From Candidatus Nitrosocaldus sp. (GTDB lineage: Archaea > Thermoproteota > Nitrososphaeria > Nitrososphaerales > Nitrosocaldaceae): 64,000 nt of DNA. The stretch is from NCBI GenBank assembly GCA_025054855.1, contig JANWZS010000002.1, positions 62,001 through 126,000 of the forward strand, read 5' to 3'. Under the pieces are notes generated by a model. That model did not search any database. It worked only from the letters and a program-made list of their open reading frames with translations, and was not told the DNA's origin. Shown in pieces: positions 1 to 64,000 of this stretch. Position 1 is the stretch's first letter. Each line of letters opens with the position of its first letter. Both the position numbers and the translations under genes were made by a program.

Positions 1-82
1 CACTGGATGTGAAATTATCTTGATAACATTATAAAGTATGGTTGCCTACATATCTTATTGCATCTTCTGTAGGAGGAGGGGC

Positions 83-238
83 ATGCCTATAGAGATCATA
101 TGCAGCAAGTGTGGCGCACTGATCTCTACTATCTCTATATTGAAGCCAGTGAAGGATATAATGAAGAGCAGCAATAGATGTCCATCGTGTGGTACACAGC
201 TGCTTGCCGACTTTGTTATAGAGGTAACTAGGTTCTAA
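83..238 (+). CDS. small zinc-ribbon protein
   Basis: A 51-residue protein with two CxxC knuckles (CSKCG near the N-terminus and CPSCG about 30 residues later), the pattern of a four-cysteine zinc ribbon. The reading frame is open further upstream to 38, but the ATG at 83 follows a purine-rich GGAGGAGG stretch and starts directly before the zinc knuckle, so it is preferred. No catalytic residues are visible. Small zinc ribbons of this kind are common in archaea and often act in protein or nucleic-acid contacts; no specific role can be assigned here. Confidence 0.6.
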   Translation: MPIEIICSKCGALISTISILKPVKDIMKSSNRCPSCGTQLLADFVIEVTRF

Positions 239-306
239 CTACAAGCCATGGGCTGTGTTACATCGCTAGTCTATCCACCGTATGTGCATACCAGAGATTC
301 ACTTAC

Positions 307-504
307 TTACTCAACCACCCTTGCAAGCATCACGTGTATGGTCTTGCCATCATCATCTACATCGACATGCATCCTCATCCTACCAGTTATCATCAACCCG
401 TAAGGCGCAGGGTGTATCACAGCGACTATCCTACCCCCATCCCATACCTCCACCATGTACTCATCCCTTCTACCATACTCCATGGCAAGCCTGAACTCTA
501 CCAT
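307..504 (-). CDS. small hypothetical protein downstream of the Rieske gene
   Basis: A 65-residue ORF that starts 7 nt after the stop of the Rieske gene on the same strand and so could be co-transcribed with it. Composition is ordinary for a soluble, mixed alpha/beta protein, with alternating charged and hydrophobic residues and no membrane segment. I do not recognise a family. The tight spacing and native codon use (AGG, ATA) argue that it is real rather than a shadow ORF. Confidence 0.5.
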   Translation of the reverse strand: MVEFRLAMEYGRRDEYMVEVWDGGRIVAVIHPAPYGLMITGRMRMHVDVDDDGKTIHVMLARVVE

Positions 505-511
505 ACACTAC

Positions 512-865
512 CTAGATATGCAGATAGATATATCCATCATCCCTGACCTCTACCCTGTAGATCCTCAGATCACCTGCCCTATACCACTCTGGGTCCTGAT
601 CTGGCCAGTCATTCCCATCGTGCCATGGTCTGATCTTAACCAGTCTACCAGTATCTATATCGAACTCAAAGCCATGTAGTGGGCATACTATGCAGTTCCC
701 GTTGAAGTGCCCTCTATGGAGATAGGCGTAGCGGTGGGGGCAGTGGGCATCGCATGCGAATACCCTCCCGTCATGCTTGCCAACGACGTACTCCTTGCCA
801 TCTACCCTGACCAGCACCATGGACTCATCATCGATCTCATCCAACCTGCATATCCTGACGGGCAC
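512..865 (-). CDS. Rieske [2Fe-2S] ferredoxin-like protein
   Basis: A 117-residue soluble Rieske protein. The two cluster-binding motifs are visible: CPH (C42, H44) and CPLH (C61, H64), separated by 16 residues as in NirD-like and dioxygenase-type Rieske ferredoxins. There is no signal peptide or membrane anchor, so it should be a cytoplasmic electron carrier rather than a cytochrome bc1 subunit. It diverges from the thioredoxin-reductase gene, and the 62-nt gap has a TATA-like AT tract near 888-904 that could serve both directions. The partner oxygenase or reductase is not evident in the window. Confidence 0.85.
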   Translation of the reverse strand: MPVRICRLDEIDDESMVLVRVDGKEYVVGKHDGRVFACDAHCPHRYAYLHRGHFNGNCIVCPLHGFEFDIDTGRLVKIRPWHDGNDWPDQDPEWYRAGDLRIYRVEVRDDGYIYLHI

Positions 866-927
866 AGCAGAGAGATCTTGTAGGGAGTTTTTAAATGTTA
901 AATATGGACTCGATCAGTCTATTGCAT

Positions 928-1872
928 ATGTACGATGTGATAGTCGTTGGAGGGGGTGCAGCAGGTCTAACTGCAGCGCTCTACACCTCGAGGCAGGGTA
1001 TGAGCACTCTAGTCCTTACAAAGGATATAGGGGGGCAGGCTATACTGACACCAAGCATAGAGAACTATCCAGGGTTCGAGAGTATAAGCGGGTTAGAGTT
1101 TGCAGAGCGTGTGAAGGAGCAGGCAGAGAGGTTCAATGCGGAGTTCAGGTATGAGGAGGTTAATGGTATAGAGGCTATGGACGGTTACTATGTGGTGAAG
1201 AGTGCGTTGGGTGAGTATGAGTGCATATCAGTGATACTAGCATTCGGCAAGACGCCTAGGGACCTCAACGTCCCTGGGGAGGCTAGGCTTGTAGGCAAGG
1301 GCGTATCATATTGTGCTGTATGCGATGCACCGCTCTTCAAGGGCAAGAGGGTTGCGGTGGTTGGTGTGGGTGACCCTGCCCTGGATGCTACGCTCATGCT
1401 CTGCAGGATAGCAGAGAAGGTATACCTCATATCCAGGGGTTCAGCGCTCGTAGGGCATGAAGACCTGATGGGCATGTGCTCAAGCGTCAAGAACGTTGAA
1501 GTGCTCCTGCGTGCAAACGTGCTCGAGATACTTGGTGATAGCAGGGTCAAGGGTATAAGGGTCAGGGATGCAGCGGGTATGAAGGAGATAGAGGTTGATG
1601 GTGTCTTTGTGGAACTTGGGTATGTGGCAAGGACCGAGTGGCTCAAGGGGTTGGTTGAGTTGAATGGGAAGGGCGAGATAATAGTTAATAAGAACCAGGA
1701 GACGTCTAGGGCAGGTATATTCGCTGCTGGCGATGTAACCGATACGGAGTTCAAGCAGCTCGTGATCTCTGCTGGGGAGGGTGCAAAGGCTGGGCTTGCA
1801 GCGTACAACTACGTGCAGAGGCTGAAGGGTAGACCAGCAGTCAGGTCTGACTGGAAGACGCTCCTAAAGTGA
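928..1872 (+). CDS. trxB: thioredoxin reductase (NAD(P)H, FAD)
   Basis: A thioredoxin-reductase-type flavoprotein of 314 residues. An N-terminal FAD-binding GGGAAG (residues 8-13) is followed by an NAD(P) domain carrying the redox-active CAVC at residues 129-132, then the C-terminal FAD motif around AAGDV. It should pass electrons from NAD(P)H to thioredoxin or a glutaredoxin-like protein in the cytoplasm. The frame is open from 895. The ATG at 928 is preferred because it lies directly before the Rossmann strand and has a TATA-like TTAAAT about 26 nt upstream, fitting a leaderless transcript. No thioredoxin gene is nearby. Confidence 0.88.
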   Translation: MYDVIVVGGGAAGLTAALYTSRQGMSTLVLTKDIGGQAILTPSIENYPGFESISGLEFAERVKEQAERFNAEFRYEEVNGIEAMDGYYVVKSALGEYECISVILAFGKTPRDLNVPGEARLVGKGVSYCAVCDAPLFKGKRVAVVGVGDPALDATLMLCRIAEKVYLISRGSALVGHEDLMGMCSSVKNVEVLLRANVLEILGDSRVKGIRVRDAAGMKEIEVDGVFVELGYVARTEWLKGLVELNGKGEIIVNKNQETSRAGIFAAGDVTDTEFKQLVISAGEGAKAGLAAYNYVQRLKGRPAVRSDWKTLLK

Positions 1873-1938
1873 GTAATAAATAAATAAATAAATAAATATT
1901 TCAATTATTCGTCCATTCACCGATTTCCTTCCTCTTCT

Positions 1939-2403
1939 TCAATCCTTGCTTGAGGTATCCTTCATCATGCTCCTCATAGCACTCATCAGCGTATAGATCT
2001 CAGGGCTCCTCATCAGAGCAAGAAGCTCGAGTATGCTAACCTTCTTCCTCCTCCTCCTCTCCCTTTCCTTCTCTACCCCCTTGATCTCCCTATACATAGC
2101 GCTCAACGCCCTAGGCATCCTCTCCGCAAGCTCAAGGAGCACTGGCTGCTCAATCCTGCTGAGCATATATAAGAGCATCATCAGGTTCCCTATGGCAGCC
2201 ATCACCTCTGCTCTGGCCATGTAGTTGAAACCCTCATCGAACCCCTCAGCAAGCCCTTCGAGAGCAGCGAGTATACCACTCTCCTTCAACCTTGTGAGCG
2301 TTCTGAGTATACTCTCTATAGCATCTGAGTTCTCCGCAAGCATATCCAATAGCCTGATTATCCTATCAGCCTTCTCCTCTGGTATGTTGAGTGTCAATGC
2401 CAT
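1939..2403 (-). CDS. DUF1641 family protein, partner of the SQR-like flavoprotein
   Basis: A 154-residue, mostly helical protein with the pattern of DUF1641. The central part is rich in Leu/Met/Ala (around residues 55-100), and a strongly basic segment RRRRKK follows near residue 120. DUF1641 genes are typically found next to sulfide:quinone oxidoreductases or formate dehydrogenases in archaea. Here it begins 13 nt after the stop of the SQR-like gene, which supports an operon. Function of the family is unknown; a role in membrane association or regulation of the flavoprotein is inference. Confidence 0.7.
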   Translation of the reverse strand: MALTLNIPEEKADRIIRLLDMLAENSDAIESILRTLTRLKESGILAALEGLAEGFDEGFNYMARAEVMAAIGNLMMLLYMLSRIEQPVLLELAERMPRALSAMYREIKGVEKERERRRRKKVSILELLALMRSPEIYTLMSAMRSMMKDTSSKD

Positions 2404-2416
2404 CCAGAACCACCCC

Positions 2417-3589
2417 CTACCTGCCGAAGATCTCTGCGAACCACATCCTCTCGAATGCCATCTTTATGCCTCGGAACGCCTTCATGCCTCCAAGCATCCA
2501 GCAGTCAGGGTACCTTGCTTCTCCAGCCAGTACCTTAGAGAAGTCACAGAATACAGCAGTACCCATGTAGCCTATATCCATGACGCATATCCCGCTCCTG
2601 TTGTAGTTCATCGCCATGTATGCGCCAGAGAGCTCATCTGCTATCTGCGTAGCTATGTAATCCCCTTCAAAGTGTGCGAATACACCAGCCATGCCTATGC
2701 CTAGTGTAGGCGCTATGATATCTCCTAGCCCAAAGACATCATCGTACCTGCTGCTCCTCAGGTTCTTCCTTCTCACATCCATGTAGCCAGTAGCCTTGTC
2801 AGCGAGGTCACTTGCTGCAACAGCAGTAGATGGTACGTGTGGGGGTATAACAACAGCAAGGTCGTACTCTAGCACATCGCCATTATCTGCGATGATCCTC
2901 CTCCTCTCCCCATCTATGTGATCTATCCTCCAGTTTCCATGGAACGTTATCCTGTGCTGCACAAGGAAGTCACCGAATGCCCTCTGCATGAACGGGCCGA
3001 ATGGTTCCATTGGTACACTCCATGCGGGATGGAATACGCTTATCTCCGTCCTATCATCCACACCCCTCTGCTCAGATAGGTAGCGGAGCATCAGCGCAAG
3101 TTCGAACGGGGCTGGGGGGCACCTGTATGGGGTTGATGCAACACCTACCACAACCCTACCACCCTTGAACCCTGCCAAGGCATCCCTGAACCTTACAGCA
3201 TCACCCAACTCCCACGTATGGTGTGCATGCTCCATACCCTTCAGCATCTCAGGCCTCAACTCCGCCCCTAGGGAGACTACCAGGTAGTCATAATCTAGCA
3301 TCCTTGTACCTCCATTAACCTCTACACCAACACGCCTGTTGGATGCGTCTATGGACCTTACAGTACCATTGAGGAAGCCTACACCCTTCCTCTCAAGCAG
3401 GGCAAGCTCCCTCCTTACACCATCCGGCTCCCTAATGCCCATGGCAACCCAGAGGTACGATGGCCTGAACTCATGGTACCTGTTCCTATCGACTAGCGTG
3501 ATGCTGGCCTTGCCCTTGAGCATCCTGCTCAGCCTCGATGCAACTACTACTCCACCAGCACCACCACCGAGTATCAGTACCCTCTTCAT
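2417..3589 (-). CDS. sulfide:quinone oxidoreductase-like FAD protein
   Basis: A 390-residue flavoprotein of the NDH-2/SQR superfamily. The N-terminus has the FAD dinucleotide-binding motif GGGAGG (residues 8-13), and the second FAD motif lies in GLGDIIAP near residue 288. Cys157 in YRCPPAPFE and Cys335 in SGICVMDIG match two of the three cysteines that act in sulfide oxidation in SQRs. The first one, usually near residue 125, is not visible. It probably donates electrons to the quinone pool at the inner face of the membrane. The frame is open to 3652, but the ATG at 3589 starts the FAD strand directly. DUF1641 follows in the same operon. Confidence 0.75.
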   Translation of the reverse strand: MKRVLILGGGAGGVVVASRLSRMLKGKASITLVDRNRYHEFRPSYLWVAMGIREPDGVRRELALLERKGVGFLNGTVRSIDASNRRVGVEVNGGTRMLDYDYLVVSLGAELRPEMLKGMEHAHHTWELGDAVRFRDALAGFKGGRVVVGVASTPYRCPPAPFELALMLRYLSEQRGVDDRTEISVFHPAWSVPMEPFGPFMQRAFGDFLVQHRITFHGNWRIDHIDGERRRIIADNGDVLEYDLAVVIPPHVPSTAVAASDLADKATGYMDVRRKNLRSSRYDDVFGLGDIIAPTLGIGMAGVFAHFEGDYIATQIADELSGAYMAMNYNRSGICVMDIGYMGTAVFCDFSKVLAGEARYPDCWMLGGMKAFRGIKMAFERMWFAEIFGR

Positions 3590-3666
3590 CAGTTGTATAA
3601 TCTGCTGAGATGCTAATATCGTTTGTTGGTATTCCCAAGCCTGAGAACACAAAAAAGAGGGTAGGG

Positions 3667-4284
3667 TTAGCCGTGTACAGTTCTGAGGTGCTGCCCAGCG
3701 TGTGGGGACTCGCCTATGAACCTCCTCCTAAAGTGCGCAGATGGTCTTCCATATAGGAGCTCGAGGAACCACGCCTCATGCTCGATCTCCTCCTGCATTA
3801 TCCTCTGTGCTATATCGTATGTCCTTGGGTCCTTGCCATGTGTCATCTCACACACTGCAGCCCATGACTTTATGGCACACTGCTCAGCAGCAAGCAGAAC
3901 CTTTATTATCTCGTTTATATCCCTCCAGTTCGCTGGTAACTTGGCATCTGGGCATGCTGCCTTGTTAGCAAAGTCCCTTATATCCTCTGGGAGTGAGCCT
4001 CCCAACTCGTATATCCTTGGTACCATCGCCTCGAAGTGGTTCCTATCCTCTATCCTTGCATCCTCAACTATCTCCTTTATGCCCTCACCATCCAGTCCTA
4101 CACAGTGCATCCTGAGGATGGTGTAGTAGTAGTATGTTGTGAACTCTGCACTAACACCTGCTATGAGGAGATCGAGTAACTTCTTAACATCAACACCTGC
4201 CTGCTTTATGACCTGTACAGCAACCACATCATCCTCCTTAACCTGCATGGTCTTGGTGCTCTTAGGATCCTCCTTCCTGCTCAT
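3667..4284 (-). CDS. Dps-like/ferritin-like iron-binding protein
   Basis: A 205-residue four-helix-bundle protein of the ferritin/DPSL class. Carboxylate and histidine ligands recur along the helices: [28 protein letters not shown] and [12 protein letters not shown]. The last is a typical ExxHE-type diiron motif. DPSL proteins protect against peroxide and iron; this one ends in a conserved-looking His-rich tail ([13 protein letters not shown]). It is transcribed alone. A TTTAAA box sits 26 nt before the start, preceded by an inverted repeat that could be an operator. Confidence 0.8.
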
Positions 4285-4314
4285 ACCATAGATGGTAAGA
4301 GAAACGATTTAAAC

Positions 4315-4332
4315 TTTATCGTAAAGGATAAA
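4315..4332. promoter_or_regulatory. inverted repeat in the Dps-like gene promoter
   Basis: TTTATC and GATAAA form a perfect 6-bp inverted repeat separated by 6 nt. It lies immediately upstream of the TATA-like TTTAAA (4308-4313) of the Dps-like gene, where BRE contacts occur. Position fits an operator for a metal- or redox-responsive dimeric repressor; this is inference from layout only. Confidence 0.35.
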
Positions 4333-4416
4333 CCCGATTCGGTTAACTTTCATTGTACCTAGTGCTAAAATTATTTTACATAGTTAGTTTAATATGATGA
4401 GTGCTACTCAACCACA

Positions 4417-6435
4417 ATGGGTTTGACCAGTGATTATGCTGAGCGAGATGATGGAAGGGATAGCAACAGCATAGAACCAGTCTCCAAGCGTGTGAAGATG
4501 ATATTCTCAGTCATGGCCAATCCGAACAGGATAGATATACTGAGGATACTCAACTCCAAGGGCTCCCTTACATACTCTGACCTCAAGGCACAGGTAGGGT
4601 TCAGATCGAAGAAGGAGAGCGGCAAGTTCGCATACCACCTCAGGAAGCTCCTCAAGCACTCTCTAGTAGCACTGAACAGGGCTGAGAGGAAGTACGTGAT
4701 AACCAACAAGGGCAAGTTGATCCTCAACCTGACCAGGCAGATAGAGGAGAGGTCTGTGATGGAGAGCGGGAACATATACGTTAGGACTAGGGAGAGGATG
4801 GAGGAGTTCAATACGTACAAGATAACCCAGTCACTGGTCAGGGAGACGAACATGCCACCAGAACTGGCGCAGAAGATAAGCGAGGAGGTAGAGAACAGGG
4901 TTCATAGGATGCAGGGTGTGTACCTCACCACATCGCTCATAAGGGATATAATAGGTTCGGTACTCCTGGAGCATGGGCATGAGGATTACAGGAGCAGGTT
5001 CTCCACCATAGGCATACCGTTATCAGAGATGGTTGGCATGCTCTCTGATAAGAGCCATGATATGGACTCTGTCATCCATAACATAGCAGATGCACTACTC
5101 GAGGAGTACAACCTCTTCCACGTGATACCCAAGGACGTTGCGGATCTGCACCTCTCAGGGGATATAAGTATAGCAAACATCAGCAGTTGGTGCATGGTCC
5201 CAGATACCATATTCGCCAACATCAAGGAGATGCTTGATAGCAGCACCAGCGGTAGGTCACTTTACGGTATCGATGGGATAGATGACCCGATCATGAGGGT
5301 TGGTATGCTGTGCACAATCCTTGCAAGGTGTGCAGCAGAGGAGGTGGCGGTGTATGGGGTATCCGATCTGCTTGGACGTGATGGTGTAGATAGGGCAAGT
5401 ATGACGGGCGATAGGTTCGCTAGGATGCTCATGCTCATCTCATCCATGAGAGGCTCCAGGATATCCTTCCTGCTCAAGGAGTTCATCGAGTATGGTAGCA
5501 AGGGCATGGTTGGTGAGCTGCTGGATGGCTATGCTTACTACGTGAAGCATACGAGCTCACCCAGAGTCTCCATAGTGCTCCCTGCACATGACGGTGATGG
5601 GCATGCCATGTCAACAGAGTATGTGGATAAGATAGTGGATATATCATCCATGGGCGGGTCGGTAGCTGTGAGCGATCTACTCGTAGGGTCAAAGGGTCTG
5701 ATATGCAGGAGTAGGTATACTAACCTTGTACTGCACTCGCTCTCAATGAACCTACCTAGACTTGCGTACGAGTCGAATAACGATGAGGTGTACTTCAGGG
5801 CAAGGCTCGCACTACTCCTCAAACCCATAATGACTGCACTCTCATCACGAGAGGCTATGGTGATGGAGAATATGAGGCATGTACTCCCTGATGGCAGTAT
5901 GCTTGATACAGGCATGGTCATAAACATGGTGGACCTGCCTTCATCCATATCCAATGTGCTCAAGCATGATGATATCGTGGATGTGGCAAGGAAGGTTCAG
6001 AGGACATTGGTGGATAAGGGTAGGGAGATGGGGTATGGTATAAGCATAGCCATGATAGATGATGGTAGCGCATCAAGACTCTCCAGGCTTGATGGCGAGA
6101 GGTATGGGAGGTCACCCACGGGCAGCGAGTACACACAGGGGATAGAGGTGCATGCTGAGGATATGCACAGTACAGATGCAAGCAGCAGGATAGCGATGCT
6201 GAGCAACGTGCTAGATGGGGGAGTGACCATAACCTTGGATGTCAGCAATGTCAGCACTGCAGTTGCAAGGGATGCCATAAGCGATGCCATGGAGAGGTTC
6301 GGTTTCTTCAGGGTGATCAACAGGGGTGTTAGGGTGTGCAGCAGGTGTGGCTCAAGGTTCAACACCAGCATCACCATGTATGGTAGCATGAACAGATGCC
6401 CCAACTGCAAGGCACCAATTATAAGTATCAAATAA
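4417..6435 (+). CDS. winged-helix/ATP-cone protein on a degenerate class III RNR (NrdD) scaffold; probable RNR regulator
   Basis: A 672-residue protein with three parts. Residues about 20-105 form an ArsR-like winged helix (MANPNRIDILRIL, then YVITNKGKLILNL). Residues about 123-200 look like an ATP-cone, the dATP/ATP sensor of ribonucleotide reductases. The rest resembles the barrel of anaerobic NrdD, including the LHLSGDI motif, and ends in a four-Cys zinc ribbon (CSRCG, CPNCK). NrdD normally continues after this ribbon into the glycyl-radical loop; here the protein stops, so catalysis by the class III mechanism is impossible as written. It lies 67 nt upstream of nrdJ on the same strand. A transcription factor sensing dNTPs and controlling nrdJ is the best inference. 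Confidence 0.72.
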   Translation: MGLTSDYAERDDGRDSNSIEPVSKRVKMIFSVMANPNRIDILRILNSKGSLTYSDLKAQVGFRSKKESGKFAYHLRKLLKHSLVALNRAERKYVITNKGKLILNLTRQIEERSVMESGNIYVRTRERMEEFNTYKITQSLVRETNMPPELAQKISEEVENRVHRMQGVYLTTSLIRDIIGSVLLEHGHEDYRSRFSTIGIPLSEMVGMLSDKSHDMDSVIHNIADALLEEYNLFHVIPKDVADLHLSGDISIANISSWCMVPDTIFANIKEMLDSSTSGRSLYGIDGIDDPIMRVGMLCTILARCAAEEVAVYGVSDLLGRDGVDRASMTGDRFARMLMLISSMRGSRISFLLKEFIEYGSKGMVGELLDGYAYYVKHTSSPRVSIVLPAHDGDGHAMSTEYVDKIVDISSMGGSVAVSDLLVGSKGLICRSRYTNLVLHSLSMNLPRLAYESNNDEVYFRARLALLLKPIMTALSSREAMVMENMRHVLPDGSMLDTGMVINMVDLPSSISNVLKHDDIVDVARKVQRTLVDKGREMGYGISIAMIDDGSASRLSRLDGERYGRSPTGSEYTQGIEVHAEDMHSTDASSRIAMLSNVLDGGVTITLDVSNVSTAVARDAISDAMERFGFFRVINRGVRVCSRCGSRFNTSITMYGSMNRCPNCKAPIISIK

Positions 6436-6482
6436 GTTGTTGTGCTGCTCTAGCATGGGCATTCAGTAGAGTTCAAATAAGG

Positions 6483-6494
6483 ATTCCTAGGAAT
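6483..6494. promoter_or_regulatory. perfect 12-bp palindrome in the nrdJ promoter
   Basis: ATTCCTAGGAAT is self-complementary over 12 bp. It lies between a TATA-like TCAAATAA (6473-6480, centred 26 nt before the ATG) and the nrdJ start at 6503. That is the site where a bound dimer would block a leaderless archaeal promoter. The preceding gene encodes a winged-helix ATP-cone protein, an obvious candidate ligand. Confidence 0.5.
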
Positions 6495-6502
6495 ATACAA
6501 TA

Positions 6503-9166
6503 ATGATGGATGGTACCGATACGAAGCCACAAGACTTGGCAAGTACCATAGGCAAGATAAGGAAGAGGGATGGTAAGGTAGTAGAGTTCCAGACCACTAA
6601 GATAACCAATGCCATATACAAGGCCCTTCTTGCTACGAAGAGGCCAGACTATGCTCTAGCGGAGAGGCTGGCTGAGAAGGTTGTGCAGAGGCTGATCAAG
6701 CATGGCTTCAACGCAGGCAACATACCTGGTGTAGAGGATGTCCAGGATATTGTGGAGACCGTGCTCATAGATGAGGGGTTGGCAGATACGGCCAAGGCGT
6801 ACATACTCTACAGGCATGAGAGGAGGAGGATCAGGGAGGAGAAGATGAAGATACTTGAGAGGAGTACCCTGGATGAGGTTGACAAGGCGTTGAGCACGAA
6901 CTCCCTGCGTGTGCTTGCGAGCAGGTACCTGCTCAGGGATGAGAGTGGGAAGATAGTGGAGAGCCCGAAGCAGATGTTCGAGAGGGTTGCCATACTGATA
7001 ACCATACCAGATATGCTCAGGGACTCGAGGGTCTTCATGCTCAATGGCACGTTCAAGAGGGACGATCTGGCCAAGGTAGAACACTACCTCGAGAACCTTG
7101 ATGGGTTCGATGGCAGGTACAGCATAGGGGCATACAGGATGAACAAGTGGCATGTAGAGTCCATGCTCAGACTGTACAGGGAACTCGCATCGCAGGGGAG
7201 GATGAGGGTGGGTATAGATGAGATGTTGAGCATGCTCGAGAACAGGGAGTTCGATGCGTACGAGAAGAGGGTTGAGGAGTACTACAGGCTCATGGTTGAG
7301 ATGTACTTCCTTCCAAACTCACCCACGCTCATGAATGCAGGTGCAAGGCTTGGGCAGCTGAGTGCGTGCTTCGTGCTCCCCATACACGATGATCTAGCAA
7401 GCATAATGAAGACCGCTACGGATGCTGCACTCATCTTCAAGTCTGGTGGGGGGGTAGGCATAAACTACTCGAATCTAAGGCCAGAGGGCGATATAGTTGC
7501 ATCGACCAGCGGTGTGGCCTCTGGCCCAGTATCGTTCATGCGCATAGTGGATACAACCACTGAGGTGGTTAAGCAGGGAGGCAAGAGGAGGGGTGCAAAC
7601 ATGGGCATACTCGAGGTATGGCACCCAGATATAGAGAAGTTCATAACAGCCAAGACGAAGCCTGGAGTCCTAGAGAACTTCAATGTGAGCGTTGGTGTAT
7701 GGTCTGACTTTGTGGATGCTGTGAAGGGTAATGAGAAGTATGCGCTCAGGAACCCCAGGAACGGGAAGGTGGTTGGATATGTTGATGCCAGGCAGTTGAT
7801 CGAACTCATCGCTATAAGTGCATGGCAGTCTGCTGAGCCTGGGATGCTCTTCCTGGATAACATGAACAGGTACAACGTGATGAAGGATGTGCAGGGGCTC
7901 ATAAGGGCTACCAACCCGTGTGGAGAGCAGAGCCTATACCCGTATGAGTCATGCAATCTGGGCTCCATAAACCTTGCAGAGCTCGTCAAGCGCAGGGCAG
8001 ATGGGAGCTATGAGTTCGACTGGCAGAGGTACGAGCAGGTGATAAGGCTTGCGACCAGGTTCCTAGACAATGTGATAGATGTGAGCAAGTACCCCATAGA
8101 TGAGATAGATAGGGCAACCAAGGCCAGCAGGAGGATAGGGCTAGGCATAATGGGGCTGGCAGACCTACTCTACATGCTCAGGATACCATACAACAGCAAG
8201 GAAGGTTATGAGTTGATGAACAGGCTCGCTGAGGCACTAACTTACTACAGCATGGATGAGAGCGTTGAGATAGCCAAGAGCAGGGGTGCATTCCCACTCT
8301 ACAACGAGAGCGGGTATGTGCAGGGTAAGTTGCCAGTGGGAGGGTACTATGAGCTTGCAAGGGAGGAGCATACACAGGACTGGGATGCTCTCATAGAGAA
8401 GATAAAGCGTTACGGCATAAGGAACAGCCAGACCACGACGGTTGCCCCAACAGGTACACTGAGCATGATAGCAGACTGCTCTGGAGGTATAGAGCCTACG
8501 TTCGCACTCGTGTATGAGAAGCACGTCACCGTAGGCAAGTTCTACTACACCAACAGGATACTGGAGGAGGTGCTCAAGGGCATGGGCATGTACAGTGATG
8601 AACTGCTGCAGAGGATAGCCGAGAACTACGGCTCTGTCAAGGGTCTAGATGAGGTGCCAGAGGAGGTACAGAGGGTCTTCGTGACTGCTATGGATATACA
8701 CTGGGCAGACCATATAATGGCTCAGGCCGTATGGCAGAGGTGGATAAGCAACGCCATAGCGAAGACCATTAACATGCCCAGTGATGTCACCGCAGAGGAT
8801 GTGAGGTGCTCATACCTGCTTGCTCACGAGCTCGGACTGAAGGGGATAACCGTCTTCAGGGATGGCTCTAGGCAGCAGCAGGTACTCCACATAACTGGGG
8901 AGAGCAGGGTGAAGAGGTTCGATGCTGTACCAAGTAACTATGCCATAGAGTACATAAGGAGGTACGTCAAGGATGGTTCACTGCTGAAGGAGATCGAGGC
9001 TGCCATACTCAAGGGTAACAGGGTGAAGGGCAGTAGAGGGTATGCTCTGAGCACCATGGGTAGCGAGGGTGAGATACTCTGCCCACTCTGCAAGTCGAGG
9101 CTGGTATTTGCTGAGGGATGCAATACATGCATGAACTGTGGTTGGAGCAGTTGCATAGTCAGTTGA
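6503..9166 (+). CDS. nrdJ: class II adenosylcobalamin-dependent ribonucleotide reductase
   Basis: An 887-residue vitamin B12-dependent ribonucleotide reductase that makes deoxynucleotides without needing oxygen or a small subunit. An ATP-cone occupies about residues 15-110. The barrel has the conserved Cys in LSACFVLP (near 289), NPCGEQ (near 470) with the catalytic Cys and Glu, ESCNLGS (near 480) and PTGTLSMIADCSGG (near 648). The C-terminus is a Cys-rich tail (CPLCK, CNTCMNCGW) like the reducing or zinc tail of NrdJ. Length is normal and there is no intein. It follows the NrdD-like regulator and has its own TATA-like box with a palindromic site. Confidence 0.95.
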   Translation: MMDGTDTKPQDLASTIGKIRKRDGKVVEFQTTKITNAIYKALLATKRPDYALAERLAEKVVQRLIKHGFNAGNIPGVEDVQDIVETVLIDEGLADTAKAYILYRHERRRIREEKMKILERSTLDEVDKALSTNSLRVLASRYLLRDESGKIVESPKQMFERVAILITIPDMLRDSRVFMLNGTFKRDDLAKVEHYLENLDGFDGRYSIGAYRMNKWHVESMLRLYRELASQGRMRVGIDEMLSMLENREFDAYEKRVEEYYRLMVEMYFLPNSPTLMNAGARLGQLSACFVLPIHDDLASIMKTATDAALIFKSGGGVGINYSNLRPEGDIVASTSGVASGPVSFMRIVDTTTEVVKQGGKRRGANMGILEVWHPDIEKFITAKTKPGVLENFNVSVGVWSDFVDAVKGNEKYALRNPRNGKVVGYVDARQLIELIAISAWQSAEPGMLFLDNMNRYNVMKDVQGLIRATNPCGEQSLYPYESCNLGSINLAELVKRRADGSYEFDWQRYEQVIRLATRFLDNVIDVSKYPIDEIDRATKASRRIGLGIMGLADLLYMLRIPYNSKEGYELMNRLAEALTYYSMDESVEIAKSRGAFPLYNESGYVQGKLPVGGYYELAREEHTQDWDALIEKIKRYGIRNSQTTTVAPTGTLSMIADCSGGIEPTFALVYEKHVTVGKFYYTNRILEEVLKGMGMYSDELLQRIAENYGSVKGLDEVPEEVQRVFVTAMDIHWADHIMAQAVWQRWISNAIAKTINMPSDVTAEDVRCSYLLAHELGLKGITVFRDGSRQQQVLHITGESRVKRFDAVPSNYAIEYIRRYVKDGSLLKEIEAAILKGNRVKGSRGYALSTMGSEGEILCPLCKSRLVFAEGCNTCMNCGWSSCIVS

Positions 9167-9330
9167 TGTGTAGGCATAGCAGTTATAGGCATGGGCATGG
9201 GGTAAAGTCATAGCAGAACCAACGGATGCTCGCCATCCCTTTATTTACATAATGCGTGGAGATAGTATGAGTTGTATGTATCGAACTGCACTCTAAAAGA
9301 GGTGAAAGGGTAGTGTATCCTATTAGGGTT

Positions 9331-9603
9331 ATGGATAAGAGGAACAGGTTCGAGATAGTTGCAGATATACTCATGACGCTGGAGAGTAGAGGGGCACTCT
9401 ACAAGACGCAGATAGCCAACAAGTGCAACCTGGATACGAGGATGCTCAACAGGTACATGGAGATGCTGCTCGATGCAGGGCTCATAACACAGGCTCCAGA
9501 TACGCCTAGAGCATTCATCATAACGGATGAGGGGAGGAGGTATCTGATGCTCTACAACAGGATAAGGCAGATGCTGTCGGATTACGAGTTCAACCTGCAC
9601 TGA
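9331..9603 (+). CDS. archaeal winged-helix DNA-binding protein
   Basis: A 90-residue stand-alone winged helix. The N-terminal helices and recognition region (TQIANKCNLDTRMLNRYMEML) are followed by a wing that ends in TDEGRRYL, the usual archaeal HTH_45-like pattern. The frame is open from a GTG at 9313; the ATG at 9331 is preferred because family members typically begin with a short MxKRxRxE segment. Such small proteins are abundant in Nitrososphaerota and probably regulate neighbouring genes. The target is unknown. Confidence 0.75.
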   Translation: MDKRNRFEIVADILMTLESRGALYKTQIANKCNLDTRMLNRYMEMLLDAGLITQAPDTPRAFIITDEGRRYLMLYNRIRQMLSDYEFNLH

Positions 9604-9622
9604 TATATCCACAAGATGTATA

Positions 9623-10555
9623 CTACACTGGCGGGATGGCGTTGATCATCAGTGCAAGTAGTGCTGCCCTTACATCCTTGCCGTAGGATGCCTGCTTGAA
9701 GTACCTTGCCCTCGCATCAGAGTCGACATGGTATGCAACCTCATCGACCCTGGGTAGGGGGTGGAGCACTATGGCATCGCTCCTCGCCCTTGCAAGTACC
9801 CTATCATCTATCACGTAACTGTGCTTCACCTTCTCATACTCCTGCGCATCTGGGAACCTCTCCCTCTGTATCCTTGTGACGTAGATCACATCGAGTGTAT
9901 CCACAACCTCATCTATCGAGTCATGCTCCCTGATGCTCAGAGAGTCCATGGCATAGAGCGACTCCCTCCTTATCCTCAGCAGGGGTGGTGCTACAAGGTG
10001 CACATCAACCCTGTACATCGCAAGGGCATAGAGCAGTGAGTATACGGTCCTGCTGTACTTCAGATCCCCCACTATACCTATCCTCAACCCATCTATCCTC
10101 CCCTTCTCCTTGAGTATGGTGTAGAGGTCGAGCATAGCCTGCGTTGGGTGCTCCTCAGCCCCGCTCCCAGCGTTTATCACAGGGTTACTGGCAACCTCAG
10201 CAGCCAACCTCGCAGAGCCATCCATCCTGTGCCTCAGCACTATAACATCACTATACGAGTCCACAACCCTTATGGTATCCACCAGGCTCTCCCCCTTCTC
10301 CATGGATGACTCCTTGCCACTCGCTATGCCTATGCTGCTCCCGCCTATCGATGCCATAGCAGCCTCAAAGCTCAGCCTGGTCCTGGTGCTCGGCTCGAAG
10401 AACAGGTAGCAGAGTACCCTGCCCCTGCATAGGCTCAGCCTCTCCTGCATGTTCATACCCCTTATCCTATCTGTAGCGTTGAAGAGCAGATCCATCTCCT
10501 CCCTGGTCATATCCCTGGTCGATATCACATCCCTCCTGTAGAATGGGTTTGCCAT
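9623..10555 (-). CDS. pyrB: aspartate carbamoyltransferase catalytic subunit
   Basis: A 310-residue aspartate transcarbamoylase catalytic chain, which joins carbamoyl phosphate and aspartate in the second step of pyrimidine synthesis. The carbamoyl-phosphate loop FEPSTRTR (near residue 55), the HPTQ motif (GAEEHPTQAMLDL) and the C-terminal HPLPR are all present. The frame opens at a TTG at 10561 but the ATG at 10555 has a TATA-like ATATAG 26 nt upstream. Its regulatory partner PyrI is on the other strand, 40 bp away, instead of in the usual pyrBI operon. Confidence 0.96.
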   Translation of the reverse strand: MANPFYRRDVISTRDMTREEMDLLFNATDRIRGMNMQERLSLCRGRVLCYLFFEPSTRTRLSFEAAMASIGGSSIGIASGKESSMEKGESLVDTIRVVDSYSDVIVLRHRMDGSARLAAEVASNPVINAGSGAEEHPTQAMLDLYTILKEKGRIDGLRIGIVGDLKYSRTVYSLLYALAMYRVDVHLVAPPLLRIRRESLYAMDSLSIREHDSIDEVVDTLDVIYVTRIQRERFPDAQEYEKVKHSYVIDDRVLARARSDAIVLHPLPRVDEVAYHVDSDARARYFKQASYGKDVRAALLALMINAIPPV

Positions 10556-10595
10556 GAGCAAGAAGATTATAAACCACTATATATGCAATTAGTGC
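10556..10595. promoter_or_regulatory. interleaved divergent pyrB/pyrI promoters
   Basis: The 40-bp gap holds two TATA-like boxes. ATTATAAA (10566-10573) lies 26 nt before the pyrI ATG, and TATATAT (10579-10585, read on the minus strand) lies 26 nt before the pyrB ATG. Each box therefore sits nearer the other gene, so the two preinitiation complexes would cover the same DNA. Both transcripts would be leaderless. Confidence 0.5.
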
Positions 10596-11063
10596 ATGTC
10601 GGAGGAGCAACTCCTGGTCAGGAGGATAAGGGAGGGTACGGTTATAGATCATATAGATGCTGGAAAGGCACTACTTGTACTCAGGGCTCTGGGCATAACG
10701 GGTAGGGAGGGCAGTGTTGTGACCGTAGCCATGAACGTGCCGAGCGTGAAGCTCGGTAAGAAGGACATAATCAAGATAGAGGGTAGACTGCTCGCTGCAG
10801 ATGAGACCAACAAGATAGCGCTCATAGCACCCAAGGCAACCATAAACATAGTCAGTGATTACAGGGTTAGGGAGAAGAGGAGGGTAGAGTTGCCAGATGA
10901 GTTCATAGGTGTATTCAACTGCCCCAACCCGTCATGCATAAGCAACTCAGAGAGGAGTGTAGCAAGCAGGATAGAGGTTCTGGACAAGGAGAAACAAAAA
11001 TTGAGGTGTTGGTACTGCAGAAGGATACTGGAGGCTAACGAGTTGATATCAAGCATCCATTGA
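10596..11063 (+). CDS. pyrI: aspartate carbamoyltransferase regulatory subunit
   Basis: A 155-residue regulatory chain of aspartate transcarbamoylase. The N-terminal allosteric domain begins RRIREGTVIDHIDAGKAL, the family signature. The C-terminal zinc domain has two Cys pairs, CPNPSC and CWYC, that bind the structural zinc and contact the PyrB trimer. It should bind nucleotide effectors and tune the PyrB holoenzyme. Its last 29 nt overlap the 3' end of a convergent membrane-protein gene. Confidence 0.95.
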   Translation: MSEEQLLVRRIREGTVIDHIDAGKALLVLRALGITGREGSVVTVAMNVPSVKLGKKDIIKIEGRLLAADETNKIALIAPKATINIVSDYRVREKRRVELPDEFIGVFNCPNPSCISNSERSVASRIEVLDKEKQKLRCWYCRRILEANELISSIH

Positions 11064-11523
11064 GCCCTAGCCCTATCCTCTCAGCGTAGTACTCCATCAT
11101 CCTAGCATGCCTAGCCTTCTCAGCGTAGTTATCAGCCTTCTCGAACCTTATCATGTGGTACCTTAACTGGCTAAGATCGCACATGCACATACCAGTGACA
11201 GGTCTGTACCTGCTCTCTGAGATCTCATGCTTCTTCCTCTCAGCGTACATGGATATGGTATAGGTTACGAATGGTAGAGCAATCATGGATGCCACTGCGA
11301 GATACACCTTCCAGCCTATGGTCACTGGCCCTGTCAAGAGCAGCATGAGCGCCACTGCAACGGCACCTATGGGTATGAGAAGGAGGGAGTATGCGGCAAG
11401 CCTATCGTATGGCTCAGCATCATGCTCAAACCTGGAGAGCAGCTCCTCCAGTCTAGGATCCATCCTGTACCTGCTCCTACTGCTACTGCTACTACTGCTT
11501 CTATCCTCAACCAGTAGGGACAT
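11035..11523 (-). CDS. two-TM membrane protein with Ser-rich N-terminus
   Basis: A 162-residue protein of unknown function. Two adjacent hydrophobic segments lie at about residues 43-64 and 70-91, and the C-terminal half is charged and helical (EKADNYAEKARHARMMEYY). The N-terminus carries a run of seven serines (residues 9-15) followed by an SRSR-type basic stretch. It is convergent with pyrI and overlaps it by 29 nt. I do not recognise the family. Confidence 0.6.
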   Translation of the reverse strand: MSLLVEDRSSSSSSSRSRYRMDPRLEELLSRFEHDAEPYDRLAAYSLLLIPIGAVAVALMLLLTGPVTIGWKVYLAVASMIALPFVTYTISMYAERKKHEISESRYRPVTGMCMCDLSQLRYHMIRFEKADNYAEKARHARMMEYYAERIGLGLNGCLISTR

Positions 11524-11829
11524 CTACCATCTATTCGCATAACTTGATTAAAAAATTTACTGTATTAGAAATTAGTGTTGGGATAGGCTCTGGTTATGCG
11601 CCATTCTCTCATCATAATTCTATCTATATTCGGTTATTCCTTCATAAATCATATATATAAAGTTATTATTATTACAAAAACACTCCAGATTTACAAGGAT
11701 ACAGTGGTGATAATCAAAAGCTTATAACGGAAAAGGGCTATAATCCATCTCTATGAATATAATTTATCTGTAATTATGATTCTTCACTTGTAATTTTTAA
11801 AATATGAGTGGTGAAGAGTGATAGATGGG
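11524..11829. other. AT-rich intergenic region
   Basis: About 300 nt without a supportable gene. It is AT-rich, with several TATA-like tracts on both strands (for example near 11658-11665 and 11794-11803). The last of these sits about 26 nt before the start of the small membrane protein that follows. No structured RNA was recognised. Confidence 0.4.
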
Positions 11830-12093
11830 ATGAGTATGCAGCAAGTTAGCGCTGGAAGGATCATGAGGAGGGCAAGGCAAAATAACCTCGATCCAGGTAT
11901 ACTGATGAAGGGCGCATGGGTGAGCACCATGCTTGCCCTCATCGTAGTGCTCCCCCTTGCAGGGGTCATACTTGCTGTGAACAGTCTAACAGGCAATATA
12001 ATAATGGCTGCAGTCGCAGGATTCGCCCTACATGCTGTGACCCTAGCGTTCATAGGCAGGATAAGCGATGTGCTTACCGCCATGCTCGAATAG
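11830..12093 (+). CDS. small two-TM membrane protein
   Basis: An 87-residue protein with a basic N-terminus (GRIMRRARQNN) and two hydrophobic helices at about residues 28-50 and 55-75, separated by a short turn. It is expected to be an integral membrane hairpin. The frame opens at a GTG at 11818; the ATG at 11830 is placed 26 nt after a TTTTTAAAAT box. It lies just upstream of the ATP-synthase C subunit on the same strand. A link to the ATP synthase is possible but not shown; no family recognised. Confidence 0.6.
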   Translation: MSMQQVSAGRIMRRARQNNLDPGILMKGAWVSTMLALIVVLPLAGVILAVNSLTGNIIMAAVAGFALHAVTLAFIGRISDVLTAMLE

Positions 12094-12223
12094 CCGGCCA
12101 AGGGTCATATCGCCCATGGACCATACTCCCTCATTTATCCACGGATATGGCATTCTTATATTCTTACATACATCATAGCACAAAGTTAAAATCTCCTTCC
12201 TCCATAGGCAATGTGATTAGCAG

Positions 12224-13354
12224 TTGGCACCACTCAGCCTACCAAACAGGATATTCGGCACGGTGAAGTCATTCGCAACCAAGGGCTCCCTGCTCTCAAG
12301 GGAGGTTCTTGAGATGCTTGCAGAGTCAAGGGATATGGATGAGTTCATGGTCAGGCTGAAGAACACAAGGTATGTGGATGCTGTATCTAGGCTGCAGAGG
12401 CCATACACAGCAGTTAGCATAGAGGGTGCGCTGAGAGAGGACCTTGTGAACTTCCACTCCAGTCTTGCCAGTGTTGCCAGGGAGTCTGAACTCCTCAACA
12501 CCTACTTCATAAGGTACATAATATATAACCTCAAGGTAGTGCTCAAGGCCAAGGCACTGAACAGATCGTATGAGGAGATCCTCCCGTACGTGAATATGCG
12601 TGCCGAGGAGCTTCTTGGAAGAAGGGATGTTGTAGTCAAGGCACTCGTAGCGAAGGACCTGGATGAGGCAGTATCAAGCCTTGCAGGGAATGAGTTTGGG
12701 GAGGATGTGCAGAATGCTGTGAACGTGTATAGAGAGAAGAGGGACCTCCAGGTGTTTGATACCTTCCTGGATCACACATTCTACATGATGCTCGCTAGGG
12801 CGCTAGCAGCGCACTGGCGTGACTCCGATGTCAAGGGCATAATAGTGCCAGAGATAGATGCGTACAACATACTTGCGATACTCAGGGCAAAGTTCTGGAA
12901 CCTCGAGGAGGAGCAGATCAAGAGGTTGGTAGTAAGCAAGGCACCAGCGATAGACCTATACAAGCCTGGGGGCTCCATAATGCCACTCAACCCTGTTAGG
13001 TTACCAACCTTAACGGTTGATAGCATGCAGAAGATGATATCTGCAGAGAGCGTGAGCGGTGCCATTGCAGAGCTTGCAAATACAGCGTACAGGAACCTTG
13101 TACCACAGCCACAGCAGTACACGGGCGATATAGATGCTATAGCAGCCCTTGAGAAAAACCTCGAGGATATGCTCTACAAGAAGTACATAGCAACCTATCG
13201 TGGAATGTTCAAGCACTCAACGATGATAGCGGCACTGAAGCTGAGGGCGTTGGAGGTCAGGAACCTGGCAGCGATAGCAACGGGGATAGAGCAGAGGATG
13301 ACACCTGAGATGATAATGAAGAAGTTGTACCTGCCTTATCTTCAGCAGCACTGA
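12224..13354 (+). CDS. atpC: A/V-type ATP synthase subunit C
   Basis: A 376-residue member of the vATP-synt_AC39 family (subunit C/d). It is the funnel that sits on the membrane ring and couples it to the central stalk. The helical pattern and repeated blocks typical of the family are visible (for example FDTFLDHTFYMML and DAYNILAILRAKFW near residues 185-225). It begins at a TTG. It is on the strand opposite the other ATPase genes, ending only 23 nt from the end of subunit I, tail to tail. It is therefore not in the main operon. Confidence 0.88.
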   Translation: MAPLSLPNRIFGTVKSFATKGSLLSREVLEMLAESRDMDEFMVRLKNTRYVDAVSRLQRPYTAVSIEGALREDLVNFHSSLASVARESELLNTYFIRYIIYNLKVVLKAKALNRSYEEILPYVNMRAEELLGRRDVVVKALVAKDLDEAVSSLAGNEFGEDVQNAVNVYREKRDLQVFDTFLDHTFYMMLARALAAHWRDSDVKGIIVPEIDAYNILAILRAKFWNLEEEQIKRLVVSKAPAIDLYKPGGSIMPLNPVRLPTLTVDSMQKMISAESVSGAIAELANTAYRNLVPQPQQYTGDIDAIAALEKNLEDMLYKKYIATYRGMFKHSTMIAALKLRALEVRNLAAIATGIEQRMTPEMIMKKLYLPYLQQH

Positions 13355-13377
13355 TCGATCAACACAATAATAAACAG

Positions 13378-15597
13378 TTACCTGCCTTTGTCATCGCCAG
13401 CAGGACTAGTACCGATGCCCCTCTGCCCCTCTAGCTCCTGTACCTGTACCTGCCCCTCTGCCCCCCCTCCTCCTCCATACCCTCCTCCATACCTGCCCTT
13501 CCCCTTCCCCTCCCATATGAATATGGTGTAGAGCATCCTTGGCACTATCTTCCTGAACTCCGTACCCTCGCCAGAGTACCACTTGGGGAACCACTCGTAC
13601 AGGTGTAGCCTTATCGCCTGTATGTATACTATGAGCCCCTCAAGCATCATCACACCAAGATTGCCTCCTACAAGTACTGCTATCCCTCCACCTATGTTCC
13701 CCTGGCTCTCGAATTGTATGTATGCGCTGTTTATAGTAACCATGAGCGCTACATGCACTATGAGCATTATCCCAAGCCTGCTGTAGCTTATCGTATGGGA
13801 TAGCCACTCCAACGGCCTTATGAAGAACGCCTCCATCACAGCCCCTATCATCCCGCTCTCCTCCCCCCCTTCGTGTGCGTGCCTCCTAGCCTCGACCATG
13901 TGCCCTACCAACTGTATGACCATGCTTGCTATCAGTGCAGTGACCGCTGCATCTGCAACCACCTCAACCCTTGCCCAGTCTCCCAGTATGGGTGTTATCC
14001 ATGGCACTGGCTCCTCATGTTTTATACCAGTGAGGCTGAACATACCTATCACATCATAACCCGCACCTATGGCAGATAGTATGAGTGCTACGACCGAGAG
14101 GTAGCCTATAAGAGATGGTATGTGCACAGTTACAGACTCGAATACCTTACCCTCCCTGAACCCTTTTATTATCCTCAGTATGAATGCACTGACCAGATGC
14201 GCTACACCTATAGCCACGGATATCTCGAGTACCCTCAGCACCTGCTCTATGCTGAGTTCAGATACATCAAGCACGCCTATTATGTACCCGAGTTGGGTAT
14301 TCAGCAGGGGCTTGAATACAGCGAACTTGTCCATGTGCCATCCAAACATCTCACCAGTGATCAGTCCTGCTATGGTTGCACCGAGCCCGCTGGCGGCAAG
14401 TAGTGTGCCCCAACTCCTGATGGTACCAACACCCCTAACCCTGAGGAGCATGCCCAGCAGGAAGAGCAGGAACCCCTGCCCAAAGTCAGCGAACATTAGA
14501 CCATAGAATACAGGCCATACGAATGCTATCATGGGGGTTGGATCGTTCTCCTTCCTCACAGGTATGCCCTGCTGCGACGTTATCACCTCAAACGTCCTAA
14601 GATATGTGGGGTTCTGCACGAGCGTTGGTGACTCTGGGTTATCCTCACCCACATCCTCAACCATGCACACCCAGTCCCTGCTGAGTTCCCTGAACCTACC
14701 CTCCATGCTTGCAGGGATGTAACCCTCTATGAGCGCAAAGTTCTTGGTGCCTGCTGGCTTGCGCATAGTCTCGAGTATATCCTTCGCCGTTCTGGCACCT
14801 TCATGGAGCGAGAGCATGGTTGGTAGCACGTTGGTCTTGAACCTCTCTATCGCCTGCTCTATCTCCTCCTTCTTCCTCTCATACTCCATTACACCCTTCT
14901 CGACCTCAGCATACGCATCCTTGGGGTTCTGTGGTAGCCCCTTGGGTATGGTGAATGGATGCACATCGAAAGTCCTGAATACCTTAACAACCCTATCGGC
15001 ATCATCCCTGCTGGTTATTATAAGGAGCGCAGTGCTCAACTCGGTCGAGCCTATCTCCTTTATGTATGCACCCTCTAGGCTCCTCCCTATCTCTGCAAAA
15101 TCGCTCCTGTTGACTATGAATATGGATGAGTAGAACCTCCTCAGCATCTGCATGGTGTTGATGTTCATGCTTATGTTGGATGCTGCCCTGAGCACCTCCC
15201 TCATGCTCCTGTACTCCTCAAGCGCCTTGCTTATCCTGTTGTACTCATTGAGTAGCGATCTGGCCTCATCTATCACTGGCTTGCTCCTGGCCTCAAGGTC
15301 CTTTATCAGATCCTCCAGATCGGAGATGACAAGTTGGGTTCTGACATTCGGTGCGCCCTTGAACATGGTATCCAGAACTCCAGTCTCCAGCGGGATGTTC
15401 AGTGACTTGACCACATCCTCTATCGACTGGAGTAACCTGCTCGCATCAAGGAGGAGATCATCTATATCTGGGTTGGTGTAGTGTGACTCCTTGCTTATGG
15501 GATGGAACCACTCTAGCTCTGCGAGCCTGTTTATGGCATCAGCAGCCTCCCTCCTGGGCAGGATGATGCTAACCTTGAGGAGCTTGACCAATGGCAT
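13378..15597 (-). CDS. atpI: A/V-type ATP synthase subunit I (a)
   Basis: A 739-residue V-ATPase subunit a/I homologue. The N-terminal half (to about residue 340) is soluble and coiled, contacting the peripheral stalks. The C-terminal half has about eight membrane segments including the FYGLMFADFGQG motif and IRLHLYEWFPKWYSGEG near the end. It forms the ion half-channels with subunit K. Unusually, after the normal end there is a Gly-rich tail (GGGYGGGGG) followed by a Gln/Glu-rich stretch. Last gene of the minus-strand ATPase cluster. Confidence 0.93.
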   Translation of the reverse strand: MPLVKLLKVSIILPRREAADAINRLAELEWFHPISKESHYTNPDIDDLLLDASRLLQSIEDVVKSLNIPLETGVLDTMFKGAPNVRTQLVISDLEDLIKDLEARSKPVIDEARSLLNEYNRISKALEEYRSMREVLRAASNISMNINTMQMLRRFYSSIFIVNRSDFAEIGRSLEGAYIKEIGSTELSTALLIITSRDDADRVVKVFRTFDVHPFTIPKGLPQNPKDAYAEVEKGVMEYERKKEEIEQAIERFKTNVLPTMLSLHEGARTAKDILETMRKPAGTKNFALIEGYIPASMEGRFRELSRDWVCMVEDVGEDNPESPTLVQNPTYLRTFEVITSQQGIPVRKENDPTPMIAFVWPVFYGLMFADFGQGFLLFLLGMLLRVRGVGTIRSWGTLLAASGLGATIAGLITGEMFGWHMDKFAVFKPLLNTQLGYIIGVLDVSELSIEQVLRVLEISVAIGVAHLVSAFILRIIKGFREGKVFESVTVHIPSLIGYLSVVALILSAIGAGYDVIGMFSLTGIKHEEPVPWITPILGDWARVEVVADAAVTALIASMVIQLVGHMVEARRHAHEGGEESGMIGAVMEAFFIRPLEWLSHTISYSRLGIMLIVHVALMVTINSAYIQFESQGNIGGGIAVLVGGNLGVMMLEGLIVYIQAIRLHLYEWFPKWYSGEGTEFRKIVPRMLYTIFIWEGKGKGRYGGGYGGGGGAEGQVQVQELEGQRGIGTSPAGDDKGR

Positions 15598-15660
15598 GCC
15601 TATCCATCCACCCCCTCCTATACATCGATGGTCTAAAAATTCCTTTGCCTCTATGATCCG

Positions 15661-15969
15661 CTACTGCCCCAGTATTATGAACACCACTACCAGACCGTAT
15701 ATGGCTATCGACTCCACCATACCTATGAATATGAAGACCCTGGACTGGATCTTCGGGTTCTCACTTATCGCTGCAAGGGCTGCTGCACCAACGTAACCCA
15801 GACCCAGACCTGCGCCCAGCGCAGCGAGCCCGAAGGCTATTGCAGCACCGAGCATCTGCTCACCGACCACTGTCCTTGCTGCTTGCTCCTCCTGTGCAAA
15901 AGCACTACCCCCTGCCAGCACCATTGCCGTTACTGCGCCCATCACTAAAGCAAGAGACCTATAACTCAT
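15661..15969 (-). CDS. atpK: A/V-type ATP synthase proteolipid subunit K (c)
   Basis: A 102-residue proteolipid. An N-terminal hydrophobic segment ending in GGSAFAQ looks like a cleavable signal peptide, followed by the two-helix c-subunit hairpin. The first helix is Gly/Ala-rich (GLAALGAGLGLGYVGAAAL), the loop has SENPK, and the second helix contains the ion-binding Glu in IGMVESIAIYGL. The Glu context lacks an obvious sodium-site signature, so proton use is likely. It lies between the D/41-aa pair and subunit I. Confidence 0.93.
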   Translation of the reverse strand: MSYRSLALVMGAVTAMVLAGGSAFAQEEQAARTVVGEQMLGAAIAFGLAALGAGLGLGYVGAAALAAISENPKIQSRVFIFIGMVESIAIYGLVVVFIILGQ

Positions 15970-16124
15970 TTGGCTATGGGTTAAGGATACCTATATTTAA
16001 CTATAACTCGTAGAATGCTGAGTTTCATAACTCGAAGAGGATCATGCACGTATTAGGATGCTGCTACAGATTCTGTACAAATATGGATGAAACCACTACA
16101 AGATATATAAAAAATATAACCTAA

Positions 16125-16250
16125 CTAACTTTTAAATACCTTCTGCTTTGCTACCCTGAGTTCATCCCTTATCCTTGCTATGATCCTCTCCTTCTCCTGC
16201 CTGAGTCTCTCCTCAGCCTCCATGTACATTCGGTCTATGGTCTCGCTCAT
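16125..16250 (-). CDS. 41-aa charged helical protein translationally coupled to ATP synthase subunit D
   Basis: A short ORF starting in the ATGA overlap with the subunit D stop codon (ATG at 16250, TGA at 16249-16247), so translation is probably coupled. The 41 residues are almost entirely predicted helix, with a heptad-like mix of Glu, Arg and Ile/Leu (EAEERLRQEKERIIARI). That is the composition of A/V-ATPase peripheral-stalk subunits G/H, but far shorter than their usual 100 or so residues. It may be a minimal or partial stalk subunit, or an unrelated small protein. Confidence 0.55.
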   Translation of the reverse strand: MSETIDRMYMEAEERLRQEKERIIARIRDELRVAKQKVFKS

Positions 16251-16945
16251 CTCGCCAGTGCTACCTCCTCCCTCCTACCCTTCCCAGCCTCAGCCATGAC
16301 ACCGATACCCTTCTTCTTCTCCAGCGTACTCTTGACCTTCTTGAGCCTCACGAACTCCTCCCTCTCCCTCTCCTCAAGTACATGGCCTATGAACTTTATG
16401 GCATGCTCGTAGTATGGCACTATGACATACTCTAGCGCATTTATGAGCCTCTGAGTCCTCTCGAGCTCCTTCGCCAGGCTGAATATAGCATTCTCATACT
16501 CTGCAGCCTTGTATATCCCTGGAAGGAGGTTCCTTATGAGTCTGGCAGCCTTGTCCACAGATGCGTTTGTATCTGCGAAGCTGTAGGAGAGGAGCGCCTT
16601 GCTGTCCTTGTACGCAACCTGTAGCGTTGGAACCTTCACATCCACTATGCGCCTTACATTCACATCAACCTCCATCGATGGAGGGGTTAGTGTTGCTATG
16701 GCCTCTACAGTGTTTGTGCCAAGTGTCAGATAGGCATCCCTCACGGCATCGTACACATCCTGCAATGGTGCCCATATCTCCTCCCTAGCCTTGCTGGCCT
16801 CCTCTATCATCTCATCTATCCTCTTCAGCAGCACCTCACGCTTATCATCGAGTATCTTGTGTACCATCCTTGCTACCTTGAGCGAGCGCTTGAACCTTAT
16901 CAGCTCTATCTTGGTTGGGACTATGCTCCTGCTGGAGAACGACAT
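16247..16945 (-). CDS. atpD: A/V-type ATP synthase subunit D
   Basis: A 232-residue central-stalk subunit D. The N-terminal helix begins with PTKIELIRFKRSLKVAR, the family signature that enters the A3B3 hexamer. The C-terminal helix, rich in ERTQRLINALEYVIVP, packs against it. It transmits rotation between A3B3 and the membrane ring. It lies 37 nt after subunit B and overlaps the 41-aa ORF by 4 nt. Its usual partner, subunit F, is not found in the cluster. Confidence 0.92.
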   Translation of the reverse strand: MSFSSRSIVPTKIELIRFKRSLKVARMVHKILDDKREVLLKRIDEMIEEASKAREEIWAPLQDVYDAVRDAYLTLGTNTVEAIATLTPPSMEVDVNVRRIVDVKVPTLQVAYKDSKALLSYSFADTNASVDKAARLIRNLLPGIYKAAEYENAIFSLAKELERTQRLINALEYVIVPYYEHAIKFIGHVLEEREREEFVRLKKVKSTLEKKKGIGVMAEAGKGRREEVALAR

Positions 16946-16982
16946 CTACCATACACCCCACTCACTCGCCCATTCATTCATC

Positions 16983-18371
16983 TCACCCTGCCTTGGCCCT
17001 GTAGTGCTTCTTTATGTGCACCTCCTTTATCTTGGTCAACTCACCCTCTGGGAGCGTTGAGAGCACATCCCATGCCCTCCTGAGGGTCTCCTCCAGCGTC
17101 CTGTTCTCATCCACAGCCTGCTTGAGGAACTGCTGCTCGAACGCATCGCCAAAGTCTAGGTACTTCAGATCCACACCCGTTAACCCTGCCTTACCAACTA
17201 TCTCTGACAATGCTCTCACCTCCTGTGCCCTGGCATAGGCATCGTACAACTGGTTGCTCACCTCCATGTGGTCTGCCCTCGTCTTGCCCTCTCCAACACC
17301 ATCCTTCATGAGCCTGCTGAGGCTCATCAGCACTCCCACTGGTGGATATATATCCCTCCTGAATAGGTCCCTGCTGAGCACTATCTGCCCCTCTGTTATG
17401 TACCCCGTGAGGTCTGGTATGGGATGGGTTATATCATCCGCTGGCATGGAGAGTATGGGCATCTGGGTTATGCTACCCTTGACGCTCTTTATCCTCCCAG
17501 CCCTCTCGTATATCGTTGCCAGATCCGTGTACAGATACCCTGGGTAACCCTTCCTCCCTGGGACCTCCTCCCTCGCAGCGCTTATCTCCCTCAACGCCTC
17601 AGCGTAGTTGGTCATATCCGTGAGTATCACAAGTACGTGCATGTTCAGATCGAATGCTAGATACTCTGCAACGGTCAGCGCAACCCTAGGGGTTATTATC
17701 CTCTCTATCGCTGGGTCATCTGCTAGGTTAAGGAAGAGGGTGCTCCTCCTCAACGCACCACTCTCCTCAAGGCTCCTCTTGAAGTACTGTGCCTCGCTGT
17801 ACTGAACCCCTATGGCAGCGAAGACCACGGCGAACTCCTCACCACTTCCCACTACGGTTGCCTGCCTCGCTATCTGTGCAGCGAGTACGTTGTGTGGCAT
17901 ACCGGAGCCAGAGAATATCGGTAGCTTCTGTCCTCTGACTAGTGTCAGCATGCCATCTATCACTGATACACCAGTCTGTATAAAGTCCCTAGGATACTCC
18001 CTCCTCTCAGGGTTTATCGGTGCGCCATTGACATCCCTGAACTCCTCTGCTATGGGCTCCGGTAGCCCATCTATTGGCCTTCCTAGACCATCGAATACCC
18101 TGCCGAGCAGCTCCTGGGATACTGGCACCTCCATGGTCTTGCCCAGGAACCTAGCCCTTGTACCTTTAACACTCAACCCAGTGGTACCCTCGAAGACCTG
18201 GATCACAGCCTTGCCCTGCCCCACCTCCAGCACCTTGCCTAGCCTCTTTATACCATCAGTAGTCTCAACCTCCACCAGTTCGTCGAACGATGCCCTGCTC
18301 ACACCCTCCACTATGAGCAGTGGGCCTCTGATCTCACTCACCCTTGTGTACTCTACACCGACCTCAACCAA
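16983..18371 (-). CDS. atpB: A/V-type ATP synthase subunit B
   Basis: A 462-residue non-catalytic nucleotide-binding subunit B. It has the beta-barrel N-terminus ([12 protein letters not shown]), the degenerate P-loop region [10 protein letters not shown], and [11 protein letters not shown], the B-subunit signature. The start overlaps the end of subunit A by 8 nt, showing tight coupling in the operon. Length is normal. Confidence 0.95.
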
Positions 18372-20151
18372 CCACCTGCTTCACCTCCTTTGCTGTGAGC
18401 GCCTTGAACTCCTCAACCATCTCATTATAGAGCGCATCTATCCTGCTAATCTCCTCCTCGCTTATCTCGAACTTGGCCTTGAGCATCCTGGTTATTATCT
18501 GCATCGACCTTATATCTGCTAGGGAGATGCCAGCCTTCAGTGCCTTCTGAGCCTCCCTGTAGAACCCTACCATGAGCCTTAGGAGTTTGAGCTGCTTCAT
18601 TGGACTACAGTACGTATCTATCTTATCGAATGCTGCCTGCTGGAGTATGCCTATCTTTATCATCCTGGCAACCTCGAGCACCAACTTCTCCTCATCTGGG
18701 AGCGCCTCGGGGCCTAGGAGCCTGACTATCTCCTTGAGCGTATCCTCCCTCTGGAGTATGTAGTAGCCCTCCTCCCTCAGCCTGAACCACTCCTCGCTCA
18801 CATTCTTCATCCACCACTTCGCTATGCTGTTGACGTAGCCCGAGTAGCTTATCATCCAGTTTATTGCTGGATAGTGCCTAGAGTATGCAAGTCTGGTATC
18901 TAGACCCCAGAACGTCTTTATGAACCTGATCGTATGGGTGGTCACAGGTTCCGTAAAGTCTGCTCCAGATGGTGATACAGCACCTATGAGAGTTACGGAG
19001 CCTATACGCTCTGGTGTGCCGAGTGCTATACCTCTACCAGCACGCTCGTAGAACTCTGCAAGCCTGGATGCCAGATACGATGGGTAGCCCTCCTCTGCGG
19101 GCATCTCCTCCAATCTACCGCTCATCTCCCTCAACGCCTCAGCCCACCTACTGGTAGAGTCTGCCACAAGAACCACATCATAACCCATATCCCTGTAGTA
19201 CTCACCCATGGTTACGCCAGTGTATATGCTTGCTTCCCTGGCAGCAACTGGCATATTGCTCGTGTTTGCTACCAGCACAGTACGCTCCATCAGTGGCCTA
19301 CCTGATCTAGGATCTGTGAGATGGGGGAACTCCACCAGCACTTCTGTCATCTCATTCCCCCTCTCCCCACACCCTATGTATATGACTACCTGGGCATCTG
19401 CCCACTTTGCTATCTGGTGCATGGTGACAGTCTTGCCGGTACCAAAGCCCCCTGGGATGGCCGCTGTCCCTCCCTTTGCCACGGGGAAGAGCGTATCTAT
19501 GACACGTTGCCCAGTTATCAGTGGTATCTCCGGGTCGAGCTTCTCCTTCAATGGCCTAGGCCTCCTCACAGGCCAGTAATGGTACATCTTCGCCTCGTAC
19601 CTCTTCCCATTCTTCTCTAACGTTGCTATGGGATGCTCGAGATCGTACTCGCCCTCCTTCTCAACCGCTATAACCCTACCTCCAGGGCTGTCTGGGGGGA
19701 GCATTATGTGGTGCTTGATCAGTTGGGTCTCATTCACCTCTCCAAGCTTGCTCCCTGGCTCTATATCATCCCCAACCTTCACGGTTGGTACGAACCTGTA
19801 CCTCCTCCTCTTATCCACTGGATCGACCGCTATACCCCTGCTTATGAATGCACCAGACTGCTTCGCTATATCATCCAGTGGCCTCTGTATCCCATCGTAT
19901 ATCCTACCTATCATACCTGGGCCCAGGAGCACGCTGAGGGGGTTCCCAGTACCCATAACAGGCTCCCCTGGCTTCAAGCCCGATGTGGACTCGTAAACCT
20001 GTATGAATGCTGTATCCCCTGTGAGCCTTATCACCTCCCCTATCAGTCTTGACTCTCCTACATACACAGTCTCATACATCTTCGCCTCAGACATACCATC
20101 TGCCTTCACCGCTGGCCCGCTTATCCAGACTATCCTGCCTCTTGCTACCAT
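18364..20151 (-). CDS. atpA: A/V-type ATP synthase catalytic subunit A
   Basis: A 595-residue catalytic subunit. Walker A is GGFGTGKTV (near residue 235) and the catalytic ERGNE follows at [12 protein letters not shown]. The bulge domain after residue 115 typical of A subunits is present. The length leaves no room for an intein, which some archaea carry at this site. It begins 1 nt after the stop of subunit E. It makes or hydrolyses ATP on the cytoplasmic side. Confidence 0.97.
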
Positions 20152-20152
20152 C

Positions 20153-20785
20153 TCACCTGCCCACCTCCACCATAAGGAGTCTGGCTATATCTTTCTTTAG
20201 TATTGGTCTCAGCCTCTCTATCCTGCTATCCAGTGTGTTATCCAGTATGATCGAACCATCCCTTGATCTAGCCTTTATACCCCCTAGGCAGGGTATGCTG
20301 TCGCCAACCTCTACGCTGAAGTTGTACTTGTGCTGCAGCTCAAGCACTATCCTATCTACCATATCCCTGTCCTTCTCGCTGCACTCCAGCACAGCATCCA
20401 TACCTATGGCATCGAGAGTGCTCTCGATGAGCCTCCTCATCATCGCCTCATACCTCTCATCTGACCTTATGCTATCCAGCATGGCTATAGCGTTACTGAA
20501 TGCACTGCTCACGGCATCCTCTATGAGCAGGAGTTGTCTGTTCCTAACCGCAAGCCTGCTGCTCTCAACCATCTGCCTCTTCAGGTTCTCAGCCTGCTTG
20601 CTGGCATTCTCTACTATCTTGTTGTACTCAGCCACAAGACCTGCCTTTGAGGCCCTCAGCCTCTCCAGCGATTGGATATAGGATGACTCGATCTGTGCTA
20701 TGAGATCGCTCTCAACCTGGGATACAACCTTGCCAACTATGCTCTCGAGCACCTTATCATGATCATGAGCATGACTATGAGCCAT
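20153..20785 (-). CDS. atpE: A/V-type ATP synthase subunit E
   Basis: A 210-residue peripheral-stalk subunit E. The N-terminal two-fifths is a long helix with heptad pattern ([22 protein letters not shown]), and the C-terminal domain is globular with the usual [21 protein letters not shown] signature region. It begins with a His/Asp-rich leader (HSHAHDHD), which could bind metal. It normally pairs with subunit G/H, for which only the 41-aa ORF downstream of D is a candidate here. Confidence 0.9.
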
Positions 20786-20825
20786 ACCTTTACGCTATGC
20801 CCTCTCCTACAAGGGAATTTTAATC

Positions 20826-21479
20826 TTACTGAGAGAGTACATGCATGAAGTTGAGCAGCGCACTCCTCCTATCCTTGCTGAGGCTCATGAACGTCTCAAC
20901 GAACTCCAGTTCAGCCCTTATGCTATCAGCCAGCACGTACCTCAACTTGTCTGCACTGACTGGCACCATGGACTCTATATCTAGGCTGTAGTGCATCACA
21001 TACTCCCTGATCAGTCTCAGTGTGAGCGATGGTGCAACCTCAAGCAGTAGAAGCATCCCATCCCTGAGGCTATCCTCCTCCATCGCATATATGCACTGCC
21101 TGAGTATGCTTGCATTGTACTCCCCTACCTCGTTCAGGCATGAGGCTATGAGCATACCCCTCTGCGTGAGCTCGTAGTATGGAACGCCTTCATGCTGTAG
21201 TGCCCTAGGCCCACGCCTCGGGGGGAGCCTACCCTTCTCTCTTACTATATCTGCTGGTATGAGTATCTCATCCAGATCCCTGAATATGCTTGAGTATATG
21301 TTCTGCCAGCGTGTGTTGAACTTCGATGCCAGTGCATGTGCTATGGCTATCCTGGTCCTGAACTCAGGGCCCTGCTCTATGGCAAGGTAGGCTATCATCT
21401 CCCTCTGCCTCTTGGCCTCGCTGCTCAACCTGCCCTTCCCGCCCTTCTTCAGCGTATCGAATACCGCTACCCTTATCAT
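20826..21479 (-). CDS. predicted winged-helix protein at the head of the ATP synthase cluster
   Basis: A 217-residue protein of unknown family. The middle part has a winged-helix look: helical residues 25-90 followed by a wing-like YYELTQRGMLIASCL. It contains no catalytic motif or membrane segment. It lies 40 nt upstream of subunit E and so may be the first gene of the ATPase operon. A regulatory role is inference from the wing motif and position. Confidence 0.6.
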   Translation of the reverse strand: MIRVAVFDTLKKGGKGRLSSEAKRQREMIAYLAIEQGPEFRTRIAIAHALASKFNTRWQNIYSSIFRDLDEILIPADIVREKGRLPPRRGPRALQHEGVPYYELTQRGMLIASCLNEVGEYNASILRQCIYAMEEDSLRDGMLLLLEVAPSLTLRLIREYVMHYSLDIESMVPVSADKLRYVLADSIRAELEFVETFMSLSKDRRSALLNFMHVLSQ

Positions 21480-21590
21480 TCTACTTCCTCGCCTTCCACC
21501 ATGTATTATATCTTATTAACTATTTTAGCCTTTATACTTGCTTACAATTCATCGATCAGAGCCCCTTGCCAATTATAATAGTTATAATAT

Positions 21591-22100
21591 CTATTTTGCT
21601 GCGTTGAACTGCTTCTCCTGCCAGCCAGTGACGGAGTACACCCCATCGACCTCCCACCTTACCCCCCCTGCCATGAGCGTATCCCATACCCCCTCCAGCC
21701 CCCTGGTCTTGGTGACCTTTATCGTGTCCTTGAGCAGTAACTGTGTATTGGGGAGTATGTAGTTGGTCCTCCCGCTCCCAGCAACTATACCCTCCAGACT
21801 CTCCCCTATCATCGAGTCCCCAACCCTTGTACCATCTGCATACAGTGTATACTTTATATGCTCTAGGATCACAGTGGTCCTGGTTGGGTTGAATACGCTG
21901 AACGTAACCTCTACCGTTGCGGTCGTGGCATCTTCGCTGCTCACCTTCACGCTACTGAGGCCCACAGCCAGTTCCTGGATGATCATCTGCCCCTCCTGCT
22001 GCTGTTGCTGCTGCCCCTGGCTCAGGTATGGTAGCAGTACCACTACACCAACTATCATGGCAGCTATACCAGCACCTATGGCGATCATAGTGGGATTCAA
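21591..22100 (-). CDS. membrane-anchored LEA14/WHy-domain protein
   Basis: A 169-residue protein with an N-terminal membrane anchor (residues 5-27) followed by a Gln-rich linker (GQQQQQQEGQ) and an immunoglobulin-like WHy/LEA_2 domain. The domain shows the NPTRTTVILEHIKYTLYADG pattern of LEA14 proteins, and a second strand set ends at RWEVDGVYSV. Such proteins are common surface or stress-related proteins in archaea. The domain would face outside the cell. Confidence 0.72.
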   Translation of the reverse strand: MNPTMIAIGAGIAAMIVGVVVLLPYLSQGQQQQQQEGQMIIQELAVGLSSVKVSSEDATTATVEVTFSVFNPTRTTVILEHIKYTLYADGTRVGDSMIGESLEGIVAGSGRTNYILPNTQLLLKDTIKVTKTRGLEGVWDTLMAGGVRWEVDGVYSVTGWQEKQFNAAK

Positions 22101-22134
22101 TCCTATCCAAGGTAGTAATGCTCATCCAACTTAA

Positions 22135-22485
22135 ATGCTTATAGATATGGAAATGGTTAATATTCGTGCATGGAGAACCATACATATGCAGTACCATGAA
22201 GCGGTTCAGATAGGTCAAGAGAGGGCCAGGAGGGCCCAGTACAAGCTCTTCGAGTACACTGGTTTTGCATACCTGCTCAAGACGGTTAAGCGTAGGGGCG
22301 ATGTATTCGAGCCTGTTGGTGATGAGAATCTGGTGAAGGTTGAGCGTATAGGCGATGATGGCTATATAATAGCGCTATGTGATGCAGATGGTTATGTCAA
22401 GGCACAGAGTAGACCACTGAAGTACGAGGAGGCTAGGCGGATATACGAGAGGATGCTGGATGATGGCTTTGGTAGACTGCGATGA
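22135..22485 (+). CDS. small hypothetical protein
   Basis: A soluble protein of up to 116 residues with a basic helix near the start (QERARRAQYKLFEYTG) and a mixed beta-rich middle (GDENLVKVERIGDDGYIIAL). Three possible starts exist at 22135, 22147 and 22186; the last, before QYHEAVQIG, would give 99 residues and may be the true one. No family is recognised. It is transcribed toward the convergent UMP kinase gene. Confidence 0.6.
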   Translation: MLIDMEMVNIRAWRTIHMQYHEAVQIGQERARRAQYKLFEYTGFAYLLKTVKRRGDVFEPVGDENLVKVERIGDDGYIIALCDADGYVKAQSRPLKYEEARRIYERMLDDGFGRLR

Positions 22486-22565
22486 TGGCATAGCATCAAT
22501 GGAGGAGCTTCCTCATCTACTGCAGTATGAGCACACAATAGTTGGTTATCCCTTCTACCACATTC

Positions 22566-23258
22566 TTATGTAGCAGCAACTATCTCCGTACCAACATCAT
22601 GCCCCTGTATAGCCTCCCTTATGGTACTGGGGTCTGCCTTCACCACCCTAGTAGGTATCCTCGACCTCTGTATGACCTTCAGCGCCACTATATCCATCAA
22701 CTCATACGTCCCAGCATCGAATCTCTCCATCCCAAGCATCGAGAGTAACTCCTTGATGCTGACCCTCTTCATTAGCACTGCACCCCTGTGCGTCCTAGGG
22801 TCTGCGGTGTATATGCCCTCTACATCGGTAGCGTTTATGAAGAGCCTGGCTTTGACCCTCTCCGCTATGAGCGCTGATGTTGCATTTGTACTCTGCCCTG
22901 GATGGAGCCCTCCAGCCACCACTATCCTCCCTGTGGATGCTGCCATGCCTATCTCCTCAAGGTTCCTCGGTACTGAAGGATGAACCAGATCCATACCTAT
23001 GGCGAAGGCTAGAAGCCTGGCATTCAGTCTTGATACCTCTATCCCTATCTCATCCAGGCTAGACTCATCTGCACCCAATGCCCTGGCAGCGTCTATGTAC
23101 CTTCTAGCCTCCCTCCCCCCTCCGGCTATGACTATGGGCTGCACGCTACCGCTCACCTCCCTGAATACCGATGCGTACTGGGTTATTGTAGAGGCCATAT
23201 CAAGATCGAATACGCTCCCACTCAGCTTCACCACGACCCTGTCCCTAGCACCACTCAT
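22566..23258 (-). CDS. pyrH: UMP kinase
   Basis: A 230-residue archaeal-type UMP kinase of the amino-acid-kinase fold, which phosphorylates UMP to UDP. Motifs include VVKLSGSVF at the start, the IAGGGREAR glycine loop (near residue 45) and the ATDVEGIYTADPRTH nucleotide-binding stretch (near residue 145). The end DAGTYELMDIVALKVI matches the C-terminal nucleotide site. It is followed in the same orientation cluster by HD hydrolase, thymidylate kinase and a phosphatase upstream, suggesting a nucleotide gene group. Confidence 0.93.
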   Translation of the reverse strand: MSGARDRVVVKLSGSVFDLDMASTITQYASVFREVSGSVQPIVIAGGGREARRYIDAARALGADESSLDEIGIEVSRLNARLLAFAIGMDLVHPSVPRNLEEIGMAASTGRIVVAGGLHPGQSTNATSALIAERVKARLFINATDVEGIYTADPRTHRGAVLMKRVSIKELLSMLGMERFDAGTYELMDIVALKVIQRSRIPTRVVKADPSTIREAIQGHDVGTEIVAAT

Positions 23259-23308
23259 CTACCGCTTACCCTGCACACAGCCATATAAGATCTCTCCTAC
23301 TCATCTGC

Positions 23309-24595
23309 CTACACAGCAATCCTCTCATACCATGACTCAGCCTCACTCCCGAAGACGCTGAGCGCTGCCCTCGCTACCTTCTCCCTATGCCCTTCTATGG
23401 TGTAGACCCTTATCATGTTCATGTAGCCCATTATCGAGCTTATGAGCGGTATATCCTTCATCGCTATGACCTTGACCCCGAACGGTTCCTTACCCACGAG
23501 TATGAGGTCCCTGGGCTCCTCCTTGGTCGGGGCCCTCGGTATGGATGGTGCCTTTGCGCTATCTATGTACACCATATCTGGGTCCACACCTGCCATCCCT
23601 GCTATCTCAGCACACCTATCCCTCAGGTACCTGGCATCGGTCAACCTGTTTATCAGCCTGCTGCTAGCCTGCAGTATGCTCTCGAAGACGGGCTTGAAGA
23701 GCCTCCTATCCCTGTAGTCCTCTGCCAGCCTCCTAGCCAGCACCAACTCCCTCTTATCACTGTCAAGCGATAGAATCCTGATCAGTGTGGTATCATCTGT
23801 CAACTGCATGTAATCCTCCAGCCTCTTGCATGACTCGGATAGTTGAAGTTGCTCATCCGCAAGCATCATGGCCTTCAGGAGCATGACCTCCGCTGCCCTG
23901 ACGGTCTTGTGGAAGTACACAGCCTTGAACATCTGGTACCTTGCTATCAGCAGTGACTCGAACGAGTTGAGCGCTGCCCTATCTATGGCAAGCCTGTTAT
24001 CGTACACCTCAAGCGAGCTTATTATCCTCTCAGCATCTATCCTGCCGTAGTGCGCACCAGTGAAGTACGCATCCCTCTGGAGGTAGTCCATGAGATCAAC
24101 ACTCAACCCACCAGAGATGATCTCGTTGAGGAACCTGCTGCTCGACTGCCCAAACGCAAGATCGCTCACCTCACCCGCACCATAACCATGCCTTGCCAGT
24201 GTATCGCTTATGGCACTCTCCCTTATCATCCTCCTCCCTATATCCTCATGGGTTACACTACCCTTGACCTCCAGAACCTCCTCGAAGAGGTGGGAGAATG
24301 GGCCATGCCCTATATCATGGAGTAGGGCAGCAAGCCTGAGCATCTGCACGGTATCCTCATCGCTCACGTACCCCTTCTCCTTCAGTACGTTACCAGCATG
24401 CCCTGCTAGGTGCATAGCCCCTAGCGAGTGCTCGAACCTGGTATGCTGCGCACTAGGATATGTAAGATAGGCACTTGCGAGCTGCCTTATCCTCCTGAGC
24501 CTCTGGAATATAGGACTGTCTACTATATCCTTCTCTACACCGCTGAGGTAGAAGTATCCATGCACTGGATCGCTTATCTCTGCCACCGTTCTCAT
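23309..24595 (-). CDS. HD-domain phosphohydrolase (dNTPase/SAMHD1-like)
   Basis: A 428-residue HD-superfamily enzyme. It starts with the family signature ISDPVHGYFYLS, then RLRRIRQLASAYLTYPSA, the metal His in TRFEHSLGAMHLA (near residue 58), the HD pair in LLHDIGHGPFSH (near 92) and downstream conserved DLMDYLQRDAYFTG. Members of this group include dGTPases and SAMHD1. Lying beside thymidylate kinase and UMP kinase, a role in trimming dNTP pools is likely but the substrate is inferred. Confidence 0.85.
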   Translation of the reverse strand: MRTVAEISDPVHGYFYLSGVEKDIVDSPIFQRLRRIRQLASAYLTYPSAQHTRFEHSLGAMHLAGHAGNVLKEKGYVSDEDTVQMLRLAALLHDIGHGPFSHLFEEVLEVKGSVTHEDIGRRMIRESAISDTLARHGYGAGEVSDLAFGQSSSRFLNEIISGGLSVDLMDYLQRDAYFTGAHYGRIDAERIISSLEVYDNRLAIDRAALNSFESLLIARYQMFKAVYFHKTVRAAEVMLLKAMMLADEQLQLSESCKRLEDYMQLTDDTTLIRILSLDSDKRELVLARRLAEDYRDRRLFKPVFESILQASSRLINRLTDARYLRDRCAEIAGMAGVDPDMVYIDSAKAPSIPRAPTKEEPRDLILVGKEPFGVKVIAMKDIPLISSIMGYMNMIRVYTIEGHREKVARAALSVFGSEAESWYERIAV

Positions 24596-24626
24596 AGGGT
24601 AGATTGGTGCAAGTGGTTAAAAATTA

Positions 24627-25217
24627 TTATGCCCTATACCCTCTATAATGCTTGAGCACCATATCCAGGATATCCCTGTGCACCTCCTCCCTACTCCTGT
24701 TACCATCTATCACAACCCAGCCGTACATACTGGCCATCTCCATGTAGAGTGATGATACCAGCCTGAGCATATGCATATTCTCAAACTCATCCTTGTGAGA
24801 GTTCATCCTAGCCCTCTCCAGCGCAACATCCGCACTGACGTGTAGCACTATGACCAGATCCTCCCTTGGTAGGCACCTATCGAGCATCTCCAGCCACTGC
24901 TGATCTAGGCCATTGGCAACACCATACACTATGTTGGATTGGTAGTATCTGTTGAGTATCAGTATATCACTGCTCGCAAGCAACCTCTCTATCTCCTCCT
25001 TCTTCTCCCACCTGTTGGCTGATAGGAGCATATGCTTCACCTGCAATGGATACTCTCTCCTGCCATGCAGGAACGCATCTATCTCCCTGCCTATAGGTGT
25101 TGAGTAGTCTGGGAAGCTCATCACTGCAGTTCTGTAGCCCATGCTCATGAGCGAATCGTTAAGCATCCTCGCCTGTGTAGACTTGCCAGCCTTGTCTGGG
25201 CCCTCTATAACAACCAT
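24627..25217 (-). CDS. tmk: thymidylate kinase
   Basis: A 196-residue dTMP kinase. The P-loop EGPDKAGKST is at the N-terminus, the NRYYQSNIVYG motif (equivalent to DRY/H) follows near residue 90, and the lid-region helix comes after. It makes dTDP for DNA synthesis. The frame extends to a GTG at 25229, but the ATG at 25217 gives the usual short strand before the P-loop. The upstream phosphatase gene ends 13 nt before this ATG. Confidence 0.92.
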   Translation of the reverse strand: MVVIEGPDKAGKSTQARMLNDSLMSMGYRTAVMSFPDYSTPIGREIDAFLHGRREYPLQVKHMLLSANRWEKKEEIERLLASSDILILNRYYQSNIVYGVANGLDQQWLEMLDRCLPREDLVIVLHVSADVALERARMNSHKDEFENMHMLRLVSSLYMEMASMYGWVVIDGNRSREEVHRDILDMVLKHYRGYRA

Positions 25218-25229
25218 CAAGTGTACCAC

Positions 25230-26177
25230 CTAGAACACATGCAGACTACTCAACAGTCTATCTACACTGTAGGCACCACGCATCTCCCTGTACACATCCC
25301 TACGCATATGCATGAACGCTCCCCTCTCATTCCCATACGGCTCCTTGCATGAGAAGAGCGTCAGCACCAACCCATCATGGTTCAACCTGTAGCCATCATT
25401 GCATGGCTCGTGTGCCCTGACCAGCAGCCTTGCACCTACAGTGCTCAATGCATGCTCAGTAACATCCTTACCGAAGTAGTAGCCGTAGCCCCTTGCCGAT
25501 GGCCTGTAGCCATTGATCTCCTTGGGATCGTTCCAGAGTATCTCAAGCAGGTTGCTGCTCTTAGGATGCATCTTCTCCGCATATGCTATATCATCTATGG
25601 AGCCCATCTTAACAGGTACACCACCATGGAGCATGAGTACGAGCCCTTCCACAAGTACTCCCGTACACATCAGGTCAAAGAGCCTTCTTAGCCTGAGGTA
25701 GATATGGGTAGAGTCAGCACCAAACCTATCATGGAGCATCACTGGTAGATCGTGTGGGTAGAATGGCAGGTCCATCGGCCCCTCATGGTTACCCCTGAGC
25801 ATGACGATCCTGTCAGGATGCTCGTGCTTGAGTGAGAGCAGTGCATGGTACACCTCCACAGACTCTAGCCCTCTATCACCGTAATCCCCAAGGAATACCA
25901 GAGTGCTATCTTCATCGAAGAACCTTACCATGTTGAGTATGCGCTGGAGCGCCTCAAGGTCCCCATGGATATCCCCTACCACTACGAGCCTCTCAGGCAT
26001 ATCATCATCATCACCACCACCAATACAAACCAACCCTCCCTTCATACTATGGCCTGCTACCCTCCCAGCAGCCCTCTCTTCGCTGAGTATATCTATAGAG
26101 TCCTCGAGGAGTTCTGTGAACTCTCTGCCCTTGCACTCTCTTGCACTCTTCACAAGATGCTCTACACTAGATGGCAC
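25230..26177 (-). CDS. PPP-family serine/threonine protein phosphatase
   Basis: A 315-residue metallophosphatase with the PPP signature triad GDIHGD, GDYGDRG and RGNHEG, plus later histidines in LHGGVPV and RAHEP. The second motif has Gly where eukaryotic enzymes have Val (GDYVDRG). An Asp-rich insert (GGGDDDD) precedes the first motif. It probably dephosphorylates proteins; archaeal PPP enzymes are manganese-dependent. It stands at the head of the tmk-HD-pyrH gene group, nearly touching tmk. Confidence 0.88.
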   Translation of the reverse strand: MPSSVEHLVKSARECKGREFTELLEDSIDILSEERAAGRVAGHSMKGGLVCIGGGDDDDMPERLVVVGDIHGDLEALQRILNMVRFFDEDSTLVFLGDYGDRGLESVEVYHALLSLKHEHPDRIVMLRGNHEGPMDLPFYPHDLPVMLHDRFGADSTHIYLRLRRLFDLMCTGVLVEGLVLMLHGGVPVKMGSIDDIAYAEKMHPKSSNLLEILWNDPKEINGYRPSARGYGYYFGKDVTEHALSTVGARLLVRAHEPCNDGYRLNHDGLVLTLFSCKEPYGNERGAFMHMRRDVYREMRGAYSVDRLLSSLHVF

Positions 26178-26304
26178 ATATGGGTTAGGCCAGATACAGT
26201 TATAAGTTTATTTATGGATGTTTACACATCCTGCTCAACCTTCCATTACCAAATGCTATGCGTTGGGTGATATCCAAAATAAATAAAGTGTAGTTATCAC
26301 CGCT

Positions 26305-28056
26305 TCATCTGTATGCTGCTCTTCTATACGCCAAGAGGGTACCCACTGCTGCACCTATGGTACCTATGACCCCTATCACTGCCTCTGGCACAACGCTCCA
26401 TGACGTCTCGAACGTGGTTATTACAGGGTCACCAACCTCAGTAGTCAACATAACCATGTATGTACCTGCCCTGCTTGTATCACAGGTCGTCCCATCGCCA
26501 TATGCAAACTCGTCAGGGTATGTTGCTGTGAAGCCTCCCTCAGGTACCCTTGCAGGTAATGTGTCGGTGTAGTAGCATGTATCACCATCTGGCGTGGTCA
26601 CTGTTAGAGCAGTTATGGATGTGAGCGCATCTGAATCGAACCTTATGCCTATGCTCTCCCCTATGTTTATAACATCGTCACCATCATCCTCATCCATCGC
26701 TGCTAACCCAGCCCTGAATATGACGAATACCCTGTCTGGTCCTACCTCCCTACCATCGATCGTAGGTCCTGCATGCATCTGTGTAACGAATAGCATGTTG
26801 CTGAACCCCTCTATACCCCATCTTATACCCGTACCCTCTGCCTCACAATCCTCCATGGATGCGAATAGGTATACATGATCTGAGTAGCCATCGCCATCTT
26901 CATCTGGTAGTGCAACCCATATATCACTTGGCCCGTTATCCTCAACTATCCAGAGCTCCTCTCCTCTGCTCGCAAGGTTGTCTGGGTTCTTGAATCCTGT
27001 GACCTCATCGGTCTTATCTCCAACGTTATCAACCTCCACAGGTACGTTCACCCCTGGGACAACGAACTCAGTGACGAATGGGTCATCCTGTGAGATATCA
27101 ATCGCTATAACCCTGTTGTCCACTGGCCCTGGTGCCCTGACATCCGTGAGCGCAACGTATATCTTGCCCCCTATCATCTCCATATCCTCTGGTCTGTTGT
27201 ATACCGTTGCACCAGCAGCAAGTAGTGCCACATTAGCATCTATCCTTGCTTGAGTCTGATCCAGTTCTACCCAGACCGCTCTACCAGTCCTAGGCCCTGG
27301 TGCTGCATCATCATCCACAACCTTCAATGCATATAGCTTGCCATCTGGCACCCTACCTACTGTTCTTGGATCAACCTCTGGTACGAACTTGTAGATCCCT
27401 CCCCTCCTGTTCTCATCTACACCGTAGATGTTCATCTCCTCATCTATCACAAACCCTTCGTGAGCCTTTGCACCGAGCTGTGGTAGTGGCCAGTACTCAC
27501 CTGTCACAGGGTTCATCTCGTATGCTAGCCCACCTACAACATCTGGGAGTGTTGGGTCCCTGATGTTCTGGGCGATCATCTCCTCAGCGAATATTATGGT
27601 ATTCCATGGTGTCCATATCACTGGGTCCACAGCCTCTAGATGATCTGCCTCAACCATCTTGGCAATCAAGCCCGTCTTGAGGTCTATCACAGATACAGAT
27701 GATCCTCCCTCCCATATCTCATGTGCCTGGTAGAATAACCTTCCCCTCTCTGCAACCTCATCCACAACACCCCTGGCCCTCAGCACATGAGGCATCTCTA
27801 TCTCCACAGGGTTCTGTACATTCATATCTGGCAGGTCCTCGAAGTACAGACCCTCTGGGTCCTCCTCAGCGACGAGTGCTACCTTCCATCCTGGAGGTAC
27901 CTTCCATGGCTGTGCAGAACCCTCTGTTGGTGGTATGCATACGGCAGACGCTGGGATGGAATCTATTGAGGCATGTGCATGGCCCATGTAGAACAGTGGT
28001 GAGATCAGGATTGCCAGCACTCCTATCATGTATATATTCTTGGACTGCATTGGCAA
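26305..28056 (-). CDS. exported PhoX/DUF839-like phosphatase with C-terminal membrane anchor
   Basis: A 583-residue exported protein. A signal peptide (about residues 8-30, ending HAHA) is followed by a PhoX-type beta-propeller. Blade-like repeats contain IWTPWNTIIFAEE, DEEMNIYGVDENRRGGIYKF and NRPEDMEMIGGKIYVALTD, which are typical of DUF839 alkaline phosphatases that use calcium and iron. A C-terminal beta-rich domain (about residues 470-555) precedes a single membrane helix and a basic RRAAYR tail, anchoring it outside the cell. It probably releases phosphate from organic esters. Confidence 0.8.
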   Translation of the reverse strand: MPMQSKNIYMIGVLAILISPLFYMGHAHASIDSIPASAVCIPPTEGSAQPWKVPPGWKVALVAEEDPEGLYFEDLPDMNVQNPVEIEMPHVLRARGVVDEVAERGRLFYQAHEIWEGGSSVSVIDLKTGLIAKMVEADHLEAVDPVIWTPWNTIIFAEEMIAQNIRDPTLPDVVGGLAYEMNPVTGEYWPLPQLGAKAHEGFVIDEEMNIYGVDENRRGGIYKFVPEVDPRTVGRVPDGKLYALKVVDDDAAPGPRTGRAVWVELDQTQARIDANVALLAAGATVYNRPEDMEMIGGKIYVALTDVRAPGPVDNRVIAIDISQDDPFVTEFVVPGVNVPVEVDNVGDKTDEVTGFKNPDNLASRGEELWIVEDNGPSDIWVALPDEDGDGYSDHVYLFASMEDCEAEGTGIRWGIEGFSNMLFVTQMHAGPTIDGREVGPDRVFVIFRAGLAAMDEDDGDDVINIGESIGIRFDSDALTSITALTVTTPDGDTCYYTDTLPARVPEGGFTATYPDEFAYGDGTTCDTSRAGTYMVMLTTEVGDPVITTFETSWSVVPEAVIGVIGTIGAAVGTLLAYRRAAYR

Positions 28057-28285
28057 AGGTAAGAAATTTCGTAGATATATAATTTATCTTTATAAAATAT
28101 TTAGATCCTTATCAGATACATAATCATCATATAAACCGGGGGAGTAATGGCATCTACCATGGTGTAGACCAGCAGATATAGTTCATAGAGAAGACAATTG
28201 ATGTATGTATACATATGTGAGCAGGTAGAAGAAGTGCGATCATCCAAATAAAAGGTTTATATTAAATTCTAGAGTAGATTAGATA

Positions 28286-28657
28286 ATGAGCATAGCAGGG
28301 TATCTCATGCGTGAGCTGATGAGGGAGTTCACCAGCAAGACCAGGGAGTTCTACGAGTTCGTGATGCCCCCAGTGGATATCTACGAGGATGGTTCCGATC
28401 TCGTTGTGGTTGCTGATATGCCTGGGTTCAAGAAGGAGGATATAGTGATCAGGGTTAGTGGTAACGTACTCTCTATCAGGGCAACCAGAGAGAGGCCAGA
28501 GCCCACTGGCATGGTGTACTGGCAGCAGAGACCACTCAAGATAGATAAGAAGATACCCCTCCCGTTCAGCGTAGCAGAGGAGGATGTGAAGGCAACATAC
28601 AAGGAAGGATTGCTGGAGATCAGGGTACCGTTGAAGGGTGCGGTGAAGATAGAGTAG
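28286..28657 (+). CDS. hsp20: Hsp20/alpha-crystallin small heat-shock protein
   Basis: A 123-residue small heat-shock protein. The alpha-crystallin domain starts at VDIYEDGSDLVVVADMPGF (near residue 32) and ends with the signature YKEGLLEIRVPL. No IXI motif tail of usual length is visible; the protein ends at KIE. It holds unfolding proteins under heat or oxidative stress. A TATA-like TTTATATTAAA lies about 26 nt upstream of the start. Confidence 0.93.
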   Translation: MSIAGYLMRELMREFTSKTREFYEFVMPPVDIYEDGSDLVVVADMPGFKKEDIVIRVSGNVLSIRATRERPEPTGMVYWQQRPLKIDKKIPLPFSVAEEDVKATYKEGLLEIRVPLKGAVKIE

Positions 28658-28755
28658 AAGGAGTGATGGATTAGGGAGGTTGGTGGTTAGGTTAGCCTTT
28701 AGCAGATCATAGGTAGAGTGAACGTTAACGCATACCATCATCACCATCATCACCA

Positions 28756-30378
28756 TCATATCTTCCTTGCAATGAGCATGAAGCCTACCATCATGGCTGC
28801 TGCAGCAAAGCCTATCTGGCCCAGTGTTGGATGGGACTCCATAACTATCGCTGAACTTATCAGCAGTGATGATGTTATTATGCTCCCTGCTATCAGTGTG
28901 CTGCTACTGCTCATCCTTGCCCTACCACGCCACCATCCTCCTCCACCACTACCACCACCATCCATAAGGCTCCTCTCAAGGTAGTCCCTGAGCATTGGTG
29001 CAACGGCTATGTAGTCCTGTAGCCCCCTCACTATCCCCTCTATCGAACTCTTCACCTCCTCTATGTATGCATCCCTTATCAGGCCCTCCTCCTCCAGTAG
29101 CGATGATAGAACCTTCATGAACTGAAAGTCTACCTTGAGCGCTATGTATATCCCCTCCAGGAGGGATGCCATCCTCATGTATAGTGCGAGTTGCTTGGGT
29201 AGCCTGAACGGGAACCTTGTCATGGTTCTGTTGGCCAACTCCATCAGTGCCTTCACCTCCATCTCATCCACCTTCCTACCATGCATACCCTCTATGGCCA
29301 GTGCTATACCCTTCTCTATCACATACCTGTTGGCATCCGGTGCTAGTGCCCCAAGGCTGATGAGTATGTTCACAGCCCTAGCAGGGTCCCTCTCTATGAG
29401 CGCAAGGTAGAGCCTTATCAGTTTGAGCCTAGTACTCTGATCCAGCCTCCCGACCATGCCAAAGTCATACAGGATTATGCTCCCATCCTCCCTCACAGCG
29501 ATGTTGCCAGGGTGGGGGTCTGCATGGAATATATCGTGCTTGAGGAGCATCTTGAAGAAGAGCCTGTGCAGCCTTATCACCAGCCTAGCCCTATCTATGC
29601 CTAGTGCATCCAACCTCTCCAGATCGGTGACCTTTATGCCTGGTATGTACTCCAGTGTTAAGACTCTACTGCTGCTCCTCTCCTCCACCACATCGGGTAT
29701 TATCACATACCTCTCACCCTTCAGGTTGCTCTTTATCCTCCTGAGGTTCTCAGCCTCTATCCTGTAGTCCATCTCCTCCCTTATCGTCTCGACGAACTGG
29801 TTGTATATTGACTCTAGTGAGAAGGCTATGTTGGGATCGAGGAACCTTATGGCATAGGGGAGGAGCAGCCTCATCGCCTCCAGATCCCTCTCTACCGTGT
29901 AGTGTACATTGGGCCTTATCACCTTCACCACCACATCCCTGCCCCTGTACCTTGCCCTGTACACCTGCCCCAGGCTAGCGCCAGATATGCACCGTTCATC
30001 GAATGAGTCAAACGCATTCTCCAATGAGCCAAACTCCTCCTCTACTATCCTCCTAACCTCCTCCATAGGTGCTGGAGGCACATCATCCTGGAGCTTGGAG
30101 AACTCATCGAGGTATGGTTGTGGGAGCAGATCTGGCCTGCTGGAGAGCCACTGCCCGAACTTTATGAAGACTGGCCCAAGGTCTATGAATGCATTGACAG
30201 CCTTCCTCGCATTCCTCCTCATCCTTGCCACATCACACCCCCTCCCCTCCTTCCTTACCCACTCCCTCCTATCACGCCTGAACCTTATGATCACTGGGGC
30301 GAGCCTCATGGCTATGTATATGCAGCGCCTCCTGAGCCTGTAATCCCTCCTGCTGGAGTCTCCTCCCCCCATCCCCAT
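28756..30378 (-). CDS. ABC1/UbiB/AarF-family atypical kinase
   Basis: A 540-residue UbiB-family protein. The family KxGQ motif appears as FIKFGQWLSSRPDLLP (near residue 75), the Ala-rich nucleotide loop as GASLGQVYRAR (near 135) and the catalytic segment as ADPHPGNIAV followed by LYDFGMVGRL (near 300). Two membrane helices close the C-terminus, so it is bound to the membrane. Relatives support quinone or isoprenoid-lipid biosynthesis. A His/Gly-rich stretch GGGSGGGGWW joins the kinase to the membrane helices. Confidence 0.92.
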   Translation of the reverse strand: MGMGGGDSSRRDYRLRRRCIYIAMRLAPVIIRFRRDRREWVRKEGRGCDVARMRRNARKAVNAFIDLGPVFIKFGQWLSSRPDLLPQPYLDEFSKLQDDVPPAPMEEVRRIVEEEFGSLENAFDSFDERCISGASLGQVYRARYRGRDVVVKVIRPNVHYTVERDLEAMRLLLPYAIRFLDPNIAFSLESIYNQFVETIREEMDYRIEAENLRRIKSNLKGERYVIIPDVVEERSSSRVLTLEYIPGIKVTDLERLDALGIDRARLVIRLHRLFFKMLLKHDIFHADPHPGNIAVREDGSIILYDFGMVGRLDQSTRLKLIRLYLALIERDPARAVNILISLGALAPDANRYVIEKGIALAIEGMHGRKVDEMEVKALMELANRTMTRFPFRLPKQLALYMRMASLLEGIYIALKVDFQFMKVLSSLLEEEGLIRDAYIEEVKSSIEGIVRGLQDYIAVAPMLRDYLERSLMDGGGSGGGGWWRGRARMSSSSTLIAGSIITSSLLISSAIVMESHPTLGQIGFAAAAMMVGFMLIARKI

Positions 30379-30446
30379 ACCCTATTCCCACTCGCTATAC
30401 CTGCTCAGCCGCCTACCCATGATCCATCCATCCACTACTCGCCTAC

Positions 30447-30842
30447 CTAACCCATCAGCCTACCCTTGATGAACCTGCCAAGCAAGTACACCGTGTACCC
30501 AGATACGATCGATGCAAGCATACCAGCAATGATGGCACCCATGGTACTGCCCTTGCCCCCTCTCGCCTTCTTAACCATGCTACCTACCCTTGCACCACTG
30601 TAGATGCCGAGTGCAGTGGCCACTATCAGCTCTGGGGCATCCAGCACTATATGCATCAGGGGGTCCCTCCTCGGATCTACCCTATCCATGTGCACAACAT
30701 ACCTATCATCATACTCCCTTATGTGCAGGTTACCGTACCTGTACTGCCTCCTTGCCCCCATAGGATCCCCAAGTATGGTCTCCTCTGCGCCATCCAGCAT
30801 GATAGGCCTAGCATCCTTCGGCACCTCCATCTCCCTAGCCAT
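30447..30842 (-). CDS. membrane-associated hypothetical protein upstream of the UbiB kinase
   Basis: A 131-residue protein with a soluble N-terminal part (to about residue 65, containing RQYRYGNLHIREYDDRYVVH) and two likely membrane segments (about residues 68-85 and 102-125). It precedes the UbiB kinase on the same strand by 68 nt. The family is not recognised. Co-location with a membrane-bound kinase makes a shared membrane role plausible only. Confidence 0.55.
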   Translation of the reverse strand: MAREMEVPKDARPIMLDGAEETILGDPMGARRQYRYGNLHIREYDDRYVVHMDRVDPRRDPLMHIVLDAPELIVATALGIYSGARVGSMVKKARGGKGSTMGAIIAGMLASIVSGYTVYLLGRFIKGRLMG

Positions 30843-30975
30843 CTATGAATTATCACCATCCAAATAATATAATCCTTAAGCTGGAGTTAGGTTATTAAGA
30901 AGATATTGATAGTGCTACCATTGATGTGACAGTTCATTAGCACCAGCCTTACTAGATATACTGCTCACTCACCCC

Positions 30976-31395
30976 TCACTCCCCTATGATCTGCATCACC
31001 ACGCTCCTCTCCCTGCTCCTCACATCCAGCTCTATCAACACTACCTGCTGCCATGTACCAAGGGTCAGCCTACCATCTACGAACGGTATGGTTATCGATG
31101 GTCCTATGAGCGATGCCCTAACATGCGAGTGCCCATTCCCATCGTGCCATGCCTTCTCATGCTCATACTCTATATCCCTTGGCGCTACACGTTCAAGCAT
31201 CTCTGGAAAGTCCTTCAGGAGCCCTGGCTCATACTCTATGGTGGTTAGTGCTGCAGTGGAGCCCTTGACGAATAGCGTGACTATACCACTCCTCAACCCG
31301 CTCTCCTTTACAGCCCTGCTCACATGCTCACTTATATCTAGCATATCCCCCTCGCCCTTGGTCCTTATGCTCATCACCCTGGTGATTATGGGCAT
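30976..31395 (-). CDS. YjbQ/UPF0047 family protein
   Basis: A 139-residue protein of the YjbQ family. The conserved blocks FVKGSTAALTTIEYEPG, the His-rich WHDGNGHSHVRASLIGPS and GTWQQVVLIELD are all present. Some members have thiamine-phosphate synthase side activity, and the His/Asp/Glu cluster suggests metal binding. The physiological role is unsettled. It diverges from the Nudix gene across a 43-nt gap. Confidence 0.9.
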   Translation of the reverse strand: MPIITRVMSIRTKGEGDMLDISEHVSRAVKESGLRSGIVTLFVKGSTAALTTIEYEPGLLKDFPEMLERVAPRDIEYEHEKAWHDGNGHSHVRASLIGPSITIPFVDGRLTLGTWQQVVLIELDVRSRERSVVMQIIGE

Positions 31396-31438
31396 GGTTA
31401 ACCTAATTATATGGCCCCCTTTAAGCGTTAGTTAGAGC

Positions 31439-31951
31439 ATGGGTGGTGTGAGGAGCAGGTACATCTACAGGGGCAGGGTCATAGCCCTGAGGCTGGATGA
31501 GTTGGATCATGGAAGGGTCAGGGAGGTGGTAGAGCACAACGGCTCTGTTGCTATACTCCCCATACTGGATGATGGCAGGGTTATACTGGAGAGGCAGTAC
31601 AGGCATGCCGTAGGGAAGGAGTTGATAGAGATACCTGCTGGGAAGGTCGAGGAGGGTGAGAGCATAGAGGGGTGTGCGCAGAGGGAGCTGATGGAGGAGA
31701 CGGGGTACAGGGCAGGTAGGCTTGAGTACATGGGTAGATGCTACATGACCCCAGGGTACTGCAACGAGCTGATACACTTCTTCATCGCAACTGAGCTTGA
31801 GAAGGCCCCTGGCACTACGATGGATGAGGATGAGGAGATAGAGTTGGTGATCATGAGCGTGGATGAGGCTATCAGCAAGGCTCTAGCCAATGAGATAGAG
31901 GATGCAAAGACGCTCTACGCCCTACTCAGGTACATGATGCTCAAGGGGTGA
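31439..31951 (+). CDS. Nudix hydrolase (ADP-ribose pyrophosphatase-like)
   Basis: A 170-residue Nudix enzyme. The Nudix box is complete, running from AGKVEEGES to RELMEETGY (about residues 67-90), with the REXXEE metal-binding core. The N-terminal part and the downstream Pro-containing CYMTPGYCNELI resemble ADP-ribose pyrophosphatases. It should cleave nucleoside diphosphates linked to another group. Its 3' end overlaps a convergent membrane-protein gene by 11 nt. Confidence 0.9.
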   Translation: MGGVRSRYIYRGRVIALRLDELDHGRVREVVEHNGSVAILPILDDGRVILERQYRHAVGKELIEIPAGKVEEGESIEGCAQRELMEETGYRAGRLEYMGRCYMTPGYCNELIHFFIATELEKAPGTTMDEDEEIELVIMSVDEAISKALANEIEDAKTLYALLRYMMLKG

Positions 31952-32237
31952 GCGATCCTCCAGTCAACTCGCCTACGGATGTGGTCTCCCTGTACTTGAC
32001 GTTGACCCTATCTCCAACCTCATGGTTCATGCAGTCCGCTACATTTATCAGCCTGTGAGAGTCAGTCTCCACCGTACATGAGGAGCCATTGACAGAGACT
32101 ACGGTCGAACTCTCCCTCACCTCATTCTTAACCCAGGGTAGGTTAGGGATCATAGCAAAGAGCGCAATAGCGAATACCGCACCAACGAATAGTGGGAAGA
32201 GCCACTTCGAGTGCCACCACTCCTCTTCTTCTCGCAT
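31941..32237 (-). CDS. single-TM protein with small external beta domain
   Basis: A 98-residue protein with a charged N-terminus (REEEEW), one membrane helix at about residues 13-33, and a Cys-containing beta-rich domain (STVVSVNGSSCTVET) outside. Two cysteines in the domain could form a disulfide. No family is recognised. It overlaps the end of the Nudix gene tail to tail. Confidence 0.55.
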   Translation of the reverse strand: MREEEEWWHSKWLFPLFVGAVFAIALFAMIPNLPWVKNEVRESSTVVSVNGSSCTVETDSHRLINVADCMNHEVGDRVNVKYRETTSVGELTGGSLTP

Positions 32238-32352
32238 ACACCACTTATTCTCAAAGGTGATAATTAAATGTTATAGATAATGTCCAATACAGAATTAAGG
32301 ATTGTTGCGGATATACACTATAGATATTTGAAGACAAGAGGGATATAATATG

Positions 32353-33081
32353 TCACATCCTCTTCCTTATTACATAACTTACACCATCTACCAGGAAGAC
32401 GAAGAGCAGTATCACGATGAAGAACGTGAATGCTGCGGAGTAGTTCAGTATGCTCACATACTGGGTTATGTAGTAGCCTATGCCCCCAGCACCGACTATG
32501 CCCATTATGCTTGCTGTCCTCAGGTTGTACTCGAACATGAACATCATATGGCCTATCATCTGCTTCTCTGTATGCTTGAAGAGCGCCTTCGCCATGACCA
32601 TCCACGGTATGCCTAGTGAGCCTAGGGCCTCGTAGTGCTCCTTGCCAACATTCTCGAACGTCTCGTAGAAGAACTTCGAGAGGTATCCTGCGGTGTACAG
32701 TGCTAGAGCTACGGCACCAGCAACGTTCCCTGGTCCGAACATCACTACGAAGAGTATCCCCCAGAATATCGCTGGCACGGTTCTAAGAACGTTGGCCATG
32801 GTCCTTATCGTTAGGGATAGCCAGCGGGCAGTTATACCCTGTGCAGACATGGCCGATAATGGGTAGGATATGAGCGCACCAACCACGGTACCGAAGAGTG
32901 CTATGACGAACGTCTCACCAACCGCACTGAGCGCATCCTGGAGGAGATCGTATCTTATGTAGAGGTCTGATGCGAATACCGAGAGGTTCCTTGCTGCCTT
33001 GAGCCAGGCATCAACATCCACTAAGCCAAGTGAGTATGCAAGGATGACCGCAATGAGCAGTAGAGCCCATATCACCATCAT
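32353..33081 (-). CDS. phnE: phosphonate/phosphite-type ABC transporter permease
   Basis: A 242-residue permease of the PhnE type with about six membrane segments. The EAA-like loop is ENVGKEHYEALGSLGIPW (near residue 145), which contacts the ATPase. It follows the ATPase and binding-protein genes in the order D-C-E on the minus strand, a complete importer. A single permease gene implies a homodimer in the membrane. Confidence 0.88.
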   Translation of the reverse strand: MMVIWALLLIAVILAYSLGLVDVDAWLKAARNLSVFASDLYIRYDLLQDALSAVGETFVIALFGTVVGALISYPLSAMSAQGITARWLSLTIRTMANVLRTVPAIFWGILFVVMFGPGNVAGAVALALYTAGYLSKFFYETFENVGKEHYEALGSLGIPWMVMAKALFKHTEKQMIGHMMFMFEYNLRTASIMGIVGAGGIGYYITQYVSILNYSAAFTFFIVILLFVFLVDGVSYVIRKRM

Positions 33082-33104
33082 CCTCCTCCCTCACCCCATA
33101 ACCA

Positions 33105-33824
33105 TCACCATAACCTTGAGAGCCTCCCATCTGCTAGGATGTACGCCTCATCTGCATACTCCTCAGCAAGCCTCCTATCATGCATGACCATGATGGATGA
33201 GGTTGAGTTCATCCTACACATACCCCTGAGTATATCGAGGATGGAGCGTGCGTTATCGTGGTCGAGGTTAGAGACTGGCTCATCCGCAAGCACTACCTTT
33301 GCACCCTGCATAAGCGCTCTAGCGATAGCTACCCTCTGCCTCTCCCCACCGCTCAGCCTGTTCACCCTGCTCCTAGCCTTTCCATCCATGCCTATGCTCC
33401 TGAGTATCCTCATGGCCTCATCAACATACTCCCTCCTCCATAGCCCGAGCAGTGCCCTGAACTGAGAGTCAGCTGCCCTTGCTAATAGCACGTTCTCGAG
33501 CGTAGTGGCATTCTCCACTAGGCCCAGACTCTGGGGTATGTATGCGACCCTCCTCCTCAGGCCGTTACTATACCCACCATCAACATCCATACCAAGTACC
33601 CTCACCCTACCCCTCAGAGGTCTTATGAAGCCGTTGATTATCCTCAGGAGCGTACTCTTGCCAGAACCACTCCTACCCATTATCGCTACACTCTTACCAC
33701 GCTCTACAGCAAGGTTGACGCTATCAAATAAAATGTTGTTGGTGCTATAGCCATATGCCAGATCCATAGCCTCAACTGCATATACGCTTCCTACCCCTGC
33801 ATCCTCCCTGCCCTGAACTATCAT
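33105..33824 (-). CDS. phnC: phosphonate/phosphite-type ABC transporter ATPase
   Basis: A 239-residue ABC ATPase. Walker A is GRSGSGKST (near residue 35), the signature is LSGGERQRV (near 140), Walker B is VVLADEP and the switch His lies in VMHDRRLAEEYAD. The substrate-binding protein gene overlaps its start by 4 nt and the permease follows 23 nt downstream, so it powers this importer. Sequence alone cannot separate phosphonate, phosphite and phosphate-ester use. Confidence 0.9.
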   Translation of the reverse strand: MIVQGREDAGVGSVYAVEAMDLAYGYSTNNILFDSVNLAVERGKSVAIMGRSGSGKSTLLRIINGFIRPLRGRVRVLGMDVDGGYSNGLRRRVAYIPQSLGLVENATTLENVLLARAADSQFRALLGLWRREYVDEAMRILRSIGMDGKARSRVNRLSGGERQRVAIARALMQGAKVVLADEPVSNLDHDNARSILDILRGMCRMNSTSSIMVMHDRRLAEEYADEAYILADGRLSRLW

Positions 33825-34777
33825 ATCCTTATCACGTTATCGAGCCCTGTTACCCTCAGAGCCTCCATGAGCGGTCCTAGATGCTGCGACTCATACCTTA
33901 TCCCAAACTTCACGAATATGGCTGAGACGAACTGCTGCACCTTCTCTGGCTCCTTGTTGAGGTCCCTCAGTGCACTCCACAGCTTCATCTTCACATCCTT
34001 TGGAAGGTTCTTTGAGATGAGTGTGACGTGTGCTGGATTCGGGCCATTCTGCTCCAGTATCTTGCTGTTCTCTATAGCCTCTTTGTAGAGCTTCGCTGGC
34101 ACATCACCAGCGGTCACAGTCACATCCACCTGCCCCTGCTTCAGTGCCTCCCAGCACTGTGCGTATCCCCCTCCGAAGACGACCTCACCGAAGAACTGGT
34201 TCGGGAGATCCACAGGTCTCTTGCCTGCATCTATGGGCTTAACATAACCCTTCTCAACCATGGTCTTCATGGGCATCACAAATCCAGATACAGACGTCTC
34301 GCTCGGGAAGCAGGCCTTCTTGCCCCTCAACTCCTCTAGCGAGTTGTACGGTGCACCCTTGAGCACTATCCAGTACGAGTAGTAGTAGTTGAGTACATGC
34401 TCCTCATCGCCTATGAATATCGCTCTCCTCTCTACCAGCATTGGTTCTATCACATCCGCCTGCCTTGCTATCATAGCCCCTACGAGTGAACCAACACCTA
34501 GAGCGACATGTGCATGCCCGAACCTCATGCTCTCAACTATCGCTGCGTTGTTCTGTGGGAAGAGTATCTCAACATCCATGCCGAGCCTATCCTCGAAGTG
34601 CTTCTCAAGCTCTGCTGCCTCTGCAACGACCCTGTCCCTTGGTATAGGTTGCACGACTATAACCAGCTTGTTGAGCCTCTGCTGTGCCTGTGCCTCTGCC
34701 TGAATACTGCTGAGAGCAACTATTCCAGTAACCAGCAACGCTGCTGCCACGACCGCAAATACCTGCACGTATCTCAT
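33821..34777 (-). CDS. phnD: phosphonate/phosphite-type ABC transporter binding protein
   Basis: A 318-residue exported binding protein. A signal peptide (about residues 5-30, ending AEAQAQ) precedes a PhnD/PtxB-like two-lobe domain. The motif PSETSVSGFVMP (near residue 160) matches the ligand-binding Ser/Thr segment of phosphonate and phosphite binders, and YAQCWEALKQGQVD and VTAGDV follow. First gene of the transporter operon. No C-P lyase or phosphite dehydrogenase gene is in the window, so the substrate fate is unknown. Confidence 0.88.
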   Translation of the reverse strand: MRYVQVFAVVAAALLVTGIVALSSIQAEAQAQQRLNKLVIVVQPIPRDRVVAEAAELEKHFEDRLGMDVEILFPQNNAAIVESMRFGHAHVALGVGSLVGAMIARQADVIEPMLVERRAIFIGDEEHVLNYYYSYWIVLKGAPYNSLEELRGKKACFPSETSVSGFVMPMKTMVEKGYVKPIDAGKRPVDLPNQFFGEVVFGGGYAQCWEALKQGQVDVTVTAGDVPAKLYKEAIENSKILEQNGPNPAHVTLISKNLPKDVKMKLWSALRDLNKEPEKVQQFVSAIFVKFGIRYESQHLGPLMEALRVTGLDNVIRI

Positions 34778-34910
34778 TAGGCTGGGCTAATTAGGCTAAC
34801 CTATTTAAACGTTGTTATAACCCCGTTATATCGCATAGGAATAAATGTGCAGCATAAGATGGTTATCATGGTGATGAGACTGACCTGCACTGATCCCATA
34901 AGGGAGATGA

Positions 34911-34924
34911 GGAGATGCATCTCC
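34911..34924. promoter_or_regulatory. perfect 14-bp palindrome between phnD and the M1 peptidase gene
   Basis: GGAGATGCATCTCC is self-complementary over 14 bp, in the 225-bp gap between the phnD start and the aminopeptidase start. It could be an operator for either divergent gene or the stem of an RNA. No known archaeal box matches it by eye. Confidence 0.3.
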
Positions 34925-35002
34925 CCTGAGTTTATTCATCTATTTACATTACCCTCTCTGCTATTCATAATATTTTTTTATGGCAGGTGGTGATGCTGAA
35001 CC

Positions 35003-37519
35003 ATGGATAGAGTGGCAGGTAACAGCAGGAGGTTTGAACTACCAGGGAGCAGACCACACTACCCACCATCGAGGCAGTTCATGATCAGGCACATAAGGCT
35101 CGAGATCAGACCAGATATGAATGAGGGGAGCATCACTGCTAGGGAAGAGATCGATCTTGTGAGTAATGCAGAGGAGCTTAGGAGCGTGGTGCTCGATGCT
35201 GCTGAACTGAACATATCGAGGGTCATGTTGGGGGAGCATGAGTTGACCTTCAAGCATCTGGATGATAGGCTGAGGATAGAACTGCCCGAACCGTTGAGGG
35301 AGGGTGAGGGCGCAAGGTTAGCCATAGAGTACACTGCCAAGCCGAGGAAGGGCCTGTACTTCGTGAGGCCGGATGAGCACTACCCAAGGAGGAGAGTACA
35401 GGCATGGACTCAGGGCGAGAGCGTATACTCGAGGTACTGGTTCGTATGTCTAGACCATCCAGATATGAGGCATACGAGCGAGATGATAGTAGATGTGCCA
35501 GATGGGTTCATAGCCATAAGCAATGGGAGGCTGGTCAGCGTAGAGGATAGAGGCTCGCACAGGAGGTACCACTGGCTTGAGGAGTGCACCCATCCAGCAT
35601 ACCTGACCTCGCTGGTGATAGGCAGGTTCAAGGAGTTGAGGGATGAGTACAATGGAATAGAACTGCTCTACTATGTGCCAGAGGATATGGCTGATTATGC
35701 TGAGCTCTCATTTGCAAATACGAAGGATATGATGAGGTTCTTCGAGGAGTACACGGGCATCAAGTACCCATACAGCAAGTATGCACAGGTTACCGTTGAT
35801 GACTTTATATACGGAGGTATGGAGAACATAAATGCTACCACCCTTACGGTAGAGACACTACACGATAGGAGGGCGCATATAGACTTTACGAGCGACCATC
35901 TGGTTGCGCATGAACTTGCACACCAGTGGTTCGGTGATCTGGTGACATGCAGGGACTGGCAGCATATATGGCTGAACGAGTCATTCGCAACGTACTTTGA
36001 GGCACTCTACTGGCTGCATAGCAGGGGGGAGGATGAGTTCAACTACTACATAATGCAGTATGCGAATGAGTACTTTGAGGAGTACGGTAAACGCTATGCA
36101 AGAGCAATAGTTACAAACGTTTACAAGCACCCAGACGATCTCTTCGATAGGCATGCGTATGAGAAGGGTGCATGCGTACTACACATGCTCAGATCCATGA
36201 TGGGGGATAGGCTGTTCAGGAGGGCGGTGAAGTACTACCTTGAGAGGTTCAGGTTCAGCAACGCCGAGAGCGAGGAGTTCAGGCGGTGCTGCGAGGATGC
36301 TACAGGCTACAGCCTCCAGGAGTTCTTCGAGCAGTGGTTGTACAGGGCAGGGCACCCAGAGTTAAAGATCAAGGTTGATTACAACCATGATGGCAGGATG
36401 CTCACACTGAACATGGTACAGGTGCAGAGTATCGATGGCGAGAGCAGGATATTCAGATTCCCCCTAGATGTTCATGTGGTGAGCAGGGATGGGAGGAGGG
36501 AGCAGATCACCGTCAGTGTAGAGGCCAAGGAGCAGAGCATACACATACCCCTAAGAGATGAGCCCATGTACGTGAGCATAGACCCACTGAACAAGGTACC
36601 TCTCAAGAAGGTTGTGGAGCTGAAGATGGATAGGCATATGCTCATAGCCATGCTCAAGCATGGCAACACGGTTGAGAGGATAAGCGCTGCAAGGGCCCTT
36701 GCAAGTACCTCAATGGACTCTGACGATGTGATAGGTGCGCTGAGGGATGCTATATTGGGTGATGCATTCTGGGGCGTTGCTGCAGAGTCTGCGAGGGCGC
36801 TGGCAGGTATAAAGGGGGACAAGGCATACAACGCACTGATCAGCGTGGTAGAGTCGGTAAAGCACCCAAAGGCCAGGAGGGCAGTCGTGAGAGCCATAGG
36901 TGAGTTTGCGAGGGAGGATAGCATAGCACTACTGAACAGGATACTGCAGAGCGATGAGAGCTACTACGTGCAGGCAGAGACCGTGATCGCCATGGGGAAG
37001 AGCAGGAGCAAGAAGGCAGTGCCATACATAATGGGCTCACTCCAGATAAGATCACACAACGAGGTGGTCAGGGCATCTGCCATGACTGCGTTCGGGGAGG
37101 TTAGGGATGAGTTCAGCATACCAGTGCTAATTGATCATACGAGGCTTGGGGAGCATAACAGGGTGAGGGAGGCTGCAGCCCTTGCACTGGGCAAGTACGC
37201 AAAGGGTAACGAGAGGGTCGTTGACCATCTCATCGCCCTGCTCAGGGATCACTGGTTCAGGGTCAGGATGAATGCTATAAAGGCACTCGCAGAGGCTCAG
37301 GAGCAGAGGGCGCTGAAGGACCTTGAGTGGGTTGCAGCCAACGATAATGATGCTAGGGTGAGGAGGGTCGCTGATGAGGCCATACTCACCATAAGGGAGG
37401 CTACGCAGGTACCCAAGGAGGTGGCGCAGATGAGGGATGAGCTGGAGAGGCTGAAGAGCATGAGCAGGGATATCATGAGCAGGTTGGATATGGTGGAGAG
37501 GGAGCTGAAGTCAGGCTAG
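35003..37519 (+). CDS. M1 family aminopeptidase fused to HEAT repeats
   Basis: An 838-residue zinc aminopeptidase. The exopeptidase motif is present as GGMEN (near residue 271), followed by HELAHQWFGDL (near 303) with the zinc ligands and the downstream Glu in WLNESFATYFE. The catalytic part ends near residue 540. It is followed by HEAT-like helical repeats (for example AAESARALAGIKGDKAYNAL, VRAIGEFARED, AAALALGKYAKGN), then a short coiled coil. Tricorn-interacting-type M1 enzymes in archaea trim peptides made by the proteasome. The HEAT region probably replaces or extends the usual helical C-domain. Confidence 0.92.
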   Translation: MDRVAGNSRRFELPGSRPHYPPSRQFMIRHIRLEIRPDMNEGSITAREEIDLVSNAEELRSVVLDAAELNISRVMLGEHELTFKHLDDRLRIELPEPLREGEGARLAIEYTAKPRKGLYFVRPDEHYPRRRVQAWTQGESVYSRYWFVCLDHPDMRHTSEMIVDVPDGFIAISNGRLVSVEDRGSHRRYHWLEECTHPAYLTSLVIGRFKELRDEYNGIELLYYVPEDMADYAELSFANTKDMMRFFEEYTGIKYPYSKYAQVTVDDFIYGGMENINATTLTVETLHDRRAHIDFTSDHLVAHELAHQWFGDLVTCRDWQHIWLNESFATYFEALYWLHSRGEDEFNYYIMQYANEYFEEYGKRYARAIVTNVYKHPDDLFDRHAYEKGACVLHMLRSMMGDRLFRRAVKYYLERFRFSNAESEEFRRCCEDATGYSLQEFFEQWLYRAGHPELKIKVDYNHDGRMLTLNMVQVQSIDGESRIFRFPLDVHVVSRDGRREQITVSVEAKEQSIHIPLRDEPMYVSIDPLNKVPLKKVVELKMDRHMLIAMLKHGNTVERISAARALASTSMDSDDVIGALRDAILGDAFWGVAAESARALAGIKGDKAYNALISVVESVKHPKARRAVVRAIGEFAREDSIALLNRILQSDESYYVQAETVIAMGKSRSKKAVPYIMGSLQIRSHNEVVRASAMTAFGEVRDEFSIPVLIDHTRLGEHNRVREAAALALGKYAKGNERVVDHLIALLRDHWFRVRMNAIKALAEAQEQRALKDLEWVAANDNDARVRRVADEAILTIREATQVPKEVAQMRDELERLKSMSRDIMSRLDMVERELKSG

Positions 37520-37593
37520 AGGCTAGGTAGGCAAGCAGGCAGGCTTACGGGGATCTAACCAAAATAAATATAGATTTTTTATCACATCCATCT

Positions 37594-38556
37594 CTATGGT
37601 ATAGGCATTACGAGATCTGCTATATCCACCCATATCCTTGCAAACTTGTCAAGCAGGTGCATAAGGTCTATGACCCTCGCATCGGTCTCCTGCTTCATGC
37701 CCGATATACGTTCGTTGAAGAGTGAGTAGAGCTTCATAACCTCTATCGAGCCCTTCCTATCATGGCTTATGAATGCCCTAACAGAGATATCCTGTATCCT
37801 CTCTACTATCCTTGCAGTATCTACCATGCTGCTCAGATCGTATCCCTCATGGCTCAGTAGTGACTCCACCGCCCTTGCCAGTTCCACAGCCCCATCACCA
37901 GCACTCTCCAGCAGGTGCGCTGCTATCCTGTAATCCAGAACCTCTATGCTGGTTAGGCTCATCCTCCCTGCCAGCCTCTGATCCTTCAGGAGGCTTCTCA
38001 GCAGCCTAACGAGGAGGAAGTACTGCCTATCCACCTCATCATCCCTCCTGGCTATGCTCCTGAGTATGTCCCCATCCTTACTCTGCATGGCAACTATGAT
38101 ATCCCTGTACATGCCAGAGACTATGGTGCTTATCCTGTAGAGTATCTTCTCAGCATCGAGTGTGGTTGTATCCAGCAGGAACTGGGCCACCACGTTGGTT
38201 GCGTCCTCATCCACTATCTCCAGGCTCACAAGCCTCTCCACCGCAGCCTTTATGCTCTCCCTCTCCTCATACGAGAGGGGTCTATTGGCCTTAACCTTGA
38301 TCAGATCGTAGCCTAGGAGGTATGCTCCAGTTATCTTGTTCGCTATCGGCTCGTAGTATGGTGAGGGGTAGTTGATCACCACCTCCTTACTCTCCCTAGC
38401 CTCGTCCAGCGCTGGATATATGTGCAGTGAGTTATCCTTGGCAGTCTCTATCAGTACTATGCTCCCTTTACCTATCCCGTTGCCCTCAACCCACTCCTTT
38501 GGGAGGGAGATCAGCAGGCTGCTCCCTATCCTCTGCACCTTCCTCGTGTACCTCAT
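37594..38556 (-). CDS. PhoU-domain protein with N-terminal AbrB DNA-binding domain
   Basis: A 320-residue archaeal PhoU-type regulator. The N-terminal 48 residues are a SpoVT/AbrB-like swapped-hairpin domain (VQRIGSSLLISLPKEWVEGN). Two helical PhoU-like bundles follow, containing SIARRDDEVDRQYFLLVRLL and the metal-binding pattern ESAGDGAVELAR. Such fusions probably combine phosphate sensing with DNA binding. It sits near a PhnDCE transporter and PhoX-like phosphatase, suggesting a role in phosphorus regulation. Confidence 0.88.
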   Translation of the reverse strand: MRYTRKVQRIGSSLLISLPKEWVEGNGIGKGSIVLIETAKDNSLHIYPALDEARESKEVVINYPSPYYEPIANKITGAYLLGYDLIKVKANRPLSYEERESIKAAVERLVSLEIVDEDATNVVAQFLLDTTTLDAEKILYRISTIVSGMYRDIIVAMQSKDGDILRSIARRDDEVDRQYFLLVRLLRSLLKDQRLAGRMSLTSIEVLDYRIAAHLLESAGDGAVELARAVESLLSHEGYDLSSMVDTARIVERIQDISVRAFISHDRKGSIEVMKLYSLFNERISGMKQETDARVIDLMHLLDKFARIWVDIADLVMPIP

Positions 38557-38622
38557 TTAAATCAGCTTATATTCTTTAAACGTTATTTATATATGCTCTC
38601 ATGGGGCAAGGTATCTGTAGTT

Positions 38623-39618
38623 ATGCGTGGATATGTTATGGCTAGTGCTAGTGCTAGGGCATTCGCACCAGGCCACATCACAGGGTTCGTCGAGTTCCCT
38701 ACCATCATGCTAGACGATCCCCTTCTCATGGGCTCCAAGGGTGCTGGTGTATGCATAAGCAAGGGCATAACGACAGATGTGTACATATACCCTGCCAGTG
38801 AGGGCGATGATGGTAGGGGTGAAGTGAGCATATACATAAACGGTGAGCCGTGCGCAGATGCGGATGTCTCGCTCTACGTGCTCAGCGAGTATCTCAAGTT
38901 GGTCGATGGGCATGCTGATGGGTTAAGGATAGATGTTATGCACAGGGCAGATATCCCTATAGGGTATGGTCTAGGTTCGAGTGGGGCTGCAGCGTTGAGC
39001 CTCTCCTACGCACTCAATAGTGCACTCATGCTCGGTCTAAGCAGGGAGGAGGCAGCAAGGATAGCACACAAGGCAGATCTGGCATGCAGGTGCGGCGCTG
39101 GTACGGTTATAGCGGAGTACCATGGTGGGCTGGAGATGCGCCTCAAGGCTGGTGCACCTGGTGTAGGTGTGGTTGAGAGCATACTCGATGATGGGCATCT
39201 CCATGATTATAGGGTGCTTATACTCTGCATAAGCCCATACCCCACCAAGGAGTTCCTCACGAACAGGATGAGCACTATAAACGGGCTAGGGGGCAGGATG
39301 CTCAGGGAACTCGCACTCAACAGGTCCATAGATACCCTCCTGGACCTATCCTACAGGTTCGCCAGATCGATAGATTTTATAACGGATAGGGCAGCAAGGG
39401 TCATAGATGCCCTTCATGCTCTAGGGTGCAGGGCGTCGGTAGCGCTCTTCGGCGAGACCGTATTCACCATGGTCAGGAGTGAGAGGGCTGATGAGGTTGA
39501 GAGGGTACTCGCATACTACAGGGATGAGTACTCCTCATCCTCGAGCAGTTGCCATCTACTCTCATGCCCTATAGATACCAGGGGTGCTAGACTGCTTGAT
39601 ACCAGAGAACCATCCTAG
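38623..39618 (+). CDS. pantoate kinase (archaeal CoA pathway)
   Basis: A GHMP-superfamily kinase of 331 residues that makes 4-phosphopantoate. The N-terminus ARAFAPGHITGFVEF is the pantoate-kinase signature, and the ATP loop is IGYGLGSSGAAALSLSYAL (near residue 108). The C-terminus matches ASVALFGETVF. The frame is open from 38593. The ATG at 38623 fits a TATA-like TTTATATA about 34 nt upstream, and the ATG at 38638 is also possible. First gene of the four-gene CoA operon, overlapping the next gene by about 35 nt. Confidence 0.9.
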   Translation: MRGYVMASASARAFAPGHITGFVEFPTIMLDDPLLMGSKGAGVCISKGITTDVYIYPASEGDDGRGEVSIYINGEPCADADVSLYVLSEYLKLVDGHADGLRIDVMHRADIPIGYGLGSSGAAALSLSYALNSALMLGLSREEAARIAHKADLACRCGAGTVIAEYHGGLEMRLKAGAPGVGVVESILDDGHLHDYRVLILCISPYPTKEFLTNRMSTINGLGGRMLRELALNRSIDTLLDLSYRFARSIDFITDRAARVIDALHALGCRASVALFGETVFTMVRSERADEVERVLAYYRDEYSSSSSSCHLLSCPIDTRGARLLDTREPS

Positions 39619-40366
39619 GGCGGAGTCTTTGAGGGTGAGGGATAGGCTCGTGGAGTGCCTAAGGAGGGGTATAGTGGTGGAGCAGGGGCTGATAGCCCAT
39701 GGTAGGGGTGAGGCGTTCGATTACCTCCTTGGGGAGCGTACAACCATGCATGCCAGGGAGGCTATAAGGGCAGCAGTAGCGATGATGCTCCTTGCTGAGC
39801 ATCCAGTAATATCCGTAAATGGGAACGTAGCATGCCTCTGCGCAAGGGATGTGGTCAGGCTAGCCTCTATACTTAATGCACGTATAGAGGTTAACCTGTT
39901 CTACAGATCGTATGAGCGTGAGAGGGCCATAGAGATGCTTCTGAGGGAGAATGGTGCTGAGATGGTATATGGTGTTGGTGAGAGGGCGAGCATGAGCATA
40001 CCAGAACTCATGAGTGAGAGGAGGAGGGTCGATAGGGATGGGATATACATGGCTGATGTCGTGCTAGTTCCATTGGAGGATGGCGATAGGACTGAGGCAC
40101 TGGTCAGGATGGGCAAGAAGGTCATAGCCATAGACCTCAACCCGCTATCCAGGACTGCCAGGAGTGCCACCATAACCATAGTCGACAACGTGACTAGAGC
40201 AGTACCACTGATGGTCGATATGGCATCTAGGCTCAGGGGTGCATCAATAGATGATCTCCATGCTATAGTCAACTCATTCTCAAATGCAGGGAACCTGGAG
40301 GCTTCCCTAGCAGTGATAAGGGATGGTGTAGAGAGGTTAGGTGGAGGGGAGGTAGGTAGTAGTTAG
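39584..40366 (+). CDS. 4-phosphopantoate--beta-alanine ligase (phosphopantothenate synthetase)
   Basis: A 260-residue archaeal phosphopantothenate synthetase, which condenses 4-phosphopantoate with beta-alanine. The N-terminus IPENHPRAESLRVRDRL and the segment HGRGEAFDYLLGERT are typical, and IAIDLNPLSRTARSATITIVDN matches the nucleotide-binding part. The frame starts at a GTG inside the preceding kinase gene; a TTG at 39596 right before IPENHPR is an equal candidate. With pantoate kinase it replaces bacterial PanC/PanK. Confidence 0.92.
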   Translation: MLDCLIPENHPRAESLRVRDRLVECLRRGIVVEQGLIAHGRGEAFDYLLGERTTMHAREAIRAAVAMMLLAEHPVISVNGNVACLCARDVVRLASILNARIEVNLFYRSYERERAIEMLLRENGAEMVYGVGERASMSIPELMSERRRVDRDGIYMADVVLVPLEDGDRTEALVRMGKKVIAIDLNPLSRTARSATITIVDNVTRAVPLMVDMASRLRGASIDDLHAIVNSFSNAGNLEASLAVIRDGVERLGGGEVGSS

Positions 40367-40397
40367 TTAGGTGGGAGGAGTGAGGAGGGTAGGGGTT

Positions 40398-41264
40398 ATG
40401 CAGAGGGTCACTGTTGATGGCATAATCAGGATGAAGGGGGAGAGGAGGAAGATAGCAGTGATAACTGCTTACGATTACACCATGGCAAGGATATGCGACA
40501 GGGCTGGTGTGGATATCATACTCGTGGGGGATAGTGCTGCCATGGTCATGCTAGGCTACAGGAGCACAACCCCCATCACCATGGAGGAGATGCTCGTATT
40601 CTGCAGGGCAGTGGCAAACGCAAGGGAGCATGCCATGATAGTTGCAGATATGCCCTTCATGTCCTATCAGGTGAGCGTAGAGGATGCTGTGTACAACGCA
40701 TGCAGATTCATCAAGGAGGCTGGTGCGGATGCCGTCAAGGTGGAGGGTGGTGCTGAGGTCAAGCGTACAGTACGTGCCATGGTGGATGCTGGTATACCTG
40801 TGATGGGCCACATAGGCCTGAAGCCGCAGACGGCACACCTCTGGCAGGGCTATAGGGTGCAGGGCAGGACATGCATGGATGCAGCGAGGCTGGTCGGTGA
40901 TGCAAGGGCGATAGAGGAGGCGGGTGCATTCTCCATAGTGCTTGAGCAGGTCACGCACGAGGCTGCAGAGGCCATAACCAGCATGCTCAGGATACCAACT
41001 ATAGGTATAGGCTCTGGCCCTGCATGCGATGGGCAGGTTCTGGTGCTGCACGATATGCTAGGCCTGTACGATAACAGCCCTAGATTCGCAAAGCGTTATG
41101 CAAACATGGCAGATGCAGTGCTGGATGCCCTGATAAGGTACAGGGATGATGTGCTGGGATCGAGGTTCCCTGGAGAGGAGCATACGTTCCACATGGATGG
41201 GCATGAGTTGAGCAGGTTCAGGGCCTGGATGGACTCTGGCAAGGAGGGTGGTGATGCTGGTTGA
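40398..41264 (+). CDS. panB: 3-methyl-2-oxobutanoate hydroxymethyltransferase
   Basis: A 288-residue ketopantoate hydroxymethyltransferase, the committed CoA precursor step. Motifs TAYDYTMARI, VGDSAAMV and the metal-binding ADMPFMSYQVS are visible, and MGHIGLKPQT matches the substrate loop. The frame is open from 40371; the ATG at 40398 (MQRVTVDGI) fits the family start. Its last base overlaps the start of coaBC. Confidence 0.93.
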   Translation: MQRVTVDGIIRMKGERRKIAVITAYDYTMARICDRAGVDIILVGDSAAMVMLGYRSTTPITMEEMLVFCRAVANAREHAMIVADMPFMSYQVSVEDAVYNACRFIKEAGADAVKVEGGAEVKRTVRAMVDAGIPVMGHIGLKPQTAHLWQGYRVQGRTCMDAARLVGDARAIEEAGAFSIVLEQVTHEAAEAITSMLRIPTIGIGSGPACDGQVLVLHDMLGLYDNSPRFAKRYANMADAVLDALIRYRDDVLGSRFPGEEHTFHMDGHELSRFRAWMDSGKEGGDAG

Positions 41265-42496
41265 TGGACATGCATCCATCCAAGGATATCACTGGCTCAC
41301 ATGGGGATGAGTTGAAGGGGAGGAGGATAGTGCTATGCATCACCTCCAGTGTAGCTGCTTACAGGTCCGTGGACCTTGCAAGATTGCTCATGAGGCATGG
41401 CGCAGATGTGTATCCAGTGCTCACAAGGAGGGCAACCAGGCTAGTGAGCAGTGAACTGCTTTCATGGGCTACTGGGAATAGGGCAATAGCAAATCTAACA
41501 TGGGAGTTGGAGCATATACGGCTTGCAGACAAGGGTAGAGCGGATCTCATCATAATATACCCATGCACGGCAAACACCCTGAGCAAGATAGCAAATGGTA
41601 TAGATGATACAAGCGTAACCACCGTGGCATCGGTCGCTCTAGGCTCCCGTATACCCATCATAGTAGCATTGGCCATGCATGAGGTCATGTACCACAACCC
41701 CATGGTTGCAAGGAACATCAAGGCATTGCAGGGCCTGGTCGAGTTCGTAGAGCCCGTAGTGGAGGAGGGCAAGGCCAAGGTTGCGGAGCCTGAGCATGTG
41801 CTTGCAAGGGCCATAGAGGTGCTTAGGTATGGGTCACTCCTCAGGGGCAAGAGCATACTCATAACCGCTGGCGCAACAGTTGAGCATATAGATGGTGTAA
41901 GGATAATCACCAACCTCTCATCTGGGAGGTTTGGTACAGCGTTCGCCAGGGAGGCTATGCTCATGGGCGCAGATGTGACGCTCGTGTATGGGCATGGGAG
42001 CAGTGAGCCACCTGCAGGTGTTAGGCTCGTGAGGGTCAGCACAACCAGGGATATGCTCGATGCTGTAACGAGCGAGTTGAGTAGCAAGCACTACGATGCT
42101 GTGATAATGAATGCTGCAGTTGCTGACTTTAGGCCTGCCCAGAAGAGCAGCAGCAAGATAGAGAGCAGGAGGAGCGGCGGGTTCATGCTGAGGCTTGAGC
42201 CTACCGAGAAGATAGTTGATGCTGTGAAGAGGCTCAGCCCAGATACCTTCCTCGTGGCATTCAAGGCAGATGACTGTAGCAGGGAGGAGTTGATAGCAAA
42301 GGCCAGAGCCAAGTTGGAGGAGTGCAACGGGGATATGGTAGTTGCAAACTATGCAAGTAGGAGCATGGGCAGTGATACATGCGATGTTGTGCTCATCAGC
42401 AGGGATGGCTCGATCACTGATATGTGTGGAAGTAAGGATGATGTGGCAAGGAGGATACTCATAGATATGGCAAACAGGATGGCAAAGCCACACTGA
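41264..42496 (+). CDS. coaBC: bifunctional phosphopantothenoylcysteine decarboxylase/synthetase
   Basis: A 410-residue CoaBC fusion. The CoaC flavin domain comes first (SSVAAYRSVDLARLL, PCTANTLSKIANG, NPMVARN), then from about residue 197 the CoaB domain with ITAGATVEHIDGVRIITNLSSG and NAAVADFRP. It converts phosphopantothenate and cysteine into 4'-phosphopantetheine. The ATG at 41264 shares its A with the panB stop codon, showing tight coupling. Last gene of the CoA operon; the ketopantoate reductase and CoaD are not in the window. Confidence 0.94.
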   Translation: MDMHPSKDITGSHGDELKGRRIVLCITSSVAAYRSVDLARLLMRHGADVYPVLTRRATRLVSSELLSWATGNRAIANLTWELEHIRLADKGRADLIIIYPCTANTLSKIANGIDDTSVTTVASVALGSRIPIIVALAMHEVMYHNPMVARNIKALQGLVEFVEPVVEEGKAKVAEPEHVLARAIEVLRYGSLLRGKSILITAGATVEHIDGVRIITNLSSGRFGTAFAREAMLMGADVTLVYGHGSSEPPAGVRLVRVSTTRDMLDAVTSELSSKHYDAVIMNAAVADFRPAQKSSSKIESRRSGGFMLRLEPTEKIVDAVKRLSPDTFLVAFKADDCSREELIAKARAKLEECNGDMVVANYASRSMGSDTCDVVLISRDGSITDMCGSKDDVARRILIDMANRMAKPH

Positions 42497-42529
42497 GCCA
42501 TGTAGCATACTCAGTAATCAGTAGTAGAT

Positions 42530-43012
42530 CTACCACTTCGTCAGGGATGGCAGGTGCTCATCCTTCCATATGTTGAGTACCGAGATGACCTGTGTGCCGA
42601 TAACCCCCTCTATCGTCTTGATCTGGTTCGCCAGTATACCTGCTATCTCCTGCATGCTGCCACCCCTCACCTTGAGCAGCAGGTCACCATATGTATGCAC
42701 CTCAAGGACCTCGAGCACGTTGGGTATCCTTGCAAGTTCCTGTGCAACATGCTTCACGTTACCAGGGCTGACCGTAACTATCACCAGAACCAGCGTACCC
42801 AATCCAAGCATGACTGGGTCCACCTTGATCGTGAACCTCTTTATCACCCCGCTCTTCACCAGCCTCTTCACCCTGTGCCTTATCGTACCCTCGTTCACCT
42901 GTAGTGCCCTCGCTATCTTCACGAATGGTACGAGGCAGTCATCGTGGAGTGTGGAGAGTATGCTCCTATCCAACTCATCCAGTATCTTGGGCTTCCTACC
43001 CCTCTTCAGCAT
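42530..43012 (-). CDS. Lrp/AsnC family transcriptional regulator
   Basis: A 160-residue feast/famine regulator. The N-terminal winged helix has LDELDRSILSTLHDD and the recognition helix ALQVNEGTIRHRVKRL. The C-terminal RAM effector domain follows (VEVLEVHTYGDLLLKV). The ligand, usually an amino acid, is unknown. It is convergent with the CoA operon and stands alone. Confidence 0.93.
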   Translation of the reverse strand: MLKRGRKPKILDELDRSILSTLHDDCLVPFVKIARALQVNEGTIRHRVKRLVKSGVIKRFTIKVDPVMLGLGTLVLVIVTVSPGNVKHVAQELARIPNVLEVLEVHTYGDLLLKVRGGSMQEIAGILANQIKTIEGVIGTQVISVLNIWKDEHLPSLTKW

Positions 43013-43116
43013 AGATATATTTACTATTCCAGCCTATAAATATCTTGTTTGTTACGAAAAATGCAAGGCATCCACACCCTCCCTCCCTGCTAATTGGTAC
43101 GTGCAGTCTTCCTCAA

Positions 43117-44208
43117 CTATAGCCTTACGAGGTCCTTGGTGTATCTGTTCATAACAACGACTCTACCATCATCACGTATGGCTACAGAGTCCTCTATCCT
43201 GACACCGTACCTACCATGTATGTATATCCCTGGCTCTACGGTTATGCACATCCCTCTAGCAAGCGTATCCTGGGAGGTTCTGCTTATCCATGGAGGTTCA
43301 TGCACATCCAACCCTATCCCATGCCCAGTGGAGTGTATGAACCTCTCACCATAACCCCTGCCCTCTATGTACGACCTCGCTGCACCATCAACATCCCTGC
43401 ACTGAACCCCCTCGCATACAGCATCAAGCGCCCTCTGCTGCGCCTCCCTTACAACGTAGTATACATCCTCCCTCTCACCATCTATGCTGCCCAGTGCAAA
43501 AGTCCTAGTAGCATCTGCTATGTAGCCATTGTACCTGAGCGTCAGATCTATAGTGATGAGATCACCTGTAGAGACTACCCTGTCGCTAGGCTCAGCATGG
43601 GGGAGCGATGAGTTCGTGCCAGATGCTACTATCAGCGGGGAGAGTGTGTACCTGTATGCTGGTGGGTACGCACCTCTAACCATGGCCTCGTACATGAGCA
43701 TGGCCTGTATCTGCCTCTCGCTCATCCCCGCCCTTATGAGATACTCGCATACCCTGAAGAGCTCATCGAGTATGCTCGATGCCCTCTCTATTATGCTGAT
43801 CTCGTACCCATCCTTGATCCTTCTAGCGTTGTAGAATACATCCTTGCTGTACCTCAACCTGCTGCTCTCCACCAACCTCACCTTCATCCTCTCGAACAGT
43901 GAGTGATCACTGCAGTCTGTGCATACGGATGCGCCATCCCCTACGAGGGATAGGGCCCTATCAAGCATACTTGAGCCCCTCTCCGCCTCCAGCACCTCAC
44001 ACCTAGCAACGCTTCTAGCCCTATCAGCCTCCAACTGCGGCACTATCAGCCTTGTACCAGACTGGTTGAGCACTGCTATACCCTCGCCCCAGAAGCCCGT
44101 GAGATAGAACACATCCTCTGGCTCGAATGCCATGACCGTACTGCACCCTATCCTGTATGCCTCATCCAGCACCCTCTCGCCCCTGCTCCCTACACCCAAC
44201 CCATCCAT
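43117..44208 (-). CDS. Xaa-Pro aminopeptidase (M24 family)
   Basis: A 363-residue creatinase-fold metallopeptidase. Metal ligands are visible in TIDLTLRYNGYIADATRTF (two Asp), HSTGHGIGLDVHEPP (His), VEPGIYIHGRYG (Glu) and RIEDSVAI (Glu). The N-terminal half is the creatinase-type domain. It probably removes N-terminal residues before proline in the cytoplasm. It diverges from the PP-loop gene by 47 nt. Confidence 0.92.
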   Translation of the reverse strand: MDGLGVGSRGERVLDEAYRIGCSTVMAFEPEDVFYLTGFWGEGIAVLNQSGTRLIVPQLEADRARSVARCEVLEAERGSSMLDRALSLVGDGASVCTDCSDHSLFERMKVRLVESSRLRYSKDVFYNARRIKDGYEISIIERASSILDELFRVCEYLIRAGMSERQIQAMLMYEAMVRGAYPPAYRYTLSPLIVASGTNSSLPHAEPSDRVVSTGDLITIDLTLRYNGYIADATRTFALGSIDGEREDVYYVVREAQQRALDAVCEGVQCRDVDGAARSYIEGRGYGERFIHSTGHGIGLDVHEPPWISRTSQDTLARGMCITVEPGIYIHGRYGVRIEDSVAIRDDGRVVVMNRYTKDLVRL

Positions 44209-44255
44209 CTATGGGGATAACTTTAATATTTATTCTACTGTATCAGTGCCAGTGA

Positions 44256-45293
44256 GTGGCAATGAGCGATGTCAAGTCATCTGAGAAGGGTGTGAGGTGT
44301 GTTGCCCTGCTATCCGGAGGGCTGGATAGCACTCTAGCGGTGAAGCTGATGAAGGATATGGGTGTGGAGGTCAAGGCATTAGCGGTGAAGACGCCCTTCT
44401 GTGACTTCGACTGTGGCAAGGGCTGTGGGTTCAGAGTCAAGGAGGTTGCGGATGCCCTGGGGGTAGAGCTGAGGACCGTGCACCTGGGGGAGGAGTACAT
44501 CGAGATGCTCAAGAACCCAAAGTACGGCTACGGCTCTGGCATGAACCCATGCATAGACTGCAGGGCTATGATGTATAGACTCGCAAGGGAGTACATGGAG
44601 GAGTGCGATGCCGACTTTGTTGTGACCGGGGAGGTGCTCGACCAGAGGCCCATGAGCCAGAATATGAGGGCGCTGCGGATAATAGAGAGGGAGAGCAGCC
44701 TTGAAGGCAAGGTACTAAGACCATTATCAGCAAGGCATATGAAGCCTACTGAGGCTGAGATGAAGGGGCTCATCAGGAGGGATATGCTCCTGGGCATAAG
44801 GGGCAGGTCGAGGAGGGTTCAGGTGGAGTTGGCTAGGAAGCTTGGGCTGGATGCACCGAATGCTGCTGGGGGGTGCCTCCTCACAGATAAGCAGTTTGCC
44901 AGAAGGGTTAGGGACCTATTGGAGCATGTGCCTAAACCAACGCTCAACGATATCGAGCTGCTCAAGGTCGGGAGGCACTTCAGGCTGGGAGGTGCCAAGC
45001 TGGTCGTTGGCAGGAACAAGGATGAGAATGAGATGATACAGGCACTGATGCAGGATGGTGATCTGATGCTTGAGGCGAAGGATGTCAAGGGGCCAAAGGC
45101 GCTCTTGAGGAGTAGTAACGGCAAGAAGCCTGATATGGATGATGCAGGCATGGTACCTCTTGCAGCATCGATAGTATGCAGGTACTCCGATGCAGATGGT
45201 CCATGTATGGTGATCATTAGCGATGGTATTAACCTAAAAGAGATTAAAAGTGAACCTATTGCTGATAACATGCTAGAAAGTTACAGAATATAA
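44256..45293 (+). CDS. PP-loop ATPase of the tRNA-thiolation type (MnmA/ThiI-like)
   Basis: A 345-residue protein with the ATP-pyrophosphatase P-loop LLSGGLDSTLA (near residue 20). Cysteines occur in CDFDCGKGCGF (near 47-57), CIDCRAMM (near 97) and GGCLLTD (near 209). A DUF/thiouridylase-like C-terminal part follows. Enzymes of this kind activate tRNA uridines for sulfur insertion; the Cys pairs may bind an iron-sulfur cluster or carry sulfur. The exact tRNA position cannot be told from sequence alone. Confidence 0.8.
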   Translation: MAMSDVKSSEKGVRCVALLSGGLDSTLAVKLMKDMGVEVKALAVKTPFCDFDCGKGCGFRVKEVADALGVELRTVHLGEEYIEMLKNPKYGYGSGMNPCIDCRAMMYRLAREYMEECDADFVVTGEVLDQRPMSQNMRALRIIERESSLEGKVLRPLSARHMKPTEAEMKGLIRRDMLLGIRGRSRRVQVELARKLGLDAPNAAGGCLLTDKQFARRVRDLLEHVPKPTLNDIELLKVGRHFRLGGAKLVVGRNKDENEMIQALMQDGDLMLEAKDVKGPKALLRSSNGKKPDMDDAGMVPLAASIVCRYSDADGPCMVIISDGINLKEIKSEPIADNMLESYRI

Positions 45294-45412
45294 TATATTC
45301 TAGTAATCAGCACAATATTATCAATAAGGCGTTTATAAATACTCTCAATTTACCTGTGAGTAAATCATTATTAATAAATAAGGATATATGAAGTTGCCTC
45401 GCCTCTCTATCC

Positions 45413-45703
45413 ATGCAGAAGGAACGTGAGGTATCCCTGTACCTGAAGACTGTTACCCTTAGGGATGTTGATGATATCGATGTTATACTCGATGATATAA
45501 GGCATAACAACATACTCATCATAAGGATAACGCCTCTTGCACAGAAGAGTGTTGAGGACCTCAAGATGGTCGTTGAGGAGCTCTACAAGTTCGTAAGGTC
45601 TATCAACGGTGATATCGCAAGGCTAGGGGAGGAGAGGCTCGTGATAACCCCGCCAGGGGTGAAGATATGGAAGAACATATACGATAGCCTTAAGGACAGG
45701 TGA
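45413..45703 (+). CDS. sepF: SepF-like cell-division protein
   Basis: A 96-residue archaeal SepF. The family core is seen in VTLRDVDDIDVILDDIR, NNILIIRITPLA and GDIARLGEERLVITPPGV. In archaea SepF anchors FtsZ to the membrane through an N-terminal amphipathic helix, but that helix is not obvious here; the protein begins directly with QKEREVSLYLK. No ftsZ is nearby. Transcribed alone in an AT-rich gap. Confidence 0.88.
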   Translation: MQKEREVSLYLKTVTLRDVDDIDVILDDIRHNNILIIRITPLAQKSVEDLKMVVEELYKFVRSINGDIARLGEERLVITPPGVKIWKNIYDSLKDR

Positions 45704-45814
45704 GGTTAGACCCACTTCTACTAACTACTACCAACTACTAACTACCATCCATCATCAGCTTGATCATACATCATCATAACCTAACATAGCCAATGGATAA
45801 CAGCATCATCAACA

Positions 45815-47869
45815 TCAGTATAGCCTTAATGCCTCCCTCACCATGGGTGCCGTTGCTGGCACCTTGAATATCCTGTAGATAGAACCTGCCAGGTTCTCCA
45901 CCTTCCTCCTCTCACCGTGGTTGACTATGACCCTCCTCAACTTCGGCTTCAACTTGTTGACGTATGCGATCAACTGGTTGTAGTCACTATGCCCGCTGAA
46001 GCCCTCTATCTTCTCCACCTGCGCCATTATATCCACGACCTCTATCTTCCCATCCCTACCCATGAGCGATATCTGCCTAGAGCCATCGAGCACCCTCCTC
46101 CCTAGCGTGCCATTCACCTGATACGATACGAAGAGTATCTTGTTCCTAGCATCCTTTGCTATGCCCTTGAAGTACTCTATAACTGGCCCGCCCTCGAGCA
46201 TGCCAGACGTTGCCATTATTATCGCTGGCCCCTCCCTCAGCGCCTCCTCCCTCTGGCTGGAGTGCTCCACTATGGTGAAGTACTCTGATGTGAACGGGTT
46301 ATCATCAACCTCCAGTATCCTCTGCCTCAACTCCCTTGTCAGGTACTCTGGGTGTGCAACATGTATCGCACTGGCCTCGGATATCATACCCTCTATGAAG
46401 ACTGGTGCCTCTACCATCTTCCCCGCCTTCATATGGTGGTCTATCACCATGAGTATCTCCTGTGCCCTCCCAACTGCAGGCACTGGGATGAGCACCTTGC
46501 CACCTTCCATGAGTACCTTGTTTATCGAGCCTACGAAGTTGCTCTCCACCTCCTCCCTGGAGGGCATCACATCCTCCTTTGCACCATAAGTACTCTCTAT
46601 TATCAGCGTCTCAACCCTTGGGTAGTTCCAGGATGCGCTATCGAATAACTGGCTCCTGCCATACTTCAGGTCCCCTGTATACACTATGTTGTGATCCCCG
46701 TTGCCTATGTGGAGGTGCACGGTTGCAGAACCAAGTATGTGACCGGCATTTGCAAATACCAACTTTATGTCTGGAGCGATATCCGTTACGGTCTTGTACG
46801 GCAGGGTTATCGTATGCTTTATCACCTCCCTCACATCACGCTCAGTGTATAGTGGGAGTTCGCCCTCACCTGCAGCAACCTTGATCATATCCATCTGGAT
46901 GAGTGTCATGAGTGGGAGCGTAGGTTCGGTGCAGTACACGGGCCCTCTATACCCATGCTTGAAGAGCAGGGGCAGGAAGCCCGTATGGTCTAGGTGTGCA
47001 TGGCTTATCACAACAGCATCTATCTCCTCGAGATCGAATCCAAGCATATCCAGCCTAGGGAATGCGTTTATGGGCTCGCTTGCACCAGGGTTTATGCCGC
47101 AGTCCAGTAGTATCCTGCTCTCCCTGGTCATGAGTAGCATGCATGATCTGCCAACCTCTGAGAATCCTCCAAGTGTGACCAGTGTAGCCTCTGTACCCTC
47201 CAGGAGCCTGGGCCTGAATATGCTCTCCCCCACGTTCCTCAGGAGTCTGTAACGTTCACTTGCGAAGAGCTTCTTTGCATAGTTAACCTGCTTCATGCTC
47301 TCAGAGGGGATGTGGGATGCCTTCCTTATCCTGACCTTCCATCCAGTTGAGTCTATGAGGTCTACTACAAGTGCCTGTACCTGCCTCTGCCTCTGGATGT
47401 GTGCCTGGGTCTGGCTACTGCTGGTACTGCTGCTGAACCCTGCTTCAGATACGCTGCCTCCCTCCCCTGCATCCTCCCTGTACTCTGCCTCCCCACCACC
47501 ACCATCCTCTTCCTCGACCTGGGTCAGCATCCAGGGCTTCTTCACCTCCACGGTCACCTCGCCTAGTGCAGTATCGAAGAACGTGCCAACTATACCAACC
47601 TCCTTGGGCATCATGCTCATGATTATCTTCCTTGCCTCCTCCTCGCCCTTCCTTATCGACTCATCCGTTCTGACCACTATCCTCTTCTTTATGCTCTTCA
47701 CTATCCCTGAGATTATTGCGTTGTTCTCCAGCAGGTACCTAGGGTTCCTCGTGTATATCGCTATCATCGGGCCTTCATACTCTATCTTGGTTACAGCAGC
47801 ATCGCTAGGGATATTCTGTAGTATCATCCCTATTATGCTCTGTACGCTGTTCGTTCTAACCTTACTCAT
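45815..47869 (-). CDS. beta-CASP ribonuclease aCPSF1 (FttA)
   Basis: A 684-residue archaeal CPSF1. The N-terminus carries KH-type RNA-binding domains (starts NSVQSIIGMILQNIPSDAAV). They are interrupted near residues 125-165 by a low-complexity Glu/Gly/Ser/Gln insert. A metallo-beta-lactamase domain with HAHLDHTG (near 290) and a beta-CASP domain follow, ending with FSGHSDYNQL and VNHGE. This enzyme cuts RNA 3' ends and drives transcription termination in archaea. It overlaps the proteasome beta gene by 8 nt. Confidence 0.96.
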   Translation of the reverse strand: MSKVRTNSVQSIIGMILQNIPSDAAVTKIEYEGPMIAIYTRNPRYLLENNAIISGIVKSIKKRIVVRTDESIRKGEEEARKIIMSMMPKEVGIVGTFFDTALGEVTVEVKKPWMLTQVEEEDGGGGEAEYREDAGEGGSVSEAGFSSSTSSSQTQAHIQRQRQVQALVVDLIDSTGWKVRIRKASHIPSESMKQVNYAKKLFASERYRLLRNVGESIFRPRLLEGTEATLVTLGGFSEVGRSCMLLMTRESRILLDCGINPGASEPINAFPRLDMLGFDLEEIDAVVISHAHLDHTGFLPLLFKHGYRGPVYCTEPTLPLMTLIQMDMIKVAAGEGELPLYTERDVREVIKHTITLPYKTVTDIAPDIKLVFANAGHILGSATVHLHIGNGDHNIVYTGDLKYGRSQLFDSASWNYPRVETLIIESTYGAKEDVMPSREEVESNFVGSINKVLMEGGKVLIPVPAVGRAQEILMVIDHHMKAGKMVEAPVFIEGMISEASAIHVAHPEYLTRELRQRILEVDDNPFTSEYFTIVEHSSQREEALREGPAIIMATSGMLEGGPVIEYFKGIAKDARNKILFVSYQVNGTLGRRVLDGSRQISLMGRDGKIEVVDIMAQVEKIEGFSGHSDYNQLIAYVNKLKPKLRRVIVNHGERRKVENLAGSIYRIFKVPATAPMVREALRLY

Positions 47870-48518
47870 TTAGCCTTAAACCCACGAACCTCCTACTCAA
47901 CTCCCTATAGCCACTCCTGTCTATCGCTACAACATCTATACCATCACCAGTGCCAGCGTTGCGCATTATCGCTGCTGCTATAGCCTTCATGGCAACCTTT
48001 GATGCCTCATCAACGCTCATATCTGGCCTGAACTCGCTCTCAAGTATGCCATACGCTACCGGTGAGCCTGAGCCCGTGGATACGAAGACCTCCCTGTTGA
48101 GCGAGCCGAAGAGATCTACCATGTAGACCGCTGGGCCCTCGCTATCGTATCCCCCAACGAGTATCTCTGCTATCAATGGGTAGAACCTCTGTGCAAAGAA
48201 CACATTCGCTGCAAGCCTGGCAACCGACTTGGTTGGTATAGGCACTCTATTCTCCAACTTGTAGATGCTTGCATGGTACCTCAGTATATCTATCATGCTC
48301 TGTGCATCAGCAACGCTACCTGCTATGGTAAGCGCTACATGATCATCTATCTTTGCTATCTTCCTCACATGCCTATGCGCAATGAATAGATACCCTGCGG
48401 TAGCCCTGGTATCTGTTGCAAGGACCACACCATCCTTGCACTGTAATCCTACTGTCGTTGTCCCATGCAACCTGTTGGAGTCAACATACTTGTTATGCAA
48501 GAACAACCCTCCGAGCAT
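47862..48518 (-). CDS. psmB: proteasome beta subunit
   Basis: A 218-residue 20S proteasome beta subunit. A 19-residue propeptide ending in HG precedes the catalytic Thr20 (TTTVGLQ). The catalytic Asp lies in LATDTRATAG and the Lys in HVRKIAK. The SGS/GTGSGSPVAYG loop is present. It degrades unneeded proteins in the cytoplasm. It overlaps and precedes aCPSF1, so RNA and protein turnover genes are co-transcribed here. Confidence 0.96.
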   Translation of the reverse strand: MLGGLFLHNKYVDSNRLHGTTTVGLQCKDGVVLATDTRATAGYLFIAHRHVRKIAKIDDHVALTIAGSVADAQSMIDILRYHASIYKLENRVPIPTKSVARLAANVFFAQRFYPLIAEILVGGYDSEGPAVYMVDLFGSLNREVFVSTGSGSPVAYGILESEFRPDMSVDEASKVAMKAIAAAIMRNAGTGDGIDVVAIDRSGYRELSRRFVGLRLNE

Positions 48519-48602
48519 GCTAGATTATGCATTAGCCCTAAATAAGCTTTGCTTTGATGGCAGGAGAAGGTACAGATCCACCGATTGCTCCTCCATCGTT
48601 CG

Positions 48603-48860
48603 TTATCTGACTATCGACTCTGCCACCTTTAACACCTCGTCAATATCATATCTGCCATGCACATCTATCACATGATCCTCTATCATGCTAGAGCCTTTCT
48701 CATCTATTACCACTGTAGTCTTGGGATAGATGTATACTATTGAGAGCATCTTATTGACGGGATCGCCTTTAACTGCTATAGCATCGTGGCCATTTATGCT
48801 AGTTATATAGGCTATCTCCTTCCCTGCAGCCTCGTTGGTCTCCCTAACTAGGTCCTTCAT
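48603..48860 (-). CDS. C-terminal part of a frameshifted membrane-anchored protein
   Basis: An 85-residue ORF beginning at an internal Met. Its frame continues upstream as YKGSF without a start codon until a stop, and the gene before it ends abruptly in another frame 11 nt away. It reads as the C-terminal half of a DUF4367-like or similar secreted domain (IAYITSINGHDAIAVKGDP then a VLKVAESIV ending). It probably belongs to one gene with the ORF upstream, split by a +1 frameshift. Whether it is translated separately is unknown. Confidence 0.55.
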   Translation of the reverse strand: MKDLVRETNEAAGKEIAYITSINGHDAIAVKGDPVNKMLSIVYIYPKTTVVIDEKGSSMIEDHVIDVHGRYDIDEVLKVAESIVR

Positions 48861-48870
48861 GAATGAACCC

Positions 48871-49332
48871 TTATAAGTCCATTCCTAACCTCCCTTTTGC
48901 ATATATTATGATGAGAGCCCCCTTCTCTAGCGTATCATGGGTTAGATCATCATCTCCAGCCGTAACACCCTCTGGCGCATATATCACATAGATTTGTCCA
49001 GCCTCATCCAAGTCAATTGCCCTGATAGAGGCTAATTTCAAACCATCTGGAATATAAGATGGCAGCTTGTATTCAAGCAGGCCTGTTATCTGCTTTGCTG
49101 CATCGAATGATTCTACCTCTTCTCCAAACATCTTCCATTGCAGTAGAGGTCGCTTCTCTAATATCCTGTTACTATTGCTGGTATTGCTGCTATCTATAGC
49201 TGGAATGACTGTATTATTATCAACTTTATTGATTGGCACGATCATTATTGAGAGTAGCACGATGGTTGTAGCAGTAATAATTACTAATCCTCCTGCTGTT
49301 ATAATTAATTTCTTCTTATTCATGTTAATCAT
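48871..49332 (-). CDS. N-terminal part of a frameshifted membrane-anchored protein
   Basis: A 153-residue ORF with a basic start (NKKK), one membrane helix at about residues 8-31, and an external domain that includes LLEYKLPSYIPDGLKLASIRAID and ends at AKGRLGMDL. The downstream ORF, in the +1 frame and without its own convincing start, continues the domain. The site of the shift lies between about 48880 and 48895, next to AAAAGGG. Base composition is more AT-rich than the neighbours, hinting at acquisition. Confidence 0.6.
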   Translation of the reverse strand: MINMNKKKLIITAGGLVIITATTIVLLSIMIVPINKVDNNTVIPAIDSSNTSNSNRILEKRPLLQWKMFGEEVESFDAAKQITGLLEYKLPSYIPDGLKLASIRAIDLDEAGQIYVIYAPEGVTAGDDDLTHDTLEKGALIIIYAKGRLGMDL

Positions 49333-49685
49333 ATCAGCCGATCACCTCATGTACACGATCTCGTGTAATTGCTACTCGCCCATTAAGATGCCTGCCATCA
49401 AAGCACTAGTGATGTATCTTATATCCATGGTTATGGAAGAGAAGAACTTATATATATAACGCCAATACAGAATCTGAATATACACCTATCTATTTAATAT
49501 ATTATAATCTTCTTCCCCATAAGTTATGTAACCGTTACAATACTAATCAAGTAGAGCCCTGACCCTGTATCCTTATAAGTGCTTCTTTTGTATGTACGGT
49601 TATTGAATATATTGTACATTATACTGTTAATGGCTTAAGGATATGCAATAACATGATACGTACAACCAAACATATCATCAGCATA
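49333..49685. other. AT-rich intergenic region
   Basis: About 350 nt with no supportable gene. It contains several TATA-like runs (ATATATATAA near 49450) and no recognised RNA fold. It separates the AT-rich membrane-protein gene from the convergently placed end of the site-2 protease gene. Confidence 0.4.
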
Positions 49686-50891
49686 TCATATGGTTATGAA
49701 CCCTGACTTTATCACTGTAGCGATTATATTCATTCCCAGCAGCCCGAAGCCCAGAGCATTTATCCCTATCCTTGTGACCTTGAGCGATTTTGCAGAGATC
49801 CTGTTCTCCAACATGGAGCTCACGTACTTCTCCCCATCCAGTGGGATCATGGGGAGCATGTTGAATATCCCTATGAAGAATGAGAGCATCCACAGCCATA
49901 GGAGGAACATGAAGACCTCGTGCGGCCAGGGTATCCAGAATGGTACCTTTGGGGGCATGTGAGGAAAGACATCCCTTATTATCCCTATCATACCCCTGCT
50001 TGGATCATCCTCTGCACCCATCACAGTAACGGTTAGCCTCATGGGCTCACCATCCCTGAGTATGCTCACGCTTATCTGCTCCCCTGGTACAAGCTTGACC
50101 TTTGCCAGATCTGCTGGGGTCCTTATCTGTATATCGTTTACTGCTGTGATTATATCCCCAGCCCTCATCCCTGCGCTCGCTGCACCACTCCCTTCTATGA
50201 CCTGTACAACTGGCACACCTATGGGATCGTTGTAGAATATGCCCCTAACCTGTGGGGAGATCAGTTCAAGTACGTTACCGAATGCTGGGTTGAAGATTAG
50301 GAGTGCAGCAACCAGGAATGAGAGCAGTATGTTGGATGATGAGCCTGCCGCTATGACCCTCACCTTCGAGATCCTCCTTGCCTTGTTGAACTCCTCCTCA
50401 TCTGGCTCAACGAACCCTGCTATCAAGGCAATTATTATGGCAAAGCCTCCAGACTTGACCCTTATCCTCTCAAGCCTAGCAACTATACCATGTGCAACCT
50501 CATGCACAACCAGCACTATAGGTGCTGCAAGGAGGAAGTACACTAGGTTGGGCACACTCCTTATAGTAACCCCAGGGATTAGCAGTGTCACCTCGGAGAA
50601 CTGACCGCTATCTGCAAAGAAGTGTACGAGGTTGTTGAGTAGGAACCACACAGCGAATACCATCATTATCGCCCCAGCGACTATGCTTACATCTGCGAAT
50701 ACCCTCACCGCACCCCTGTTCACTGCTAGAAGCCTATCCAGGGTCGAGGATACACCATGGTTCTTGTATGTTAGCATGAAAGGCTTGATCTCAAAACCAT
50801 GCTTCTCAAGCCTCAGGGCCTTCGCTGAAACGATTATTACTATCCATGCGAGTATCAGCGCTACTATACTTGCATTATCTCCGAGTACCAT
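49686..50891 (-). CDS. site-2-type membrane metalloprotease (M50) with PDZ domain
   Basis: A 401-residue intramembrane protease. The zinc motif HEVAHG (near residue 128) lies in a membrane helix, and the third ligand motif PLDGEKY follows MLPMI near residue 370. A PDZ domain between them contains GSGAASAGMRAGDIITAVNDI. The protein has several membrane helices and a long N-terminal part. It would cut membrane-bound regulators. It diverges from cutA over 29 nt. Confidence 0.92.
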   Translation of the reverse strand: MVLGDNASIVALILAWIVIIVSAKALRLEKHGFEIKPFMLTYKNHGVSSTLDRLLAVNRGAVRVFADVSIVAGAIMMVFAVWFLLNNLVHFFADSGQFSEVTLLIPGVTIRSVPNLVYFLLAAPIVLVVHEVAHGIVARLERIRVKSGGFAIIIALIAGFVEPDEEEFNKARRISKVRVIAAGSSSNILLSFLVAALLIFNPAFGNVLELISPQVRGIFYNDPIGVPVVQVIEGSGAASAGMRAGDIITAVNDIQIRTPADLAKVKLVPGEQISVSILRDGEPMRLTVTVMGAEDDPSRGMIGIIRDVFPHMPPKVPFWIPWPHEVFMFLLWLWMLSFFIGIFNMLPMIPLDGEKYVSSMLENRISAKSLKVTRIGINALGFGLLGMNIIATVIKSGFITI

Positions 50892-50920
50892 AGCATATAT
50901 TTTTTAGCCTGTATGATTTA

Positions 50921-51241
50921 ATGGTTGCTATGAAAGGGATGATACTGATCTCCACGTACCCAGATGAGACCAGTGCACTCAAGGCCGCTAGATACGCTGT
51001 GGAGTCTAGGCTTGCTGCATGCGTTAACATAGCAAGGATAAGATCCATCTATAGATGGGAGGGTAGGGTTGAGGATGCAGAGGAGTACCTAGCGCTCTTC
51101 AAGACAACTGAGGATGTACTGCCTAGGCTGAGGGAGTTCGTAGCCTCGAACCATCCCTACACCCTGCCAGAGATAGTTAGCATTGCGATGGACTCCGTGA
51201 GCGAGCGATATATGGCATGGATGGTTGGGAGCGTTGGGTAA
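50921..51241 (+). CDS. cutA: CutA divalent-cation tolerance protein
   Basis: A 106-residue CutA1. The conserved STYPDETSALKAARYAVE, LAACVNIA and YRWEGRVEDAEEYLALFKT are visible. CutA forms very stable trimers and binds copper in some species; the role is not settled. A TATA-like ATATATTTTTTAG (50895-50907) lies about 26 nt before either of the two possible ATGs (50921 or 50930). Confidence 0.93.
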   Translation: MVAMKGMILISTYPDETSALKAARYAVESRLAACVNIARIRSIYRWEGRVEDAEEYLALFKTTEDVLPRLREFVASNHPYTLPEIVSIAMDSVSERYMAWMVGSVG

Positions 51242-51282
51242 TCTAAATCCTAATGTGGTGATACCACTATAGAGATGAGGTT

Positions 51283-51381
51283 ATGGAATACTTGCTAGAC
51301 GATGAAATGAAGAAGGTTCGGTACCAGTTCCTTCTACTCTCTATCGTAGCACTGTCCGTAGGAGTCCAATTCTTTATATAG
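51283..51381 (+). CDS. possible 32-aa single-TM peptide
   Basis: A short ORF just after cutA, starting behind a purine-rich GATGAGG. It encodes an acidic then basic start (EYLLDDEMKKVRYQ) followed by a hydrophobic helix to the end (FLLLSIVALSVGVQFFI). This is the layout of small membrane peptides. It lies at the start of a region of decayed genes, so it could also be a remnant. Confidence 0.35.
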   Translation: MEYLLDDEMKKVRYQFLLLSIVALSVGVQFFI

Positions 51382-51499
51382 ATATTACTTGTACGATGCT
51401 CTGTCATTATATTTGGTATCTGATTACTAGAGAGAAGTGTTATTATGCAATCCATACGCATGAGATATCTTATGCATTACGGTTCTTACTATGTCAGGA

Positions 51500-51661
51500 C
51501 TAGTAGTAGATACTGCAATCTATACTGCAATCTATGGATGAGATGGGTATCTCCAGAACTTGGGATATGACTTTGCATCCGTGTGTCAGTTCAGACGGCC
51601 CTCCATGTAGACCCAATAAGGATATCACTGGCCCCATTATCACCACTATTCCAATTAGCAT
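51500..51661 (-). CDS. possible 53-aa secreted or membrane peptide
   Basis: A short ORF with a hydrophobic N-terminus (LIGIVVIMGPVISLLGLHGG) and a Cys/Ser/Ile-rich end that reads through a perfect tandem 12-bp duplication (51511-51534). The upstream frame is open for a few more residues without a start. In this decayed region it is as likely a fragment as a gene. Confidence 0.25.
   Translation of the reverse strand: MLIGIVVIMGPVISLLGLHGGPSELTHGCKVISQVLEIPISSIDCSIDCSIYY
51511..51534 (+). repeat. perfect tandem duplication of 12 bp
   Basis: TACTGCAATCTA occurs twice in a row without mismatch. Within the minus-strand ORF it yields a repeated IDCS unit. It is probably a recent slippage product. 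Confidence 0.7.
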
Positions 51662-51805
51662 CTGCTTGAAGGTAAGTAACTTACATAGTTACCCGATTCG
51701 TAACGAGTACTGCTGCTAAACATTACCTGTATATGATCTAACTGATAGATTGAAATTAGTGGTACAGCCACAGTTTACCGTAGTCGTGCTATATGTGTAG
51801 CCTGT

Positions 51806-52083
51806 TTAGATGAGGATACGGTACATGAATTGGTTGAGTTTGGTTAGAGTATAAGAACCAACGGTTCCACCGGTAGCAGTTATGGTCCATTTGTACTCAC
51901 CACCTTCTCTGCTGTAACCTTGGCATCTGCGAGGCCCGTTGAACCCCTTGTAACTCTGCCTGTTATATTTGCTGTAATGCTGGATACATGGCTAATGTTA
52001 TCGATAGCATGATTAATAAGAGAATATATCTCATCTTCTCTACCCCCTAAATTCTTCACCGTATATGGCTTAAATTCTGGCAT
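51806..52083 (-). pseudogene. frameshifted protein with a carboxypeptidase-regulatory-like (beta-sandwich) end
   Basis: The ORF from 52083 reads 67 residues to a stop at 51880, ending VTAEKVV. A frame shift near GAGAAGG lets it continue as GGEYKWTITATGGTVGSYTLTK to a stop at 51806. Joined, ITGRVTRGSTGLADAKVTAE plus this segment has the look of a transthyretin-like carboxypeptidase-regulatory domain, common at the ends of secreted proteins. It is a broken gene, or two sequence errors; the true N-terminus is unclear. Confidence 0.5.
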
Positions 52084-52122
52084 CTCTAACTCTTGAGTAC
52101 GGCTCTAGTTAGAATATCCTTA

Positions 52123-52772
52123 TTACTCCTTCCTTGCCCTTCCCAATATAATTATCGAGAATAGTTCTAAACAGTAGCCATCATATCTCAAGAGACTTAC
52201 CATAGCACTTGCCTTCTCCTCATCAACTATATGCCACTGGTATGGATCTTCGATTGCTTCCTTTTATACGCTTTAATATCTGGTGGAAGCTGCCTGAACT
52301 CTTCTAATGGTTTATCCGTAGCATCTGGTATTGTTACCCCTATATTATGATTCTTCAACTATAACGGCGTCTAAGTAATATATTGTATAGCATTTTACCG
52401 GCAGAGGTATATAATCCGAAGGTATAGGCCTTGTCTGGATCTGAAAATTTATCATAATACTCCTTTAATTCATCATCTGTTATTAACGTGATCCCATTCT
52501 TGATTGCTCTATCCATGAAACCATATTCTCCTTCCTTTATCAGATAGTGATATTCGGGATCTAATGCTTAGAAGGTAGTTCAAATGCTACTAAATGAGAT
52601 ATCCCGCTTGTATTTATATGAGCGGAGTGGGTTTAGAGGATGCATCTTCCCTATGAGTTATATTTAGATCTTAGCAAGTCTCTTTATTTGGAATGGATAT
52701 AAAGGCTATAGATGCTATCACCGCAACTGCTGTTACTCTTGCTATTATTATTACTACTACTACCCTCTTCAT
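52123..52772 (-). pseudogene. secreted-protein pseudogene with several frameshifts
   Basis: Read on the minus strand, a good TATA-like box (52791-52799) is followed at 52772 by a start and a signal peptide (KRVVVVIIIARVTAVAVIA). A stop and frame changes interrupt the rest, but long native segments remain. These are ISHLVAFELPSKH; then ALDPEYHYLIKEGEYGFMD through YTFGLYTSAGKMLYNILL; then HNIGVTIPDATDKPLEEFRQ; then EAIEDPYQWHIVDEEKASAM, ending GRARKE and a stop at 52123. At least three shifts are needed to join them into about 215 residues. I do not recognise the family. Confidence 0.6.
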
Positions 52773-52990
52773 CACCCAACTCTCCAAAGAACCTATATAT
52801 CGAGATAAGTTGCATTCCCAGTATTTATTAACAACTAATAACGATGGACCCCTTCTATACTAGCATAGATAGTTGGAAGCACTTGCTGCTCTTACAATAT
52901 TTCCATATTCAACGGCCCAGTTTATATTTTCAAGATTGAGCGATGGCGTATCAGTAATACTTTATTAGTTTGGTACTTACTACCCATACT

Positions 52991-53137
52991 ATGGCAGAGC
53001 CATTCATAGGCACCATGTATGCCATGACCGCCGTGTTTGCTGCAGCAGTGGCAGTATGGTTCTCGATAAGGGCTTACAGGCATGCCAGGACGGTCAGGGA
53101 GGAAGAGGTTAGGGAGGAGAGGACTGAGCTGGGCTGA
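52991..53137 (+). CDS. 48-aa single-TM membrane protein
   Basis: A complete small gene in native codon use (AGG, GCA, GAG). An N-terminal membrane helix (about residues 6-24, MYAMTAVFAAAVAVWFSI) is followed by a basic then acidic tail (RAYRHARTVREEEVREERTE), a typical small-subunit or regulator layout. A TATA-like TTTATTA (52962-52968) is centred 26 nt before the ATG. It lies at the edge of a decayed region yet looks intact, so selection is likely. Function unknown. Confidence 0.6.
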   Translation: MAEPFIGTMYAMTAVFAAAVAVWFSIRAYRHARTVREEEVREERTELG

Positions 53138-53164
53138 TTGATTGATTAATTGATTAATTAATGG
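53138..53164 (+). repeat. GATT/AATT simple repeat
   Basis: A run of GATT units changing to AATTAATT follows the small membrane-protein gene directly. It is simple-sequence DNA with no further structure. Confidence 0.5.
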
Positions 53165-53365
53165 GTTGTAGATTGATTATTGATGGACCAATAGATGGAT
53201 GAGCGAATGTGTATCTGGTGGATCAAGCATGAGGAGTGGGTAATGTAGATCATACAGCGATCTAGGGGTATGAGTGTTGATTAGATGGGATCATTCTGAA
53301 GTAGGTTTGTGCAATATCTGCACTGCTAGATGATATACAGCAGCAGGTACGCCCCTCTCTATCTG

Positions 53366-53983
53366 CTACTCCCTCTTCAATCCGAATATCCTCTCGAGTG
53401 TTGTGCCCTCATACCTCCTATGTTGTATATAGCATCGCTCATAGTACGAGCATTCATTGCAATGCTCAGACGGCTCAAGCACCGGAGGCCTGTTGTCCTT
53501 GAGTAGCATGCTGAGCACCTTCGCCCTCCTTATGGTCTCATCGAATAGCCTCTTATCCCTGGTTATGGAGAATTGTATGGTACTGCCATCCCTTGTGATG
53601 TACACTAGTGCGCCCTCATCCTTGTCGAGTATCCAGAGCGATGCGTTGAGTGCTATGAGCGATGCGGGTTCTGGAGCGCTAGGCAGATCATCCACAACCT
53701 CAAACCTAACTACTGCATCATCGACTACGGTATCTGCATCTGCTATAATCGTAAGATCCTCTATGTGGTACTCCTTCCTCTCCCTGCTGATACCATGCAT
53801 ATACCTCTGCAGAAGGATCAGCCTCTCCTTCATGGGTATGGAGCGCTCCCTCCTGTTGTAGTATGATCGTCTGAGGCATCCGGTGACCTCATCCACACGT
53901 ATCCTGCTATCATCACTCTCTACCATAAGCATGGAGTCTATAGCCTTGTTCACAGAGTCCCTGAGGCTCCTCTCCCCGAGCAT
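53366..53983 (-). CDS. Cas4-like PD-(D/E)XK protein, possibly catalytically impaired
   Basis: A 205-residue protein with the four-cysteine layout of Cas4/Dna2-type iron-sulfur nucleases: Cys36 in VTGCLRRSYY and Cys175, Cys178 and Cys184 in CNECSYYERC. Between them lies the nuclease core with Asp in ADAD (residues 81-84) and Glu95 in VRFEVVDD. The usual ExK lysine is replaced by Val97, so cleavage may be lost or use another residue. No other cas gene or CRISPR array is in the window. It may act in DNA repair or be a remnant of a defence system. Confidence 0.6.
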   Translation of the reverse strand: MLGERSLRDSVNKAIDSMLMVESDDSRIRVDEVTGCLRRSYYNRRERSIPMKERLILLQRYMHGISRERKEYHIEDLTIIADADTVVDDAVVRFEVVDDLPSAPEPASLIALNASLWILDKDEGALVYITRDGSTIQFSITRDKRLFDETIRRAKVLSMLLKDNRPPVLEPSEHCNECSYYERCYIQHRRYEGTTLERIFGLKRE

Positions 53984-54284
53984 GATTATAATGCCGTATG
54001 GTTATAGATAACGGTAGCGATGATAGATGGCATTATCCCATTAATTAGGATGAACGAAGAGTACAGTCGATCAACGCTGGATAGATATCAGCAGGGTACA
54101 CACTCACACCTCCTGTTAATATATCGGTAAGGCTCAGAGCTGTTGTGATATGCAGCAATGGATGGCTAGTGCCATAGTATACTGCTAGCGATCTATGGTC
54201 AGGTTAATGGCCCCTAACCCTAACGCATCATGTTGGATGACTGATGCATCTCCTATACTACTACTAATCGCCCTGGTCGGTCTG
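53984..54284. other. intergenic region without recognised feature
   Basis: About 300 nt between the Cas4-like gene start and the end of the RNase P gene. Short ORFs are present on both strands but none shows protein-like composition, and no RNA family was recognised. Confidence 0.35.
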
Positions 54285-54608
54285 CTACTGCTCCCCGCCC
54301 ATCATATCTCCCCTCCTCCCTTCCCTTTCTCCCGCTATAACCTTCCTGTACACATGGTTGCAGTGAAGGCATGTGATCCTCACAGCCCTTATGCTAGATC
54401 TTCCTATCCTTACCCTGGATGTTACTCCTGGTATGATGAGCCTCTTGCACCTCTTGCAGAATAGCTGCCTAACCTCATACGGTAGCCTCACCCTATACCT
54501 CATGCTCAACCTCCTTATGATCAGTGCCTGCCTCTCCGCAAGCATAAGATCATACTTTGCAGTATCCAGGACGTTCCTGAAGAGTATCCCTATCCTCTGC
54601 CTAGCCAC
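54285..54608 (-). CDS. rnp4: RNase P protein component 4 (Rpp21)
   Basis: A Rpp21 homologue, a protein subunit of archaeal RNase P that matures tRNA 5' ends. The helical N-part has ARQRIGILFRNVLDTAKYD, and the zinc ribbon is CKRC (about 40 residues later) paired with CLHC near the end. The reading frame continues upstream as TSRKRDRWLKKD, which resembles the basic start of homologues, but no ATG, GTG or TTG occurs there. The first standard start is the GTG at 54608. A TATA-like CTATTATAA near 54672 would begin a transcript close to an ATC codon at about 54646-54650. Confidence 0.82.
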   Translation of the reverse strand: MARQRIGILFRNVLDTAKYDLMLAERQALIIRRLSMRYRVRLPYEVRQLFCKRCKRLIIPGVTSRVRIGRSSIRAVRITCLHCNHVYRKVIAGEREGRRGDMMGGEQ

Positions 54609-54656
54609 ATCCTTCTTTAACCACCTATCCCTCTTCCTTGATGTGATGATGATGGT

Positions 54657-55340
54657 ATGATGAGCACCCTTATAATAGCTGAGGCCTCGCTGGAGCTGGT
54701 GCCAGAGGAGATAGTGCAGCACAGTGCAGTTAGGGCTCATGCAAGGAGGCTCGGCAAGGAGCCTAGGAGTATCCTCCTTGACAGGAGTTACCATCATGCT
54801 GCCATGCTCAACCTCAAGGATGCACACAGGAGGGGCAGGCCAGATATAGTGCATCTCTCACTGCTGGAGGCTACCAGCATACCACTCTACTACAATGATA
54901 TGCTCAGGATCTACGTGCACACACTGGCAGATAAGGTGATAGTCATAGGTAGAGGCGTTAGGTTACCGAAGAACTACAGCAGGTTCGTTGGGCTCATGGA
55001 GGATCTATTCGCCAAGGGGAGGATCGAGAGTGCAGGGCATACACTGCTAAGCGTTGAGGGTATGGACTTTGATTCCCTTCTTGCTATGATAAGACCCTCT
55101 ATGGTGATAGGACTCTCAAGGTCAGGGGATATGTTGGGTGCTGAGCATGTGGCAAGTACCATCAAGGATGCGAGTAATGCGTGTATAGTTGTAGGCGGGT
55201 TCCCGAAGGGCACGTTCTCAGCCCATGTGAGGGAGAGGTTCGATAGGACTGTTGCTATAAGCAGGTATAGTCTGGAGGCGCACGTGGTGGTTGCAAGGGT
55301 ACTGTATGAGGTGGAGAAGGCCCTGCTTGGAATATGCTAG
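54657..55340 (+). CDS. nep1: rRNA small-subunit pseudouridine methyltransferase Nep1 (EMG1)
   Basis: A 227-residue SPOUT methyltransferase. The N-terminus IIAEASLELVPEEI and LLDRSYHHAAM, then IYVHTLADKVIVIGRG and the knotted C-terminal SAM site (VVGGFPKGTFSAHV) match Nep1. It methylates a pseudouridine in 16S rRNA during ribosome assembly. It diverges from the RNase P gene, the two starting regions lying only some tens of bases apart. Two non-coding-RNA maturation genes therefore share a promoter region next to a tRNA gene. Confidence 0.92.
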   Translation: MMSTLIIAEASLELVPEEIVQHSAVRAHARRLGKEPRSILLDRSYHHAAMLNLKDAHRRGRPDIVHLSLLEATSIPLYYNDMLRIYVHTLADKVIVIGRGVRLPKNYSRFVGLMEDLFAKGRIESAGHTLLSVEGMDFDSLLAMIRPSMVIGLSRSGDMLGAEHVASTIKDASNACIVVGGFPKGTFSAHVRERFDRTVAISRYSLEAHVVVARVLYEVEKALLGIC

Positions 55341-55457
55341 TAGGTGGATAATGAATGGGGTGAGTGAGTGAATGAGTGAATTAATGGATAGAGAGGCTGA
55401 CAACCCAAATAATAATATTAATACGTAGATGTATTATGATTGATGATGCTAGTCTGT
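55341..55457 (+). promoter_or_regulatory. tRNA-Gly promoter region
   Basis: The gap before the tRNA holds GAGT repeats (about 55360-55378) and an AT-rich TATA-like tract AATAATAATATTAATA (55407-55422). It is a little farther from the mature 5' end than usual, implying a short 5' leader to be cut by RNase P. Confidence 0.4.
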
Positions 55458-55532
55458 GCGGTCGTCGTCTAGCCTGGTCTAGGATATCGGCTTTCCAAGC
55501 CGGCGACGCGGGTTCGAATCCCGCCGACCGCA
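55458..55532 (+). tRNA. tRNA-Gly (anticodon TCC)
   Basis: A complete cloverleaf. The acceptor stem GCGGTCG pairs with CGACCGC, the anticodon arm CGGC-TTTCCAA-GCCG has T33 and anticodon TCC, and the T arm is CGGG-TTCGAAT-CCCG. The discriminator is A and no CCA is encoded. No intron is present. It reads Gly GGA codons and borders an AT-rich island on its 3' side. Confidence 0.95.
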
Positions 55533-55659
55533 CTATCAAGATGGTTCTATTGATTCTATGTATCCCCTCTCCAATAGATACCACCACTCAAGCTATGGTA
55601 GGTAGCTCTACACCTGCTTAATTATTAATAGTTATTCTGTCCATCGATATGATAGAAAG

Positions 55660-55680
55660 GATGCTAGTATGTGCGGTCAT
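55660..55680 (+). repeat. partial direct repeat of the tRNA-Gly 5' end and its upstream flank
   Basis: Nineteen of 21 bases match 55446-55466, which covers the last 12 nt before the tRNA and the first 9 nt of its acceptor stem (GATGCTAGTxTGTGCGGTC). The repeat lies about 214 nt downstream in the same direction and is not followed by a tRNA fold. Confidence 0.7.
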
Positions 55681-55697
55681 GATATAGGGACACACAC

Positions 55698-55868
55698 TTG
55701 GGAGAGCAGGTTAAGGTATTAGAGGAGAATATTAAGCAACTTAATACAAGGCGAAACATGACGGACATATATTTCGCTGGGTATGTGAGGGAAGAGATCT
55801 GCGTTGAGGATCACCGTTATGTTATAGCATTACTGATGATGTTAAGGTTCTCGCTGGTAAATCATTAA
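55698..55868 (+). pseudogene. possible gene fragment of 56 codons
   Basis: A frame from a TTG, open to a stop at 55866-55868. It has plausible protein composition (GEQVKVLEENIKQLN and IYFAGYVREEICVEDHRY) but no good promoter or start, and no family is recognised. It may be a remnant of a larger acquired gene. Confidence 0.25.
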
Positions 55869-56599
55869 TACGCTGTACCAAATGGGGATATAAAACACTA
55901 ATGTAGGAATCGATAATATAGGGGTTATTCACCAGCAAGTATGTGAGTTCTAGAGGATCATGCGTAGCAATAGGAACCACCTACTAAACAGTTCGCCTAG
56001 TTCAGGATCGGCAGAGATAAACATGAATGAACTGAGCTAGTTGATCCAGACTCTCTGAGATGTATATTGCCCTAGATTCATAGAGCAATATACCATAGAA
56101 GGTGCTTATTGTTACAGTATACAAGACAGAACACGATCCGAAGAAACAAAAGTACATAACATTAACCAGTAATAACCCTGAAACATTTGTCCATTAAATG
56201 ATGGATGAGATGGTATCAGAAGACTAAACTGACGGTATGAGTGAAGATCTACTTGATGCATAAAGAGCATATTTAGCGAGATGCAGTATAGGAAGATTAT
56301 ATGGCAGCATGATATCAACGTGTGTAGAGATGACAAGATTATAGAGGGGTATGTAGATGTATAGAGGAGACACTGTATATATGGTATGAATATAGTACAA
56401 CAGAGAGGATAGCTCAGCACATGACAGAAGAGTGTTCTTACCAAAGAAGAGAGTAAACCAAATACATGTAAGAATTGTATATAGTCACATGCATAACTAT
56501 AGCGTGAGAGGAAGTAGGCAGATGTATGTCTGAGTATGTGTAACAAAATAGGTTAACCACATAAGATTTAAATAATTACTTTGTATATGAGAGAGCGGC

Positions 56600-58225
56600 A
56601 TGCACGTAACGAAAAAAAGAATAGTCATGTTCACGATGATATCGTTGCTTGTAACATTAAATGTGCAGGCTAGACCGGCGTTTGCACTAACAGGTTGCAA
56701 TGAATATATAGAGGTACCATCTGATTCGACCCTTGAACTAACCACGTTCAATATTCAAATCAAATTTAGACTATCTGATTTTAATACTAGCAATAGAATG
56801 TATCTAGTTAGTAAAGGCAATGAAAGTGCTAACAACTCTTTGTTAGACGATCAGAATTATGCCATCTATATCACACGTGCAAATAAAGTTGCCATGGTAG
56901 TTAAAGATGTTAACGACAACTATCATTATATCTACTCTAAGCAATCTATAACGGATAATGACTGGCATGTTGTGATAGCCCAGTTTGAGTACAAAAAACT
57001 CACATTAATTCTTGATGGAGTAGAAGTAGAGAACACCATAGGAAAGATCAGACCAGATACGGATGGTAACAAGCCATTGCGGATAGGCGCAAATTCTAAT
57101 ACACTAAATGAAGGTTGTTTGAAGGGTGAGATAGAACACGTAACGATTAAGACTAAACGAGATGGAGAGTGGATAGAAGTGTACACTTATGAGGCACTCA
57201 ATAAGAATTCTTGTTCAGCATTATCATTTTTCGAGTTTACAGGCGTAGTGTTTATTGACCCTATACTCAGCTCAGCAGAGAATGAAAATAGGGTATCCAA
57301 GGAGACTAAAGCTATAGTTAGGAGTATAGAATATTTATCAGCTGCGGGATTCACTGGGATAAGGGTACCATTCTACTGGGAGGCATATGTTGCAAGGCCT
57401 TCAGAATTCACTGAAAGACTTAAATTAATAGCTGAAACGGCAGAAGAGAACGGATTATGTATAGTGTGGGATAACCATCACTATTATACTACAAGTGCGT
57501 GGGAGCTGACCAAGAACGGTAAACCGATAAAAGGCAGAGGATTTCCATCATTTCTAGTAAATAATTATGAGGTATCTGGTGAGTATAATCTCGTAGCAGA
57601 GCCTTTTTGGAGAGATTTTCTTAAAAATAATATAACGGTAAACGGTAAGAAAGTGTGGGATCTTCAACTAGAGTTCCTAACTAATGTGGTCAACATAGTA
57701 GAAGAATATAAGAGTAGTAAAGGTTTAGAAATACTCAATGAGCCTCATTTATGGAGACGCGAGCAGTATAATGATCTTGCTAATTATTACAAACATATGG
57801 CGACAGAATTGAGAAAGATTACCGATATGACTCTGATAATAAAGAGAGAAACTATGAGGAGCAGTGAAGGTAGGGACCCTGCTCAGTTATACAAGCTTAT
57901 ACCTACAACAGTTTCAAACGTGGCATTCAGCCCGCATCTATACTCCCTTCCTTGCGATGGGTGCAAAGGGGAAAGACAGCTGAATATATTCAAGCAACTA
58001 GCAAACGATCTTAATATTCAGATATATATAGGCGAGTTTGCTGCTAAGCAGCAAGAGCATGCGGATATATTCCTTTCTAAGTTCAAATCGTATAAGTTTG
58101 GGTGGACCGAGTATAGATGGAGTAAATATCCTCCTAGTGAGCAGGGTGCCCATCTATATATCATTAATGGGGAACCTACACCGCATTTGATGTATTTGTT
58201 GAGAGCATACGAGAAATATTATTAG
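56600..58225 (+). CDS. exported LamG-GH5 glycoside hydrolase (cellulase-like)
   Basis: A 541-residue exported enzyme. A signal peptide (about residues 7-30, MFTMISLLVTLNVQA then FALT) is followed by a concanavalin/LamG-like domain (about residues 33-205, with DNDWHVVIAQFEYKKLTLILDG). A GH5-type TIM barrel then follows. The barrel has GIRVPFYWEAY, the acid/base Glu in GLEILNEPH (near 375) and the nucleophile Glu in YIGEFAAK (near 475). It probably cleaves beta-glucan or mannan. Codon use (AAA, ATT, AGA) and AT-richness differ from the neighbours, pointing to horizontal acquisition. A TTAAATAATT box lies about 26 nt upstream. Confidence 0.82.
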   Translation: MHVTKKRIVMFTMISLLVTLNVQARPAFALTGCNEYIEVPSDSTLELTTFNIQIKFRLSDFNTSNRMYLVSKGNESANNSLLDDQNYAIYITRANKVAMVVKDVNDNYHYIYSKQSITDNDWHVVIAQFEYKKLTLILDGVEVENTIGKIRPDTDGNKPLRIGANSNTLNEGCLKGEIEHVTIKTKRDGEWIEVYTYEALNKNSCSALSFFEFTGVVFIDPILSSAENENRVSKETKAIVRSIEYLSAAGFTGIRVPFYWEAYVARPSEFTERLKLIAETAEENGLCIVWDNHHYYTTSAWELTKNGKPIKGRGFPSFLVNNYEVSGEYNLVAEPFWRDFLKNNITVNGKKVWDLQLEFLTNVVNIVEEYKSSKGLEILNEPHLWRREQYNDLANYYKHMATELRKITDMTLIIKRETMRSSEGRDPAQLYKLIPTTVSNVAFSPHLYSLPCDGCKGERQLNIFKQLANDLNIQIYIGEFAAKQQEHADIFLSKFKSYKFGWTEYRWSKYPPSEQGAHLYIINGEPTPHLMYLLRAYEKYY

Positions 58226-59116
58226 AGTAGGTGAAGATAGTTAGAAGTTATCATCATGTTAGTGATCTATGCAATGGTTCATCTCTATAACTCCACATTA
58301 CAAGAACGTACTATAGATGATAGGTTAATAAACACATGATAAGGTCATCATGACATCGATTGTCAGATATTATTAGCGTAGGTCGATGAATAAAAAAGTA
58401 TGGAAGACCATTATACATACAGGTTCACTACATACACCTATTCATTGTTACTTGCTCTACTCCATATCATAAGGGTAGCTGGTCCAGTAGAAGCATGATC
58501 AAGAGTATGTACCACTACTATGTTTGTAGACTAGTATTAGGGAATACACGGATAAGACCAAGTCATATCATCCATTATCTACCTGTGTCTTATGGTATCG
58601 TTGGAATGGTGGGAGTATAAACAGGGACTAGCGCCACTTGATATGACAGTCAATACCTTATATTTACTATAGAACCCATCCAGATCCTTCTGTTTAGATT
58701 CACCTCTATATAACCGTAATGGGGATGAGTATAGCCAGTTCTTAACATAAATCCCCGATATCTTGATGGCAGTTCTGGTATATACCAAAGTGTACTGCAG
58801 AATGAATTCCACTTCTTTCTGATAGGGCAATGCTTCAACCTTATGTCAATTGACGTTATCTTCATACACATGGTTATATGTTATGTGTTGGCACCCATTT
58901 CTTATAGTTGTGGTTTCATCCCTAGATTACTTCTTCTGTAGAAGATACACATGGAGCGACTGTCTAGATGCTTGTTTCAATGAACTGCGGTCGTTTGATA
59001 ACAGGATTGGTTAGAGCACGTATTTGAACGAGTGCTACTGGTAGATAGTTAAGTCAAGAACCCTAACATGGAGATCTGTGCGACACATACGATTAACCAC
59101 TGATAAGGCCATATCA
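58226..59116. other. AT-rich gene-less region at the far end of the island
   Basis: About 890 nt. Overlapping minus-strand frames between about 58579 and 58871 have some protein-like composition (for example TRTAIKISGIYVKNWLYSS) but are broken, and may be remains of a transposase or similar gene. A short TGCGGTCGT at about 58986-58994 equals part of the tRNA-Gly 5' end. No intact gene or RNA was recognised. Confidence 0.4.
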
Positions 59117-60502
59117 TCATAGCCTCTTCAACCTCGGATTCACTATAGCATCGAGTGCATTACCTATGAGCACGAACGCCAAACCCGTGAGTGCTATCAT
59201 GAGACCTGGGGGTAGTATCCACCACCATAGCCCCCTTGCGGCTGCACCGTACAGGTTTGCATCATGAAGTATCTGGCCCCATGTGGGCAGAGTAGGGTCT
59301 CCTAGGCCTAGGAAGCTCAGCCCAGCCTCCGTTATTATCGCACCAGGTACAGATATGGCTATGCTTGCGAATGTGTAGGGTAGCAGCTGTGGGAATATAT
59401 GCCTGAATACTATCTTCATGCTAGACTGGCCCATGAGCTCTGCGGCCTCAACGTATGCAAGGCTCTTTATCTGGAGAGCTATGCTCCTGGATACCTTCGC
59501 TATACCGACCCAGCCGAATATTATGAGGTATGCTACTATGAGCAGTATGCTCCTGCCCACAGATACCGCAAGGAGTATGAGCAGTGGGAGTGCTGGCAGT
59601 GCATACACGACATCATTGGCCCTCATCATCGCCTCATCGGTCCTACCCCCTCTATAGCCAGAGATTATCCCATACAACATACCTATGAGCACAGATATGG
59701 ATGCCACAGATACGCCTATGAAGAGCGCCACAGGCGCACCCCATACTATCCCTATGCTCAGATCCCTCCTCAGGTCATCTGTGCCCAGAATGCCATAGAC
59801 CTTGCCACCGACTATGAACCTGCTGGAAATGACATCATCATCTGTATCGAAGAGGAAGAACCTTGCCTCCAGTGTGTATGTGCCCTTCACGACCCTCCTC
59901 TCATCGTACGATGAGAATACCGCTAGCACTGTGGCATCCCTTGAGATGGGGAACCTGTACTTGCTGAGGTTGTTCGCTATACCATCCTGTACAGCCCTAT
60001 CAGTTGAGAATAGCGTGGATTCATGGACCTGCTCCCTGCTCGCATACGGGAGCGAGACCCTTGCCAGCTCCATGGCATCGCCATCTGGCCTGGTCATGGT
60101 CAGGAGTAGGAGTGGTGCGGAGCCCTCATACCTCACCCTGTAGCTCAGCATAAAGTCACTCGGGAACTCATCGTATGCATAGTTGAATGTGTACCTGTGC
60201 GTAACTATCCTCAATCCAGAATCCTCTATGCTCACCTCTGGCCTGTCAAGGATTAGGTGCTCTGGTAACTTGCTTGTCGAGAAGAGGTTCACCCATGATG
60301 GTAGCGCACTTCTAGGATAGGATGTCCATGCGGATGGATCGTTCCACTCCTTGAGCCTATCCGGAGGGGTTACTATGAATGCCATGAGCGAGATGGCTAT
60401 GAGTATGAGCAGTATGGCTAGCCCAGCGAGCCCAACCCTGCTCCTCCTGAACTCGCCCCATATGTATGCTAGAGAGAGTACCGATCTCTGATGCTCGCTC
60501 AT
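59117..60502 (-). CDS. oligopeptide-type ABC permease (DppC-like) with large extracytoplasmic insert
   Basis: A 461-residue permease. After the first membrane helix (about residues 25-45) comes an unusual soluble domain of roughly 190 residues outside the cell. The normal DppC body then begins at GTDDLRRDLSIGIVWGAPV (near 240) with five more helices and the EAA loop (YVEAAELMGQSSMKIVFRHIFPQ). Typical DppC proteins have about 300 residues and only a short loop here. It pairs with the DppB-like gene 4 nt upstream. No ATPase or binding-protein gene is next to them. Confidence 0.85.
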   Translation of the reverse strand: MSEHQRSVLSLAYIWGEFRRSRVGLAGLAILLILIAISLMAFIVTPPDRLKEWNDPSAWTSYPRSALPSWVNLFSTSKLPEHLILDRPEVSIEDSGLRIVTHRYTFNYAYDEFPSDFMLSYRVRYEGSAPLLLLTMTRPDGDAMELARVSLPYASREQVHESTLFSTDRAVQDGIANNLSKYRFPISRDATVLAVFSSYDERRVVKGTYTLEARFFLFDTDDDVISSRFIVGGKVYGILGTDDLRRDLSIGIVWGAPVALFIGVSVASISVLIGMLYGIISGYRGGRTDEAMMRANDVVYALPALPLLILLAVSVGRSILLIVAYLIIFGWVGIAKVSRSIALQIKSLAYVEAAELMGQSSMKIVFRHIFPQLLPYTFASIAISVPGAIITEAGLSFLGLGDPTLPTWGQILHDANLYGAAARGLWWWILPPGLMIALTGLAFVLIGNALDAIVNPRLKRL

Positions 60503-60506
60503 CCAG

Positions 60507-61556
60507 CTAGCCCACCTTTACTCTTGGATCGAAGTAGCCATAGAGTATATCTGCTATGAATATGCTTATCAGGAATACGAGTGTGGTTATGTACGTCAAA
60601 CCAACTATGACTGGAAGGTCGAGAACGCTTATGGCATCGAAGTAGAGCTTCCCTATCCCTGGCCAGTCGAATACGGCCTCTGAGATTATCGCCCCACCTA
60701 TGGAGGAGGAGAGTGAGAGCGAGACTATGGTAATTATTGGGGGGGCAGCGTTCTTCACCGCATGCGCATAGACTATCCTCCTCTCAGGTATACCCATGGC
60801 CCTCTTCGCCATTATGAAATCCTCCCCGAGTATGCCTATGAGCAGGTTCCTCACTATGTAACTCCATGAGCCGAAGCCCATGAGGATCATGGTGAGCAGT
60901 GGGAGGAGCATGTGGTAGAGCAGTGCGATGGGGTATGAAGGGTCTGATGCCGGAACCACGGGGGTTGCCCTCGCAGGGAATATGTTGAGCATGAACGCAA
61001 ATACGAGTATCATGAGCATACCAGTCCACCAGAGCGGGAAGCTGCTGCTCACCACGGCGAATGCTGCGTTGATCCTATCCACAAGCATACCATGCCTCCT
61101 AGCAGCGAATGCACCTACAAGCACTCCTATCGCAGCTACTATGGCGGTTGCTGTGGTGAAGAGCAGTACCGTCCTAGGAAGCCTCTCCATTATTATATCT
61201 GCTACCCTGCTGGACCCGCTCTCGCCTATGAGGAAGTACGCCCTACCTAGGTCGAAGGTGAGTATCTTCAGCATGGTGAACCAGAGCCTCTTGGGGGAGT
61301 ACCATGGCTCATCCAGCCCTATGGCCCTCATCCTCGACTCTATCTGCTCCCTCGTGTACCTCTCCAGCTCCTGCGTACTCATCCCAGATACCAACGCTCT
61401 GTTGTTTATTATCTCCTGCCTAACCTCATGCTCTACCGCCAGCCTGAGTATGTTGTCCATGCTCGGACCCAGCAGGGCTATGGTTATGAAGATGGTGAAG
61501 AAGAGCACTATGAACATGTTTACTGCACGCTTGACCAGGAACCTACCAAAACCCAT
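60507..61556 (-). CDS. oligopeptide-type ABC permease (DppB-like)
   Basis: A 349-residue permease with an N-terminal helix (about residues 10-30), a long external loop with EVRQEIINNRALVSGMSTQEL, and five more helices. The EAA loop is FIMAKRAMGIPERRIVYAHAVKNAAPP. It is first of the two-permease operon and overlaps no other gene. The pair would form the channel of a peptide, nickel or sugar importer; missing partners may be encoded elsewhere. Confidence 0.88.
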   Translation of the reverse strand: MGFGRFLVKRAVNMFIVLFFTIFITIALLGPSMDNILRLAVEHEVRQEIINNRALVSGMSTQELERYTREQIESRMRAIGLDEPWYSPKRLWFTMLKILTFDLGRAYFLIGESGSSRVADIIMERLPRTVLLFTTATAIVAAIGVLVGAFAARRHGMLVDRINAAFAVVSSSFPLWWTGMLMILVFAFMLNIFPARATPVVPASDPSYPIALLYHMLLPLLTMILMGFGSWSYIVRNLLIGILGEDFIMAKRAMGIPERRIVYAHAVKNAAPPIITIVSLSLSSSIGGAIISEAVFDWPGIGKLYFDAISVLDLPVIVGLTYITTLVFLISIFIADILYGYFDPRVKVG

Positions 61557-61590
61557 CCCATCTTCGGCTTTATTCTAGATAACTCTCAAT

Positions 61591-62262
61591 TTATATCTTA
61601 TTATTGGAGTATTTTCTGAGAAACTTGAGTAATTTTATGCTATCCTCACCCTTGAGGCTCCTCCTATTCGATGCGATGTATGACTCGAGTGCGCTCAGCT
61701 CCGCACCATCCACTCCCTCCTCCCTTGCCCTACTTATCATGGCATCGTAGCTCCTGTAGGGGAAGTATATGCCCTTGGCTATCCTGACGAGCCTCCTCCT
61801 CGTACCATCGCTTATAACACCAGCCTTGTACGCATGGTAGAGTGTATACCTCATATCTATCAGTGCCTCTGAGCGTAGCGAGTAGTCGTTGCTATCGAAC
61901 GTTACTGCAACCTCATCATCCCCCTCTATCCTCCCTTCCCTGTATAGCCTGAATATTCTACCTATCCCTACCATGCCCAGCCTCTCCAGCTCCACCGCTC
62001 TGAGCGCCCCTAGGCTTGCTGCACCGAATACCTTTACGCCCTTGGCCATCGCTGTATGCACCTCTATGGGGGTTGGAGGGTAGTCCTGGAGGAATACCCC
62101 ATCTATCAGACCAACGACTGCACCGCTCTCAACCTTGAGCATATCCCCCTTCCTCGCTGGTGCCCTGTACTCGGCATCTGGGAGTATCCTCATAGCCTCA
62201 TCCCTGCTCAGGCTTGGGCCAAGGAATACCACTACCATTCTCCTGCCATCAGCCATGCTCAT
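61591..62262 (-). CDS. TfuA-like protein
   Basis: A 223-residue TfuA family protein. The core VVFLGPSLSRDEAMRIL, AEYRAPARKGDML, GLIDGVFLQDYPPTPIEV and FGAASLGALRAVEL are typical. TfuA works with YcaO to place thioamides, providing or passing sulfur, as shown for methyl-coenzyme M reductase and some peptides. It lies 46 nt after the YcaO gene on the same strand. No precursor peptide gene is seen nearby. Confidence 0.9.
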   Translation of the reverse strand: MSMADGRRMVVVFLGPSLSRDEAMRILPDAEYRAPARKGDMLKVESGAVVGLIDGVFLQDYPPTPIEVHTAMAKGVKVFGAASLGALRAVELERLGMVGIGRIFRLYREGRIEGDDEVAVTFDSNDYSLRSEALIDMRYTLYHAYKAGVISDGTRRRLVRIAKGIYFPYRSYDAMISRAREEGVDGAELSALESYIASNRRSLKGEDSIKLLKFLRKYSNNKI

Positions 62263-62307
62263 ACATCACCCATAGCGGTCGATCGACCTATACAGGATCT
62301 AGCCTGC

Positions 62308-63714
62308 TCACTCAGCATCAATACCCATCCCTCCCTTACCCATGTACCTCATAGCCCTTGAACCTATCACGCTCCTGCTCACCTTGAACGTCTCAAGCCC
62401 TGGTACTATGACCCTCACCACTGGAATGCCAAGCCTCTCATCCGTGAGGTTGGCGACTATGACCATATCAAGCCCACTGCCCTTCAGCCTACCAAGCATG
62501 AACTCTATATCATCGAGTACATCACTGCTCTTCCTATCCCTTATGCTACCGTAACCCACGCTCCTGTTAGAGTGCATGAACTGCCATGCCTTGTTCTCTG
62601 CAGTATTACCCATCTCGTAGTTCATCCTCCTGAGATCGTCCCTCGCACCCTGTATGTTTGCTGCTCTGGTCTGCGATACCTCCGTTATAGCCCTTATGAG
62701 GGCTACATCCTTGTTTGGATGCGTACCATGGCCCTCGGCAAGGTAGCCATAATCGTGCGTGACCCACTGTATGCTGGTGGCAATGAACGTTGGTACCCCT
62801 ATATCGGATGTTATATCCTTGACTAGGAGTGGTATACCCTCCTGCTCGAACCTAGAGATAAGATACCTAGCGTAGGGGTCATCCACACCACTGAGATCGA
62901 CCTCAGGGTACAGGTTCGGATCATCCACGTAGTGATGGTCTATATCCATCAGCCTGAGCCCATGCATCCTCAGCCTCTGTATGCTGCTCTTCAGTACATG
63001 GAAGTGCAGTACGCTGGACCTCAACTCGGCTATGCTCACGGCATCCCTCTCAACGACCTCGCATAGCGCCTGCAGTATAGCCTCCTCTATGCTGTTGCCA
63101 GATGCGAGACCGTTGCTATGAGAGTATAGGAACGGGTTGAGTACTCCACTCCTGCTGGCGACGATATCGTACCTTGTGAGTACAAGCCCAGCAGGTACCA
63201 GTATGCGCTCCCTGCTGATAAGATCGTAACCCTCTATGAAGTCCATCCTCATCCCATCCGTGTAGTTGGGGCTCACAGCCTCCACAACATCATCTGGGTG
63301 GAGTACATGCTCCCTACCATGCTCCCTGATCATCTCTACCATGCTCCCCCGAACTACCCTCCTGCTACCAGTACCCCCATTGAAGAATACACTAGCCAAT
63401 GCAGAGTAGCGCTCTATGCTCTCCATGACAGCGCTGGCCTTGGCATGGTCCCTGCTGGGGCCCTTGCCACTGTACACCCAGATGTAGTCATCTGTACCAG
63501 GTAGAACTGCAGAGTAGTTCGGTATCCTGAGCATGTCCATATGTGTTATATCAGCCAGCCTTGTAACCCCTATGCTCCTTGCTATAGGTAGTGCCCTCCT
63601 GAGCGTATCCTTGACGTGCATGACCTTGGGCATATCATCAACATACCTCTGACCCCTCAACTCAAGCATGTATGATGCTGAGATCCCATGGTATTTATTC
63701 ATAATGAGGTTCAT
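62308..63714 (-). CDS. YcaO-domain ATP-dependent thioamide/azoline-forming enzyme
   Basis: A 468-residue YcaO protein. ATP-binding motifs are visible in AVMESIERYSAL (near residue 96) and in EAILQALCEVVERDAVSI (near 210), with a further Glu/Gln cluster in ALIRAITEVSQTRA (near 335). The C-terminus GGMGIDAE lacks the PxPxP end found in azole-forming cyclodehydratases. YcaO enzymes activate amide backbones; with TfuA the product is usually a thioamide. The target here, without MCR, is unknown. Confidence 0.92.
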   Translation of the reverse strand: MNLIMNKYHGISASYMLELRGQRYVDDMPKVMHVKDTLRRALPIARSIGVTRLADITHMDMLRIPNYSAVLPGTDDYIWVYSGKGPSRDHAKASAVMESIERYSALASVFFNGGTGSRRVVRGSMVEMIREHGREHVLHPDDVVEAVSPNYTDGMRMDFIEGYDLISRERILVPAGLVLTRYDIVASRSGVLNPFLYSHSNGLASGNSIEEAILQALCEVVERDAVSIAELRSSVLHFHVLKSSIQRLRMHGLRLMDIDHHYVDDPNLYPEVDLSGVDDPYARYLISRFEQEGIPLLVKDITSDIGVPTFIATSIQWVTHDYGYLAEGHGTHPNKDVALIRAITEVSQTRAANIQGARDDLRRMNYEMGNTAENKAWQFMHSNRSVGYGSIRDRKSSDVLDDIEFMLGRLKGSGLDMVIVANLTDERLGIPVVRVIVPGLETFKVSRSVIGSRAMRYMGKGGMGIDAE

Positions 63715-63751
63715 TCAGGTACCATGAATGGTGGATGGCATAATGGTTAGA

Positions 63752-63804
63752 TGGTGATGGTTATGATGGTTATGATGGTTATGATGGTTATGATGGTTAT
63801 GATG
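63752..63804 (+). repeat. 10-bp minisatellite (about five copies)
   Basis: The unit TTATGATGGT repeats about five times without interruption in the short gap between the YcaO start and the transporter gene. Period 10 and absence of spacers exclude a CRISPR array. Confidence 0.85.
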
Positions 63805-64000
63805 TTAGCATGGCTCATGCCTCCTCCCCGAGAGCCACCTTGCTATTATGGGCGCAGCTGCCATATGCATTATCCCGTAGAGCGCTGCAGGTACCCCCAC
63901 CTCCTGACTCAACCCCGTTGTTGCTATAACGCCCAGGGTGACGGTGAACTCCTTCATGCTCAGGTTGTATATGGATACGGGTGCATCGGAGGCATCCCAG
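63805..64000 (-). CDS. C-terminal part of a membrane transporter (BASS-like), cut by the window edge
   Basis: The last 64 codons of a gene that begins beyond the window. It contains a hydrophobic stretch with SMKEFTVTLGVIATTG followed by PAALYGIMHMAAAPIIARWL and a basic end (SGRRHEPC), resembling the final helices of bile-acid/sodium symporter-like proteins. The family call rests on a short segment and is tentative. Confidence 0.45.
   Translation of the reverse strand, partial: WDASDAPVSIYNLSMKEFTVTLGVIATTGLSQEVGVPAALYGIMHMAAAPIIARWLSGRRHEPC

Follow-up and report, generated by a model that had tools for sequence, protein, structure and literature searches.

NrdR, the bacterial dNTP-sensing repressor, is a protein of 140-220 amino acids that binds DNA through an N-terminal zinc ribbon placed before its ATP-cone, and for the S. 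coelicolor protein the roles of individual residues are described, the nucleotide contacts including K50 and R51 (PMC9110341). An oligomer change is described for class III ribonucleotide reductase (NrdD) carrying an ATP-cone (PMC11226230), and the ATP-cone of some ribonucleotide reductases (RNRs) can sit on a partner subunit (PMC5794259). Because NrdR is rare in archaea (PMC9110341, PMC12176259), gene-level control of RNR is largely open in these organisms. In a sample of 101 genomes of the phylum Thermoproteota, NrdR (TIGR00244) scored above the family cut-off in four; it was found in none of the 14 sampled genomes that belong to the order studied here.

The window, a 64,000-nucleotide stretch from a Candidatus Nitrosocaldus sp. 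that among named organisms is closest to Candidatus Nitrosocaldus schleperae and tengchongensis, encodes a protein, below called the regulator, that is probably the archaeal counterpart of NrdR, since in Nitrososphaeria its gene always lies just upstream of that of a working reductase. Comparison of sequences and of a predicted structure demonstrates a winged helix, an ATP-cone and a NrdD body that has lost its catalytic residues (Table 1). No description of such an HTH-ATP-cone-NrdD protein was found in the open-licence literature; an earlier mention, for example in a table of archaeal orthologous groups, may exist.

Table 1. Coordinates of the regulator, its parts and the neighbouring features in the window
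Feature	Position	Strand	Basis or remark
wHTH - ATP-cone - inactive NrdD - Zn ribbon protein, 672 aa	4417..6435	+	proposed RNR regulator
Winged helix-turn-helix domain, residues 24-110 (DUF7347/HTH_20)	4486..4746	+	Pfam
ATP-cone domain, residues 119-200	4771..5016	+	PF03477, 1.2e-9
Catalytically dead class III RNR (NrdD) body, residues 201-640	5017..6336	+	profile, PDB and fold matches
Cys4 zinc ribbon (C641, C644, C661, C664)	6337..6408	+	alignment; glycyl-radical loop absent after the ribbon
Conserved promoter element TTTACATAGTTAGTTTAAT	4375..4393	+	overlaps a TATA-like box 42 nt 5' of the start codon; candidate autoregulatory operator
nrdJ, class II (B12-dependent) RNR with its own ATP-cone	6503..9166	+	TIGR02504, 5e-234
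Small winged-helix protein (HTH_45), 96 aa, between nrdJ and pyrB	9313..9603	+	
pyrB, aspartate carbamoyltransferase	9623..10561	-	convergent conserved neighbour
pyrI, aspartate carbamoyltransferase regulatory chain	10596..11063	+	

Domain architecture and fold

The earlier note on this DNA had read into the protein an N-terminal winged helix, an ATP-cone-like segment, a NrdD-like region with the motif LHLSGDI and a C-terminal zinc ribbon, with the chain ending where NrdD enters its glycyl-radical loop; every one of these features reappeared in the profile, alignment and structure comparisons. The N-terminal winged helix is ArsR-like and matches DUF7347/HTH_20 at residues 29-103 (1e-11), with scores above the curated cut-offs of two Pfam families (PF24038, 44.9 bits against 27.6; PF12840, 29.7 against 27.0). 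Its recognition region, SKKESGKFAYHLRKL, is invariant in Nitrososphaeria. The Pfam matches to the ATP-cone (residues 125-194) and to NRDD (residues 409-491, 6.5e-11) likewise exceed their curated cut-offs, and the NCBIfam model of NrdD (TIGR02487) aligns in three stretches with 44 bits against an equivalog cut-off of 326. The single regulator sequence used as a query gave no match to NrdD in the PDB. A profile of 20 homologues reached the NrdDs of phage T4 (1h78, 6e-12), T. maritima (4coi, 3e-11) and S. thermophilus with E-values from 6e-12 to 1e-9, and these alignments extend as far as the cysteines of the zinc site. All four zinc cysteines are invariant in an alignment of 38 sequences, and the chain ends eight residues past the last of them, at the point where active NrdDs continue into R-V/I-x-G-Y. 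LHLSGDI occupies residues 244-250; across 40 homologues its positions H245, L246 and G248 hardly vary.

In an AlphaFold2 monomer model, most of the C-terminal half of the NrdD body is predicted with a pLDDT of about 80-93, whereas the winged helix and parts of the body's N-terminal half have lower values. The 35 best structural matches of the model in the PDB are all class III reductases (E-values of 4e-16 and up, TM-scores by target of 0.47-0.60), with class II and class I reductases ranking far behind. NrdR itself appears as a weak match to the ATP-cone (E 0.03). The regulator's cone keeps the counterparts of E56 and K62 of S. coelicolor NrdR, while K50 is replaced by arginine and R51 by threonine.

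Loss of catalysis and descent

Class III RNR is an oxygen-sensitive enzyme. Its catalytic positions were compared in an alignment that set 100 homologues of the regulator, 20 of them from Nitrososphaeria and 80 from other classes, beside 22 true NrdDs from this phylum, with T4 residue numbers (C79, C290) taken from a HMMER alignment to T4 NrdD. Both cysteine columns hold Cys in all 22 true NrdDs and in none of the 100 regulator homologues, in line with the proposal of the earlier note that this NrdD is inactive. The radical glycine is present in 22/22 true NrdDs and absent from all Nitrososphaeria regulators, whose chain stops after the zinc ribbon. In regulators of the other classes the site of the radical loop is mostly mutated or cut, for example SRISAKYLP in place of SRVTGYYQ (locus L158); a Gly aligns with the radical position in 13 of the 80, mostly members of family f20, none of which has any catalytic Cys. 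The f20 loop reads YTRVYGKYLP (L155, L265, L268-L271, L273, L274, L277-L279), and both catalytic cysteines are gone from these proteins. A cysteine in the sequence TGCRF, two columns off the C290 column (L146, L158), might have been a catalytic residue that had moved, but its rarity and the missing counterpart of C79 led us to reject this reading. Judged by the aligned residues, the regulator does not belong to the active NrdDs. It shares with them the ATP-cone, the reductase body, the C-terminal zinc site and a clear homology and fold, but it has lost both catalytic cysteines and the glycyl-radical loop that define them and has gained a winged helix.

The regulator gene was present in 37 of 41 genomes of near relatives (five genomes representing the genus of the window), normally as one full-length copy, and a match was obtained in 222 of 300 genomes of the phylum, the weakest of which may be to the helix alone. 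No other NRDD protein was found in the genome of the window, and in the other classes of the phylum regulator and true NrdD occur together in many genomes. The gene is ancient and extends beyond the ammonia-oxidising archaea to many relatives of theirs; most of the sampled Thermoproteota have it, and probably nearly all ammonia-oxidising archaea do. Two frames share the regulator at L111 (1825-2871 and onward), which is one of the rare broken copies or a sequencing error. A Nitrosopumilus-like regulator with nrdJ also stands on a contig labelled as a Phycisphaerales bacterium (L090), most likely through a binning error.

In 13 pairwise comparisons dN/dS did not exceed 0.04 in the winged helix (0-0.04), reached 0.23 in the cone (0-0.23) and lay between 0.04 and 0.32 in the NrdD body. 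By this measure all three parts are under purifying selection, the body included, and the protein is therefore a maintained pseudoenzyme. In a tree of NrdD bodies the active enzymes lie on one side of a branch with a support of 100/99 and the Nitrososphaeria proteins form a single clade (100/100), which is consistent with a single origin of the regulator in Thermoproteota: if the root lies among the active enzymes, the regulators arose once. The inner order of the tree is unsure because of some long branches (R_L160, R_L152).

Gene neighbourhood and promoter element

In three partly overlapping samples of Nitrososphaeria, every locus whose sequence continues past the regulator has nrdJ there in the same orientation (28/28, 77/77 and 30/30), at a distance of mostly 25-300 nt and at most 571 nt. 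Among 80 loci of other classes, nine have a true nrdD and one has nrdJ downstream in the regulator's orientation, and in five of the nine (L146, L147, L158, L238, L240) a glutaredoxin gene lies between regulator and nrdD; in many genomes outside Nitrososphaeria no RNR gene is adjacent to the regulator. The link to RNR genes drawn by the earlier note thus holds, whereas its pairing with nrdJ is conserved in Nitrososphaeria and gives way in the other classes to neighbours that are often a class III nrdD or pyrB/pyrI. So far as computation reaches, neither outcome that the note named as refuting its reading was encountered: the NrdD fold and the ATP-cone are present, and homologues are linked to RNR genes.

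In the window the regulator is followed by nrdJ, the small winged-helix gene, pyrB in reverse orientation and pyrI; the 96-residue HTH_45 protein may be a second regulator of this cluster. In 36 of the 80 other-class loci the regulator faces a pyrB or pyrI gene tail-to-tail at a distance of up to about 300 nt, and at loci with an RNR gene a pyrB match often stands 3' of that gene (L145, L146, L158, L263, L284). Convergent pyrB/pyrI genes are a conserved feature across classes of the phylum (L142, L143, L144, L154, L156, L157, L227-L280; 9623-11063 in the window), often with a spacing of only 10-30 bp between pyrB and the regulator. Weak PyrB matches at L150 and L153 proved to be ornithine carbamoyltransferase. 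The simplest history would start from an ancestral cluster of regulator, RNR and pyrBI genes, with later loss or exchange of the RNR gene. The few genomes of the phylum that have a true NrdR have the regulator as well (G041, contig C8, locus L224, and the genomes of L225 and L226); in G041, NrdR stands beside an active nrdD and the regulator beside pyrB.

A conserved block precedes the regulator gene. Relatives of Nitrosocaldus and Nitrososphaera carry TTTACAAAGTAGTTTTAAT, with few exceptions at a distance of 41-44 nt from the start, and Nitrosopumilales carry GTCAyAArTCTTAwTTAC, mostly 36-38 nt before the start. The commonest forms of both share ACAAA-N5-TTTA, so that one element of 17-19 bp is found in two orders. 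Pairwise identity in the two forms of the block was 0.88 (23 loci, with 0.28-0.44 upstream of it) and 0.82, against about 0.3-0.4 further upstream; the values for the block are partly due to anchoring on the first 9-11 bases, and the unanchored remainder is conserved too. Scans of whole genomes typically gave a single perfect or near-perfect match, the one in front of the regulator, and the genome of the window has only one other site within three mismatches, itself a three-mismatch match. Weaker matches were no commoner than those of a reversed control pattern, and we therefore claim no wider regulon. Deeper lineages of Nitrososphaeria (L013-L030) showed no recognisable element, and no copy was found upstream of nrdJ. 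This gene is often 150-270 nt away from the regulator and may have its own promoter. Because the block overlaps a TATA-like box, it may be a promoter, an operator or both. Further upstream, at about 4325-4350 of the window, ACGATTTAAACTTTATCGT lies between a divergent ferritin-like gene and the regulator; in two relatives (L002, L003) its ends read ATGAT...ATCAT and the outer arms stay complementary, whereas in L004 and L005 they do not. The ferritin-like gene probably has its TATA region here.

Proposed function and relation to known regulators

We consider it likely that a duplicated class III RNR, joined to a winged helix, has become a dedicated regulator of dNTP synthesis that acts in an NrdR-like loop. 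The comparisons of sequence and structure show what sets it apart from the enzyme: an ArsR-like winged helix stands at the N-terminus, neither catalytic cysteine is left and, in Nitrososphaeria, the glycyl-radical loop has gone as well. The NrdD body would hold together a dimer or higher oligomer whose winged helices bind DNA, and the ATP-cone would read ATP versus dATP. A switch of oligomer or conformation, comparable to the oligomer changes of NrdR and of NrdD with an ATP-cone (PMC11226230), would then make the winged helices bind or release the regulator's own promoter and thereby govern the regulator-nrdJ unit as feedback on its own operon, with repression at high dATP as the likeliest sign of the response. 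An NrdR-like feedback loop would thus be built from different parts.

Anatomy and linkage support this reading well, and we infer DNA binding, nucleotide binding and control of nrdJ. It is backed by the order and fold of the domains, the dead cysteine columns, purifying selection and the separation of the active NrdDs in the tree, and also by the linkage to RNR, the scarcity of NrdR and an element that sits at the regulator's own promoter at a nearly fixed distance from the start. Against it stand the two altered NrdR nucleotide contacts, the many genomes outside Nitrososphaeria without an adjacent RNR gene, and the element, which could be a core promoter only and was not seen before nrdJ. A still or partly active reductase with an extra domain would explain the NrdD fold and the radical glycine retained by some members of one family, but with neither catalytic cysteine in any homologue and no radical loop in Nitrososphaeria this idea deserves almost no credence. 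Equally negligible is a decaying pseudogene or mis-joined reading frame, for which nothing but the missing tail speaks, while the full-length frame is open in dozens of genera and selection acts on all domains.

Two further explanations concern what the protein acts on. As a pseudoenzyme subunit it would bind NrdJ (or NrdD) and tune its activity allosterically, the winged helix serving protein contacts or localisation. RNRs oligomerise via such folds, some can carry the ATP-cone on a partner subunit (PMC5794259), and the linkage to RNR genes would fit as well; yet no other part is as strongly conserved as the winged helix, with its dN/dS near 0, and a link at the level of DNA fits better with a partner that is a class II enzyme in some genomes, a class III enzyme in others and at times not a neighbour at all. 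We regard this subunit role as unlikely. Quite unlikely, too, is a general transcription factor of nucleotide metabolism (pyrBI and others) for which the RNR link is ancestral synteny only. The tail-to-tail pyrB/pyrI genes outside Nitrososphaeria, the pyrB matches 3' of RNR at several more loci and the same gene order in the window would agree with it, but a convergent pyrB has no promoter in common with the regulator, the element typically occurs once per genome, at the regulator, and the RNR linkage is complete in Nitrososphaeria. An extension of the dNTP-sensing regulator, which we put forward tentatively and rather doubt, is a phylum-wide, NrdR-independent class that uses the entire ancestral reductase as sensor, the ATP-cone and the old specificity (s-) site together reading several dNTPs; dNTP balance, not dATP alone, would then set transcription.

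The regulator is a clear example of an enzyme that has apparently come to regulate the metabolic pathway it once served, with intermediates of the conversion preserved as remains of the radical loop in other classes. A comparable design is seen in the ROK-family repressors (NagC/Mlc), where a winged helix is likewise fused to an enzyme fold turned sensor; they differ in having a sugar kinase fold and unrelated ligands and genes. ArsR/SmtB-type winged-helix proteins and DUF7347 share the N-terminal domain of the regulator without such an effector domain. With NrdR the regulator has in common the ATP-cone, a DNA-binding domain, a zinc ribbon, linkage to RNR genes and likely autoregulation. NrdR, however, has its zinc ribbon at the N-terminus and lacks an RNR body, whereas the regulator, with 672 residues, has a winged helix as putative DNA binder and a whole NrdD fold. 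It would work like NrdR and yet stands outside the NrdR family, from which it differs in DNA-binding domain, size and body.
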